Part shown: positions 1 through 64,000 of the stretch, in pieces
Layout of the letters: each line of letters starts with the position of its first letter
How positions within the stretch are numbered: position 1 is the first letter of the stretch
Source: Dacryopinax spathularia
Lineage: Eukaryota; Basidiomycota; Dacrymycetes; Dacrymycetales; Dacrymycetaceae
NCBI GenBank assembly: GCA_037974965.1
Contig: JBBPFI010000004.1
Span: 372,001 to 436,000, forward strand
DNA: 64,000 nucleotides
Reading direction: 5' to 3'
Notes under the pieces: model-generated
Told to the model about the DNA's origin: nothing
Seen by the model: the letters and a program-made list of their open reading frames with translations, nothing else
The model's database searches: none
Position numbers and translations under genes: made by a program

Positions 1-1788
1 AATCATCAGCGTACGCACCCTCGACCCCTCCATGTGTCTTCGGAACTAACATCAAGCAGATGCCGCTCGAAGAACACCGAAAGGTCCTACGCAAAGTACG
101 TCTCCCTCTCCTCTTCATGCGCACGAGACGCTGATGCAGCATGTAGTACTCCTGGCTCCCCGACGTCTTCCGTATCGACGGCAGCGTGATCCCCCATGTC
201 CTGGGCCCTGTCCTCACTGTGACGGTCTTCGCTGCCGTTGTCGCTGCTGTGGATCATCATACGAATGTGGACATTAGGCTGAGCAATTATGTCGTCCCGC
301 TGCTGAGCGTTGTTGTGGGTTTGATCTTGGTGTTCCGGTGAGCAGGATCGTTCCCTAGTTCGGTATCGCTTATAGCTGATGCATGGTTTAGGAACGGGTA
401 AGCTCATCCATCAAGGAAAGGTTGACGGTTGCTAAGAGACGTTAGCACGTCTTACGATCGATACTATGAGGGAAGGAAAGACTTCGCGACCTTGACCGCC
501 CAAACTCGCAATCTGGCCAGGTAAGCTACCATGGAACCCCCCACATCTCATTCGTTCATCTCACCTCTGTAAGGTCAATATGGATCAACGTCGCCCCTCC
601 GCCCCCTACAGCAGAAAGTCATTCCAAACCCTCGCCCAAACTCCAAGAAAAGATCACCAAGCTCAAGATCCGCGCTCTCCGACTCCTCATCGCCTTTCCC
701 CGCTCTGTAGTCCATCATCTGCGACAAGAAAACGGCACAGAAGCAATGGAAGAGACGCGTATCCTCACCCACCAGCTACAGGACCGGGCGAAGGTGGACG
801 CATACAGGAGACGGAGTCGGCGAGGGACGGGCGCGAGCGGGTATGGGACGGTTGGGGATGTTACTAGCCCTGTGAGGGGGAAGGAGACGCCCAGCAGGAG
901 CAGTAGTTCGGAGTCGACGAACTCGGCGGCACGGAAGACAATAAATCAGGAGACGCCGTTGTTGGTTGATGTGGAGAGGCGGGAGGAAGTGGAGATACAT
1001 ATTGATGATCATCCGTGGGTCCCCAATATGCCGTTGACGTGAGCTGCATCATTGTTTGCCGCTTGTGTTATGCTCATGCTTTCGCTAGCATCGCTCATGA
1101 GCTCAGCCGCATGATATGGAAGTTCAAGCGTGCTGGTATGCTGGATACGGTTGGTCCGGCCGGAACGAACGCGATGATGGGCTCGTAAGTCTCCGAACCA
1201 TGGAAGAAGGGAAGGTAGCTGATGCCATGTCTACAGTGTTCAGACCATGGTAGATATGCTCACTGCCATGGAGCGGGTCAGCAATACGCCCATTCCTGCA
1301 TCTTGTGAGTGTTTACCCATAACTATCCATACTTTCTACGGTGCTCATTGCAATCCATGTAGACGGAATCCACCTGAAACAATGCGTCACGCTGTACCTC
1401 TTCGCGCTACCTTTCACGCTAGTGAAGGATATGGGGTGAGTCAACTTCCTTACCGTTCCACCTCGGAAAACTCAGACGTTATCTGTTATCCTAGCTACAA
1501 CATGATCCCCATCGTCACGGTCGTAGCATTCACGCTTATGGGTATCGAAGGCATTGCGAACCAGATCGAGATGCCCTTCGGGAAGGACATGGACGATCTT
1601 CCCCTTGGTGAGCGCTTCCTGCACCCAAATTGGCCTGCTCGAACTCACCACGTGGTCCAGAAAAATATTGCGATGAAATGCAGCGGGACATCGAGTATGT
1701 CATGGATTATCTGCCCCAGGGCGATGAGGAGGATGGATTTATGCGGGATATGCCGCAGGAGGATGAGGATGATGCGTTGACGTTTTGA
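1..1788 (+). CDS. Bestrophin-like anion channel (UPF0187/RFP-TM), 5' partial
   Basis: Spliced translation gives YSWLPDVFRIDGSVIPHVL, a hydrophobic stretch ending GLILVFR, then RNGTSYDRYYEGRKDF, the hallmark start of fungal bestrophin-family membrane proteins (putative chloride channels). A later exon reads MIPIVTVVAFTLMGIEGIANQIEMPF (shown here only as landmark: IEGIANQIE), also typical of the family, followed by an acidic tail ending in DDALTF and a stop at 1786-1788. A long Ser/Arg-rich loop (about 730-1040) separates the two membrane halves. About eight introns of 45-60 nt can be placed. An ATG at 60 is in frame, but bases 11-59 form a good intron (GTACGC...CTAACATCAAGCAG), so 1-10 is probably the tail of an upstream exon and the gene is cut by the window edge. 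Confidence 0.82.
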
Positions 1789-1994
1789 GGAATTGTCGGA
1801 GGGACGAAGGATCATGTATCATTCGAACACTTATGCCCGCAAGTTACTTGAGATACCTACTTCAGATACCACACTTTCGTAGTCTTCTTGATCATTTGCT
1901 TTCCTCGGAGGCGTTCTGAGATGTCATGCGAGAGCAAAAAGGCAACAAAGCAAAGATATTGCAAAAGGATATTATTGTGCGTTGTACAGAACCT

Positions 1995-2995
<1,001 letters not shown>

Positions 2996-4141
2996 GTCGA
3001 TGGAGAAAAGCGTCGAGGACGGTGAGCAACTGTTAACGGACGGCGTCCCTTGGCGGTTCTGGGCGTTGCCCAATCTCATCGCTCGGAATACCGCTTGCAT
3101 CGCCACCCGGACAAACTCTTACCTCCGTGATCCAAGCGGGCGTGGATGTTGACGTGCGCTCGTCCGAGTCTCCACCTCTGGTCCCCTTTGTCCTCCTGTC
3201 TCTGCAAGGTCACAAGTACATAATACACCGGTCTTGATTCTTCGAGGCTTCCTTCTAGGCTTTCTTTCGAAGCGCTCGCCTAAGGGATTCCTGATGGCTC
3301 GATATCTGGTCTTTGCTCATCCCCAAAGAAGACATGTTTTGGCTTGCGGTCGAGATGACGCACCCCTTCAGGATGCAATGGCGAAGACACTCGAACCTCG
3401 ATCGTTCTTGATATGGTCTTTGCTATTTCCATTCTGTGGTACACTGTCACCGGGAAATGGAGGTGTCGTTAAGACCCATATGGCTCGCGGCAAAATCGCG
3501 GTGGACATCGGCTCGAGTGGTGTTCTATGGTTGCTACTGACTCGACTTCTTTGATCTGTGGCGCAGGCTTCTCACGCGGTTCTCCTCTTCTACAATGGCT
3601 CATGGACATATGATGCTCGTCTGGCTTCAAGTTGGCTCGGGAAACGCCTTAGAGAGGAGCGCGAACCTGCACAATACTCCAATTTATTCCGGATCCGGTC
3701 CCTTGCCCCTCATTCGCCTGGCTTCTTTACCCCTTGCGCCCCTATTCGCGTCGTCAAATGACAGCTTCTGAAAACTGGACGCGTTAGAAATTTGGCGACG
3801 TTTTGCAAGCTGAAATAATGTCGCTTCGTCGGATTCTGGGAGGATTGCGCGCATAATTTGGTATTCTCCTCCTATACGTCACATCGCGGGATCGAATGAT
3901 TTCTGCTGCTCCGGGCGGCAGAACTCTCCTATGCTGGACTTTTCAGTTTGGACCGGCCGTGAGACCTACGGCGAGACCCAAATTGGACTGCGCTTTCTCC
4001 ACTCTGGGACATGACAATGGACCGCTGGGCCAATAGGAACGCGCGGAAGGACGTGCCGATGCTTCTTTTCTTCGCCTTCCCTTCACGCGTTCTGGCTCGA
4101 CTTGCTGACGCGCTTCGAGGGACATCCCCGTGAACAAGACG
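2996..4141. other. Intergenic region, no supported gene
   Basis: Divergent spacer of about 1.1 kb between the complex I gene and the GH5 gene. Open frames at 3234-3554 and 3558-3761 lack family resemblance, splice logic and a convincing start. It presumably holds both promoters; I see no repeat or RNA gene. Confidence 0.6.
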
Positions 4142-4308
4142 CGCCCCTCGCTGGCTCTCCCTCCCCATCCTCTCTTGTTCTCTTTCCCTCTCGTGCTCGT
4201 AACCCCTCACGCTCCTTTTCAACAGCGTCTATAAGACGCAGTCCATTCCTTTGCAAAACGTCGACAACGTGTCGCAACCACTCTCTTGACAACACACTCT
4301 CCAGGAAG
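4142..4308 (+). promoter_or_regulatory. Probable core promoter of the GH5 gene (CT-rich tract and TATA-like box)
   Basis: A strongly pyrimidine-rich tract (about 4150-4220) is followed by a TATA-like TCTATAAG at 4228-4235, roughly 75 bp before the ATG at 4309. CT-rich tracts beside TATA-like boxes are common in strongly expressed fungal genes. This is positional inference only. Confidence 0.45.
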
Positions 4309-6610
4309 ATGCTGTTCAACATGCAGAACTTCCTCTTTGCCCTCCTGGTCGCGATCGGTGCAAACGGCCTTGCTATTCCCCGCGCGACGCCCACAGCGCG
4401 TGCAACACGTGCCAACGTGGCACCTCCGGCAGTTCCGGCGTCTAACGCCTCTAATGTCGATCCTGAGTATGTGCCTACCTATGGGTTCATTCGCCCCTAC
4501 GGCGGTCACCTGTACGACGGCCTCGGCAACTTGTGGGACTTCGCAACCTTCAACTCTCCTCACCTGCTTACTTGCGAACCCTTCGAGGTTCGTCACGTTC
4601 ACTCTGCTGTAGGTCCCGCTTAACTTCGGTCAGGTCGTCGATACCATGCGGACGCTCGCTGCCGGTTTCGCGCGTCCCGTTTCCAGGACCTATGTCCTTC
4701 AAGTGACAAGCATCAACATCCCCGCTGACCAAGCCCACATTGTGTCATGGGACAACACGACCATGAATTGGGTCTACAACGAGGCTATGTTCGAGAAGAT
4801 GGACTACGTCCTAGCAACCGCCGCTAAATGTATGTGCTGAGCGAGCACGCTCGAGTCTAATCTAATTTTGGCACTAGACGGCGTGAAGCTCGTCCACCCC
4901 ATAATCAATCAGGTGAGGCGATGCGACCCTGTCCCCCGCATTCATTAATTTCGGCTGAACCCTTGCGCAGGACTATGGCTCGCAAGACAGCAACTATGCT
5001 GTGAGCGTTCCTGCTCTCTTTCAAGATGCCAAGTACTGAGGTTCTTGGAGGGCAACTGGGCTGATCTCATTCGCATGCGCTATGGCTTCGCGACTTACGA
5101 GCAGACCGCTGCCGTCAACTGGTTCGCCGACCCGGTCATGCTGGACTCTTTCAAGCTCATCATCACCTACTTGCTGAACCGCGTCAACACTGTCAATGGC
5201 GTCCGTTATGGCGACGACCCGACTTTCTTGGCTCATGAGACCGGTAATGAGATGAAGTATGCAGTTTCATTTGGCGGCCCACCCTGTTCCTGACCTTTCG
5301 ATCCCAGCTACCTCGGATATCTTCCCGCACCTGGAAACGTATGCGCCCAGCCATTTTTCTCTAAGCATCTCATAACTGACTGTGTGCTGTTAGTGGACTG
5401 TTGCCGTTGCTGCCCACATCAAGTCCCTCGCGCCGAATACCATGGTTCTGGACGGAAGCTTGTACGTGGCGCAAACTTGGTGGAACTTCTCGTTGACGAG
5501 CGGCATCAGGGCTCGCAACAACTACACTGACCAGTCCTTCGCTCTTGAAGCCTTGCAGTCCCCTCTTGTTGACCTCTTCTCCTGTAAGGCCACTGTCTTC
5601 AGCCTCATCTGCTCTTTGCTCAAGACGCTTCGCAGACCATTACTACCGTGACAATCCGCCTGCGTATGATTACAGGCGCATCAACGCGTAAGTGTATAGA
5701 AATATTCATCAATGGAAGTCTCAATTTATGTTTTCCAGCGACTCCGCATATGTGCAGAGCTACGGCAAGACCTACATCGTCGGCGAGCACGGCTTCTACG
5801 CCAACTATTCGGAGTACGAAGATTTCTTCTACCGCCAGAAAGAGTCCAACACCGCCGGCTCAATGGTCTGGTCCATTCGCCCTCATTCGGCTGAAGGCGG
5901 TTTCATCACCCATGGAGAAGGTGACGGCATCTACTCCTACCATGCTCCTGGCTGGTCGCCTCAGCAGACTGCGGACTTTGACCCACTTGAGCTGGGCATC
6001 ATCCATATTACTCGTCGTGCCAGTTACACGATGATCAACACCGGTGTTCCTGCTCTTTTCCCTGTCCCTAACGCCCCGGAAGTCTGGGTCGTTAACAATG
6101 CCACGACTGGTACGGGTCTGAGCTGGAGGGGTGGTGCGGTAAGTTGTCTTGTGCTGTCAGAAGGAGTGTCCGGCTCATTGCATGTCAGTGGGGACAGCAC
6201 TACGAAGTCTGGTCAGTTCAGCTCGGCCACCTGTTCTGGACTAAGGTTGGCTCTGTCCATCAACCTGTCTTCTTCTTACTCATTCCTCCACACAGATCGC
6301 GACCTACGTTCTGGACGATGTTGACGCTGGGGACGCTTACTTCGCCATCAACGCCTATGCGCCCGAGCAGACCACCACGGTGACCTACCAAACCCTGCCA
6401 ACCAACGCACCAAGCACGCCCTGGTCCGACCCAAAGCTTCCGAAGACGACCGGCCACCCCGGCTGGCACCCCTTCAAGCGGGACGACGCCATCGAGGTGA
6501 GGGATGCGCCCCAGCCTGATCTGGGTTGGAAGAGCGCGTTCTATATGATGCGCGGTGTGAGCGTTGATGGCATTCCGGGTCCGTTCTCTAACATTGTGAT
6601 TGCATACTGA
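4309..6610 (+). CDS. Secreted glycoside hydrolase family 5-type enzyme (mannanase-like)
   Basis: The N terminus has a hydrophobic signal peptide (FLFALLVAIGANGLA) followed by a Pro/Ala/Thr linker. The body reads as a GH5 (clan A) TIM barrel: YGFIRPYGGHLYDGLGN near the start, the acid/base Glu in HETGNEM, and the nucleophile Glu in GEHGFY about 140 residues later. Several N-glycosylation sequons are present (NWT, NFS, NYT). The protein extends past the barrel into a beta-rich tail that ends GPFSNIVIAY. About eight short introns are inferred, for example after CEPFE and around 5335-5395. Substrate cannot be fixed from sequence; beta-mannan or a related plant or fungal glucan is likely. It sits alone, with no neighbouring cell-wall enzymes. 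Confidence 0.78.
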
Positions 6611-6868
6611 GCCCTGCTCTGTTCATTACTGGTTCTATCTTGTTGTAGTCACTTGTTCGATATGGGAATGTGACACTATGCCGCGATATTAACGAATGTG
6701 CTGCCGGCACCCCTTCTGAGGAAAACTCTGGCGGTAATGCCCAGTCATGTTTGGTGGCCGTTGGAGAAGATCAAGCGAGTCATCCACAGAGTCGCTATTG
6801 TGATCATAATACACGACGATAAGTCGCGGAGCAAAGAGACAGCAAGAAAGAGCTGCATGGGCAGGAAC

Positions 6869-7661
6869 CTATTTGATCTTGTCCAATGGCCTAAAGGACA
6901 GTCAGTACCAGCTTCACCCAGTCTCAGAAACGGGTCAACGGACCTGTTGAAACCGCCTCTCCGGTTCATGTACTGCCTCCAAGTCCGCTGCTTGTTCACG
7001 CTAGCAGCGCCGACAGCTTCATTACCCCTCACCTCCTTCCCATGCGTACTGCCAAATCCGCCAAAGCCCATCAACGCCATCATCGCTTGCTCGTCCGGAT
7101 CCGGCCCCTCCTCAACCACTTCACCCTCATCCTCTTCCTTCAGCGCGTCAGGCTTGCTGGAAGCTGGAGCATGTTCGGACGTGGGCTGTGGTGGGTGCCG
7201 TGCTTGTCGCGGAGGAGAAGCTGCTGTCGCTGTCGCTGGAGAGTCAAAGCGAGAAGTGTCTGAACGATCGGGAGTTCGTTCCCTTCCCCTTGGTCGCTCA
7301 CGTTCTTTGTCGTCTGGCCGGGCACGCTCCCTGTCCCCATCTCGGTGCGAGTCTCGTCGGTCATGATCTCTTCCATACTCTCTCCTGTCTCTGCCATCCC
7401 GTGTATCCCTCCTGTCATAGTCTGTTTGGAATGAGAAGTTATGCATCTAGAGCAAGGAGCTAACATACCTCGTCTCCTGTCCCTGTCCCTGTCTCTATCC
7501 GCATCCCGTCTCGGGCTCCGTGACCTGCTCCTGGGCCGCCTGTCCCTATTCCGTTCTCGGTCACGGTCCGCATATCGATCGCGCTCCCTGTCTCTATCGT
7601 AGTTCCTATCCCTCCTATCGCTACGGCCGTGGTCCCGCCCATTTGGTTGCCTTGATGACAT
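6869..7661 (-). CDS. U4/U6.U5 tri-snRNP 27 kDa protein (SNRNP27-like)
   Basis: The N-terminal two thirds are a long RS/RD/RE alternating-charge domain starting MSSRQPNGRDHGRSDRRDR. The conserved C-terminal module reads DEQAMMALMGFGGFGSTHGK, then KQRTWRQYMNRRGGFNRPLD, matching the SNRNP27 signature (LMGF..F.STKG...YRQYMNRKGGFNRPLD). The last exon is tiny: an intron splits the Arg of GGFNR, and the next exon encodes PLDKIK and the stop at 6869. A second intron lies near 7430-7475. The protein is a component of the spliceosomal tri-snRNP in the nucleus. The start at 7661 lies 150 bp from the divergent gene at 7812, so a shared promoter is likely. Confidence 0.9.
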
Positions 7662-7811
7662 CGTGGTATGGAGGGCGTGTGATCGACGTCGACTGACTCG
7701 CGTCGAGCTCACCGCGTTTCGCAGGGTCCTCATTGTTCGGATACAGAATTTCAGGATCTCACCACAATTGACTAGTCGACTTGTTTAACGTCGTACCAGT
7801 CCTCCTCGACC

Positions 7812-8736
7812 ATGTTTACACGGATATGCAGTCGGTCGACCTTCGCCCCAATACAAGCATGGAGGTCATTACAATCGGTGACCCGGTCAATGGCAACAAC
7901 CTCGACATCAACCTCGGAGCAGAGGGTGGACCATGCGGGACGAGGTGCAAGGGAGACGAGGACATGGATGAGACTCCACAACGTACCTCGGACCGCTCTG
8001 CACAATGATGTGCGCCGAGCAGTATCTCGCGCAGGAGTCGACGTGCCGTTTGATGGTTAGTTCATCTTTAGGTCTATCCTGCCACTTGCGCTGAAGGAGC
8101 TGTCCAGTGCATCTTGACTACTACCGGTTCCTCCGAAATGACTACGCATTCCTGAAGTTCGAAACGGGGCAGGATATGTACTCTGCCTTGCTAAGAATAG
8201 GCGGCCGAAACAAATTTCAGATCACCTCCCGAGATATCCTATGCATACCTTCCAATGCGCCGGACGGCATGCCTGCACGTTTCCGTGGTTTCCGGGGTCG
8301 AGCAATTGCGGCACAAAAGGGCCTTGTATCGGGTACCGGCCCTGATGCAGGAACGTACTCGAAGGGGAAGGATGTGGTGTTATGGGGATTACCGGGCAGA
8401 ATCGACACAGAGGAAATTCTTGCCGCTTTGGATGGATATGCTCTCCGGAAGCGCGAGGAGACCAAGCTGCAGGAGGGGACAGAGGAGGAAGGATTGGATG
8501 CGGAAGAACGTGAACAAGTCATTATCAAACTTCCTCAGTACGTGATGATTGTGGCCAAACCTGTCCCCGCTAACGATACGATCCATAGAGTCGGTCGAGC
8601 ACTAACGTCCCGAGTATTGGTGCGGCTGGATAACATCTCCGAGGCCCACCGACTTGTGCGCACCATTCACATGACTTACTGGGACGAGGCTCTTTGGGGA
8701 CCAAAGTATATGTGCCATGCCCGTGTAGTATACTAG
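7812..8736 (+). CDS. Probable mitochondrial RRM-like RNA-binding protein, uncharacterised
   Basis: The N terminus MFTRICSRSTFAPIQAWRSL is basic, Ser-rich and lacks acidic residues, a strong mitochondrial presequence. Joining across a GTTAGT...CAG intron (about 8059-8107) gives a fold resembling an RRM: MRLHNVPRTALHNDVRRAV as beta1-alpha1, then DYYRFLRNDYAFLKFE as the RNP-like strand pair, then SRDILCI. A second module begins KDVVLWGLPGRIDTEEILAA and, after another intron, ends RVLVRLDNISEAHRLVRTIH. Pairing of beta-strand-like VVLWGLP with ALVRL-type strands suggests a second RRM. I do not recognise an ortholog. Function in mitochondrial RNA metabolism is inference from the presequence and the RRM-like pattern. 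Confidence 0.6.
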
Positions 8737-8867
8737 ACTATCACTGGACGTAATACGATGAGGCGGTGACCCGGGCGCGACGTGAGCAACGGCCTATCGA
8801 TCGGACGAAGAATGCATTATACAGATACAATATCGGTAGTTGCGACCATGCCTGACAGCGTCGCAGG

Positions 8868-9673
8868 TTACTCCTCATCCTCCCTGTCCGCCCTGAACTT
8901 CGGATTCGCTCTCGGTCCCTCCGCATCCTCGTCATCCTCATCGTCCCTCTTCCGCTTATTAGTCTGTGGCTGCTCCACAGGCTGTTGCTTCCAAGCCTCT
9001 CCACCACCGGCAACTGCCCCAGGTCCAGTCTCCGCATCCCGGTACACGGCTTCTCTTGCTGCCTGTGCACCCCATCCACCTCGACCGGCATCGTAGTCCT
9101 GCCTATGCTCGTCTCGTACTTGCCCACCGCTCTTCCCTCGCCCGAATTGCCGCCCTTCTTGGTACCCCAGGTCGAGGTCACATCGGATTATCCGCTCGTC
9201 CAGCTTCGTTCCACTGATATATCGCATACATGCCAGCGCTTCCGCATGCGTGTAGAACTCGACGAAACAGAATCCGCACGGTGTTCTGAGAATACCATAA
9301 GCCGCAGAGCTCAGGAGACGCGAAAGTGGCTTGGCCTACTTTTGGAACCGATCAAGACCCATGATGATGCGCTTCAGTCCACCTCCATCTTCCGGATTTG
9401 CACATTTTGAGAACAGCTCATATATTTGCTCTTCGGTAGTGTAGAAGGAAAGATTGCCAACCTAGATCGGTCGTGAGCTCAGGATGTTGCATTCGCGCGC
9501 AAGATACCCACGTATAATGTACAGGACTTGGAGAGGATCTCTTGCTGTCGTTGCCGGTCGACCTAAACACTGTCTCAATACGGCACTTTCTGTGATACTC
9601 ATCAAAGGCGTACGTTAGCTTTAGAATCCTTGTACGTGGACGGCTTGTCCAGTGGTGTGACGATGTGCGCCAT
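8868..9673 (-). CDS. cbp20: Nuclear cap-binding protein subunit 2 (CBP20)
   Basis: Small subunit of the nuclear cap-binding complex; its RRM binds the m7G cap of nuclear transcripts together with CBP80. Spliced translation: [65 protein letters not shown]-type strand ([13 protein letters not shown]), [33 protein letters not shown]. The characteristic CBP20 tail [20 protein letters not shown] follows. RNP1 (GFCFVEF) and RNP2 (LYVGNL) are intact. The C terminus is an acidic/basic low-complexity tail ending REDEE. Introns follow KAN, TLY and FQK. A short insertion (CANPEDGGG) sits before the beta2 strand. Family assignment is secure. Confidence 0.93.
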
Positions 9674-9982
9674 CGTTGCCGGAGAAAAGCGGCGGAGAGC
9701 GAGAGAAGTGGAGAACAAGCGCTGGTCGAGCAGGCGGCGGTGGCAACTTGAAGGGTCCACCGAATAATCAGGGCAGCTTCTGTTCTCCACGGGCCATTCA
9801 TCCCCATGTCCCATAGTTGTGGTTCACAAAGACGGCTTGCCCCGCGCTCAACAACGTCATGGAAGTAAGCATTCCGGTAAATCTAGCATAGCTGGCTCGT
9901 TGACGCCGATCAGGTACACTTCAGAAAGAAACATGCGACTGTATAGTACAATAGTGCAGAAATCATGAATAGTCTCAGACTC
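9674..9982. other. Spacer between CBP20 promoter and GYP7-like 3' end
   Basis: About 310 bp. It should hold the CBP20 promoter and the 3' end of the GYP7-like transcript. No further gene, repeat or RNA is evident. Confidence 0.5.
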
Positions 9983-12900
9983 TCAGCCTCGCTCATTCTC
10001 CAACAGCTCCATCAGGTTCTCGCTCAAAACCGGAAGCTCAACAGTGTCCAGCTTGTCCTCTGGGGCTTTGCTATTCCGCCGCTTCCGGAGCCCTTCTTCT
10101 GAGCCGGATGGGGTTTCTCGTTCTTTCCGTCGGCGTTCGATGTCTTCAACGCGTTGCTTGAAGCCAAGGAAGAGGACTTCTGCTTGTGCGAGCGTGGAGT
10201 CCAGGTCTATCGTCATGCTGAGATCGTTGCAGTACTTCAGGATCTCGTCGAACTGAGCGGAACGTCAGCATAATGGAGGCTGGGATAATGGGCGGACGTA
10301 CCTCGACGAGATAACGGATTATGACATTGCGATGCGACTCCATGACAGCAAGAGCAACGAAGAGCACAAATTGCGTGCTATAGTAGTCCGTCCACAAGAC
10401 TTCCCAGAGACGCATGACCTCGTCAAACGGAAACTCTCGCTTGAAAGCGATGAGAATCCATCTGAAGCAGAAGAACAGGTTCAGGGAGTCCGTTTTCTCT
10501 GCGATACAATTTTAGCGGACCGCTAAAACACAGAACGTAGGCAAGCACACCTAGATGGCGATATAGCTGAGGGTCCATGACTGCGATCAGTTGCTGCAGA
10601 GTTAGCAGCTGCTTCTTCATCCCACTCTGATCTCGCAAGAAGTTCGATTTCTGCGGCATGTGTCAGCGATGAAAAGGTAGGAATCGTTGGGACATACCAT
10701 GCGCTCCATGAACCGCACGAAGCACCAGAAGGTCATCGACTCTTCACCATCAAACACCACATATAACGGCGAACACAGGTCCGACATGCCCTGAACGTAA
10801 CCTGTTTAGGAGAAACGTCTGATCAGCAACGCTTCGTGCGCCTTACCAAATATTTCCCACCCAGTTCTTTTTCGTAGAAGTTGTAGGTTGTGAGTATGTT
10901 CATGAGGCTTTGGACGTGCTCATTGGATGGGGATTGTCCAACGGCGGACTGTGGGGAGTCATTGCCCAGCTTTGCCCATTCTTCTGGCATGGCGAAGAAT
11001 GGATGTGTACGATCTGTTCGCCGACAGTCGACGTCTATCCGGTGCCGCTCCTGCCTCGCATCTCAGCAACAGAGTTTTTGCTTCCAATAGATGGACCTTA
11101 CCTCAATCACGTCCTCGCGGTTCATGACATCCTCGTTATCGCTCCAGACAGACTTAATCTGATTATATTGTGCCCTGATAAAGTCAGATGGGCTTCGTCG
11201 CGAGGCTATGCATGAGATCACCCACTTCTGTTTAGCATGGAGTGTCGCACGCTCGATCGCGTCTGTTGTCCAAGAATACACGCCCAACAAGAAAGGCCAC
11301 GCTTTTGGTCGAACTTCCGGTGTCAATCCCTACGAAGGGGTGTGAGCTGATGACTTCGAGCAAAGAAACTGACCACTTACCCGTCTGAATATCTCCTTCC
11401 TTACATACTGCCATTCCACGGTAGGCCGACCGGTAGACGAGAACCAAGCGTCCCATTCGTGTTCCTGGATAGGCGCTTTCGGATTCCGTGTAGGTTTTGG
11501 TTGTGGTGTGGTGTTGGAGGCGGCAAGGACCTCGAACACGCCCAAATCGGAGGAGAGTTGGGCTGCATTATCCGACGGATCGGTCGCAGCTTCCTGTTGT
11601 CTTGCTCGTTCTCCAGCTTCTGCAACAATCTGTGGTACAGTCAATTACCGCTTACGGAGGGAAGCTACAGACCTGCTTACCCTTGCCCATCGAGCCAGAT
11701 ATACCCTCGCGCTCTCATATTCCCCAACACCACCCTTCTCAACCCATCCAGACCATTCCCCATCTGCGTGAACCAGACTTTTCACCGGTTCGGGCAAATG
11801 CGGCACAATAGGCTGCGCCAAGGGATGGGACAAGATAGTCTGAGCCGCGTGTCTTGCATGCTGCGTTATATGCGAGAACGCATTCAGCATTCCACGCTCG
11901 AAGTTCGAGCTAGAACTCGATGACCCAGAGAGACCCTCGTGCAGAATCGAGTTCCTCTGGCTTGGAGGGGCGGACTGCGATTTCCCACTTTTGTGTGTCT
12001 TGCTTGGTCTGCGGTGTTTCGGTACGGGGTTCATGATATCGTCCACGGCAGAGTCATCGAACAGGATAGTTGAATGGGCTTCCTTATCCGCCAATGAAGG
12101 GTCGATGAGGTATAACCCGGGTTGGAGGGATGACTTGAGCACTGTGCAATAACTGCGTAGTCGCTGAAGGAGGGCTTCACCGCCCCATTTTGGCGATGGG
12201 CTGCCTTCGCGTGGCCGATCGTGTAAGGAGCGGGATTCGTCATCGTGGAAGTAGAGCTTGGGCAATGTAGAGCCGCTCAGAAGATTGATCGTCATTGTCC
12301 CATCTATGAGGTGATCAGTGACAATTATAGGAACGCCCGAATAGGATACGTACACCACGCCGATAATGTGGGCGCGCTCATGATGATGCTGTACACCATC
12401 GACAACGGTACCGAAAATGCATATAGCTCGCCTCGAGGTACGGGAGGTTGAATCAAGACTCCATCTGCAGCCCGGATCAAATCCATCGCATCGTTGGAGG
12501 TCGAGTTTCAGCGTACCTCGCTCATCATAGTCCTCAGCCTCAACATGCACGAACTTCTCGAACTCTTCTTGTCCTTTGCGTTGCAACAAGGATTCAGGCA
12601 ACCAGGACAGAAGGTACACAGGTGGAGATGCCTCCTGATAATGCTCATTAGCGGGCCTCTCGGAGTGAACCGAGCATGCATACCTGTTTTACAAGAGCCA
12701 CCCATCCAGGAACGTTATCTCTTGCATACGCGGTCGGATAGACATAGACTTTCGATCGCGCATAGAGCAACCGAAACTGAGAGTCCTCCTTTTGAACTTT
12801 AGGGGTTGATGGCGCTGGAGGGCTCTCCAAATGCGTTTCCTCAAGGTCTCGTGTGATTTCCACCATTGAGCCGTTCTGCTCCGCAAAAAGCTCATCAGCG

Positions 12901-13212
12901 CAAAGCAAGAACGAAATGGTCGATCTGGCTCACCGACTTGGTTGACAGGGATGACCGGGGTCGAGGAGGGGTCGCTGGTCCACCACCCATACCTTTCTGG
13001 GTTTGAGTGGGTTTAGGCAGTGTACTATCAGGAGGTAGTGCAAAGGAGAAGGGCTGCATTGAGGGACGGTATTCCGTCTCTCGGCGCCTTTCGCCTGCGC
13101 TCAATTGGTGACGCAGCTCCGCAGGCGCCTCACTGACGCTTCCGCCACCCCTATCAAAGGCGCGTGAATATGCCAGAACCCTTACAACACGTGCCGGTAT
13201 TGCCGCGTGCAT
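9983..13212 (-). CDS. gyp7: GYP7-type Rab GTPase-activating protein (TBC domain)
   Basis: TBC-domain protein of the Gyp7/TBC1D15 group, expected to stimulate GTP hydrolysis by Ypt7-type Rabs at endosomes and vacuoles. The N-terminal half has the lipid/Rab-binding-like region (EQNGSMVEITRDLEE, LLYARSKVYVYPTAYARDNV) followed by GDGT-type segment SPKWGGEALLQRLRSY. The TBC domain starts RPKAWPFLLGVYSW. Both catalytic fingers are visible: Arg in IDVDCRRTDR (near 11030) and Gln in GYVQGMSDLCSP (near 10790). Later motifs LFFCFRWILIAFKREF and VMRLWEVLWTDY are canonical. About ten short introns break the frame. The start at 13212 is the longest; Met52 (MQPFSFALPPDS, at 13059) is an alternative start. 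Ends LLENERG at 9983. Confidence 0.88.
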
Positions 13213-13589
13213 ATTGTTGCCTCGTGCCTTCGTGCAAGCATCCTACAGGATTTCCTGGTCTCGTGACAGAGGCGATGCACCACGCACCACGCACCACGCG
13301 CCCTTCTGCATCAATAGGGTTCTAATCTCAAGAAGGTTTTCCCGCTGATTGCCGATCTCGGCAATCGAACTTCTACGCCCGTGCCTATTGTCCTGGCTTC
13401 TTTACTGTCGACAATAGCCCGTTATCTAACCCTTGCTCACTGGCTACAGCTCGCCTCTTGCTCGACCTCCTGGCTCGGCTGTGTTACCTCGGGTGACCCG
13501 GAGCTGTACTGTCAACAATGAACCTCCTCGCTTTCATGTTAACGCTCTGGTGATTTCGACATGTCCTCGGCGCGGTCACGTTCGACCAA
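13213..13589. other. Left edge of the accessory island
   Basis: Spacer of 377 bp between the GYP7-like start and the CxC gene start. It contains three and a half tandem copies of the 7-mer GCACCAC at 13277-13299, which include the 15-mer CCACGCACCACGCAC (13280-13294) that recurs at the right edge of the island near 24045. An additional short 5' exon of the CxC gene could lie here but is not supported. Confidence 0.5.
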
Positions 13590-16500
13590 ATGTTATGTTT
13601 CTTGGCTTTCGCTCGACGTCTTCAATCTCGGATTGCTTGGCAACAGATCACTCGCATAGCCGAGCTTGATATACCGCCAATCGCCCTTCCTGAGACCGTT
13701 ATCCTGTTTCTGGCAACAGCTCTCGATGCGTCACCCGACCAAGTCACTGGCCTCTGGAGTGCTCTGCGGGAAGTCGTCTGGAAACCTGGCTTCAACCCCG
13801 CAGCCTTGGCCGTTCCGATTGTCGACGACTTCGGCCCATTCGCACGTCTCGCACAAAGCTTTAACCTCGGTGAGCGTCGTTTACTTATCACTCCCTCAAC
13901 CAACACAACCCCCAACACAACCTCCATCAACACCTCCTCCAACCCCACCTTCCCCAACCCCATCTCCACCAACCCGACCTCAACCAACACCACCTCCCCC
14001 AACCCCACCTCCAACACAACCTCAATCAATACGACCTCAACCAACCCGACCTCAACCAACACCACCTCCAACACAACCTCAACCAATACGACCTCAACCA
14101 ACCCCACCTCAACCAACACCACCTCCCCCAACCCCACCTCCAACACAACCTCAACCAATACGACCTCAACCTCAACCAACACCAACCCCTTCCCAACAAC
14201 CGGCAGTCCGCTGATCACCCGTCTATGCCATTCCTTTCCCTTCCCCTTTTCTCCCTTTCGCGTCCCAATCGCCTCAACTGCTGACAACTTCCCAGGTATC
14301 GAAGAGCTGTATCCGCCGACCAGAGTGTGCTTACGAAATCGGTGCCCTCTGTATCTCACCCACAACCGGAGGCAAGCACTTCACGACTGTAGAAGGCATT
14401 TCGCTGGGCTGTACACACTTGGACGTGGCGCATTTCCCGTCATAGTTGTGTCCCTGCGTTGCCGATCCTGTAGGGCGACGTACTTCCTCAACTACTATCG
14501 CGAGCAGGATGGCAATGGGGTAGAGGAGAGGATTTACTATGAGGGAGTGCCGTCTGTGGTACAAGCTGAGAAGCACATGCTGTTCGAGCGACAGCTGTGC
14601 GAGCTGTTCCGAGCTCAAACGGTACACGCGCAGTAAGTCTCTCCCTTCTCTCCTTTCTCTCCCTTCTCTCCCTTCTCTTCCTTCTCTCCCTTCTCTCTAT
14701 CACTCGTCCGCTCGCGATCCCGTCAATCCCCGCATCGCCGATCCCTCAACCACCGATCCCTCAACCAACACAACCGCGATCAACACAACCTCAACCAACA
14801 CAACCCCCTACTCCACCTCAACCAACTCAACCTCCACCACCGATCCCTCAACCAGCACAACCTCAACCAACACGACCTCCAACCCGACCTGCAGCCCGAC
14901 CTCAACCAACACATCCTCCAACACAACCTCCCCCAACCCCGCCTCAACCAACACAACCTCAACCAACCCCACCTCAACCAACACACCCTCCAACCTCACC
15001 TCCCCCAACCCGACCTCAACCAACACCACCTCAACCAACACAACCGCAACCACCAACTTCAACTATGCTTCTCCCTTTCCTCCTGCTTACGCCGTCTCCT
15101 TCCATTGTGCTGATGACTGACATTTCGACAGCGCGTCTGCTACAGCTATCGCGAGCACGTACGACCAAGCGCTGAGGCGCACCAGCTCCCGTTCGATTGG
15201 CTCATATGAAGCCCCAGCGCTGCGCGGGGAGTGGATATCCGATCTCTTCGACCTGTTTGCTCTGCTCTTGCACCACAACGAACAACGATCGTCATTACGC
15301 CTCCCGGAGAAAGCCCACAACCAGGCCCATCGTCTGTCTCGTGCCATGCAAGAGCAAAATCTGTTTATCGCCAGGAATGGGCAACCGCAGTGGGCACATG
15401 CTTGTGACCTGTGTATGAAGGTCGTTCAGCGCGGGAATGAGCAAAGTAAGCTCTATTCAGTCTCTAACTAGCTGGCGATCTGACCGCAAACTTAGAAATG
15501 ATACAGTGCGCCGTAACAGACGGTATATCCATTGGAAGGCCGTGCTGTTCAGTGCACAACTGTCCTTTGCCGCTCCCAACCAATCGTGCTCGTTTCTGCA
15601 TGGCACACTCGGACCGCGAGCAACTATGTGCAGTCGAAGGTTGCGAAGCGCCTAGGCAAGGCAGAAGCCTCACTTGTGCGCTCGTACAGCATCAAGCGCT
15701 TGAGCAACGGTACAAGGAGCCCGGGAAGTCGTTCGGCGTGCTTCAACGGCGACGTCTTCGAGTGACCCAACGTGACGGGTACGAAGGGCTGGACGCGTCC
15801 GACGTGGAGATGGAGACATCTGGGTTAGCCCACGAAGCTGCGCAGGCCGGGAAGGTCGTACCGGAGACGGAGGCTGGGTTGGAGGTTGAGATGGAGGTTG
15901 GGTTGGAGGTCGGGTTGGAGGTCGGGTCGGAGGAGGGAGTGCGAGTGGGTTCGGTGCAGGGGTCGAAGGAGGGGATGCGAGTTGGGTCGGTGGAGGTGTT
16001 GGAGGAGGGGTTGGGGTTCAAGTTGGCGGATGGGCTGGATGATGGGGTGGATGTCGGGATGGGGAATGGGTTGGAGAATGGGACGGGGGAGCTGTTGGAG
16101 GTTGGGTTGGGGGAGGGGTTGGAGGTTGGGTTGGGGGAGGGGTTGGAGGTTGGGTTGGAGGTTGGGTTGGGAGATGAGTTGGGGGTTGGGTTGGAGGTTG
16201 GGTTGGAGGATGAACTTGTCGAGATGGAGGTACAAGAGCAATCGGCGGATGAAGATTCCATTCAGCAAGACTCGCAGCCGAAAAGGGAGAAAAAGAAGAA
16301 GATCTTGCGCGCTCGCTTTGGGAGGAACAGGACACATAACGAGCAGCTCGTTGTGCGTCCCTGCGGCATAATCGTCGGGCGAGGAACCTTCTATGGTGCA
16401 GAGGCGGTCGGTTCTGTGATTGTAAGTAATCTGGACTGCATGCGAAGGAGAAGCAGCTGACAAAAGCATAGGATTTCATTATGTCGATCTTCCCTACGCG

Positions 16501-16921
16501 AGCGTCTATGCCAGACGTCTTGTACTTCGACAACAACTGTCAACTACGCCGACATCTGGAGAACCGATCAGAAGACGTCCACCGGCACTTCGAGCATACA
16601 ACTCTCGTCGTGGATGCGTTCCACTGGGACGCGAAACACAAGCGGAGCGCCGATGAGTACTGCAGCAAGTACTGCAATCCCGCTCTCTATCCAGAACTAT
16701 ACGATGAATCGAAGCCAAACAAGTGGCTCTTCAACTCATCGGCTTGCGAGCAAGCAAACGCCTGGCTGCGGAGATTTGGAACGCAAACCAGAGAGATGAC
16801 CGCTGTGCGGTTCGAGTTTTTCCTGGACGAGGTTATCAAAGCTCGCAATGAACACATTTTACTTCAGTTGAGTCGCAGCAATCATTTCCCTCATCTTATC
16901 CCTGCGAGTAGTTTGAGATAG
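13590..16921 (+). CDS. CxC5/CxC6 cysteine-cluster protein, KDZ-type transposase-related
   Basis: Spliced product matches the Agaricomycete proteins that join CxC5 and CxC6 zinc clusters to a KDZ-related RNase H-like nuclease. Exon 1 gives ITRIAELDIPPIALPETVI and SALREVVW. Exon 2 gives the CxC5 core (LYPPTRVCLRNRC, LRCRSCRATYFLNYY). Exon 3 gives WAHACDLCMKVV. Exon 4 gives the CxC6 cluster (GRPCCSVHNCPLPLPTN, FCMAHS, CAVEGCEAPRQGRSLTC) and then RARFGRNRTHNEQLVV. The last exon gives MPDVLYFDNNCQLRRHL, LVVDAFHWDAKHK and NSSACEQANAWLRRF, with acidic residues expected of the nuclease site. Introns 1 (13870-14295) and 2 (14633-15131) are long because each contains a minisatellite tract; intron 1 is a multiple of 3 and open, so it could be retained. 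A third tract (15870-16212) is coding, as a Gly-Leu-Glu-Val run. The frame is intact to the stop at 16921. The exact start is uncertain. Confidence 0.8.
13890..14190. repeat. AACC-rich minisatellite tract A (in intron 1 of the CxC gene)
   Basis: Interspersed 12- and 15-nt units such as TCAACCAACACAACC and CCAACCCCACCTCC, with the C-rich strand on +. The tract lies between a GTGAGC donor at 13870 and a CTGACAACTTCCCAG acceptor ending at 14295, so it is most likely intronic. Confidence 0.9.
14638..14700. repeat. CT-rich microsatellite (CTCCCTTCT units)
   Basis: Tandem TCTCTCCCTTC-type units directly after the intron 2 donor (GTAAGT at 14633) of the CxC gene. The stretch is almost purely pyrimidine on the coding strand. 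Confidence 0.85.
14743..15058. repeat. AACC-rich minisatellite tract B (in intron 2 of the CxC gene)
   Basis: Same unit family as tract A, including TCAACCAACACAACC and CCAACCCGACCTCAA, with the C-rich strand on +. It sits between the donor at 14633 and the acceptor CATTTCGACAG ending at 15131. Splicing there restores the frame ASATAIASTYDQ. Confidence 0.9.
15870..16212. repeat. AACC-rich minisatellite tract C (coding in exon 4 of the CxC gene, inverted)
   Basis: The same minisatellite but with the G-rich strand (GGTTGGAGGTTGGG) on +, opposite to tracts A and B. It is read as repeated GLEVGLEV/GLGEGLEV between the CxC6 cluster and the nuclease part. No good splice pair removes it, so it is probably translated. 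Confidence 0.88.
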
Positions 16922-16994
16922 TTAGTGTAAAATGGTGTCATGTATTCCTACCAAATCAGAATCGAATCCATTGCAGAGCATCGCACAGAGAGCT

Positions 16995-17015
16995 GTTGTG
17001 TTATTGTGCCGACCG
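16995..17015 (+). repeat. Dispersed 21-bp motif, copy 1
   Basis: Perfect copy of the motif with core TGTGTTATTGTGCCGACC, in the 225-bp space between the stop codons of the convergent genes ending at 16921 and 17147. Confidence 0.9.
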
Positions 17016-17045
17016 ATCTGGGCACAAACGTCTACAGAAGCAAGA

Positions 17046-17066
17046 GTTGTGTTATTGTGCCGACCG
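17046..17066 (+). repeat. Dispersed 21-bp motif, copy 2
   Basis: Second perfect copy, same orientation, starting 51 bp after the start of copy 1 and in the same convergent spacer. Confidence 0.9.
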
Positions 17067-17146
17067 AGTCGGCCGACACACACTTTCATTCAAAACATGT
17101 AACGCGATTCTTAACAACTCGACCTGTAACTACGCCTCTAACCATC

Positions 17147-18268
17147 TCAGGCCCCAGAAACCCCCATGGCATTATCCATAGCATTCTCGATAGCGTGCTC
17201 GATAGCGTCCTCCGCGACGTCCTTCGCGAGCTTACCTAGGAACAACGGTCAGTACAAATTAATGAAAACGCATTCGAACACCTACCGCCGAGCTTGGCAA
17301 TCTTGCCAAAGATCTTCTTGACAACGGGGACCTTTGGCTCCCCCTCGGGAGCATGCCCACCGGGCTGGGCATGCTCTTCAGCTTGGCCGGCGCTAGTGAC
17401 GGCGGGCTCGGGGTTGTTGACGGCGGGCAGGGGGAGAGGAACGGCGGGGAAAGGGAGATCTTCGTCGTCGTCCGACTCGATTGCGGGAGCCGGCTGGTGC
17501 TCATCCACCCACTTCTTCCCCTCCGCAACGAAATGCTCCCAGGTCTGGTCGTGAAGAGCCTGGCGGGCGAGATGCTTTTTGATGAGCCTCTCCTCTTCGC
17601 GCTCGATCAGCTCCTCGACACGAGTGCGCCTTCCCACTTCGAAGCCGGGGACAGAGATGCGCTGGAGTTCGCCCGCGAAACCGGGACGACTCATTCGACC
17701 AAAATCCCCCTCCGGCTTGCGCTCGTCCCGAAGCTCTTGCAGAGTAGGGGGACGAGCAGGGGCGGCATGGCGTGGCGAGGCATTCGCCAAGTCATCGGGC
17801 GCAGTGGTGTGCACGACGGGGACTTGGTAAGAGTCCTAGAAGAACATCAGCAGCGGTCGGCACAATAACACAACTCACCATCATGATCCCCTCCCTCTCC
17901 ATGACCGCAACTAGGGGGATACCGCGCACGAGAGCCGGCGCCCCAAGGTTGTACTCCACCTTGCGGATCTCCGAGATGACTGCCTGCTTCAGCGTCATCC
18001 CCTCCACCACAACCCCACCCCTTTCTCCCTCAGCTCCCCCAGAAACCCCTCCCACACCCGCATACACTTGGGCTTTCGCCCCACTCCCCGCGTTTCCCCC
18101 AGAGGCCAACGACGACGGCGAGCCTTGGTCCATCTTGGGCGAGTGACGATCGTCGTCGTCCGGACGCTTGATGTCTTGAAGAGCGTTGGGAGAAGATTCG
18201 AGAGCCGAAGGACTTGAGTAAGTCGATTTGAAAGAGACAGGAGTAGAGGGAGGCGAGGACGCCTCCAT
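17147..18268 (-). CDS. Hypothetical island protein with C-terminal amphipathic helix
   Basis: I do not recognise a family. Two introns are clear. A 43-nt intron (17836-17878) joins AVMEREGIMM to DSYQVPVVHTTAP, and a second (about 17238-17290) joins KIFGKIAKLGG to KLAKDVAEDAIEHAIENAMD and the end MGVSGA at 17147. The N terminus is Ser/Pro-rich (MEASSPPSTPVSFKSTYSSP). The middle holds a hydrophobic, possibly folded segment (MTLKQAVISEIRKVEYNLGA, LVRGIPLVAVMEREG). Then come a charged helical region (RVEELIEREEERLIKKHLAR, DQTWEHFVAEGKKWVDEHQP), an acidic Pro-rich linker and the final helix. The first intron has copy 3 of the island's 21-bp motif at its donor site. The gene converges on the CxC gene and diverges from the gene at 18930. 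Confidence 0.62.
17854..17874 (-). repeat. Dispersed 21-bp motif, copy 3 (inside an intron)
   Basis: Perfect copy on the minus strand, preceded by GTGA so that it forms the first half of the 43-nt intron 17836-17878 of the hypothetical gene. Confidence 0.9.
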
Positions 18269-18929
18269 GAGTCGATGTTGATGGTCGAGGGGAGAGAGGA
18301 CGGTTGGGGGCGTCTACAGGTTATCAGTGCGGTGAGCGGAATCAGATTGCCGGGAATGACTACACCAGCAATGTAGCTTCTGGCGTGCTGTATCCTCGAG
18401 GCTCGGGAAAGTCGTGGAAGAGGTCGATGTTTGAAGAGTGAGAGTTGTGTTATTGTGCCGGCCGCACACGAGGCATCCTGCCAGCACAACTGAAGTGGAG
18501 AAGGGTAGGTCAGAGGAGGGGATATGGGGGGGAATATTTCACTGTGCTTGTGTGGACGCTATGGCATGTACCTCTTGGGCGCAATGGATTGCACATTGAC
18601 GAGAATACTGGAGGTTGAAGAGATGAATGCTATTGTCATGTTAACAATAAGCGCCCGCGTAGATCTGGATCGGGAATGCTATCATCATTGCTATATTGGG
18701 GTTCGGAAGCGCCCACGGATGCTAAGTGACACCAACGGCTAAATGTGCTTGGTCATCGCCTCCAGCCTCCTCCTCATCGTCTCCTTCCTACGACCATCTC
18801 GCTCATCTGTTTTCCATTGCTCACACCTAGTCTGAAGTCAAATAACCGCCTGTAAGTTGCTATAGTAGTCCTTTGAAGTTCACTAGCCTTACTCACCTGT
18901 CTATTAGCTTATCTACCCCAAGGCCTCAC
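18269..18929. other. Divergent spacer between two island genes
   Basis: 661 bp containing the start regions of the minus gene (18268) and the plus gene (18930), plus copy 4 of the 21-bp motif. Possible 5'-UTR introns are seen (GTAGTC...CTGTAG on the minus strand, GTAAGT...CTATTAG on +). No other gene is evident. Confidence 0.5.
18444..18464 (+). repeat. Dispersed 21-bp motif, copy 4 (one mismatch)
   Basis: Copy with one A-to-G change near its 3' end, in the divergent promoter region. It is preceded by GTGAGA, as is copy 5. Confidence 0.88.
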
Positions 18930-20363
18930 ATGGTGGCTGAATGGGTGAAGGGAACCTCTCGCCGGATGTCAACCGTGCAGAACGGTGACAGGGCCGGCTG
19001 GGAAGTCAATGGTGCGCCCCTTGGCAGAACATTGAATGAGCTTGTTGAACTAACACAAGTCTCAGATATTGGCGTTGAACATGCAAGCAAGAGAGGACGT
19101 GGCCCCGAGCAAGCGACCAACGTGGTTGCTCGGGGCAAGCAGAGTATCGTTGGGAGATTCGGTCGGCACAATAACACAACTCTCACCGCCCTTCGCCTGC
19201 GGAAGGGCCCGGCAGCCGACACTGCTGCCACCCGGTCTTCAATCCACGGCTGTCCTACGAGGATTGAGGACAACTCCGTTCTCCCCTTGCAGGAGAACCC
19301 GATCACCGACATCGTGATCACCACATCTCGCTTCTCTGCCAGCTCTGCGGAGTTCGAGTCCAACCCAACCTCCAACCCAACCTCCAACCCCCCCTCCAAC
19401 CCAACCTCCAACCCCCCCTCCAACCCAACCTCCAACCCAACCTCCAACCCGACCTCCAACCCGACCTCCAACACAACCTCAACCAACCCAACCTCCAACC
19501 CGACCTCCAACCCGACCTCCAACACAACCTCAACCAACCCAACCTCCAACCCGATCTCCAACCCGACCTCCAACACAACCTCAACCAACCCAACCTCCAA
19601 CCCGACCTCAACCAACCCAACCTCCACCAACCCAACCTCCATCAACACCTCCAACCCCACCTTCCCCAACCCCATCTCCACCAACCCGACCTCAACCAAC
19701 CCGACCTCCAACCCGACCTCCACCAACACAACCTCAACCAACACCACCTCCCCCAACCCCACCTCAACCAACCCCACCTCAACCAACCCCACCTCAACCA
19801 ACCCCACCTCAACCAACCCCACCTCAACCAACACAACCTCAACCAACACAACCTCAACCACCAATGTTGATGATCGTCAATGCGCTCCTGTTGAGACTGT
19901 CAGCTTGGACGAAGGCACCCTTCCTCCTGAAGATCCACCAGCATACAAGATGTGGGAAGACATCCCCCCCATCTACGCTACTCTGCGCATCCCTCCGGAG
20001 TACGCGAACAACGGGTGGAACCCGGAGGCCTACCTGCCTTCACGCACGCCCAGCCCAAACCACAGCGACACATCCTCCACCCCCTCGCTCACACCCAGCT
20101 CAAGCGGTAGCATCCGGTCTAGCCCTCCCTCCTCGCCTGCCCTCAGCGCCCGCAACATCAGCCGCCCATGTACTCCTCCTGAGCCCATGCCGCTGCCTGG
20201 CTCCCGCCGCCGACCGCTTTCCGAGCGCTTTGATATGTCGTACGAAGCAATGGAGAGAGCGGCTCGTGATGCAGTTCGCAAGAGACTGCAGGAGCGGATG
20301 GACAGAGCGGGCGCTGGCTGGGCTGGCCCGCTTGCTGCTGCTCGAGCCTTTGGAAACCAGTAA
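18930..20363 (+). CDS. Hypothetical low-complexity protein with NPTS repeats
   Basis: No recognised family. The first supported ATG is at 18930 (MVAEWVKGTSRRMSTVQNGD). A good intron, GTGCGC to CTAACACAAGTCTCAG (about 19011-19065), joins WEVN to DIGVEHASKRGRGPEQ. Copy 5 of the 21-bp motif is inside the following coding stretch (GRFGRHNNTTLTALRLRKG). Minisatellite tract D then encodes about 165 residues of NPTSNPTS/NPTSTNTTS. After it comes a unique segment (VETVSLDEGTLPPEDPPAYK, WEDIPPIYATLRIPPEYA), a Ser/Pro-rich part and a basic helical C terminus (MERAARDAVRKRLQERMDRA). The order suggests a disordered protein with a short conserved module after the repeat. Expression is not proven. Confidence 0.5.
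   Translation: MVAEWVKGTSRRMSTVQNGDRAGWEVNGAPLGRTLNELVELTQVSDIGVEHASKRGRGPEQATNVVARGKQSIVGRFGRHNNTTLTALRLRKGPAADTAATRSSIHGCPTRIEDNSVLPLQENPITDIVITTSRFSASSAEFESNPTSNPTSNPPSNPTSNPPSNPTSNPTSNPTSNPTSNTTSTNPTSNPTSNPTSNTTSTNPTSNPISNPTSNTTSTNPTSNPTSTNPTSTNPTSINTSNPTFPNPISTNPTSTNPTSNPTSTNTTSTNTTSPNPTSTNPTSTNPTSTNPTSTNPTSTNTTSTNTTSTTNVDDRQCAPVETVSLDEGTLPPEDPPAYKMWEDIPPIYATLRIPPEYANNGWNPEAYLPSRTPSPNHSDTSSTPSLTPSSSGSIRSSPPSSPALSARNISRPCTPPEPMPLPGSRRRPLSERFDMSYEAMERAARDAVRKRLQERMDRAGAGWAGPLAAARAFGNQ
19160..19180 (-). repeat. Dispersed 21-bp motif, copy 5 (inside a coding frame)
   Basis: Perfect minus-strand copy, preceded on that strand by GTGAGA. In the + gene it is read as GRHNNTT. Confidence 0.9.
19362..19862. 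repeat. AACC-rich minisatellite tract D
   Basis: About 500 bp with the C-rich strand on +. The first part is mostly 12-nt CCAACCCAACCT units, the last part 15-nt CCACCTCAACCAACC units. It is open in the frame of the + gene as N-P-T-S repeats, and is also open on the minus strand. Confidence 0.92.
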
Positions 20364-20711
20364 AGCCACTCTTGGTATACATATGTCCTCTTGGTCAACG
20401 CTACCACAAACTTGTTGTATCCCAAACCTTCCCACCGATTCCACCATGTACTGATCTTTTGCCGCCGCTCCCCCACACGCTCTTTCTTTGTACGTCCCAA
20501 AGGGCAACGAATTGTATTAAGCCTTCAAGGCTGTAACTAGCTAAATACACTCGTTCATTCTAAACTAGTGCAAGTAAGGAGTGTGGTGTATAATCAAGGA
20601 AGAAGGAGCGTCAGTGAGAGTTGGGTATGAATGTAAACAAGTGAAGATTATTAAGGCCCAAGGGCAAGTGTACTTTGGCGGCTATCAACACATTGAGATG
20701 GGTATAACAAT
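20364..20711. other. Convergent 3' spacer
   Basis: 348 bp between the stop of the + gene and the stop of the minus Cys-cluster gene. AT-richer than its surroundings and probably 3'-UTR for both. No gene or repeat is seen. Confidence 0.5.
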
Positions 20712-22715
20712 CTACTCCTTCTGCTTCAGCTTGAGGGCTTTCCTAGCCTCCTTTGCAAATGCCTTCCACGGAGAGTGCGGCTTGGCCTCGAATTCCTGGA
20801 CCAGGGCTTGGACCTTGGGGTGCTCGTGACGGAGATAGCTGATGTGCTGCCTATAAGTATTATACGGCATATCGAACCCGTAACAGCTGCGAAATGCCAC
20901 CTGCCACAAGGTACCCTTGCCGTGCATCTGCTCATCGATGATCGCCGCAGCGTTCGCGACCGTTTCGAATGAGTGCTCGCCAGGCCAGTCATGCGCGGGC
21001 TGTTTCTTCTTAAGGGCGGTCACACGTTTGCGAACGGGCGTAGGTGTAGGTGGAATGGGAGGGGATGAGGGCGGCAGCGAAGAGAACAGGGGAGGCAATG
21101 TAGCCGCTAGGGCACGCTGGCGAGCAGTTGCTGTAGGAGACTCGGAAAGGTCCCATGTCTCGATCGGTGCTGCAGGCGATGGAGTGTCTCCCGTTAGGTC
21201 CAGAACGGTCTCAACACTGACAGAACGGCGCTGCGGGGGTGATGCTCTTCGGGGGCGAGCGTGAGGAGAATCTCGTGGATGAGGTTGTGTTGGTTGAGGT
21301 CGGGTTGGTGTTTGTGTTGGTTGAGGTTGTGTTGGTTGAGGTTGTGTTGGTTGAGGCGGGGTTGGAGGTTGTGTTGGTTGAGGTTGTGTTGGTTGAGGTG
21401 GGGTTGGAGGTTGTGTTGGTTGAGGTGGGGTAGGTTGAGGTGGGGTAGGTTGAGGTGGAGTTGGTTGAGGGACGGGTGTGTGGAGCTGCTTGGCTCTACG
21501 TCTGGCATCCCGAAGAACGGGGGGAAGCAGATGTCGGACCTCTTCTTGCACGGTCGCCGAGCTAGCAGCTACACCTGGTAGGCGGCAGAGGACCCGCTCG
21601 CCACGCTCGACCTGTCGATATGTCTGACAGTCGTAGGAAGCCCAGCTTTGCGACTCATAGTCGAATATGAAGAGCTCGTCGATTTGTCCCTCGAGAGCAA
21701 GGCGATCCAGTACACGCTTGGGCCAGTCGTTTACTCGTGTTGCGAGGCCATCGGACATGGAGGGCAATGCCGGCACGGCGTACGATAACTTTTCGTCCTG
21801 CGAATCGTGTGAGAAACCATGGAGGGAAGGCGACGAGCGACATACCTTCGTGAACAGAACCAAAGTGAAGACCCGGGCCAGTGCCTCGGCACGCTCTCTT
21901 GCCTCTTTCTCCTCCTGCCTGCGAGATTCGACTGCCTGGATCGCATCGTCTCGAGCTGACAGATACGCGCTTGTTGGCGGGCGACCAACAGGCGCCGGTC
22001 CAGCAAAAGCTTGCGAACGGGGAGGCTCGAACCCTGCGGCTGACGAGCCTGCAGTCTGTGCGCCTCCGGATCCTCCGCCTAGCCTCCCTTCGCGCGACAA
22101 CTCTCTCTCTCTACCCATCCCAGCATCCCACCCTTGCGCCCGTCGATGATACTCGCAGCCAATCTCTTTACCCCAGTCCTTGCACGTCGCCCCCTCGAGA
22201 CAGCATTGTTTACACCATTCCTTCTCGCAGGCCATAGCTGCGCGCCCTTTCCCGCAGGCCAGACAGAACAAGTATCGTTTGCCGGAAGAGTCTTGCTCGA
22301 GGCGTGCTCGCTTGTGAGGACGACCTTCTTGTACCGGGCTGGAACTCCAGGTGGGAACGGCGCTACGCATACTTGCTCGCAAGGCCCAGCGATCATCCGC
22401 ATGGAGGGGGTCGGTGATCCAGGTGATTCGCTCCTTCTTTGCTTGATGCTTCTTGCTGAAGCACTGTTACGTTTATCAGCGGAGGCGGCAAGCAGAGAAA
22501 GACCGCTCACTCACAATGGCATAGATCCACCCGTAGTTCTCCTCGTTCAGCTCATCCCGATCCATGCACACACGCAAGTGTGCCCCTTTAGCGCACACCC
22601 TACAATACACGCGCTTCGGCAACTTGATTCGCTCGGCTGGATTCGAGATTCGGTCATTGGCGATCTTCAAGACATCGGATATGGCGAGGTCAGGCTCAAC
22701 AGAGCGAGGAGCCAT
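20712..22715 (-). CDS. Island Cys-cluster (zinc-binding?) protein with proline/NPTS repeats
   Basis: From MAPRSVEPDLAISDVLKIAN the frame gives a first small Cys motif (YCRVCAKGAHLRVCMDRDEL), then NYGWIYAI. An intron GTGAGT...CGTAACAG (about 22460-22512) joins this to CFSKKHQAKKERITWITDPL. A second cluster follows: FCLACGKGRAAMACEKEWC, KQCCLEGATCKDWGKEIGC, EYHRR. A coiled helix (AVESRRQEEKEARERAEALA), tract E read as PQPTPPQPT, and a C-terminal module (FRSCYGFDMPYNTYRQHISY, WKAFAKEARKALKLKQKE) complete it. The Cys pattern suggests zinc binding and perhaps DNA binding, but I know no named family. The 5' end is unsettled: an acceptor lies just before MAPRSV, and upstream at 23589-23669 there is a clear intron (GTAAGC...CTAACTTTTTTGCGTTCAG), so tract F may be in a long intron of the same gene. 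Confidence 0.55.
21280..21472. repeat. AACC-rich minisatellite tract E
   Basis: About 190 bp with the G-rich strand on +. Read in the minus gene as PQPTPPQPTQP. Same unit family as tracts A-D. Confidence 0.9.
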
Positions 22716-22737
22716 GTCGAGAAGTGCTGAGAGACCG

Positions 22738-23416
22738 GTGGTTGAGGTGGTGTTGGTTGAGGTTGTGTTGGTCGAGATGGGGTTGGTTGAGGTGGGGTTG
22801 GGGGAGGTTGTGTTGGTTGAGGTGGTGGTCGGGTTGGACGGTGTGTTGGTCGAGATGGTGTTGGGGACGGTGGTGTTGGTTGAGGTGGTGTTGGTCGAGG
22901 TGGTGTTGGTTGAGGTGGTGTTGGTCGAGGTGGGGTTGGTTGAGGTGGGGTTGGTAGAGGTGGGGTTGGTTGAGGTGGTGTTGGTCGAGATGGGGTTGGT
23001 TGAGGTGGTGTTGGTCGAGATGGGGTTGGGGGAGGTGGTGTTGGTCGAGATGGGGTTGGGGACGGTGGGGTTGGAGGTGTTGGTTGAGGGAGTGTCGGTT
23101 GTGGAGGGGTGGGGGGAGGTGTTGGTTGAGGGACGGGTAGCGCAGGATGGGTTGGAGGTTGAGTTGGAGGTTGGGGGACGGGTGGTTGAGGCGGGGTTGG
23201 AGGTTGGGTTGGAGGGGCGGACGGATGATGGGTTGGAGGTTGGGTTGGAGGTTGGGTTGGAGGTTGGGTTGGAGGGGCAAACGGATGATGGGTTGGATGA
23301 TGGGTTGGAGGTTGGGTTGGAGGTTGGGTTGGAGGTTGGGTTGGAGGTTTGGTTGGTTGAGGGACGGGCGTTTGAGGTGGTGTTGGAGGTTGGGTTGGGG
23401 GTGATGTTGGTTAAGG
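22738..23416. repeat. AACC-rich minisatellite tract F
   Basis: About 680 bp, the longest tract, with the G-rich strand on + (GTTGGTCGAGGTGGGGTTGG, GGTTGGAGGTTGGG). It lies upstream of the MAPRSV start of the minus gene and is open in several frames. It may be a 5' exon or intron of that gene. Confidence 0.92.
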
Positions 23417-23643
23417 GACGGTTGGTGTTGTATGCCGGCAACGCTCGAGCTCGAGCAGGACGGGCTGCCCGAGCTCGAGCAGACCGAAAAGACGACGGCG
23501 CTGAGGATGTGGAGGAGAAGAGGGAGATGGTAGACGTTGGATGAGAAGAGACGACGGACGCAAGAGTCGGTCGAGCGAGAGCTGAACGCAAAAAAGTTAG
23601 GTGGCGCGCGAATATACGAGAACACGGAAAGCCTAGGCTTACC

Positions 23644-24078
23644 TTTTGATGGTCACCATCAAAAAAGATGCGTCCATCAATTACAGACAGGAACGCCCGG
23701 GCAGCAATATCCCTTGTTCTGGGTAGGAGGAGGAGGTCGGTATGTCGCCGAGTAGATTTTTATTTAGATAGCTTGAGCCAGCCTCAGCGGACGTGCGAGA
23801 CTGGCTCAAGCCCTCGAGCATGTCGCCTAGTTAAAAAAAAAATGAAAGAAAAATATCAAGACATTTTAAAGTAGAGGGCGATCTTGTACCTCTGTGAAGA
23901 GGTACATCGCACCATTGTTGGTTGTTACCAACAATGGATAAGGACGGCATACCCCGTCATCGGTCCCTGGCGATCAACGGATGCCGAGAGAAGGCCGCCG
24001 GCGCGCAAAAACGGGATCAAAAATTACTAATCTACCCTATGTAAGCCCACGCACCACGCACTTAGGTGCGTGGTGCGT
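23644..24078. repeat. Cluster of perfect inverted repeats at the right island edge
   Basis: Five perfect hairpins lie in 435 bp: TTTTGATGGT arms at 23644/23655 (1-nt spacer), GCTTGAGCCAG arms at 23771/23801 (19 nt), TGTACCTC arms at 23885/23899 (6 nt), CCATTGTTGGT arms at 23912/23927 (4 nt) and CCACGCACCACGCAC arms at 24045/24064 (4 nt). Between them is an A-rich stretch (23831-23875). No supported gene is present, apart from a possible exon and intron of the minus gene at 23589-23762. Confidence 0.85.
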
Positions 24079-24205
24079 GGACAAGTGTCACGAAACACGG
24101 AAGTCCTCGCATCCTACTGCTGAAGTACAAGTCCTCCCATACCTGCCTTCGTGGAAGGCGACATCCTTGAATCTACCTCTAAGTTCGCCGGCTTAAACGC
24201 CAAGC
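24079..24205 (+). promoter_or_regulatory. Presumed PDCD5 promoter/5' UTR
   Basis: 127 bp between the last hairpin of the island and the PDCD5 ATG. Positional inference; no clear TATA box. Confidence 0.3.
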
Positions 24206-24761
24206 ATGTCTGAAGCAGATCTTTCAGGCCTTCGAAACCTGCAGGGAGGAGCCGCCAATGTACCCGGTCAAGCAGGAGGCGGGGAGGAGGACGCGGCGAA
24301 GCAGGCGCAGCAGCGGCAGCAGCAGGAAGAAATGAAGCGTGGAATGCTCGCAACAATACTGGATCCAGGAGCGCGGGAAAGGCGTACGTGCTGTGTGCTT
24401 GAGCTGTGCGGCATATGCTGATCTTCATTCAGTTGCTCGGATAGCTCTGGTCAACCCTTCACTGTCCCAGAGAGTGGAGGAATCTCTGCTTCGTATGGCA
24501 CAAACAGGCCAGATACGGTCGAAAGTGACGGAACAACAGCTGATTTCCCTGCTGGAGAACGTAAGTGAGTCTGTTGGCGATTTCGATCGACGCTAACTCG
24601 TATTCTACAGGTCGGTGGTGGTCAATCAGCGAATGCACCAAAGAAGACGACTATAGTGGTAAGTATTTTTGACCCGAATGGATGCCCCTGTTTCTTACTC
24701 TACATGACAGTACTCGCGTAGGAAGGTTGATGAGGACGATGACTTGGATTTCGACATCTAA
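24206..24761 (+). CDS. PDCD5 family protein (TFAR19)
   Basis: Small DNA-binding/chaperone-associated protein conserved from archaea to man. Exon 1 gives MSEADLSGLRNLQGGAANVP and a Gln-rich helix EEMKRGMLATILDPGARER. After a GTACGT...TTCAG intron comes LARIALVNPSLSQRVEESLL, then MAQTGQIRSKVTEQQLISLL, followed by a further intron before VGGGQSANAPKKTTIV. The last exon encodes YSRRKVDEDDDLDFDI and the stop. The motif ILDPGARERLARI...LV.P is diagnostic. Three introns are placed; the product is about 130 residues, normal for the family. It is the first ordinary gene to the right of the island. Confidence 0.93.
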
Positions 24762-25135
24762 TCAGGAATATCCGGCAGCTCACACGGGTTCTCCACCATG
24801 TACCAATGATAATCGCATGTCTTCGATGACCTCATGTACTTCATATCGAAATCAATGCCTCTCAGCTTGTATTTCTTGTTCTGACCAGTAATTTGCCCTG
24901 CCATTCATGCGCTCTTTAAGACAACAAAACGTCCAACAGGCCACCTTGGCCAAAGGTACATGCCAGTTGCTGTCTTAGTCAGCGGGATGACGAGCCCAAC
25001 TACACGGAGGCAAAGCGAAGACCTGTTAGCATCCTCAACCAGGTTGTCCCGCTCACAGCATCATCCTCCCCTTCCCACCCCCTCAGCGTCAGGGATACTA
25101 CTAGCTGCACATATCCTTTCCTCATCTTATACACG
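24762..25135. other. Spacer between PDCD5 and NOT4
   Basis: 374 bp that should contain the PDCD5 3' UTR and the NOT4 promoter. No gene, repeat or RNA is recognised. Confidence 0.5.
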
Positions 25136-28100
25136 ATGTCGACACGGACTACTGTATCAACTAATTCGTCGTTGCCGCCTGCGCCGAGCACTACTTCAAG
25201 CTCTGGCCTATACCACAAGGCGAACGTCCTAGCAAGCGTGCAAGACGCGTACTGGAGTGATGACGAAGCTGTGGGTCGCGTGTATGCGCCCTCTGTTAGT
25301 CTCAAGCTAACATCTGGTCCAGGAGGATAATGAATGCCCATTATGTCTTGAGGAAATGGATCTTTCAGATATGAACTTCAAGCCATGCCCATGTGGATAC
25401 CAGGTACGCCCACCTTCGACGTCAGTGCCATCTAGCAACGGTCGATAACATCCTCTTGTCAGATATGCAGATTCTGTTGGCATCATATCAAGACGAATCT
25501 GAATGGCAAATGCCCTGCGTGTCGACGCGATTATACCGAAGATGCTGTCGAGTTCAAGCCTGTGGGGAAGGAGGAGTGAGTGCTGTCGATAAGGATCGCG
25601 GATATCTAACATATATGCGCATAAATCTAGTCAGAAACGCTTGGCGCAGAAGAAACGGCAGAAGGAGAAGGAACGCAAAGATCTTGAAGCCCTCGGTCGA
25701 CGTCATCTGACGAATGTACGCATCGTACAGCGGAATATGATCTATGTGACGGGGATTGGCCAGCGTTTTGCGAAGGAAGAGGTGCGTATATCATGATTGA
25801 CAGTATCACGATGACTGAATGGCTTTCAGCTCCTTCCTACGCTTCGTTCCAGCGAATACTTCGGTCAATATGGGAAGATTACAAAGATCCTTCTGGTAAA
25901 GCGACAACCTCCATCGAACTCGGCATCACGTGATCCGGTCGTTGGTCTGTACATCAACTACTACCGGCGGGAAGATGCGGCGCGTGCCATAGCTGCCGTT
26001 GACGGGGCCCCTTCGCCTAGCGGTGGTGGAGAGGTGATGCGTGCGAGCTACGGTACTACGAAGTACTGCGTGAACTTCCTGCGGGGTGTACCCTGCACGA
26101 ATCAAGGTTGCCTGGATCTGCACGACTGGGGAGATGAGCGGGACTGCTTCACTAAGGAGGACCTGTCCACTCTGTCAGTCACGAGAATTACTGGGAAGCC
26201 GCCAGTCGAGCTGACGTTCTCTCACTCTAGGAAACATACCTTGAAGGAGGGGGAACACAGGGCGAGGCAAACAACCGGACCGTCTGCCCCATCGCGGAAG
26301 TCGGAAGATTCCGAGCGTAAGGCAGCTCCCGCGGTACCCAGTCTGCCCGAATCTTATGGCCGTGCTGTAGAAGCTCCTGGACTGCCGAAATCCGCGTCGT
26401 GGGCTAGACCTGGAGCCACGATACGTCCAGCTTCACCCGTCAGTGCGACCCCACCACCAGGTTTGCAGCCATCGAGGCCAGCTGTTGCACGCCCTGCGAC
26501 AAGGGCCAAAGACGCGCCGGCACCTAGCAGACCTACCCCCGGTACCTCAATTCCAGCCAAGCCTGTCGCTGCTGCCACAGCAGAGAGGAAAGTACCGACT
26601 GGCAGTATTAGGCCTGCAGCGGAGACCGCACCCTCGACGTCCGTATCTCCACCGCAGTCAGCGCCCTTGCCAAAACCGGCAGCGCCTCCAAATCTCCCAG
26701 GACCGCCACCCGGTATCCCCACCGTTGCATCCTCATCCAAAGCTACTCCCTCGCAATCTGCACGTTCCACGCCATCCGCACCTCCTGCTCTCTCGCGGCC
26801 GCCTGGCATCGAGCAACCCACGACTTCCGGTATTGTTGCATCCACATCCTCTTACAAGATGACGAACCAGGGCAAAGCCCTCCTTGACGACGTACTCAAT
26901 TTGCGCGACACTGCATCCGCTCAGCCAACGAGTCCCTTCCCGGAGTTTGATCGGACACTAATGAATCTTCAAAGTGGCGGCTTCAGCTTTAGCCTCGACC
27001 TCAATTCATCAGCAGCAATACGACTTTCCGACAAGCGCAGCTCATCAGAGTGGAGTGTACCGACCTCTCCAGCAACGTCGAAGTTCGGTATCGCGCCTAT
27101 AAATATCCCACTCGGCACTAGTGATCTTGAACATGTGGCGAGTCCCGTTTATTCCGGTTCTTTCAACCCGTTCGGTCCACCGAAAGACGACCGGCCGGGC
27201 TCCCAAGGACGATCGGGCCCTTCCAGCCGAGCACAATCGCCTGCGGAGGATGAAGTCCGCCGCAGTTCCCGATTCGGTTTCGCGAGACGCCCTGGAGGCG
27301 GCCTTGGCACACCTGGCTCGAGCTATCGGGCCGTCCCCTCTCTTACCTCATCACCTACCAAGTTCAGCGAAACCTTAGCCACTTCATCACCAGGCATTTC
27401 ATCTTCAGCTCTGTCACCGTTACATCAACATGCTCCAGCCCAAAGTTCCGCGGCTAACTGGTCGTACGGGAACTACACCGTCGCTGGGCAGTCTTCGGAT
27501 TGGAATTATGGAAATCAAGATACCCCCGGGGCATTGTCACCTCAAGCCGAGGCCCGTGCTTTCAACAGCCTAGACTTGGATTCGGATGCCTACGGCCGAC
27601 CGGATTCTCGATCCGAGAAGTCTATCCTCCACAAGGTTCTGAACATTGGTGCCGCTTCCTCGGTGGGAGGATCTGCACAGATAGGTGAGTAGGCCATCCT
27701 TTCGAACTGTATTTGACAGAAATTAACTGGTTTCACAGACAGTGGAGCAGTTTCGAACCGCTCCTATGATCCTCAACCATTCCAGGATCCTGCTATCATG
27801 TCAATGTACTCGAGCGCACCCTTCCAGACAGGCTCTCGTTCGGCCGGTCCGCCGCCTGGGCTTGCTGGTCCACCGTCTACCTTTCCGCTTGACCAGGCCA
27901 GCCTGTTCACGGGTTCGCCTCGTAGTGGCCGCGTGCCAATAGGTAGCAGCGGCTCTTCACGCATAGGCGCTGGATCGCCAAGCTTCAATAGTGGTGGGTA
28001 CTCTCATTCTTACGGCCAGGGGAGGGTACGCAACTCGTGATCACTGCCCGCCGTTTCCAACCATTTCAACCGTCAGTTTGACGGGTGTTCCATTCGCAAC

Positions 28101-29869
28101 ATGTATCAATATGCATTACCTGTGTCTCCTCTCGCCCAATACCCCCTACCTCGTTGTGCCTCGGCCTGCTTGGGATGGTTATGGATTGTTCTGGTGCTGG
28201 CCGGCGCTCTATGGCCAGACAGACGATGTGCGTGCGATCACTCCTGCACCCGGCGCGGACCGAAGCATGTACCCTCCCCCTGTGCTTCGCTCGTCCGGTT
28301 GGTTGCAGACAATAGGCTAATCCACATTATCCAGCGATGTCCATCTCAAACGCCGGCGATGTCGAAGGAGCTTCAGTCTCTGCTGAAGGCAACACGCCCG
28401 ACGTCGAAAGCAACCTTGAGTCACAGCCCGTCTCCGTTGCTGTCTCCGCTGTCTCCTCGCCCGTGCCACCTGCCAGATCCCTCGAGCTGCCAACAACGCA
28501 GGCTGCTGTAAATGAATCTGCCGAGCCGCAGACCGTGGCCGAAGTGGAAGTACCCAGCCTTTCCGACGCAGATTTCCCTGCTTTGCCTTCCGCTCCCGCC
28601 AACACGTCGAGCAAAGGACAAGGAAAACGCTCCCAAAGTACCGTTCGCGCCGCTGATACGAAGCCGGCCGGTTCCGCTAAAAAGACGACTCTCACCAAGA
28701 AGGCAGTTACGGCTGCCGCTCAAAAGTCTGTTAGTGGAGGTGGACAATCCGCATCGCTGACGACTGGGTCCTCGAGTCAGCCCGCGACCACAGTGTCGGT
28801 GACCCCTGTAAAGAAGGAGGAGAAAGCCGGAAATCTGCCTTCCTCAACAGCTTCGTCCAATGTGAAGAACAAACAAGCCCCGCGCACAACCATAGTTGAA
28901 CCTCGTAGCCCTGAACCAGCGACAATAGCTCCCTTCCTCAGTCGTAAGACACGTAAAGTCAAAGCAGCTCCAGTTATCAAGCCCCCGAAGAAGCCGCTGA
29001 GGGAGGTCTCGCAACCGGCAGAGGACACTGCTGAGACGCCGGAAACAGAGTCGGCGGGAGATAACGACAACGGGTCAGCCAGCCCGAACATCGATGTGAC
29101 GCCTGTGGAACCAGAGGAACCGATTTATCTGCAGGAGCCGTTCGGAAAGCCGGCTTCTTTGAGCCAGTTACTCAGCGAGGTTGGTCGATATCTCGATGTA
29201 GAGGGCCTTGCCTTCTTCGACACTGCGACCATAAATACCAAGGGGCAGTCCAATATCCGTTACGCCCCGCTGGTTCACGCCCTTTCGACATTGTCGTCCG
29301 GCACCTCATTCACCGGAAGCATGCCAAATAGCTCAATCGACTCGGCCGTCTCCTCGTTCCAACAGTTATTGGAGACCCTTACTCAGACGATTTCCGATAT
29401 TCTTCATCTCCTTCCCAGGAACACCTGGGATGACAGCTCGTCTTTCGACGGCGTATTGCGGGAGATGCTGAGGGCCGAAGATCTTCTGGACGAAGTGAAC
29501 GAGAGTGCCGACGTTCGGGATGACGAGGTTGCTAGTCTCACTATGGCACTCGAGAAAAGGGCGCGTTGGATGGAACATCAGTTGACAAAACTTGAAGACC
29601 TCCATCGTGACATCAACTCTGCAGCCGTACGAGCTGTTCTTTCTCTTAACGACCGCGGATGGGATGCGACAGGGTTTTTACCCCGCCAGGGTGATTCATT
29701 GGCACGGTTTGACGCCCTTGGTCAGGAGGAAGTCGACGGTCAAATGGTCTACATGGGCGCGGAAGAGCTGGAGGAAGCATTGGCGGATGCGAAGGCGAAA
29801 GAGGCGGCAGTGGAGACGGAACTCAAGCAGCTGATGCATCGTAACTGTGCTCAACTGTGGCTAGCGTAG
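25136..29869 (+). CDS. not4: CCR4-NOT complex E3 ubiquitin ligase NOT4
   Basis: The C4C4 RING is complete: CPLCLEEMDLSDMNFKPCPC, GYQICRFCWHHIKTNLNGKC, PACRR. An RRM follows (RNMIYVTGIGQRFAKEELL, FGQYGKITKILLVKR), then the CCCH finger (YCVNFLRGVPCTNQGCLDLH) ending DWGDERDCFTKEDL, the exact NOT4 order. A long Pro/Ser/Ala-rich disordered region follows. NOT4 ubiquitinates substrates on stalled ribosomes and joins CCR4-NOT. The exon ending GQGR (about 28024) has a stop soon after if unspliced. The next long frame, 28337-29869, starts directly after an acceptor (TTATCCAG) and carries DADFPALPS, a helical region and the coiled C terminus EELEEALADAKAKEAAVETE, so I treat it as the NOT4 C-terminal part. 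The splicing at 28025-28336 is unresolved, and a separate gene starting at 28337 remains possible. Confidence 0.8.
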
Positions 29870-30232
29870 GTTCCTCCGTATAAAGCTCAGGCGTAGTTCG
29901 CGCCACATAATAACACAGCACAACCGTGTCCGTGCCAGATTTGGGCTTAATCATGCAGCGGGGCCCATCCTCCGTTCTCCACACTTCTGTCCGGCGTGAA
30001 CAGTCTGATAACTGTCACAAAGATGTTCCCCGTGATGAGGTGGAGATATAGCGATTAGCATAATCCTAGACGTGAAGAGGATATGTAAAACATGAGGGTA
30101 TCGAGCACATGCAGGAGGGAAATCCGAGAACAGAACGAGGATTCAAAGAAAAGATCGTGACCGCCGTATACAATGTCTGTGTTAACAAGATGTACAAGAA
30201 GGGAGGAGGAGAGAGGACGAAGGAGGAAGATA
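29870..30232. other. Convergent 3' spacer between NOT4 and formin
   Basis: 363 bp, probably the 3' UTRs of both genes. A partial look-alike of the island 21-bp motif at about 29905 (ATAATAACACAGCACAAC) is too diverged to count. No gene is seen. Confidence 0.5.
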
Positions 30233-33200
30233 TCATTCCGCTTCACTGATGGACTCGCTTGCAATTGCTCTCATGGGCTCTTCGTCAGAGAATACGCCGC
30301 GATCGCCGTCCTCTGAAAGTGTCTGCATGCGTGAATCAGGTCTTGAATCACCCAGTCCACTCATGGCGGTCTCGAACAGTCCGGCATAGCCAGCATCTGA
30401 AGAGCCATTCGTGCTGCTTGTTATGGTCCTGAGCCGAGATCGACGCGAGGAGCGCTCTGGTCGAGGAGAAATCGGAGTGGACGGAGTGAACCCGTCCTCC
30501 TTGAGTTGGGCAAGCATGTTGTTGGCAAGCTGTGCCGCATCCCCATCTGGTCCATTCTCCATGGTGGGCGATAAAGGCGGATCGTACTGCTTTTGGTCGC
30601 TCTGCTGACGCCGCCGCGACTTGCGAGTGATGGTATCGCCGTTCCGCAGTTTTTCCAGCAGACTATCCAAGACAGCTGTATCCGCAGGTTCATCCTCGAT
30701 AACCTCGCTGGCTTGTCGCCGAGCCTCTCTAGCCTGCTGAGCTGCAAGCTTGCGGCGCTCGGATGCCTCTCTCTCAGCCTCAGCGGCCTGATTTTCTACC
30801 TTGCATTTCTACATTTCGGTCAGCAAATGGCGTTGGTATGAGAGGTAGGCTGCTCACCTTGTAAGAAGTAACGAATGTTTTGAAGATGCCATAGAACTCG
30901 TATGATGTCATGTTCTTCTCGTCTTCACCGTAGAACCTCAAAACTTCCACAAGGGTAGTGTCGGCAAGCGTGACCTCATCAACCAGGTCCGCTAAGCGGT
31001 CTCCAGCTTCGCCGACGAATCGCCACATTTTCTTGGCGTAGCGATCTTCAGGAGGTAAGGCGCTGATGTCCGAGAAGAATTCGGTCAACTCCTGACGGAT
31101 ACCGGATAGACCTTCCCGAAGCTCGGCTAGACCCTTCCGGATATCTTGCAGGTTGACCCTGTATGCATCTGCGGGCTTGGCCAATTCATCCAAGAACTCT
31201 TCCATATCCGGGAAGTGTCGAGATACCGTCTTCTCCAGGAAGTGAAGGAGCGTAGTGTTGTTGACCGACTTGGTATCGACGAGCTTGTTGATACTGCTGA
31301 CGCGGAAGCCATAAGCACCACCCTTGATGCCCGTCCCGTTCATGTAATTGCCGATGAGCAGGATCAACTGCAGAGCCGTTAGGGGGGTTCGAAACATGCA
31401 ACGTGCAATACAACTCACACTTAGTAGTTCCTTGAACTTTGTTGCGTTCTGCAGGGCCTCCCCGGCCTCAGAGAGCTTATTGGCGCCATCCTCGATGAGC
31501 GCGAAGCGTTCCTCAAATCGTGCCTGATAGAGCATGCCCTCAATACGCGGTGCCAAGCGCTCTATCTTGATCAATTGGACCATAAGCCGATCAGCAGGGT
31601 GCAGTTCACCAAGTTCCTCAGGAGTCGAATTTCGGTAGACATTCAGCTTGCCGACTTGCTCGGGAGAAGGCAGAACTCGCTTCAATTCATCCAAGAAAGT
31701 TTCGTTGCATAGGTTCTCGTCAAACTGCAGGATCTTCAATGCGATTTCTTCAGGAGCGAGCGTCTTGACACGCTGGATCATGATTTCTGCGAAGAGGCAA
31801 ATGAGTCATAGGCAGCCACGTGATCACTTTCCAACTTACCGACTGCCTTCTTCGTTTGAGTATCAAGAACACTCTTGAGCTCGGCCCTCTTTTGCTTAGC
31901 TGATACAAGATTAGCATGGAATGGTAGAAGGGCGCATTATACATACCCATCAGGTTGATCACAAGCTGCTTCGCCTTGAAGTCCTCTTCCATTTCTCTCC
32001 ATACACCGTCCTCCAGTAGCTTCTCAACCCACTCCTTTTCTCTTTCAGCTTCTTTCTGAGGCTGAGCACCCCATAATGTTTTCGAAACGACTTGTTGAGG
32101 GAGTTTATCCCATTGTAGCTGCTTCATCCTCGTCGACGCAGAAATGGGAATATCTTTCCGGCTGAGAGCTCCAGACAAGTGATTAATATGTGCATTCAGT
32201 CCAGAAGCACGTGAGGGATCCGGTGGTGGTGGCGGTGAAGGTATAGACGGTGACGATGGATTGGTACTGTCGGGCGTGTCTCTCGATGCGGTAGCACGAG
32301 AGGCGATTGCAGCTGCCAGAGCGGACGTCATTGGTACACCAGGCGGTGGCGGTGGCGGAGGGGGAGCAGGGATACCACGCCCGCCAGGACCAGGCGGCGG
32401 AGGTGGTGGTGGCGGCGGAGGAGGAGGAACAGCGAAGACACCAGCAGGGAGCATACCGCCAGGAGGAGGTGGGGGAGGCGGCGGCGGCGGCGGTGGTGGT
32501 GGAGGAGGCGGGGGAGGTGGGGGAGGAGCGCCGACAGGAGCTTGCGAACTGGCTTCTTCCGCCACAGTAGGCAGGCGTTCTTCCACTGGTGAGGCCTGGC
32601 TTGGACTGCCGTCACCGTCGCTACCAGGCACATCCTTACCCATGCTGGCCAGTTTGCTAGCGAGCTGTTCATGGAATGAGCTTCCGCGTGGAGCAGCGGT
32701 GCTCTTGAGCCTGAGGAGGCGCGGGCTCTTCCCCTCCTTGGACTCGGAGCCTTCGAGCGAGAACGAGCCAACTGAAGTGGGTTGAGTATCGCCAGAAATC
32801 CTGGACATGTCTGTCTCACTTCCGCGTAGAGTGCCTAGTTCACTATCATCGCCGTCGAAGGACTGGTCCAGTCTATTCCTCATACGACTTCTCCGCTCGA
32901 TGGCAGCCGCAGCCGCACCTGGAGCAGGATCAGACACGCTTCGCTGCATATGGTTCTGCAGATCATGCAGGAGACGGGGTGGCAGGCCGGCTCGAGGTGG
33001 TCGGACCGGAGTGGATTGAGACGGCCCTTCCTGCCATGGCGGAAGGAGCGTAGGCGGATTGAAAGGCGAATCCAGCTGTTCGGCCTCTGCCTGAGCCCGC
33101 GCATGCCTTTGAGCTGCAGCTCGCCGAAGAGTAGCGTCCGGATCACGACGCCTTGCACTGCGGGGAGTGATGCTAGAGTCCATCTACATGTATCATAAGC

Positions 33201-36054
33201 ACATGCGATCAGAGAAACTGGAATCAATATGCTTACGAGCGACTCTTCCTCGAAGCTCTGCTCTTCCAGCATAGCCCGTTCCTCATCAGCGTCCATGAAC
33301 TGACTCGTCCGGCCACCCAGGCTGGGACCTTTACTGTGCTTAGCCCAGCTGGGCCGCTTGCCCTTCTTGAGTTGCTCCTTCCTCCTTGCAGCGCCAACCT
33401 GCTCCGCTTCCTCCTCGCTCTCGCTACCCTCAGCCAGAGCACCGAGCGCTTTGCTACCACGCTTCTTCTTCCCCCTCCGGCCTTCGAGGATCTCGATCGT
33501 ATCGTCACGTTGCATTTGAGCAGCAACGCGTTCCACGAGCTCCTGTCTTCGTGCACTTTTCGCCTCCTCCAAAACACTCTCCAAGCTCCCACCCCTAGCC
33601 TCCCGAAGCATGCGGAACAGCTCCCTAATATCCCTCTCAAGGCTCGCAACGACCCTCCGGTGCTCCTCAGCCATCACGTCCATCCGCTGCTGAAGCGCAG
33701 CCGTCAGCGCTCGGCTCTTCTCAAGCTTCTGCTCCGTATCCCTCAGGTCGGCTTTAAGTCTCCCGACGAGGCCAGCATCGCCCATCTCCAGCTCAGCCTC
33801 GAGCGCTTTCGCCTTGGCCTCCTCCTCACCCGCCTTCTTCCGCCAGAACTTCTCCGCTTCCTCCGCTTGCTGCAGCCTCTCCTGGTCACCGAACCTCGCG
33901 ATGAGCTGGGTGACGCTCGCACCCCATCGTTCGCCGAAGGGCACTTCACCGCCCGGCTGCCGACCTTCAAGGACGAAAGAAGCGACAAACTCCGCAAAGA
34001 TCTGGAAACACTTGTCCCGATCCTCGCCGTCTTTCCTCAGCAGCAGCAGGTTCTTCATCAACAGCTCAAAGTATTCCCGGCTCTTCGTCTCCCCAAGCTT
34101 GCTCAGGATACCACGGAAGACATCTTCGGGTCGCTTCATATCCTTCATCACCGTCCTATCGTATTCTTCAAGCACGGAACGCTCGTCGCTCTCCCAGAGA
34201 TCGTTGAAGTCCTTTAGGCGGTTTCCGAGCTTGCCCCAGGCGGAATTGGAGCCGTTCTCAACGGCCATTTGCTCGAATATGGCGAGTAACCGGCGCAAGC
34301 CAGCGAGCTCCATCTGGTTACGCAGATGTATGCGCGTGTCTGCGTTGGGGTGCTTGCGGATGAGAGCCTCGATGCAGATGTAGGTCATTTGCTAGCATAC
34401 ATGTCAGTTCTGCTCCAATGCGAGAGATGACAGTGGGACTCACAGCATAGTCGTTCAAGGCAGGATCCATCCCAGCGCCTCTCCTGACCTCCTCGGTAGC
34501 ACCGACCATAGTCCCCATCCTCCCTCGTCCCTCAAGCGTATTCTCCACCGCCCTGAACCATCTCCCAAACCTGCCCTCCAAGCCCGCACCACCCGCTTGG
34601 GCCTCCTTCGATGCCTGCAGCGGGCTGATCTCCACGTTGTCCAGAGCGGGTACGACCGCTTTCCACGCATCCACATCTTTCGACTCGATGATGAAGGCTA
34701 GGATCTCGGTTGCGATCTTACGCGATGGGAGATGCGGAGAGCAGACGGAGGAGATAAGAGGGGTGAAGATGGTTTGGCCGCGTGGGAGAGCAGTCTCGAG
34801 GGTGCCGTGTCGGTTGAACAGCGTTTTGAAGCATTTGAGGATTTCGAGTTCGAGCAGACTGTCTTCGGGTCGTCTGAAAGGTATGTTAGCTGGATTCACG
34901 AATGGGATAGGTTGGCATTGGACGCACAGATTGTTCTTGACATGCACGCTGGTCAGGATCTTGCACAGCGCAGGCATCCCCTGCGCCCGCACGAACGCAT
35001 CCACCCAATCGACCGTGCTCGTCCTCAGACTAACTCCCAAACTCTGCATATCCTTGACAGTCGCCCTCCCATCGATCATCCTCTTGAGATAATACTCTGG
35101 CGTATCCTTCCCGTCCACACCACCTCCCATCGCGCCCATGCTCGTCAACCCGCCTGCACTGGCGAACGTACTGCTTGGCTCAATACGCGTCGACCGATGT
35201 TTTGCTGCTTCCCATTTCTGCCGCGCGTCGCTCATGACTAGTTGATACTTTTGGTCGTCGCTTAGCATCTCGGCGTGAGGGATATCACGTGCGGCGGCAA
35301 GCGGCTCGAACATTGCTTGCAGTGTTCTTGGCGACGGGCGCGGGAAGTAGAATGCTCCGGTGGAAGATGGCGGTGGGGTCTGCGGGATTGACAGGACGGA
35401 CGGTGCTCCTCGGGAGCGGGAAAAGGAGTGGTTGCTCTCGGACGTGGAGTACATACTGGGTGGGGGCACTCGTGATGAGCGGTCGGAAGCGAGGGTGTTC
35501 ATTGTTGAGGTTGATAGCCGCGAACTTGGGTATCGGCCGGTTTCGCGTTGGGTCGAAGCGGTAGAAGGTGGGAACGAAGGGTTAAAGTCGCTCTGTGCAG
35601 ATATGGGCGGTAGTGTGGGTGGGAGTGACGCGCCAGGCGAGGATGGAGATGGCATAGGTAGCGATGACTGAGAGCCAGATGCGCGAGAGTACGATCGTAG
35701 CGAGGAAGACTCCTCGTCCACGCTGAACAAGCCAGACTCGTTCGACGCATTGTCCCTTCTTCGATCGCGCTCCGACAGCCTATCTTTCTGCCTGTCTCGA
35801 TAAGCATTCACGTTGAGGTCGGTTCCATTCGCAGTGAGCCCAGGGTTGGTATTGGGTGCGCTGATCAATAAGCTTTGGCCATTCTGCCTCGCCGGCTGTG
35901 CGCCAGCAAAAGGCGGTGGTCGAGTAAGAGTCGTCCTATCATAAGGTAGCGCACGTAGATCCGAGTCTGAGGCGCCGAAAGAGTCTAGTTCTGGTTGGGC
36001 GCGAGAGGAGCGCGAAGAGGCCTTGTTGCGGGTACGGTTGAATAGGGTGTCCAT
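30233..36054 (-). CDS. Diaphanous-related formin (Bni1/SepA/Cdc12 type)
   Basis: Actin nucleator and elongator acting in polarised growth and cytokinesis. The N-terminal disordered region (MDTLFNRTRNKASSRSSRAQ) precedes the GTPase-binding/FH3 part (YYLKRMIDGRATVKDMQSLG, WVDAFVRAQGMPALCKILTS). A coiled coil follows. The FH1 polyproline block is at about 32530-32340 on the minus strand, with two runs of more than 10 prolines. The FH2 domain runs from RMKQLQWDKLPQQVV through LILLIGNYMNGTGIKGGAYG to VEVLRFYGEDEKNMTSYEF. A textbook DAD, LDSLLEKLRNGDTITRKSRR, lies near 30665, so Rho-controlled autoinhibition is expected. About eleven introns are inferred. The tail ends SISEAE. The 472-bp gap to the divergent gene at 36527 probably holds both promoters. 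Confidence 0.95.
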
Positions 36055-36526
36055 GGCATGTCGTGGCTGTCGTCTAGATCATTGCAGGGTATTGCAGGTA
36101 GCGCATATATGAGGCCTCTTCCTTGGTGGGGCTCAAAGGGGTAATTCCAGATATACAGATGAAGCAGAATAGAAGGTTGAAGGGTAAGAACAAGGAGATG
36201 AAGGGCGTCGTCGTCGCTTTGGTGTAACCCAATTGTGCTTGCGTGTTAGGGTCGTGCGGGTCGGCGGTGGGGGACAGCGACGCTCTCAGAACGCGAAATG
36301 CGACCGCGTCTCCGGGCCCCGTCAAACCTGGGCCCGTTCCCAAGCTTGGCTTCAGCTTTGCTTCCGTCCAAAGGAGGCGATGCAGAAGCACACCCCTTGT
36401 CACGGTGTCACGCGTAAATCGCTTCTCGCTTCGCCACCCTGACGTTGCAGACCGCCTCGTGTGGGGTGTGCGCGCTGACTGCCACGACACGCCCCCCGCG
36501 TCGCTGCTGTCTGCTCGACGTCCACC
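36055..36526. promoter_or_regulatory. Divergent promoter region, formin / Src1-MAN1-like
   Basis: 472 bp between two start codons on opposite strands. The sequence is not repetitive and no other gene is supported. It should contain both promoters and 5' UTRs. Confidence 0.5.
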
Positions 36527-38669
36527 ATGCCTCCACGCCTCTCTACTTCCGAACTCCTTACCTCTCTTGTGTACCTCGAGCCGGACTTTGACCCGGCCAC
36601 GCTCACTGTAGCCCAGCTTACAGGTCTGCTGCAGGCTCATGCTGTTGATACCCGACCTGCAAAAGGAACCAAGACGGGCTTGGTCAAATTATTCGAGAGT
36701 GAGATAGGCGCCAATAGGGAGAAGATATTGGAGAGACGCACGAGGGAGTTGGCAAGGAGTCCGAAGGCGAATGGGATCAGGGATGGTGTGACTGGGCAGC
36801 TTGTCACCGGTGCTGCGGAGGAGGACATAACGCCGCCGCAAGCACGGAGAACGAGCAGGAGGAGCTCGGCCGAGCCCTCTAATGCCGGAGTACGTGTCGC
36901 TGCTACTGTTTCTTTTGCTTGTATACTGATGTTACTTTAGACGTCTCGGAGACGAACATCCAGGATGACTTCTGCTCCGCCTGCGCTGAAGGAGGAAGAG
37001 CCGGAGCAGATCTTGGAGCCGGAACCCACATCGCCGCCAGCGAGACGGAGAAGCGTACGTATTCCACGCGTGATATTTGGATGAATATTAACCAGAACTT
37101 ACAGAAAGCACCCCAAGAGCCCGCATTCAGCGATGAAAATGTCTTCCAGATGGGATCCTCTTCTCCAGATCCAGCACCGGAATCCTCCAACCGCCGAAAA
37201 TCGCGTCCTAGTGGCCGTCGCTCGCTAGCTCCTGAAGAGAAAGGGCCACGTGACTCGCCCTCAAATCCGTTCACGAAGATGGATGCTGCAGCAATATACG
37301 CAAGGCAGCAGTACGATGCCATGATCGGCGCGATAACCAGCTCGGACCCGGTGGACGAGGAGACTGAGGCGGATATGCTGGTACCTCAAGATGAAGATGT
37401 GGATGACGATGAGGCTGAAGCACTTATACCCTCCGCTATCTCAGAGCGGCAGCCGCTAATACGGGCGAAGACAGCTCTGCCCTTCATGGGTCTCTTCCTT
37501 CTGCTCATCATCCTTCTGCAATACGCCCGGTCTTCCTACAGACTAGGCTACTGCGATCGTGGCAGCAATACCAACCGAGTCCTGGACGAGCGACTGGAAC
37601 AGCTACATGCTGGCGAGTTGTGCCTCGAAAGAGGAGGGATGGACTGCCCTCCCATCCCGCTCTTCCCGCCTTTCATGCAGCCCCTCCACTGCACCCCTTG
37701 CCCGGAGAACGCGACCTGCGCGATCCATACCCTCGCATGCGATGCGCCCTTGATCCTCAAGCGGCATCCCCTTTCACCTCTCAACCCCGTACTAAGCGGT
37801 TTCCCGGGTTTTGGCCCCATCGCTTTCCCCCCATCATGCGTTGAAGACGAGAGCCGGAAGAAGCTCCTCACGAACGCAGGGAGATGGATCATCGAGCGAC
37901 TCCAGCGCCATCGCGGCGAGCAGATCTGCTACGGCCATGAACCGCATCCTTCTCTCCTCCCGCATATCGATGCGCGCTCCGAGGATCCCGCTCTTCCCTG
38001 GAAATGGGCCGCGGTCAAGAAGTCCGACGTTAAGCAGATGATGGCCGAAACCCGTGAGGGGAAGAGCCTAGGGCCTGAGAAGCTGGAAGAAGTGTTTGCG
38101 GGCGCGATGCGCGAGCTGGAGGAGCGGAAGTATGTCCTTTCTGCGAGGGATGAGGAGGGTGAGGAGTGGGTTGCTGCTCTGCAGGCGCGGATGAGTGGGG
38201 TTTGCAAGATCCGGGTATGGGGTAGGGAGTTGTGGAGGAAGGCAAGGGTGTATATTGCTGGTGAGCCCGTCTGTGATACCTATCTCTCTGTCAAGATGCT
38301 CATGATGTGGCAGCTCTCGTCACGATCCTCGTCAGTCTTCTGTACGTTCGGCGGCAGCTCTACCTCAGGCGCCAGACTACCGCCTTGGCACACTCCCTGC
38401 TTCCCGCAATCCTGTCAGCACTGCAGCGGAACGGCCACCCCGTGCTCAGCAGCCAGCTCCGCGATTCCATCCTAGCGTACGAGCCCAACCTCAAGCGACG
38501 CAAAGAGATCTGGGAGCGTGTCGAAAAGATTGTCGAGATGAACGCGAACGTGCGCGTGGGTGAAGAGGAAGTAGGAGGCGAAGTAGGCCGGGGATGGCGA
38601 TGGATCGGCCCACCCGCTATCGAGGATGTGGGCGAAGGCACCCCGGGCAGAAGAGAGCTGAGATATTGA
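36527..38669 (+). CDS. Inner nuclear membrane protein of the Src1/Heh/MAN1 family
   Basis: The N-terminal HeH/LEM-like domain reads LSTSELLTSLVYLEPDFDPA, TLTVAQLTGLLQAHAVD, KGTKTGLVKLFESEI. Basic, Ser/Arg-rich linker exons follow (SRRSSAEPSNAG, NRRKSRPSGRRSL), plausibly carrying nuclear localisation signals. A transmembrane helix (LPFMGLFLLLIILLQYA) leads to a Cys-rich lumenal segment (YCDRGSNTNR, HCTPCPENATCAIHTLACD). A second transmembrane segment begins AALVTILVSLLYVRRQLYLR, followed by the MAN1/Src1 C-terminal winged-helix part (ILSALQRNGHPVLSSQLRD, RRKEIWERVEKIVEMNANVR). Members anchor chromatin and rDNA at the inner nuclear membrane and bind ESCRT factors. Introns lie near 36890-36940, 37054-37105 and 38260-38306. 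Confidence 0.9.
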
Positions 38670-38981
38670 CCGGGTTTCGTGTCCTGGCAGGGACTCAATG
38701 CCCACGACTCCATTTTTATCCCTTTCACTTGTCCTTCCTCGTTCTTCAGGTGATTGTGTGTCGGCCATACCCGCGTGAGGTAAGCGTGTGACAAATAGTA
38801 GCTAGTGTAGCTAGAATAATTCGATATCATCTCAACATCTCCCAATGTACAAAGGATCGAAAGAGGGAAATGTCACCGGGGTTGATTGCGGCGTACGGTG
38901 GTTCATCGGGGCGTGTTCCTGCCGGAATGCGGTCCCTATTTGGAATCGGCCCTCCACCCGAACGTCAACCCTCCTCAGGTC
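38670..38981. other. Spacer upstream of the aldo-keto reductase pair
   Basis: Upstream region of the first reductase plus the 3' UTR of the nuclear membrane gene. No gene is supported. Confidence 0.45.
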
Positions 38982-38987
38982 TATAAG
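38982..38987 (+). promoter_or_regulatory. TATA-like box of the first aldo-keto reductase
   Basis: GTCTATAAGTAG context, 91 bp upstream of the ATG at 39078. The second reductase has a similar CTATAAG at 40675. Confidence 0.5.
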
Positions 38988-39077
38988 TAGGGGGCTCGCA
39001 CGAGATATGGAGCGCTGGCGGTTCTTACCTTCACACTGGCACCTCACGTCAATCTTTCCACTTGAGCTACAATCAAA

Positions 39078-40241
39078 ATGGCTGCTCGCGTTCCGCTCAT
39101 CTTCGTACGTTGCTACGGGGTTTCAATGGACTGCAAAAGGCTAACTGGGCTGAGCAGGGTACGATGACCATCGGCAAGGCCGGGACTGGTGCTGTCCGGA
39201 CCTCCGACATGGGTGCCGCGCAGAAGATCCTCGATACCTTCTACCAACATGGGTACAAGGAGGTACGTTACTCATCCCCTCACCGTCAGGCGTACAGCTG
39301 ACGGAGAACCAGCTCGACACTGCCCGCAACTACGGCAACGGCACGACCGAGGAGTACCTGTCTAAGCTTGATCTGAAGGACTCCACCATCGACACCAAGG
39401 TCTACCCCAACAGCCCGGGCGACCACAAGCCCGAGAAGCTGCGCGAGACCTTCCTTACGTCGCTCAAGACGCTTGGGCGGCAGAAGGTTCGCGTGCTGTA
39501 CCTCCATGCTCCGGACAGGAGCGTGCCTTTCGAGGAGACCGTGGAGGAGATGAACAAGCTTCACAAGGAGGGCCTCTAGTACGTCATATCCCTTTCCTTT
39601 TAGGCTGTGGTGGCTGAGGCCTAGCAGCGAGATCTTCGGTCTCTCCAACTACGCCGCCTGGGAGGTCTCCGCCATCTGCGAGATCTGCAAGGCCAAGGGC
39701 TACGTCATGCCCGGTATCTACCAGGCAATGTACAACGCCCTCCAGCGCGCTATCGAGCCTGAGCTCGTGCCCTGCCTGCGCAAGTACAATATCCGCCTCG
39801 TGGTGTACAACCCTCTCGCTGGTGGTCTCTTCTCTGGTAAGATCACTTCGGTGGACCAGATCCCCGATGAGGGCCGGTTCAGCGGTGACAGCCCTGGTGC
39901 GAAGATGTACCGCGAGCGGTATGTCAAGGATGCATATATTAACGCTCTTAAGGAAGTGAAGGCAGTCGGCGTACGTGTACCTCTTTGGCGATGCTGATAG
40001 TCACTAACTTTCTGCTCAGGAGAAGCACGGTCTCCGCCTGACTGAGATCGCCCTCAGGTGGTGCCAGCATCATTCGGTCCTCAAGCCCACCGATGGTGTC
40101 ATCCTGGGTGCTAGCAGCGTCGAGCAGCTCCAGATGAACCTGGAGGATAGCGCAAAGGGACCGCTGCCCGCAGATGTAGTTGAGGCTCTTGACAAGGGCT
40201 GGACCACTGTTGGGCCCAGTGCTCCGCTGTACTGGCGTTGA
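39078..40241 (+). CDS. Aldo-keto reductase, AKR7 (aflatoxin aldehyde reductase) type, copy 1
   Basis: NADPH-dependent cytosolic reductase of reactive aldehydes. Spliced translation: MAARVPLIF, GTMTIGKAGTGAVRTSDMGA, LDTARNYGNGTTEEYLSKLD, STIDTKVYPNSPGDHKPEKL, VRVLYLHAPDRSVPFEETVE, EIFGLSNYAAWEVSAICEIC, YNPLAGGLFSGKIT, ending GPSAPLYWR. The AKR tetrad is visible as Asp and Tyr in DTARNY, Lys in DTKV and His in YLHAPD. Five introns: after LIF (39105), after YKE, after KEGL, after KAVG and the short joins between. It has a close tandem paralog 0.5 kb downstream with the same intron positions, so the pair arose by local duplication. Confidence 0.92.
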
Positions 40242-40739
40242 GATTCGGTAGGAGTTGACAGATTGTAGCAATAATAAGTCGCGTCGTTTAAGAATAAGTG
40301 ACAACAATTTCCTTTCTACGACTCTGCATGCCATGCCTCGTCTTATGATCCTCCTACCGAGAAGAAATCACTTGTCTAGATTGACGTCCCTCGCTCCGAC
40401 ACTGTGCTCGGCCGAGCAGCGGACTAGCAGGGGCAGCACCTGCGCATGGTCAGCCCGAACCGGACTCCCTAGGAGTCTATTTCGGTCACCGGCACGATTC
40501 CTTAGTCAGCTTACAACAGCTTCCTGCATCTTGCCAGCTGCGACACCTCGACGGACCTCCAGCAAAGGAAAAGACGTGAAGGAGTTAGTCAGATAAATGG
40601 CAAAACTTCCGAGTTACTTGCGATAGCAGTCCAAGGGCTGTGTAGTAGTGACTGGTCAATCCGCCTGGCAGAAGCTATAAGAGTGCTCGGGTGTCCAGGT
40701 TCGGAGGTCTGTTTTCCACCTGGATTACAAGACTTGGAG
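40242..40739 (+). promoter_or_regulatory. Spacer and promoter of the second aldo-keto reductase
   Basis: 498 bp between the tandem reductases. It ends with a TATA-like GCTATAAG at 40674-40681, 60-65 bp before the ATG. The open frame at 40255-40596 shows no protein-like features. Confidence 0.45.
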
Positions 40740-41918
40740 ATGCCAGCTCGTGTACCATTGCTCTTTGTACGTGAGCCCAAACATCCTTGGCTGCTCAGCT
40801 GATTAGTGGCAACGACTCGCAGGGCACCGCCGGTTTCGGCGAAGCTGGGCAAGCAACTGTCCGCATCTCCAATCTCGATGACTGTCAGAAGGTCCTGGAC
40901 ACTTTCTACAAGTATGGCTACAAGGAAGTCAGCCCAGGTCTCGGTTGAAACCACAGCCAATCTACAGTACTTACAGTCAGACTAGCTTGACTCCGCCCGT
41001 TTGTACGGCGGTGGAACGACCGAGGCTTATCTTTCCAAGCTGAACCTCCGGGACTCTACCATCGACACCAAGGTCTTCCCTTTTGCGCCTGGAGACCATA
41101 AGCCGGAGAAGGTGCGAGCGACCTTCTTGACCTCCCTGAAAACACTTGGGCGCAGCAAAGTTCGAGTGCTGTACCTGCACGCTCCCGATCGAAGCGTGCC
41201 GTTCGAAGAGACACTTGAAGAGCTGAACAAGCTCCACGATGAAGGGCTTTAGTATGCTCCCCTCCTTCATGCCTGAACCTCTCTCTAACCCATCCGCTAG
41301 CGAGATATTTGGCCTGTCCAACTTTGCCTCCTGGGAAGTCTCCGCGATCTGCGAGATCTGCAAAGCCAAGGGCTGGATTATGCCCGGCATCTACCAAGCC
41401 ATGTACAACGCGCTGCAGCGGTCCATTGAGCCCGAGCTTGTCCCCTGTCTTCGGAAGTACAACATTCGCCTGGTCGTGTATAACCCTCTTGCCGGCGGTC
41501 TGTTCTCTGGCAAGATCACGTCCGTCGATCAGATGCCTGCCGAAGGTCGGTTTGCCGGCGACAGCGCCTTTTCCAAGATGTATCGCCAGCGTTATGTCAA
41601 GGACGCCTATTTGAATGCTTTGAGACAGATCAAGGCGGTAGGCGTACGTTCGGATCCATGTCCGTCTTCACAGGTGTTCATCCTGACGCTTCGTAGGAGC
41701 AAAATGGTCTGAGGTTGACGGAGATCGCCCTTCGGTGGTTGCAGCATCATTCCGTGCTTACTGCGTCCGACGGCGTGATCCTCGGTGCCAGCAGTGCCCA
41801 GCAGCTTGAGACCAACTGCATCGATAGCGAAAAGGGGCCATTGCCTGTTGAGGTAGTCGAGGCGCTCGACAAGGGCTGGACGAATGTCGCGCCGACCGCA
41901 GAGACATATTTCCGTTGA
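40740..41918 (+). CDS. Aldo-keto reductase, AKR7 type, copy 2
   Basis: Tandem paralog of the preceding gene: MPARVPLLF, GTAGFGEAGQATVRISNLDD, LDSARLYGGGTTEAYLSKLN, STIDTKVFPFAPGDHKPEKV, VRVLYLHAPDRSVPFEETLE, EIFGLSNFASWEVSAICEIC, ending NVAPTAETYFR. The catalytic Asp, Tyr, Lys and His are kept. Introns match copy 1 in place; the first again follows the ninth residue. Differences cluster near the N terminus, the tyrosine loop (LYGGG against NYGNG) and the C terminus, so substrate range may have diverged. Confidence 0.92.
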
Positions 41919-42239
41919 AAAGACGGTGGAGCCAGCAAAGTCATGTAGCCTCAAGTGTCAATGCATATATACGTTTGTCAATATGTCGGATTAGATGGCT
42001 TGCTCGGCAGTGTTGTGAGTGCTGGCCTCAGCGCTTCCGGCCGTTAACACGGAAGACGGCAGCCTGGACTAATTGCATTAACGAGTACTGTAGCACACCT
42101 AAATACAGCGACAGAAGGACGCTACCTATCGCAAAGCAGACCCGTGCAGACGGGTAGGGGTATCCAAGAATCCATACAAGTACAACGGAGCGGTGTTGCT
42201 CCCAGGATAAAAACCATGTTGCTGCCTTTGGAGCCGCAC
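41919..42239. other. Convergent 3' spacer between reductase copy 2 and CENP-A
   Basis: 321 bp with no supported gene; presumably the two 3' UTRs. Confidence 0.5.
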
Positions 42240-42897
42240 TCAGAACCCAATATCGCCCCACTTGCCGCGTATCCGACGCGCTAGTTGCATATCCCGTTGC
42301 ATCAACGTAACGCGTTTTGCATGTAGTGTGCAAAGGTATCTGTGCACGCGTTAGTATTTCTCCTTTATCTAGGGAAATACGGTAGCGAATCACGTACGCG
42401 TCTTCAAAAAGATGAACCAGGTAGGCCTCCGTCGCCTCCTGTAACGCGCGTAGTGCGGACGATTGCCATCGGATGTCGCGGTTTACTGTAGTCATGTCTT
42501 GTGCAATCTCTCGCACCTAACGCAGCGATTAGCATAAGGTCACGTCATGTCAAAATGTCCATACCAGCCGCGAAAATGGTAACTTCGCCATCAACAGGTC
42601 CGTTGACTTCTGGTATTTCCGAATCTCGCGTAACGCAACCGTACCGGGCCGATATCGGTGCTTTTTGCGCCTGGGACTGTCAGGCGGTGGTGAGGGCCGG
42701 TTGACTGCTGTTCAACGCGTCAATCAGCAGTTCAGTCAACGCGAAGCCGTACTGTACGTACGTCGCCTCTCCTTCCCTCCTGTGGTTTTCCTCGCCGTAC
42801 TCTTTCGTCCCGTTGGTGTTGGCTCATCTCGTCGCCCCGATCCGCTACCACTTGGTCTCCGAGCTGGTGTGCGCGATGTCGTCGTACTCAGGGCCAT
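42240..42897 (-). CDS. cenp-A: Centromeric histone H3 variant CENP-A (Cse4/Cnp1)
   Basis: Four exons (42897-42762, 42704-42565, 42516-42398, 42339-42240) join to 164 residues. The fold reads [96 protein letters not shown]. It differs from canonical H3 in CENP-A ways: loop 1 is longer ([11 protein letters not shown] in place of DFKTDLRF), Trp replaces Phe before QSSA, and the tail after RRIRG is KWGDIGF. The N-terminal tail is divergent and basic ([20 protein letters not shown]) but keeps an H3-like TARKTTGGK. Exon 1 ends at GERR-type KERR, and all four splice junctions have GT...AG ends. It is head-to-head with SF3B4, 292 bp apart. The only histone in the window. Confidence 0.93.
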
Positions 42898-43189
42898 CGC
42901 GTCGCCTTAGGGTATTTTTGCAAGAGAATCAAGGCGACGTTGGCGGGGTACAGACAATCGCGTCGAAGGAGGGCAAGAGGTCGCGGCGGGTGAGACGAGC
43001 GATCTGCAGTGGCGCGTAGAGGCGCGTCCGACAGCGCGGCACAGGTAGATGTTGATCCGTTCGGAGATAGGCTTAAATGAGCAATTAACGCCGAACAAGC
43101 GGAGCCAATTTATTGAGCCCTTGCCAGTCGCGATCGTTGACTCCGTCGAGCGCCCATTTCTAGTCGTTTCTCATCATCTTACAACCACC
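42898..43189. promoter_or_regulatory. Shared divergent promoter, CENP-A / SF3B4
   Basis: 292 bp between opposite start codons with a CCAAT box on + at 43105-43109. Both genes are presumably served from this interval. Confidence 0.5.
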
Positions 43190-44436
43190 ATGTCTAAACC
43201 ACAAGAAGACAGGAACCAAGAAGCGACCGTTTACCTGGTCAGTACTATACTGGCAAATTCCTGCGCATCGTGCTGACACTAGGCCTGTAGGGAAATCTCG
43301 ATGAGCGAGTCACAGATGCCATCATCTGGGAGCTTATGCTGCAAGCTGGCCCAGTTGGTACGTTCATGCATTATGCATCGACCGGATAAAGCACTGACAT
43401 TTTGCATAGTGAATGTGCATCTCCCCAAGGACCGTATATCTATGGCACACCAAGGGTATGGCTTCTGCGAGTTCTTGACAGAGGAGGACGCCGAGTATGC
43501 ATGCAAGATCATGAACCAGATCAAACTGTGGGGTAAGCCCATTCGGGTCAACAAGGTATGTCATATTGCCCCAGTTTTTCATGGACTGGTCTTAACACTT
43601 CTTCAGGCCTCATCAGATAAGAAGCAACTGGACGTTGGAGCGAACCTGTTCATCGGCAATCTCGACCCGAATGTCGATGAGCGCTTACTATACGACACGT
43701 TCAGTGCTTTCGGTATCCTGACTCAGCCCGCTAAAGTATGTAACTCTACCCTTAAATCTTCTGCATTTTCTAACGAGGAGTCTAGATTGCTCGCGACCCA
43801 CAAACGAGCGAATCAAAAGGCTACGGTTTCATCTCATATTCCGATTTCGAGTCATCCGATCGGGCTATCGAGTCGATGAATGGCCAGTACCTGATGAACA
43901 AACCTATCACTGTACAATATGCATTCAAGAAGGACGGAAAGGGAGAGAGGCATGGGACAGAAGCTGAGCGGATGCTGGCAGCCCAGGCGAAGAAGAACAA
44001 CGCTTTACCGATCGGACTGCGTGCTCCCCCAACACCGATCGGGGTTCTTCCCGGCGCGGCTGGACCTATGGGATATCAAGGCCAATTTGCTGGAGTTCTC
44101 TCTGCTGGTCCGGCTCCACCAGGTGCACCACCCTTCGGTATGGCTCCGCAACCAATATTGCAAGCTGCTTACGGTGGTGCACCTGCTCCCCCTCCAGGAG
44201 TACCTGTTTTCAATCCTGCCGCTGGCGCTGCTGGAATTCCACCCCCGCCACCTCCTGGATTCGCAGGACAACCCGGATTCGCTCCGCCTGGATTCCCAGC
44301 TGGTATGCCACCGCCGCCCGCTGGCTTCCCGCAGGGCATGCCCTTCCCTCCGCAAGGCATGCCAATGATGCCGCCTGGCATGCCCGTTCCACCACCGCCA
44401 CCTGGATTCGCACCTCCGAATGGCGTGAGGAGTTGA
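43190..44436 (+). CDS. sf3b4: Splicing factor 3B subunit 4 (SAP49/Hsh49)
   Basis: U2 snRNP SF3b subunit that contacts pre-mRNA near the branch site. RRM1: [20 protein letters not shown], then [23 protein letters not shown]2: [20 protein letters not shown], then [20 protein letters not shown] and [20 protein letters not shown]. The adjacent [16 protein letters not shown] is characteristic of SF3B4. The C terminus is a Pro/Gly/Met-rich tail of about 140 residues ([13 protein letters not shown]). Introns interrupt before GNLD, after GPV, after RVNK and after PAK, with 3' ends AG. Start ATG follows ACCACC. Confidence 0.95.
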
Positions 44437-44865
44437 TGGATGTGATTTTTCTAATGTGTAACTGTAAGAATAGGGGTAATGAATCCTTTGTGATTCGCCG
44501 TCTTCTGCATTGGTCATCGTGGGAACGCCGAGTGTACCGCGTGCTGCTCATCTCCTGCTCGTCCTTATGCGAACGGAAGTACAACACCGCCTTACCTGGC
44601 CGATAGGGGGTTGTGTGAAATCTACTAAGGGCTTCCTCCCAAAATCGCGATTCCCGTGTCATCGGGCGACAACCCATGTTTACGAACACGATCAGGAGTT
44701 GACGATGGTCTAAACTAAGATCACGCTTCCCCGCTTGTGGCAACGCTGTCACGTTGCGGAGGCATTTGGAAGTCCCTAGACGATTCGACCCTTGTCCGCC
44801 CTCTCAACGAACGACCACACGCGATACACCCCTTCACGTCCAATTTCTCAGATTGTGCATGCATA
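44437..44865. other. Spacer between SF3B4 and SmgGDS
   Basis: 429 bp with the SF3B4 3' UTR and the promoter of the next gene. An in-frame alternative start for SmgGDS lies at 44737 but adds an unconserved, non-domain stretch. No other gene is seen. Confidence 0.45.
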
Positions 44866-47488
44866 ATGAGCTCAAACGCTCCTGCGTTGAAGTTGAGCAC
44901 CAGCATGGAGAGCGATCCCAAGGCGCTGGCTGCGTATCTCGATGAAATGAACAAGTCGGTGGCCGGGGCGCTGGATGAGGATCCGAGGTGGACCAAGATC
45001 GCGAAGGCGGCCAAGTCCTTGGCGGATATTCTGCGACATAAGACACAAGGTGTGTCTAATGACATCAGCGTGCTGATAGACAAGTACTGATCTTCCGTAA
45101 GACGACTTGCATGGGAAACTTGGGAAGACTTCCCTGCCCAAGGCCATCGCCGGTTTGGTCAAAGGGACACCTGGTGTGAGCGGGGTACCCAGCCGTAGCC
45201 TCCGTGTACCGGCTTTAGTCGAGGTGCTGAGGGTAGGAGCAAACCTTTGTGCCGATCATGGTATGCCTCCCAGGCTTCCGTATAAACGTGCTCTCATCGT
45301 GATGCAGATGACAATCGCGAGCTACTCCTGGCCACCGACTATACCGAGAGCGTACTGGGGCTGCTTGAGTCGTACCTGCCTTGGATTCGTGTCCCATCTG
45401 AGAAGGATCCTCAGTCGAAGCAAGTTCAACCTCTAAACCTCGACGATATTCGTGTCCTGAAGACCGCGGTTGGTGCTCTGCTAAACATCAGTGCAGGTTT
45501 CGGTATGTTCTAAAATTGGGTATCGGTTATGGCGCTCAGTCATGGACCCAGACCCTGCAAAGGAGAAGTTACTAAAGTTGGGCGCCCCGTTGATTCTCCT
45601 ACGCGTCGTTGTTGGTATCTATCCTGCTGGCGGGTGGGCCACCACCTCCGCTTCGGCCACCATTCCCGATATGAAGGAAGAGTGGACCGTCCGTTCGGGC
45701 GTCTCCAATTGGGCATGGCGGGCGCTTGACGACTGGCGCGAACCGTCCGAGGATAGCAGTGAAGACGGCAAGCCGATCTTCGACGGATCCAGCCTCCTTT
45801 ACCTACTTGCACCCCTGCCTTTCGTCATGCCTCCGTTCCCTGAGAAGCTACCCGAAGTGTTCGCTAGTGCAGCAGCCAGACAACCGCTTGTCGAAGCTGA
45901 CTTGGAGGTCTTGGAGCAAGTCTCCATGTCTCTGGAAAGCTTAGCTCTGGATCTTCCTGAGGTCAGACAGCTATTGGGCCGGTCTGCTGCTAGCCATTCG
46001 CCGGAATCCTCCCACTTGGCCCAAATCATCCGGTTCGTTGAGGAAGCTCGCGCTGTACCATATTGGTCGGAACACCTAGAGAAGGACAGGAAGCGATGGG
46101 AGAAGACACTTGCCTTCTGCAAGGCAGCAGCCGTCAAGGCTGTTATTGCCGTGTCTGGGGAAGATGCAAATCTCGATATCCTATGGGATGAGAGAGACTC
46201 CGCCGGTGGCGGGTGGTTCGTGAAGATGATGCTGAAGTGGATCAGGAGCTACAAGCCGAGGATGAAGACGAGTCTGACGGAAGACGACGGGTATGACGAC
46301 ATGGCCATTTGCGGCACCCTTGCACTTGGCAACCTTGCACGGAAGGGTATGTAGGCATAGTCGGCTCCTCAGCGACGATCAAACTGATCTGCTCTTCTGC
46401 AGAATCGCATTGTATTGCGCTTGCTTCACCACCCATCTCGATTATACCAAACCTTATCATGCTCCTCGACCGAAAGATCGATATCAAGCTGAAGCACGGT
46501 GTCATCGGACTACTCAAGAACCTAGCCCAGACACCGGCTAATCGCGCCGCGCTGGGAGAGGCTGGAACGTTAGAGGCACTTGCTGCTTCCAGGGTATGGG
46601 ACCAAAAGTGGGACATAGCAGAGACCGTGCAATTATCTGCCATAGGGGTGTGCAAGCATCTGGCTCAGTCCAATGGTACGCCTTCTGCGCTGAGGCGCGC
46701 CGAGCAGACTCTTACCTACAACAGCTGCAAATTCCCTGAGGCTCCTCCAAGCTGGTACCGATCACAACAGCTGTCTTGAGCAGATTCTTGCGCTAGTGAA
46801 GCGCTCCGACACAGTCGCGGTGAAGAGCGAGGGAACCCGCGTGCTGGTCAATGTGATTAAGTCACTATTCCAGACGACCGATTCAACACATATGCCGGAA
46901 CATGAACGGAAGGCAGCCATAGATCGGCTGGTCAATACGCGCTCGACCACGGCACTCGCTGAACTCATCAGCAGAAGCCAGAAGTATCCGGTCCTGCTGA
47001 ATGAGGGAATCGTCGCGATGACATTGCTGGCTGCACAACCGCATGGCGGTAAGTATAGTGCTGGCATCCTCCGCATCTTGCTTATCAATGTCACAGTCCC
47101 CCATGTCTTGTCCGCATTCTTCTCATCGAGTCCATCCACCTCCACAGCGACCCCGACCTCCACCACATCCTCACTGCCCGGCTCCGTCCCCACCTCACCA
47201 ACCGCGCCGGTCTTGATGCCCGACTCTCCTGTCGTTGCGACCCTCGTCACCATTTTGGTCAACAAGGACAACAAATACCAACCAGAACTCCGAGCCAACG
47301 TCTGCTCTCTGTTGGCTGCTATGAGTCGCAAGATACCAGGAGCAGCAGACGAGGACGCGAAGAGGCAAGAGGTACTGAGGAACCAGACGAGGGAGGCGCT
47401 CACCGCGGTCGCCAATGGTGAGAGCTCCGACTCGAGCAAGGTCGATGTTAGGAAGGCTGCGGCGACTGCCTTACAAGCATGGCGATGA
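44866..47488 (+). CDS. SmgGDS (RAP1GDS1)-like armadillo-repeat GTPase regulator
   Basis: Armadillo-repeat protein that in animals binds and dissociates GDP from Rho/Rap GTPases with C-terminal polybasic regions. Landmarks: PALVEVLRVGANLCADHDDN, LKTAVGALLNISAGF, MAICGTLALGNLARKESHCI, PNLIMLLDRKIDIKLKHGVI, GLLKNLAQTPANRAALGEAG, IAETVQLSAIGVCKHLAQSN. Arm repeats continue to ELRANVCSLLAAMSRKIPGA and the end AAATALQAWR at 47488. Introns follow KTQ, CADH, SAGF, LARK and QSNG. A Ser/Thr/Pro-rich insert (TSTTSSLPGSVPTSPT) lies in the last third. Fungal function is not well defined; GTPase binding is inferred from the family. Confidence 0.87.
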
Positions 47489-47633
47489 CGTTTGACTAGA
47501 CTAGCTGTATTACTGTTTGTCTACGTACTCTGTACCATATACTGATTGGGGTTGAGTGATTCACGAGACGATGAGCGTGAGCCCCTTGCCTCTCCGAACC
47601 ATAATTTGTGTGGGTGGAGGCCGAGAGTAAACA

Positions 47634-47705
47634 TCCCAGATGGTGTAACGGCTAACATTGCTGCCTTTCACGCAGCGGCTCGGGGTTCGATTCCCCGTCT
47701 GGGAA
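47634..47705 (+). tRNA. tRNA-Glu (anticodon UUC)
   Basis: A 72-nt cloverleaf. Acceptor arms TCCCAGA/TCTGGGA pair perfectly; the D arm has TGGTGTAACGGCTA; the anticodon stem GCTGC/GCAGC encloses CTTTCAC with anticodon TTC; the T arm is CGGGGTTCGATTCCCCG. No intron. T-rich runs (CTTTTCTTCTTTTG) beginning about 10 nt downstream can serve as the Pol III terminator. Confidence 0.96.
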
Positions 47706-47825
47706 GTTCTTCTTTTCTTCTTTTGTTCCCCCATTGCTGCGGAAGCATCTTGTTGCCTTGTACCGCATCGGAAGCAGAACTTCCTTTCATAATAACCAGG
47801 ATCTGCTTGTCTGGCTAGAACAAAT

Positions 47826-49113
47826 AGTGAGTCATCGTCTTATCATGCGAAGTCCGCGTAGATCCTAACAATCTAAGTGAATGCACCATTACAAGACCGT
47901 GGCTCGTTGCCTCCTGAGCTGGTCTCACTTATCGATGCCGAACTCAAAACACTCCGGAATGCGTCCCGCGCCACCCATTCTTTGAGCACAGTCCTCTCCG
48001 CCGAGTTGGCAATCCTTGACCGAGTATACTACAAGGGCAACAATCAGCACCGGAGTGGGATCTTTTGGAAGCGAGTAGCGGAGATTCGCAGACTCGCTAG
48101 GAAGGTCGAGGCTGCCGGCCTCGACAGGACCATTGACGCGTTTCGGGAATCGTTTTTTGCCGATCCTAAGTAAGGAGCAATGTAACAGCTAATACTCTGA
48201 ATTTCTCATGGTTTGGATCAGGAATATCAAGCGTGCAGCATGGATCAAGGCTCCGAGGCGATCAGACGCTATAATAGCATTGGAGCGACTATCGGTGGAT
48301 TCCCATCTTCTGGCACACTCGATCGAGCGATGCCGCTCTGCTTACGGGTTAGCCTGTCCTGTCCCAGTTGACTTCTCGCGCTGACAAATGTCAACATTGG
48401 GTAGTCGATTCCTAGAGCAACTAAGAAGCACCGCCTTCTTTCCCTTAACTATGATGCTCGTCGCTATCGCAGCACGACTGCATAGCGTCTTCGGAGCTCT
48501 GGGTGAAGAGACCGTCCAAGCTTGGGGGTCTGTTGAGCGGCTCTTACCGCACTTGCCAGTAAGCATCAGAAAAGGGACGTACGGCTGTGTGCTCATCATG
48601 TGGTAGGTTGATCTAGGCGAGAAGAACCGGCCAGTACGGAAGCTCTCGCGCAAGTTGGAAGTGCTGCTCGGTTCCGAGCCTTTGCCCCCGGTTTCTGGGG
48701 CTTCCAGGCTAGCAGATGTTGCGAAGGAAATAGGGGACGACTTGGGCCAAGCGATCACTCGACAGACACAGACGCCTCCCTCCGTCGGGGCGGCACCAGC
48801 GCCCGATGCCGAAAGCAGAAATTCTTTCCCTTCTGAGGCACCGCTGACCTTCTTGGATGAAGAGGATGTGCCCATGGATGACCTGAAGAAGGAAATGGTG
48901 CAGGACATCGCTGGCGGACATACTGCACAGGAGGCTGCATCTGCGTCGAATCCGCAGCCAGCTGCCGTGGAGATGCCGTCAGGCGGTTTCTTCAATCCTT
49001 CACCTGCTGAAGAGACGACAGCACAGTTGCCTGCACCAACCGTCAAGAAGAAGAAAAAGAAGAAGCCCAAAACGGAAGGTGACGAGATAGACGCGATCTT
49101 CGGCGATCTGTAG
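47826..49113 (+). CDS. NEPRO/RMP1-like nucleolar protein
   Basis: The N-terminal half matches the NEPRO N-terminal domain: LRNASRATHSLSTVLSAELA, ILDRVYYKGNNQHRSGIFWK, RVAEIRRLARKVEAA, LEQLRSTAFFPLTMMLVAIA. The basic NQHR...W..V..IRRL pattern is shared with RNase MRP subunit Rmp1. The C terminus has a Lys-rich run (KKKKKKKPKT) then GDEIDAIFGDL. A role in the nucleolus and in RNase MRP or rRNA work is inference. No in-frame ATG precedes the conserved part: intron 47827-47877 (GTGAGT...CTAACAATCTAAG) would join A (47826) to TG (47878-47879), building the start codon across the splice (MNAPLQDRGSLPPELVSLID). Introns also follow DPK, SAYG and PHLP. Confidence 0.75.
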
Positions 49114-49211
49114 GATTTTTACTGTACGCGAACAGCTACGGCATACCAATCTATCGCCGTCCATTAGTCCTCTCCCTGCTTCCGTGCTTTCCCTTTTCTC
49201 TGCTCCTAGAC

Positions 49212-50437
49212 TTAGAGTAGCAACTTGAACGGATACCCTGCAGCGCCTTGTTAGTCACGCTGCGATATGGTGCATTGCACGATCGGGGAGGCTCACCTCC
49301 ATTCTTGATCCTGAAGAAGCTGAGGAGGATGCTGAATAGAACGAAGGTGATGCCTGTCCATAGGTAGATGCTTGCGCGCTGGCGTGTTGGGCTTGGGATT
49401 CGCGGTACGAGGAGAATGAGGGCGAGGTAGGATGCGCCCAGTAGACCGTCTGTGTGAACATGGTCAGTCGGCGTCCAATATGGTAGGGCAAGGACAATGA
49501 AGAGCAGGGAAAGGCAGTCCGGAAAAGAGAGAAAGACGCACAAAGAGCTGCCACAAGGTTGGTCTCAATCCCGAACTGGTTCTGGAAGCCCCCAGCAATC
49601 ATATTCCTCGGCTGAGAATACGGCATTCCCCTAATCTGGACAAACATGTACCCGCTCGTCATCACGAGAGTGAGCAACACAGTCCCAGCCGCCCAAACCC
49701 ATCGGTTCGTGAGCACATCTCCCAGGTACATCCAGGCGAACCGGCCCGCAACAGCGAGCAAAAGGAGGAAGACCGTGCCGAAGAAGTAGGGTTGCCAGTT
49801 TACTGGAGGAGTATAGGGGATTGGTGCGGGTGTGTGGGTCGAGAGGTCTTGTGCGAGCTCTTGAGCGGAGAAGCCGTGGCGGTTGAAGTCGTAAGTGAAC
49901 TCGAGGCGCTGTTGTTTGGGCTTCACGGCGGGGCCTTCAAGGGCAGGGTAGAATTGGAGGACGGGTGCGGAGTTCAGACCCAGCTATATGAACAGTTTTA
50001 AGGACGTCTGATGACAGCTTAGATAAGCAAGGCGTACCCGCTTGAAGATGTCCTGTCCTTCCAAGAAATCAAGTGTCGCAAAGAAGTGGCGGTCGCGCTG
50101 CTCAGCAGGGACCTTGCTCCACGCCTTGGCAACAGCCTTGAAGTTAGGGTTGAACTCCCTATATATGCATACTTTAGCTTCCCCTTCAGCACGTCCAGAA
50201 TATAAAGAAAGCGTACTGGCATGGCGAGCAACGGAACTGCGGGCTAAGCGCAGTGAACTGGACCGCCGCGCTCCATTCCCTGTTTGGTGCTGTAAGGGCA
50301 TTGAAGAGCACGGGGTTCAGCTTGATGACGCCTCCATTCTGAGCAGCGAGCTTCACAAGCTCAGCATGCGTGACCTGACCCCAAGCAGCAGTGAAGCAAG
50401 CAAAGAGAGTGAGAATTGCGCCTGGTAACAGACGCAT
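49212..50437 (-). CDS. ost3: Oligosaccharyltransferase subunit OST3/OST6 family
   Basis: ER-membrane oxidoreductase subunit of the N-glycosylation complex. A signal peptide (MRLLPGAILTLFACFTAAWG) precedes a thioredoxin-like lumenal domain with a CxxC in QFRCSPC, then REFNPNFKAVAKAWSKVP and HFFATLDFLEGQDIFKRLGL, NSAPVLQFYPALEG. Four membrane helices follow (YFFGTVFLLLLAVAGRFAW, WAAGTVLLTLVMTSGYMFV, ASYLALILLVPRI, WTGITFVLFSILLSFFRIK). MFVQIRGMPYSQPRNMIAGG is the conserved loop. The last exon is tiny, giving GGYPFKLLL and stop at 49212, in keeping with the family's short cytosolic tail ending YPFKLL. About five introns. Confidence 0.92.
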
Positions 50438-50736
50438 TTTGGGTGTGTTGGCGGGGTATGCAGCGAGGACGACGACTGCGACGATGAGGACGCGATTGGA
50501 GACGTGTAGGGACGCCGGAAATAGCACCGGGTAAATTACCACGTGCGGGTCATCGGCGCGGAAGGGATGCCGGCTGCCCCGGAACACACCGCGTACTGTC
50601 GCTGGAACGCAGCACACGTCCTCACCTTTTGTTGCTTGCAGGGCACAGGTGCTTCTTCTTCGTGCCTCCTTACTGTGTACTTCTGCTGCACTATACCCCA
50701 AAACCATAGCCCAAACTCCCAAAAGGACAGCCCAAC
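50438..50736. promoter_or_regulatory. Divergent promoter region, OST3/6 / beta-adaptin
   Basis: 299 bp between opposite starts; no other feature supported. Confidence 0.4.
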
Positions 50737-53097
50737 ATGTCCCAAGGCGCACAAGACGGCAAGTTCTTCTCTCGGGGCAAACTCCAGGAGATCAGGGACG
50801 ACCTACACAAGGCCCTCTCCAAAGGAGACAAAAAATGGGACAAGAGGAAGGCTATTCTGAAGCGAGTATTGGCGAATATGACCATGGGGAACGATAGTGC
50901 GTCATTGCGGCGTTTGAGGCGATTAGGGCCAGCTGATGAGAGGGTTTCACAGTGTCTTCGCTATGGGGGGATATTATGGAGTGCTTGAACACACCGTTGT
51001 TTGAGGTCAAGAAGAGTGCGTGCGGCATTTACGCACAATCTTCCGTGTCTGACAAGGTACAGTGATATACCTATATGTGATGAACTACGCACGAATAAAA
51101 GCCGACCAAATCGACCCGGCAATCCGCACTCTGCTCCAGGTATGGCTCGTTATCCCGCCCCTGTCAATCATGCGCTCACCCTGCGTAGGACGCGAACGAC
51201 CGCAACCCCCTGCTCCGCGCGCTCGCCATCCGCACCCTGGCATACATCCCTCTCCCTATAGCCATGGAATCCCTCTGTGATCCTCTCCGACACTCCCTGC
51301 GCGAATCCGACCCCTACGTGCGCAAGACTGCAGCCATATGCGTCGCTAAGATGTACATGTTCGACCCCCGCATGTGTGAGCGGGAAGGGTTGATCAATGC
51401 TCTGCGGGCACAGATGATGGATGAGAATGTGACGGTGGTCGCTAATGCGCTGGCTGCGTTGAGCGAGATTCAGGATAGGGGGGATATGCAGCTGATCAAG
51501 ATGAACGCGAGCACGGCGCTCAAGTTGACAGTGGCGCTGAATGAGAGCTCAGAGTAAGTACCCGCTTCTGCAATTGGAACGCGTGTTGATTAGTGCATAC
51601 AGGTGGGGCCAAGTGTACATCCTCGAAGCCCTCATGAACTTCGTGCCGCAAAGACCGGACGACGCCCTCGCTCTCGGCAAACGGCTCTCCATCCGCCTAC
51701 AAAATACCAACTCCGCCATCGTACTAACGACCATCAAAGTCCTGCTATACCTCATGAACTACATGAATGACAAAGGAGAGATCGAAGAGCTGTGCCATAA
51801 GATGGGGCCTCCGCTCGTCACCCTTCTGTCTTCTGGGCCGGAAGTGCAATATGTCGCGCTGCGGAATATCCTGCTTATCATCCAGCGGAGGCCGAGCATA
51901 CTCAAGAATGACGTCCGAGTATTCTTTACCAAGTATAACGACCCGATATACGTCAAGCTCGCCAAGCTGGAGATCATGTACCGCCTAGCAACGGAGAAGA
52001 ACTTCAAAGAGGTGCTTGTCGAACTCGGTCAATCGGCTTCTGAGGGAGACGTAGACTTCGCACGCAAGGCAGTACGCAGCATAGGCCGGTTAGCGATCAA
52101 AGTCCCCAACTCCTCCGATCGGTGTATCGCCCTCCTGCTCGAGCTGATCAAGAGCGACGCGAGCTACGTGGTGCAAGAAGCGACGGTGGTGATCAAAGAT
52201 ATTTTCCGAAGGTATCCGAGCGAATACGAGAGCGTTATCCCCCAGTTATGCGAGAAGCTGGATTTGATCACGGAGGATCCGGAGAGCAAGGCGGCGATCA
52301 TCTGGATCTTGGGGCAGTATGCGGACAGGATCGATAATTCCCATGAGCTGCTGGATGATCTGGCGTATACCTTCTTGGAGGAGAGCAAGGAGGTGCAGTT
52401 CGCGCTCCTTACGGCGGTGGTCAAGCTCTTCATTCGCAAACCGCAAGAGGCACAGGAGCTTGTTGCGAAAGTTCTGCAATGGGCAACGGAGGAAGTCGAC
52501 AACCCCGATCTCCGGGATCGGGGGTATATGTACTGGCGCCTTCTCTCCTCACACGCAGCAGCAGCAAAGGATATCGTCCTCGTCGAGATGCCACCCATAT
52601 CAACAGACACCGACAGGATGGAACGCGGTGCGCTCGATCAGCTCCTGCTGCATACAGCAAGCCTCGGGTCGATATACCACAAGAACCCAGAAGGGTTCAT
52701 CCGCACCGCCCGGCCGAAATACCTGCCCGATAGTCCAGCATTGAACGCCACATCGCGGACCGTACTGGTGAGGCCACCAGATCTGGATGCGCCTGTTCGG
52801 ACGCCCGCGCCGGCGAATATCCTGCCAACCACGCCGAGCGGTCTTAGGGAGATGGCGGGCTCTCCATTGTTGGATGAGGCGGCGGAGGATGAGCCGTCTA
52901 TGTCTATGGGTCAGCTGGTGGACGAGGGCGAAGGCGAGGTGGAAGATGATCCCTCAGCGGGGATAACAGGTCACGACGCCGCCGGAACCCGAGCAGGGGC
53001 GGAGTACGACCCCTACGCCGACCTGGGCGCAGTGCTCGGAAACGGTGATGAGGCTGCGGACGCACAGAGAAGGCAGGAGAGCCAGCCGCTTTTCTAG
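50737..53097 (+). CDS. Beta-adaptin of a clathrin adaptor complex (AP-1/AP-2 type)
   Basis: Large subunit of a clathrin adaptor. Trunk landmarks: KFFSRGKLQEIRDDLHKALS, WDKRKAILKRVLANMTMGND, MECLNTPLFEVKK, LYVMNYARIKADQIDPAIRT, DANDRNPLLRALAIRTLAYI, DPYVRKTAAICVAKMY, EVQYVALRNILLIIQRRP, YNDPIYVKLAKLEIMYRLAT, RGYMYWRLLSSHAAAAKDIV. The hinge is acidic and Pro-rich and the protein ends RRQESQPLF without a long ear domain, like other fungal AP-1 beta chains. Introns follow GND, EVKK, LLQ and NESSE. First intron 50900-50951 joins a split Met codon (A|TG). AP-1 versus AP-2 cannot be settled from sequence alone. Confidence 0.93.
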
Positions 53098-53328
53098 GGG
53101 CTTTGCAAGTGGTGGAGGCATAAGCTTCATTCTCTTTGGACTGGATAGTGTACTAAGCATACATTCTGCGAGGGGGATATACCTTGCGGCTGGGAGATGG
53201 CCGGTGTACTTCTACATAATTGCATTTGATATCAGGGTCAAGATTAGCGTGCCAGTGGCATCAAGAAAGATGGTTCAGCGGAGAGTGCGAGATAGAGCGG
53301 GAATGTGGTCGACAGGAAAGCACAAAGG

Positions 53329-54399
53329 CTATGTGTTGATGCCGGTGTGATTGTGGTGTCCATGCGAGTGATCATGGCCGTGTCCGTGATGAAGGTGTGG
53401 AAGCAGGTTGAAACTGGGCTTCTCTACCGGTCTGAGGGAATTGTAGTGCTGCATTTACGTCAGGAGCGACCCAAGCGAGCCAACCGAGCGATACTCACCT
53501 CTCCCAGCCCGTACATTCTCCGATGATAGCTTATCGTCGCTACCGGCAATCCCTTCGCATCCTCGCTTGGCTTTGTCCTCACGACACTCGGTGTCCCACC
53601 CTGCACAACGTCGATCTCCACCCCAAACGCCTTCGCTAAAGCCAATAGCTCCGGTTGGCCGCCCCATTGTGTCGTGCTCTCTATATTGTTGCAATATCGT
53701 TCGAATTGCGCGGCGCTCATTAGCCCATCATCTGTCGCGCCGGTCCCATCTTCCCCCTCCACACTAGGCAAGAAAGGCATGAAGTCGTCCGGATGTGCGC
53801 GCATATACTGTGCTGCAGCACGTCGTGTCGTCTCTGCTGTGGCTTGTGCAGCAGGAAGCAGACCGAGAATCCGAAGCTGGTCGGCAATGGCGGTGAACAT
53901 ACAGTTCCCGTCTGGTGGGCATTCCCAGAGTTCGAGGTGATTCTTGAAGCACACGGCTCGGATTGCACTCTCTTCTGCTTTGGCTTCTGCTTCTAGTTTC
54001 GCATCCCCGGCAGCGTCTATTGGGGCGTAGTTGGCTGCCATTGCTTCAGCCTTTCTTGCCTGTACAGCTCGTCAGCACCGCACGAGGTACGGGTACGCAG
54101 GGACGTACCTGCCGCGCCTTGAATCGGTCTTTACTACTCATCCTCTTCCCCTGCTCCTGCTTTGCCTCAGCAGCCTCGGCTACCTCCTCTTTCTGGTTTT
54201 GGGCTACTTGCTGGACGACTTTCGCGGTCTCAGTCTTCGTTGAGTCGTCCTTCGCTTCCAGCTGAGCCATCAGCTCGTCCAGTAAGTCATCTCCGTCTGG
54301 CGCATTGGCGTTCTCGCCGTCTATTGGAGGGGGCGGGGAGGCGTGATGCGGGGGTGAAAACATCTCCTTGATCTTCTTCCTGTTCTTTCCTCCAGCCAT
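53329..54399 (-). CDS. OTU-domain deubiquitinase, OTUD6 type
   Basis: N-terminal basic/coiled region (MAGGKNRKKIKEMFSPPHHA, DDLLDELMAQLEAKDD, KRMSSKDRFKARQARKAEAM), as in OTU6 proteins. The OTU catalytic core has Asp and Cys in ECPPDGNCMFTAIADQL, then TAETTRRAAAQYMRAHPDDF. The closing His is in YHRRMYGLGEHYNSLRP, where an intron splits GE from HYNS. The C terminus is a striking His-rich tail, LLPHLHHGHGHDHSHGHHNH, ending TGINT. Two introns are placed. OTUD6 members act on ribosome-linked ubiquitin; that role is by family. The tail is atypical and may bind metal. Confidence 0.88.
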
Positions 54400-55235
54400 T
54401 GCAAGTGTAGTGCTCTAGATGCTCCGAGACCGGGAAAAGACAAGCAGGGTCTGTATAGAAAAGTAGGAGGGCCGAAGAAAATGTTGGTGGGAGTCAGCGT
54501 TAAGGGACGACCCTTACAGGGAGCGCTGCGTACGTCAGAGCCGCAACAGCGCGCCTCCTCGGCTCCGGCAGAAGCCTCTCGGAAATACTGCTGCACAGCC
54601 CGAGTCGCAGGCGCTTATCCCGGACTGTCTCTGCTTTCCCCACATTCTTGTGCTTTGCCTTACTTAACTTTGTGCATGTCCGAACTGCTGTGGGCCGTCC
54701 TGGTGGCCAGCAACCCGTCGGACCGTTCTCCGAATCCCGGATCTGCTCGGCATGAGACTTCCATTTCCGGCCGCGCAGCTGCAGAAATGTTTGTCCCGTG
54801 AACAAGGAAAGCGGTGCTCGGCAGGTTCTTTCTGACTCTCCTGCCGCAAAGTCTGTGGCGCCTTCCCCTACAAGCAGGGGTCAACGTGCAGAGCTTGCAA
54901 CTCTGTGGCGAGAGATTGGAGCCCTAAACATCATTCTGATTGGACAGCTAGAATGTGCGCAAGAGGATGACTTGTTCCATGTTCCGCCGGGTTCCGGCTT
55001 TGGGAGGACAATAGCACGCGTCGCGGGTTTGGGTGCAATGCCCTGACATCACGTCGCCCTCCAACAGCCCTCCTCGACGCGTATATAAATGGCTCGCCTG
55101 GCCTGATCTCGCTGGCACACTGAACTCTGAAAGCCTACGCCTGCTGCTCTTTGCCCTTGAGCTTTACTCTACTCGTCTTAATTCTAAGCTGCTGCTGCTT
55201 CGCTCCCGCTGGTCCCGCACATAGCTACACCTACG
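54400..55235. promoter_or_regulatory. Divergent spacer with TATA box for the SPFH gene
   Basis: 836 bp between the OTU6 and SPFH starts. A clear TATATAA at 55082-55088 lies 150 bp before the SPFH ATG, followed by a TC-rich leader. Small open frames here have no protein-like features. Confidence 0.5.
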
Positions 55236-57149
55236 ATGGATGCTCCCAGCGAATTCGACGGCACTACCGTATTAGGTGCGAACGACGATGCTCGCATGTC
55301 GAATGAGAAGCCTGGCAGCAGGTCCTCCGCTCCGGCTCCCAAGGGCAAATCCACGGCCGGAGATAACGCTGCGGTACCCTCCCTGGTCCCGTTCGTAAAC
55401 ACGATCGAATACCTTGATCAAGTACGCGTGTTCCCGCATGTTTGCGAGTTATATGCGCTAACCCTGCTCAGCACCGTCCTTTCTTCGTCCGATGTGGCGA
55501 TGATGGCTTGATCCCCGCTCTGCGCAAGCTGAATGACCAGCTTCTCGCCGCGGGCCACCGGTCCATCATCAGCAATATGAAGCCCATGGACTTCGGGCGC
55601 GAGATATCACCCGGTCAAATCGGTCTTGTAAACCGCGCCGGCTGGCCAGAACTGCTCATTCAACCTGGAAAATATGCTGGCTTCCCCTTCCGTAACTGGT
55701 GGGCAAGGAAGTTCGAAGGCCGTCAAGGAGTGAGCGACACCGTACTCCAGTTCCAGGGTTTAACGGCGGTGCAAGTGAGCCAGAATCAAGCGGCCGTCAT
55801 CTCCGACCCGCAGAACCAGATATTCGTCATCCGCAGCGGAGGGTTCGTTGCCCTCGCCCTGCAGGGAGGATACGATGTTCTTGCTGTGGTCGACCAGACA
55901 CATCTGGAGAAGCCGATCAAGGATAGTATGACTGGCCAGGTGCTGGGCTACATGCAGGAAGTGAAGATGAGCAGCTCGCTCGGAAGGGGGACGCAGAGGC
56001 AGAATTACGTCGTCGCTACCTTGTATGCGCCGTTTCTTTCTCAACTTGGAAGACATCGCTGATCCTGCTTGTAGCTTGAACATTCCGGCTAATAACTGCG
56101 CTATCCTCCAGCGAGGGGACGAGCTACAGCAGATACCCGCTGGGCAACATGTCATCACGAATCCGAATGTATGCACTCCCTCAACTTCTCTCTTAGCGTA
56201 ACTAATGATCTGCTTTCCCAGGTCACCTTCCGTGCCCTTTTCACTCGCGGTGAATGCCAGATCGAGATGCCGGCGAAAGATATAATGACGAAGGATCAAG
56301 TACCGGTGTCGCTCACAATCTACCTGAAGTGGCAGCTCGAGGAACCGCTCAAGCTTACCCAGCATGGGTATGTCAGCCCGTACGACGCGCTCCGCGATAA
56401 GAGCCAGTCCATCCTTACTCAGATTGTTGCACATTGTGAGTCATTCCATAAACACAATATACTCAAAGCTGATCACTCGTACAGTGGAGTACGCCAGCAT
56501 GGTCAAGTCTCGTACCCTCGGCCCGGAATTGGAAGAGCATCCGGGAGACTCGACCGCGTTCCTTGACTCCCTCCGCAGTCGCGCGATGGACGACCTCCAC
56601 CTTGCGGCGCTAGAGTACGGTATCGTGCTGAAGGACCTCGCTGTCATCGACCGAAAATTCAAAGGCGAGATCGCGCAGACTATGGATCACCTCACTCGCC
56701 GTGCGCTGGAGGCGCAGGTCGAAGCTGCCAACGTTGATCGCGAGAATTCGAATCGCGTCAAGAAGGAAGAAGGCCAGCTCCAGGTTGCCCAAGTCCAGTC
56801 CAAGCAGCGTCAGGCCATTGCCGACGCGGATGCGTACACGGTCGTCGCCAAGGCTCGTGCGGACGCTCAAGCGTCTGCGATCGCTGCCGAGGCGAGGGCG
56901 AACGCCATCCGTATCCAGGCTGCTGCCGAGGCGGACGCGATCAAGATGAAGGCACAAGCGGTCGCAGAGATCAAGGACGAGTACGCGCGCGAGGTCGAGC
57001 TGAAGAGGCTCGAGATTCAGCGCGTGGCCGCTTATGGGAACAAGGCTGTGTTCGTGCCTGCTACTGAGCCCGGAATGGGGGCAAGTATGGGCAACGCACT
57101 AGCTCTTGGCATGGCTGCAGGTATGGGTAGGGATAGCAGGCCTCAATAG
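55236..57149 (+). CDS. SPFH/band-7 domain protein
   Basis: Unusual member of the SPFH (stomatin/prohibitin/flotillin) group. The N-terminal half has LIPALRKLNDQLLAAGHRSI, GQIGLVNRAGWPELLIQPGK, YAGFPFRNWWARKFEGRQGV, FIRSGGFVALALQGGYDVLA-type text (IFVIRSGGFVALALQGGYDV). The SPFH core follows: IPANNCAILQRGDELQQIPA, GQHVITNPNVTFRALFTRGE, PVSLTIYLKWQLEEPLKLTQ. A long Ala/Glu/Lys coiled coil (QAIADADAYTVVAKARADAQ, AAEARANAIRIQAAAEADAI) precedes the Gly/Met-rich tail ending DSRPQ. No signal peptide or transmembrane segment is seen, so membrane contact would be peripheral or lipid-mediated. Introns follow YLDQ, ATL, NPN and AH. TATA box at 55082. Confidence 0.82.
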
Positions 57150-57339
57150 GAGCGGCAATGCGCGATGCTCTAGGTAGTCTCAGATACCCTTCTCCCATCG
57201 TCGGATCCCGAAGCCCTCTTCATGTTGTACAACAGTTTGATACGTAATTATAGCAGAGGGTATGGGTATGACTATGTGATACAGGATTGTGTCCCTGAAC
57301 GGAAGGAGGTATCGTGTACATGAGAGAGCCTGTGAATGA

Positions 57340-59168
57340 TTAAGGATCCGTCCGCCGCCTCTTCGCCGCCTGCTCCTTCGTCAGATATACACAGCTGAAG
57401 TCAGGCACTAGCTGGGCCATCTTCAGGGCGAGCTCGTTGTCAATCTTGGGGCAACCGTCGACAATGAGAGTCTGGATAGGCTTGATGTCGCTAAGTGTGG
57501 CGGACATGGTCGTTGTCTCGCCTTTCATTGCTGCGTGCTCGGGCGGCGGAAGGTGCGAGCGGACCAGGCGCAGGAGCGGACTGCCGGTGATGCGTGTACT
57601 ATGTGTGAACTTGACATGTTGCAAGCGCGGCCAGCAGGATCGTTCGGCGAGATCCTCGATTAGCGCATTGCTGAGGTCCATACTGCGGGAGATCTCCAGA
57701 GTGTTAAGGTTGTGATAGGAGGCCATATGGCTTCGAAGCCACGGCTCGTCCAGGCTTGTGCTGCAGAACTCCAGTTCTTCCAGGACCGAATCATTGAGCT
57801 TCAAATTGGCGAGGAACTCTGCTGCTCGGAGACGGGTGCAGTGGTCCAGCCGGAGACGCCGTAACGAAGGTACTTCCATATTCTTCGAAAATGCGAGCCA
57901 GTTGCCCGGGCCGTTGAGTTCCATGCTCTCGAGCGAGCCGAGGACCAGCCGGTCGTCGTCACTTGGTGGTAGGCTTGCATCCGTGCCGGAGGAGGGAACG
58001 GGACTCTTCAGCGAGAGCTCGCGAAGGTTCGGCAAGCCTGTGACTATGCGGCGGAACGTGGCGGCTGGCGTGGCACAGGAATATATCGACTTGATTACGA
58101 GGACCTCCAGTGTGCGAGAAGCCAGTTCAGCAGGAATCCGGACGTATCCATGCAGCTCGAGGCGCCTTAACGAGATGAAGGGGGGAACACTGAAGGCGGC
58201 GTTGCCTTGCGGATTCTTGAGCGACACTTGCAATACAAGTTCGTGTAGTGTCTCGTAGATCCTCGAACTAAGGTTGTCGAAGATGATGTCCCGAAGGGTT
58301 TGATTGATGCTGAGCTCGAGACGCCTGGGTCTGCTCTCGTCGAAGGTATGGATGAGGTCTGCGAACCATTCCTGTCGATCAACCGATAACTGAAAGTCGC
58401 TCGGTATCCGGAGGTCCATACATCGACCACGGGACCGCTTCAGCCAGGTTGCCGCCTTCAGCTCCGGTTTGGATCGACCAAGTGTAAGCGTAGTCCATAG
58501 CCTCGAGTTCGAAATCGCGATTTCCCTCCACCGTCGGCAGACATGTGAAGCGAGGATAGGCGCCGCTACTTCATGGTCCATCCACTCGAAGAATACGATG
58601 CTGAGAAGCTCATATGGAAGCTTGTGAACATGGCATATTGGCAGGGGTGCATCAGCCGCTTCACGAGCCTGAATGGCGGCAACAGCCTCGTCGCGGATGG
58701 CAGCAATTTCCGCCCGCTTCGCCTTGTCGGAGAGCGAAAGTCGCTCGACCGCGAGCGCGCACATGTTGAGAGATCGCTCCAGCTTGTTAAGTCGTAAGAA
58801 GAGGCGTGCAGATCTTATGTAGCCCTACGCCGTGCGTCAAAAAGGAGTCATGCAGTAAGGAGCACAGGAGAGCCCCTTTAGCAGGATAGCGCACCTTGGC
58901 TTGTTCAGGAGCTAGCTCGATGACTTTCCTCGCGTCACTGAGAGCTTCTTTATACCTCTTAAGCCTCTCAAATGTCGCTGCACGAGCATCGAAAAGCTGA
59001 TGCGAATTCGGGTCGGATTGAATACACTGTAACGTGACGTCAGACTGGCCTCACAAGTCACAAGACCAGACGTACACTATTGAAGCACTTTAACGCATCT
59101 TCCAGCTTCCCTTTCCTGAAGAATGACAGAGCCGAAGCAAAGCTCTCTTTTGTTTGTATAGAAGGCAT
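57340..59168 (-). CDS. Pof3/Dia2-like TPR, F-box and leucine-rich repeat protein
   Basis: Spliced N terminus MPSIQTKESFASALSFFRKG, LEDALKCFNS, CIQSDPNSHQLFDARAATFE, RLKRYKEALSDARKVIELAP, GYIRSARLFLRLNKLERSLN forms about three TPRs. An F-box follows (CHVHKLPYELLSIVFFEWMD, ASHVCRRWREIAISNSRLWT). Leucine-rich repeats then run for about 300 residues (LRRLELHGY, LPNLRELSLKSP, LEELEFCSTSLDEPWLRSHM, IQTLIVDGCPKI). A basic end AAKRRRTDP may be a nuclear signal. TPR plus F-box plus LRR is the layout of Pof3/Dia2, SCF receptors acting in replication and genome stability; orthology is inferred. Start ATG 59168; introns follow FNS and QAK. Confidence 0.78.
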
Positions 59169-59315
59169 GGTGATCGTTTACTTTGCATGTGTCGGATACA
59201 GGACCAGGTCGGCCATGTACGTCGCGTCCCCTAATTAGCCCCCAAACGGCCAGGTCGCGGGGTCAAAATGGTCACGTGCATATGAGGCATAATTCATGCA
59301 AAAAGTGAAATTGCT
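59169..59315. other. Spacer upstream of the Pof3-like gene
   Basis: Promoter-sized gap between the F-box gene and the tRNA; nothing further is recognised. Confidence 0.4.
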
Positions 59316-59394
59316 TAGCAGGAACTAGTCTTGATCTAGTGACCTCAGGGTTCCATGTTATGAGCCCTGCGCGCTTCCGCTGCGCCACCCTGCT
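59316..59394 (-). tRNA. Initiator tRNA-Met (anticodon CAU) with a 7-nt intron
   Basis: Acceptor arms AGCAGGG/TCCTGCT pair with an A1:U72 pair; the D arm is TGGCGCAGCGGAAGCGC; anticodon stem CAGGG/CCCTG encloses CTCATAA plus seven extra bases; T stem ACTAG/CTAGT encloses ATCAAGA with A54 in place of T54. The A1:U72 pair, the A54 and the D arm are initiator marks, and the anticodon arm matches yeast initiator except for the extra seven bases next to position 37, read as a tiny intron. Total 79 nt. The T loop carries A57 and G59, unlike the usual ATCGAAA. Confidence 0.88.
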
Positions 59395-59554
59395 TGCGGA
59401 TGAAGGTGGTCATAACTCAAATAGATGGCCTAACAAGGTGGATAGCATTGGGCAAACGTTCGTTCTATGATTATACTCCGCACCGTTCATTCGTAACAAA
59501 CATCCTTAGAAACGATACATAAGGTGCCCAGTATGAGTAGACTACAAGAATGAG
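59395..59554. other. Spacer between tRNA-Met and PAN2 3' end
   Basis: 160 bp, no supported gene. Confidence 0.4.
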
Positions 59555-62500
59555 TCATGACGGTTGTACATTGTTACCAGCGTTGGCTGATGGGCCCCCT
59601 CTTGAGGGGCGGTTGTTCGGAGACAAGATGGTCCGTGTCCCGTAGGGATGGGAAAAGCGGGGCGCCGGTGGTGGGGTACGAGGTGGAGGTGTACGATCTC
59701 TCTCTCCTACCAGGACTTTGTGTGTTCCATACGCAGTGGAGGACCGGAAACGAGGGGGTGTTGGGAAGTTGCCGCGACCGTGGGCTGCGGAAGGATTTGG
59801 ACTTGTGGTCTGATGGCGAGGAATTTGGGGAGAAGCCTGGCGCAGCGGTGTGGCAGGAACGACATCTGGCATCCCTCCAGCAGCCGCGGCTGTAGACGCG
59901 CAGGATTGGGATATAGGCGGTGCAGGTTCTTCAGGTACCTTGAAGTTCTGCAAGGGCATCAGCGTAGTCTAGTCATGGGAGTCTGCTGCCTACCAGTTCT
60001 CTGCCCTCGGAGGCGAGTCTGTCAAGTAGCTCATCGAACTTGCCTTCGCCTTCAAGTAGCATGTAGGCCTTATATAACATCAAGGCCGTCCGCGCGTCTT
60101 CGATAGAATCATGGTTCCCCGTCTGGATGTTTCCCTTTAACAGGAACCAGGCAAGGAAGCGCAAACTGATCTTGCGGGATTTATTTCTCAGGTGATATAG
60201 TGATACAGTGTCGATAACTTGATCTGGCGGGACAAATATGTCTATGCCACATCATCAGCACGGTTGGTTACAACTGAAACAGGAACTCACTGATAATCCT
60301 CCAATCCTGTGCCAGACCGTGTCCAACAAAGATACAGCCCAGATCCACAAGCAATCTGATCTTCTGGTATACCGTCTTGAGCGTAACAACCGTGTGCTTG
60401 GAGACGGAGGGGTCAAGATCACCAGCTAGCGCAAAGATATCAGCAACGAGTAAATCAGCAAACACTGTACGTACGTTCAATGCCAGAAAACGGAGTCACA
60501 TAGTCATATATAGGTTCCAGGATCTGAACGTAATCATCGATAAACGGCACTCCTTCCTTCGGTCCATCTCCTCGCACAACCGAGACTCGAGCAAGCGCAA
60601 AGCGATTTGGACGCAGAACCTTTCGGAACTGGTCTGACCGAGCTTCAACTTCTTCCTTCAGTAAGCTGTCAGCGGGAGGCGTGCAGACCGATAAGGGGCA
60701 TACCTTCTGCATCTGCACGAACTCAGTATCGATGGCAACCAATGTGCCGGGTTTGGGAATTTCGTTCCAAGTGAGTATATCATGCATGATCTTGGTTGGA
60801 TCCCGGTGCCTATGGCCAATTGAGCAAACGGTACGCCGGAGATTGGAATTCCGTACCATGACAGGCAAATGTCCTGAGTCAGGATTGTGGGATCCAGCTT
60901 CATGGGCAGACTAGAGAGATCGACGACGCTCTCCGAATCTACTCGCTCGAACCACAGACTAGTGGGGACTTTCCAAGTTGCAGGGAAACTGAGAGCATCA
61001 CGCTCCGGGATGTTCTGAACCGAGAAGTCGTTGAATATGTACCACGGACTGTCTGTGGGCTCTCTGGCTTGGTTGTCCGGTACTACAGAAAAGCTTCAGT
61101 AGGTTTCAGAAGGTGTCGGGAGATGTACGAACTCTTGACCAATGCGACAAGATGCGACGTTCCTTTATCGGTCTTTACTTGAACAATGATACCCTGTAGG
61201 ATGTTCAGGAACCATTCGACAGCGGATGCGAGGACGTACGCGTAGCTCGTACTCCACTGTGACATCGACAGCCTCGCTGTCATTATCCACGATACTTTCC
61301 ATCTTTGCCGTAACCCTGCTTTTCAAGAAACGTTCGCCTTTTCGTCCATCGGCCCAATAGCTTGCATTTTCCGGTGACTGTGCGGCGGCATTCACCGCCA
61401 GGATCGGCGGTAAGCTACGACCACGTAAGACGCGTCTAGAGCCGCTGATGGTGACATTGCGACAGGTCGGACAAGTTCCTTTGTAAGTCATATTGCGACT
61501 GAGTGAGGAGGACAAGATAGACTCGAAATCGCTGGCAGGAGGCGGTTCGTTCGACAAGCCCTGCTCCGTGTAAGTATGGCAGCCAACCTATGAGCTGCAT
61601 GCACGAACCTTTCTAGGATATATCAGATCTACAACGTGCGACACACCCTCTTTGGTACTCGTAGCGCGGCATTGTAGACAAGTGACCACAGTGGTAGTGT
61701 TAAGACCAGTAAGTTGCGTGATAGGTGACATGGGTAACGGTCGTCCGCGGAGATCCTGACAGAGGGAGGGATTCTTGTCCGGTTTTTTATCGGCTTCCAC
61801 GGTCATTTGATCAAGAAGGAATCGTTGAAACGTCTGGATCAGAGTGCCGTAATCACTTGTGTTGTCCTGGTAGTCCGACTCCACCAGGCCAAGGGCATTT
61901 GCTGCACAATTGCACTATCAGTAAGATGTGCGTGTCATTTGTGGGAAACCCCTCACCCTGTGGGAAGGAGCTGACCGCCTTGCAGAAGTTCCCTGAATGA
62001 CAATTTACCCCTTTGGCGTCATCCAGATTCTTGCAGACAAAGCCAACTTCACAAAGGAGGCATTGTTCGCGCGGACATGTGGACGCAACATGCGATTGTG
62101 CAACTTTGTGAATCGGTCGGGTAAAGAATAGAATCTGTAGCAACGGGTTGGTGTAGCAGTTCAAGATGTGCGTTTCTAGACCGCTGTATGGTGTGCGATT
62201 ATAGCGCCTGTATCGTATTAGTCTCTTTCAACGGATGCGGCAATTCTGATGTACTGACTCGAAATCAAAGTCTTCCACCCCGAAATGCGAATATTCAATA
62301 TCCACCTTCCTGTAGTGTTTCGGAATTTGATCGTCCTGTCCATCCGTTACTGGGGAAGAAGCCTAACGAAAGCACTTCAGGACGATTTCGGCCACGTCTG
62401 TATTAACTCTACCTCAACAGCACCGCGCCTGGCCCTCTCGCTCTTGAATTTTGCTTGCTTTGCCTCTTCTTTCTTGGCGACAACGTTTCGGCGCCCTCGA

Positions 62501-63895
62501 AGCTCACGGGGCAAAGCTGCCCAACCGACAAAGTCGACCACCTTCATAGACGACAGCACCTGCTGCGGTATCTTCGGGGGTGGGTAGCAGGGCTCAAGAC
62601 CAGGAGCAAACGACGTAGTCCACCGTGACAAAAGCGGGGTCGTATAGTAGGGCATTCCAACCATATTCAGCGGGCTGGACCTGGTTTAGCAAAGACCACC
62701 TTTGTAGAGTGGGGAACATGCGAACGTATTATCACTCCATTCAATCTCGGGCGGCTGTTCTGGCACATCTGGCACCTCACCCGGCATGCCGCTAGATCCG
62801 TTGAACGGCACTCGTTCATCCTCCGCCGTGGAGGTAAGCAAGTGGACCAGACCTTCCGCATCACCGAATCCCACATAAGTGCCATTTGCCGAAATGGCAC
62901 TACTTGTCAAGTATGATGTAATGTCGAGCTAGGAACACATTTCAATGGACTCAAGGTATGAGAGCAATAAACGTACCTGATGGAATTCGCCGCTATCGTT
63001 CTGATTGCTTATGTCAACACCATGAACCAGGCCTGTACTTGAAGCCACAAAGATCATAGTTGAGCGATTGGGATGGACGTTGATGAACGCAGGTGCAGAG
63101 AAAGGGACAGGAGACAACGGTCGCAGACTTCGCAGGTCGTACAATTTCACCAGAGGCTCCGGATACGGCCGTCCTTGCCTGCAGCCACGTAAGTTGGAGC
63201 GTCAAGCGCATATAGTGACCGCAATCGATACCTCATATTCAGGCCAACGGAGAATGTAAAGTTCCCGCTGACTTCGAGACATTGAACGGCGCCGTTATGT
63301 GCCTTGACCTCTGCCGTACTGTGCACAAGACCGCGAGCCTGACGAAGATCATAGGTGCGCAAGTAGCCGTCCGTAGCACCGGTCACCACGCTACCGCTGG
63401 ATGAAGACCGCATTTGGGTAATCGGTGCTGAGGTGGGAATCTGGCGCGATACGGTTCCAGTTGGAACGGAGAGTTCCTGGATAGCGCTCGCCGTCGCAAG
63501 CAGGACACCAGTCGACGACGTAGGGTGGTTGGCGAACGTTGATAAAGGCAATAGCGATCTGTACATTCGATAAGATACCAGTTATTTCAATATGTAGAAC
63601 AATAGGCGCGCCTGTAATACCATCGCGGAACGCCGCCCCGCGTCCTCCCACCTACTCCTGCACTGCAGATACTCCGGATCTCCCTGTCCGTGATGATGAT
63701 CCTCTGGACACCGGGCGGAGGCACTGGATGTCCAGCCACAGGATACCGAACGCTCGAGGGTGTAAGACCATTGTAAGCTGAGACGATGCCAGATGCTGAT
63801 CCAGACCATAACGTGTCCGAGAACGGGTCGAACGCCAGCGCCGACACGGGCTCAGGCGTGAAGGTCAACGGCGGGACCGTGTGGTACGCCGACAT
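59555..63895 (-). CDS. pan2: PAN2 poly(A)-specific ribonuclease catalytic subunit
   Basis: Catalytic subunit of PAN2-PAN3, which trims mRNA poly(A) tails in the cytoplasm. N-terminal WD40 part: [40 protein letters not shown]-type blade ([19 protein letters not shown]), [20 protein letters not shown]. The inactive ubiquitin-hydrolase-like domain has [55 protein letters not shown]. The DEDD nuclease has Asp and Glu in [13 protein letters not shown], Asp in [15 protein letters not shown], and the final His/Asp in [21 protein letters not shown] Pro-rich tail of about 120 residues ends NNVQPS and carries two YGT motifs. Over fifteen introns are inferred. The ATG at 63895 begins a typical PAN2 start ([20 protein letters not shown]), with a stop in frame upstream unless a further exon lies past the window. 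Confidence 0.93.
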
Positions 63896-64000
63896 TCCCG
63901 CCGTCCAAACCGAAGGGGTATTTCCACAAACGAGCCCTTGTCAACAAGTCGACAGTACGACCTTCAGGAGGCCATGGGCGATCAGTACCGAAGATGAGGG
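63896..64000. other. Window edge upstream of PAN2
   Basis: 105 bp, probably PAN2 5' UTR or promoter. An acceptor-like GACTTGTTGACAAG could mean an upstream exon beyond the window. Confidence 0.3.

What the first reader, a model, noticed from the sequence alone, without database searches (positions are those of the whole stretch)
13213..24205. Accessory island: candidate large transposon with cargo genes between GYP7 and PDCD5
Seen: one KDZ-type CxC5/CxC6 transposase-related gene with an intact frame and splice sites, two orphan genes, and a Cys-cluster gene, all in an 11-kb block that also holds six tracts of one minisatellite, five copies of one 21-bp motif and a hairpin cluster. None of these repeats occurs in the other 53 kb. 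Known: KDZ elements of mushroom-forming fungi are large and may carry extra genes. Inferred: the block is a single mobile unit or its remains, and the orphan genes are its cargo.
Basis: partly seen in the sequence, partly recalled or inferred. Interest (0 to 1): 0.82.

Follow-up and report, generated by a model that had tools for sequence, protein, structure and literature searches.

The report
Jelly-fungus transposon with private address code
The island is one complete jumping gene whose two unknown genes are core parts, not passengers; each relative of it in the genome carries its own private, repeated DNA "address", which suggests that these elements recognise themselves by sequence.

Summary
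The 11-kb island is a single transposon, 13246-24108 (10,863 bp), with inverted ends and an 8-bp target-site duplication. The genome is that of the jelly fungus Dacryopinax spathularia (scaffold lengths). Four sister elements (last transposase exon 78-80% identical in protein; 10.0-11.0 kb; each with its own 8-bp duplication) carry the same four genes in the same order, so the "orphans" are core genes, not cargo. Element A and a three-copy family J carry the two orphans (ORF1, ORF2) with a different, tnp2/EnSpm-type transposase. Each of these seven lineages has a private version of a ~20-bp motif at dispersed sites: 95.7% identical within an element, 83.9% between elements at the same site, while the flanks behave the opposite way. 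J was reached through its ORF1 and then proved to have its own motif: 39 of 40 genome hits lie in its three copies. The ORF2 copy of the motif lies in a 222-nt domain with covarying RNA hairpins. Best reading: a two-gene self-recognition cassette shared between transposon superfamilies, TnpA/VANC-like in logic; whether it is read as DNA or RNA is open.

The parts
13238..13245 (.). 8-bp target-site duplication, left (GCATCCTA)
13246..24108 (+). complete transposon W, 10,863 bp
   Evidence: ends and duplication; four sister elements of 10.0-11.0 kb
24109..24116 (.). 8-bp target-site duplication, right; 89 bp before the PDCD5 ATG (24206)
   Evidence: PDCD5 domain
13246..13268 (+). left terminal inverted repeat CAGGATTTCCTGGTCTCGTGACA
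24086..24108 (-). right terminal inverted repeat
13518..16921 (+). CxC5/CxC6 KDZ-type transposase gene, exons 13518-13869, 14296-14632, 15132-15445, 15496-16421, 16472-16921; TGA at codon 12 (13551-13553)
   Evidence: exon joins and the stop; domains; conserved exons in B, C, D, E:
17147..18268 (-). ORF1 (orphan 1), 342 aa, exons 18268-17879, 17835-17286, 17235-17147; exon 2 models as one long helix
   Evidence: introns inferred
18930..20363 (+). ORF2 (orphan 2), single exon, 477 aa, conserved ends around a minisatellite-coded middle
19095..19316 (+). structured RNA domain inside ORF2 (hairpins HP1, HP2, HP3, HPX, HP4; motif copy between HP1 and HP2)
20712..23759 (-). ORF4, Cys-cluster gene (approximate: open frames 22476-23759 and 20712-22466, joined by an inferred intron)
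16993..17014 (-). private motif copy (2 mismatches), between the convergent ends of the transposase gene and ORF1
17044..17065 (-). private motif copy, same region; upstream inverted half-site of 11 bp
17855..17876 (+). private motif copy at the inferred 5' splice site of ORF1 intron 1 (antisense to ORF1)
18442..18463 (-). private motif copy between the divergent ORF1 and ORF2 starts
19161..19182 (+). private motif copy in the ORF2 exon, inside the RNA domain
13894..14171 (+). private minisatellite, transposase intron 1
14762..15052 (+). private minisatellite, transposase intron 2
15869..16212 (-). private minisatellite, transposase exon 4
19359..19860 (+). private minisatellite, ORF2 exon
21276..21470 (-). 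private minisatellite, ORF4
22739..23421 (-). private minisatellite, ORF4 (two arrays)
13347..13366 (.). left-end hairpin, also in element C
23644..24080 (.). right-end hairpin cluster (23644-23664, 23885-23906, 23912-23937, 24047-24080); hairpins with changed arms near the right end of B, E and C

Best explanation
Shown: the island is one complete DNA transposon with a CxC5/CxC6 (KDZ-type) transposase gene and three further core genes, in Dacryopinax spathularia. Inferred: its two orphan genes form a divergently transcribed cassette that lets the element find its own DNA through a private code. An element-encoded factor (ORF1, ORF2 or both) binds the ~20-bp motif wherever it occurs in that element; motif and factor diverge together, so that each lineage addresses only itself. 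The likely use is to activate or un-silence its own genes, or to help its own transposition, as TnpA does for plant Spm/En and VANC for Arabidopsis VANDAL elements. The cassette occurs with two unrelated transposases (KDZ-type and tnp2/EnSpm), so it has moved between superfamilies. The covarying RNA domain in ORF2 suggests that ORF2 RNA is part of the system; its role is unknown. Probabilities: single transposon 0.98; orphans are core genes 0.95; motif is a self-recognition site 0.7; read mainly by a protein on DNA 0.45.
For: Ends and 8-bp duplications in W, B, D, E and C. Same four genes, order and orientation in all five. Degenerate motif genome-wide: 40 of 43 hits fall in six elements, reversed-pattern control 0. 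Motif identity 0.957 within elements against 0.839 between elements at four orthologous site classes (one copy taken where a class had several), 0 of 10,000 label permutations as high; 24-bp flanks give 0.32 and 0.30 within, 0.45 and 0.49 between. With all 47 copies: 0.936 against 0.825. B and E are about 70-76% identical in their longest alignments, yet at three of the four site classes their copies differ by the same single G/T change (the fourth class has other changes as well). Flanks without homology argue against gene conversion. Prediction test: a weak ORF1 hit led to J, which has its own motif, 39 of 40 genome hits in its three copies. A and J carry tnp2; A has CAC..GTG ends and a 3-bp duplication CAT, chosen as the best of four candidate pairs listed. 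Inverted half-site of 6 bp or more upstream in 17 of 42 copies, against 15% in controls.
Against: No binding was or could be tested. ORF1 and ORF2 match no DNA-binding family in Pfam, and ORF1 exon 2 models only as a long helix. In the five KDZ-type elements the motif stays in the central ORF1/ORF2 region (over 3.7 kb from either end in W), unlike TnpA sites. Locus K (C1:1829992) has ORF1 but no repeated 13-mer in the 3 kb read. No strong CpG depletion: W 0.82, window flanks 0.96-0.98, transposase exons 1.14, so methylation-based silencing is not evident. The W transposase gene has a stop at codon 12.
Confidence: 0.6

Rival explanations
1. RNA-level self-recognition: the structured ORF2 RNA presents the motif, partly single-stranded, and base-pairs with motif copies in the element's DNA or transcripts; or the antisense copy at the ORF1 5' splice site pairs with sense copies in the other transcripts (antisense control, small-RNA-like copy control, or splice control).
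For: 222-nt domain in six elements: 52 pairs, 15 with changes on both sides; shuffles mean 6.5, 0 of 500 as high; slid controls 2-4. In hairpins HP1-HP4 the departures from Watson-Crick are 7 G-U, 0 A-C and 1 other of 180 cells, which points to the sense RNA and not to DNA; over all 52 pairs they are 20 G-U, 5 A-C and 10 other of 312. W folds with z -2.9 in sense and -1.0 in antisense. The model finds J, which was not in its training set, at E 1.7e-20. Codon positions change evenly in the ORF2 block (5, 7, 8, W against C) but not in the last transposase exon (25, 19, 80, W against D). The intron copy is antisense to ORF1 at its 5' splice site in all seven lineages (read; introns inferred).
Against: Differences between other copies and the element's own intron copy are 17 mismatch-type and 2 wobble-type, not what pairing would favour. 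The helix that holds the motif's first five bases is broken in two of six elements (C and E). No RNA-guided effector domain was seen in the proteins scanned. W lacks the upstream half-site at its intron copy. The structure was derived from the same six sequences on which it was counted.
Confidence: 0.25
2. Neutral concerted evolution: slippage and within-element exchange homogenise minisatellites and motif, with no recognition function.
For: Minisatellites are homogenised as well: within-element profile similarity 0.31 against 0.07 between, 0 of 2000 permutations as high; they sit in introns and exons in both orientations. Tandem motif copies exist in A and E.
Against: Dispersed motif copies have no homology outside ~20 bp (flank identity about 0.3), and orthologous sites keep orientation and place in elements that are about 73% identical.
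Confidence: 0.15
3. Large cargo-carrying element: ORF1, ORF2 and ORF4 are passengers picked up by a KDZ transposon.
For: They have no Pfam family; an ORF2-like solo gene exists at C13.
Against: Present in order in 5 of 5 elements; 14 of 14 ORF4 hits lie within about 20 kb of a KDZ-type hit; ORF1+ORF2 also occur with tnp2 elements.
Confidence: 0.03

Closest known systems
KDZ / Zisupton DNA transposons of fungi (e.g. Cryptococcus KDZ1; PMC12730594 and PMC12810828, passages read)
   Same: transposase with a cysteine cluster of the CxC series, about 10-11 kb, inverted ends, 8-bp target-site duplications
   Different: CxC5/CxC6 type with three extra conserved genes, private minisatellites and a private motif; short imperfect ends against 139-241-bp ends in Cryptococcus; KDZ domain only weakly recognised
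TnpA and subterminal repeats of CACTA/Spm/En elements (PMC2613891, passages read)
   Same: element-encoded factor and a 12-20-bp repeated motif that differs between subfamilies and forms palindromes
   Different: here the motif is spread through A and J and central in the five KDZ-type elements; ORF1/ORF2 match no Pfam family; the cassette also occurs with a KDZ-type transposase; RNA domain
VANC anti-silencing system of Arabidopsis VANDAL elements (PMC5735166, sections 8, 9 and 11 read; PMC10398659, abstract)
   Same: element-encoded protein with conserved domains and a variable, tandem-repeat part (as in ORF2), and motifs in non-coding parts that change together and differ between related elements
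   Different: plant VANDAL elements, 9-bp motif, VANC protein family; here two genes, a ~20-bp motif also found in exons, fungal KDZ-type and EnSpm elements
TET/JBP genes shared among fungal transposon superfamilies (PMC12730594, passages read)
   Same: an accessory gene, thought to act against silencing, found in several DNA transposon superfamilies including KDZ and EnSpm
   Different: no TET/JBP match in the open frames scanned here; the shared unit is ORF1+ORF2+motif+RNA domain
CxC5/CxC6 genes of Pleurotus ostreatus (PMC7641404, passages read)
   Same: CxC5/CxC6 protein gene on a DNA fragment that inserted into MSH4
   Different: there reported next to Copia elements and not next to KDZ; 6,792-bp insert

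Membership tests
KDZ (Kyakuja-Dileera-Zisupton) | CxC cysteine cluster associated with KDZ transposases | tested here: met
   spliced W protein: CxC5 5.6e-30, CxC6 2.5e-25, both over cut-off; single exons
KDZ (Kyakuja-Dileera-Zisupton) | KDZ catalytic domain | tested here: inconclusive
   PF18758 matched in 7 of 7 proteins scanned, from profile position 119 or 120 on, but at E 0.00028 to 0.18 and 11.9-21.1 bits against a cut-off of 26.6
KDZ (Kyakuja-Dileera-Zisupton) | 8-bp target-site duplication (Zisupton) | tested here: met
   W, B, E, D and C: 5 of 5
KDZ (Kyakuja-Dileera-Zisupton) | terminal inverted repeats | tested here: met
   short imperfect repeats in W, B, D, E; weaker in C
EnSpm/CACTA (elements A and J) | tnp2 transposase, CAC..GTG ends, 3-bp duplication | tested here: inconclusive
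   A meets all three: PF02992 2.8e-10, CAT / CACCGCGTTT ends. J: PF02992 hit in the C2 copy only; ends not read
VANC anti-silencing | VANC protein domain (DUF1985, named in PMC5735166) | tested here: not met
   not among the Pfam matches of 6 of 6 ORF1 and 6 of 6 ORF2 proteins at E 1
VANC anti-silencing | element-specific dispersed motif | tested here: met
VANC anti-silencing | binding to the motif and loss of silent marks | not testable with these tools
   needs protein and chromatin assays
CACTA TnpA system | motif repeats in subterminal regions | tested here: not met
   W copies at 16993-19182 of 13246-24108; in A copies lie also about 0.3 and 0.6 kb from the ends
Starship-like giant elements | tyrosine-recombinase captain (recalled: DUF3435) | tested here: not met
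   no such match in the eight window translations scanned

The most novel reading that the evidence does not exclude
A eukaryotic transposon system that recognises itself through RNA: a structured, covarying RNA domain inside ORF2 presents a private ~20-nt sequence whose targets are scattered through the same element; code changes found new self-recognition groups (like plasmid incompatibility groups), and the cassette moves between KDZ-type and EnSpm transposons.
Probability: 0.22. Interest if true: 0.95.

Novelty: new variant of a known kind. Interest (0 to 1): 0.78.

Why it matters
The precedents for transposon self-recognition by co-diverging motifs that I found are from plants. Here one small fungal genome holds seven private codes in nine copies (W, A-E, three of J), with the same cassette on two unrelated transposases, so code change, cassette exchange and specificity can be tested directly by swaps. 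The covarying RNA domain inside a coding gene at a code site is unexpected and makes an RNA-based mechanism testable. The published annotation of this genome counts only 34,030 bp of DNA transposons (PMC11066560, passages), less than the six elements described here (about 64 kb).

Tried and rejected
Host gene island: rejected by the exact ends, the 8-bp duplication and the sister elements. Cargo: rejected. Gene conversion as the source of motif identity: unlikely, since flanks carry no homology. DNA cruciform in place of RNA: less likely (20 G-U against 5 A-C over the whole structure; 7 against 0 in HP1-HP4). Methylation decay: no strong CpG depletion. ORF1: nothing at E 0.01 among 7986 candidates scored, nothing in the PDB sequences at E 1. 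Rfam on 13200-24200: one line at E 0.87, below its curated score. ORF4 N-terminal fold was poor (pLDDT 55), so no fold search was made. Ten of 37 minisatellite tracts in the five KDZ-type elements, and 14 of 42 in all six, have their nearest relative in another element. Of the five covariation measures one, further pair types, was reached by 7 of 500 shuffles. The codon comparison of W with A was made without gaps across a 3-base insertion in A and is not used. Motif counts rest on similarity searches with up to 4 mismatches, so strongly changed copies are missed. Paper searches. No paper held 'KDZ', 'minisatellite' and 'transposon' together; none of the listed titles and abstract starts describes such a code in fungi; subscription papers are not covered.


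Full report
WHAT IS THERE. The window is C4:372001-436000 of a 29,246,034-base assembly in 24 contigs. The contig lengths of C2, C4, C6, C7, C12 and C13 equal scaffold lengths in Table 3 of the Dacryopinax spathularia genome paper (PMC11066560, passages read); C1 differs slightly (3,152,500 against 3,153,799). The ten best database relatives of the CxC5/CxC6 protein are from Calocera, the same class.

ENDS. The island is bounded by GCATCCTA at 13238-13245 and 24109-24116, inside which lie inverted ends CAGGATTTCC...CGTGACA and TGTCACG...GGAAGTCCTC. Four sister elements have related ends and their own 8-bp duplications: B (C4, 10,844 bp, GAGGCCAA), E (C2, 10,791 bp, GGCAAGGC), D (C6, 10,021 bp, TGCTTTTC) and C (C1, 11,025 bp, CGAGCGAG). 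The right duplication of W ends 89 bp before the PDCD5 start codon.

GENES. All five carry, in the same order and orientation, the CxC5/CxC6 transposase gene (+), ORF1 (-), ORF2 (+) and ORF4 (-). The last transposase exon is 78-80% identical in protein between W and the four sisters and 47-56% in 23 further loci (28 loci scored, a lower bound). ORF4 has 14 hits, each within about 20 kb of such a locus. ORF1 and ORF2 of the other five elements are 35-42% and 33-42% identical to W. The orphans are therefore core genes. In W the transposase gene has TGA at codon 12 where the four sisters have an arginine codon (alignment); a downstream ATG could serve, or the copy is impaired. The KDZ domain is matched at one profile region in 7 of 7 proteins scanned, always below the cut-off.

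A CASSETTE ON TWO TRANSPOSASES. Element A (C1, 10,710 bp) holds ORF1, ORF2 and the motif but a tnp2 transposase (PF02992, 2.8e-10), with CAC..GTG ends and a 3-bp duplication as the best of four candidate pairs; such ends and a 3-bp duplication are given for EnSpm in PMC12730594 (passages). J was reached from a weak ORF1 hit: three copies on C2, C3 and C12 with ORF1 exon 2 96-100% alike, an ORF2, and a PF02992 hit in the C2 copy. ORF1 relatives occur at further loci. ORF2 relatives occur in Calocera viscosa (three), C. cornea (one) and D. primogenitus (one); in the last two the peptide at the motif place is repeated in a private form (RQNSTTQ twice; RYSYST twice), which suggests the same behaviour there.

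THE PRIVATE CODE. Core motifs: W GTCGGCACAATAACACAAC, A GTCGGTACAACTACACAAC, B GTCGGCACAACTACACAAC, C GTCGACACAGCTACACAAC, D GTCGGCACAACTACACTAC, E GTCTGCACAACTACACAAC; the commonest form is seen in 4 of 5, 13 of 18, 4 of 5, 3 of 6, 6 of 7 and 3 of 6 copies. J: ACGTCCAGCACAACTACATCAC. Four site classes correspond across W and A-E: ORF2 exon, ORF1/ORF2 promoter region, ORF1 intron, and the 3' region. Identity within elements exceeds identity between elements at the motif (0.957 against 0.839; 0 of 10,000 permutations as high), while the flanks show no within-element excess (668 and 1664 of 2000 permutations as high). In the genome 40 of 43 degenerate hits are in the six elements and 39 of 40 J-type hits in J. 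Copies inside long open frames run in the sense direction of the frame as far as I read them by eye, while the ORF1 intron copy is antisense; the sense-only pattern may partly reflect that one antisense frame holds stops.

MINISATELLITES. Tracts make up 14-21% of the five KDZ-type elements and sit at similar places, but the unit is private to each element: similarity 0.31 within against 0.07 between in all six, 0 of 2000 permutations as high. In W they occur in introns and exons in both orientations, with periods that are multiples of three, so the constraint looks like DNA-level rather than protein-level.

RNA DOMAIN. The ORF2 motif copy lies in a 222-nt block. B and E are 75-100% alike in 40-base windows across it, and 100% in the two windows around the motif, against about 73% over their longest alignment. 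RNAalifold gives 52 pairs, 15 of them doubly compensated; shuffles 6.5 +/- 1.7, slid controls 2-4. Hairpins with loop GCCTGCG have 6-7-bp arms that differ between elements but stay complementary: 13 in the six elements and 4 in J, all ORF2-sense, against 0 of 13 such centres with arms of 5 bp or more in the rest of the window (two further matches to the loose centre, one in W at element position 9338 and one in L038). Of 14 distinct arm pairs 13 pair fully; with partners shuffled the mean is 1.65 and the maximum 8. A covariance model built on the six found J (80.5 bits) outside its training set; as sequence also contributes to that score, the compensated pairs are the stronger evidence.

HOW IT MOST LIKELY WORKS. 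Shown: mobile unit, core genes, private code, shared cassette, conserved RNA structure. Inferred: an element-encoded factor reads the code. TnpA of Spm/En and VANC of VANDAL elements give the precedent for element-encoded DNA-binding proteins whose short targets diverge with them (PMC2613891 passages; PMC5735166 sections 8, 9, 11). The middle of ORF2, tandem-repeated between conserved ends, resembles what is said there of VANC. Sharing of an accessory gene among fungal transposon superfamilies has a precedent in TET/JBP (PMC12730594 passages). I hold a protein on DNA somewhat more likely than RNA pairing because differences among copies do not favour wobble pairs (17 against 2), but the RNA structure is well supported and unexplained.

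LIMITS. One genome; no expression, binding or chromatin data; introns inferred; J ends not read; K is a counter-example in the 3 kb seen. For the 3' site class, and for D's ORF1 intron, one copy per element was chosen; one search uses all 47 copies with the same direction of result. The Pleurotus report of CxC5/CxC6 genes apart from KDZ (PMC7641404 passages) speaks for caution with the KDZ name.

Noticed in passing
L053 1571-2668 (C13:567571-568668): A solo ORF2-like gene with the peptide YKRWEDIPPIYATLRIPPE, without motif or transposase in the 26 kb read: a host relative, source or domesticated copy.
   Followed up: partly
L036, L038, L040 (C7:971k, C2:1741k, C7:372k): Another KDZ-type family (about 55% protein identity) carries its own clustered palindromic motif around CAAGTCACCGTGCTCGGTACTTG: 8 copies in the F and H stretches, 12 in the G stretch, up to 6 mismatches.
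   Followed up: partly
L056 (C1:1827801-1830800): Locus K has ORF1 and a possible ORF2-like frame (by eye) but no repeated 13-mer in the 3 kb read.
   Followed up: partly
window 13551-13553: In-frame TGA at codon 12 of the transposase gene.
   Followed up: yes
window 23644-24080: Right-end hairpins have counterparts near the right end of B, E and C with changed but still complementary arms; the last one is CACGCAC-type in W and TATGCAC-type in B and E.
   Followed up: partly
C3:1604254, C3:2367511, C5:1517485, C17:356344, C12:383646: Further ORF1 relatives whose surroundings were not read; C12:383646 lies near a PF02992 hit at C12:388709.
   Followed up: no
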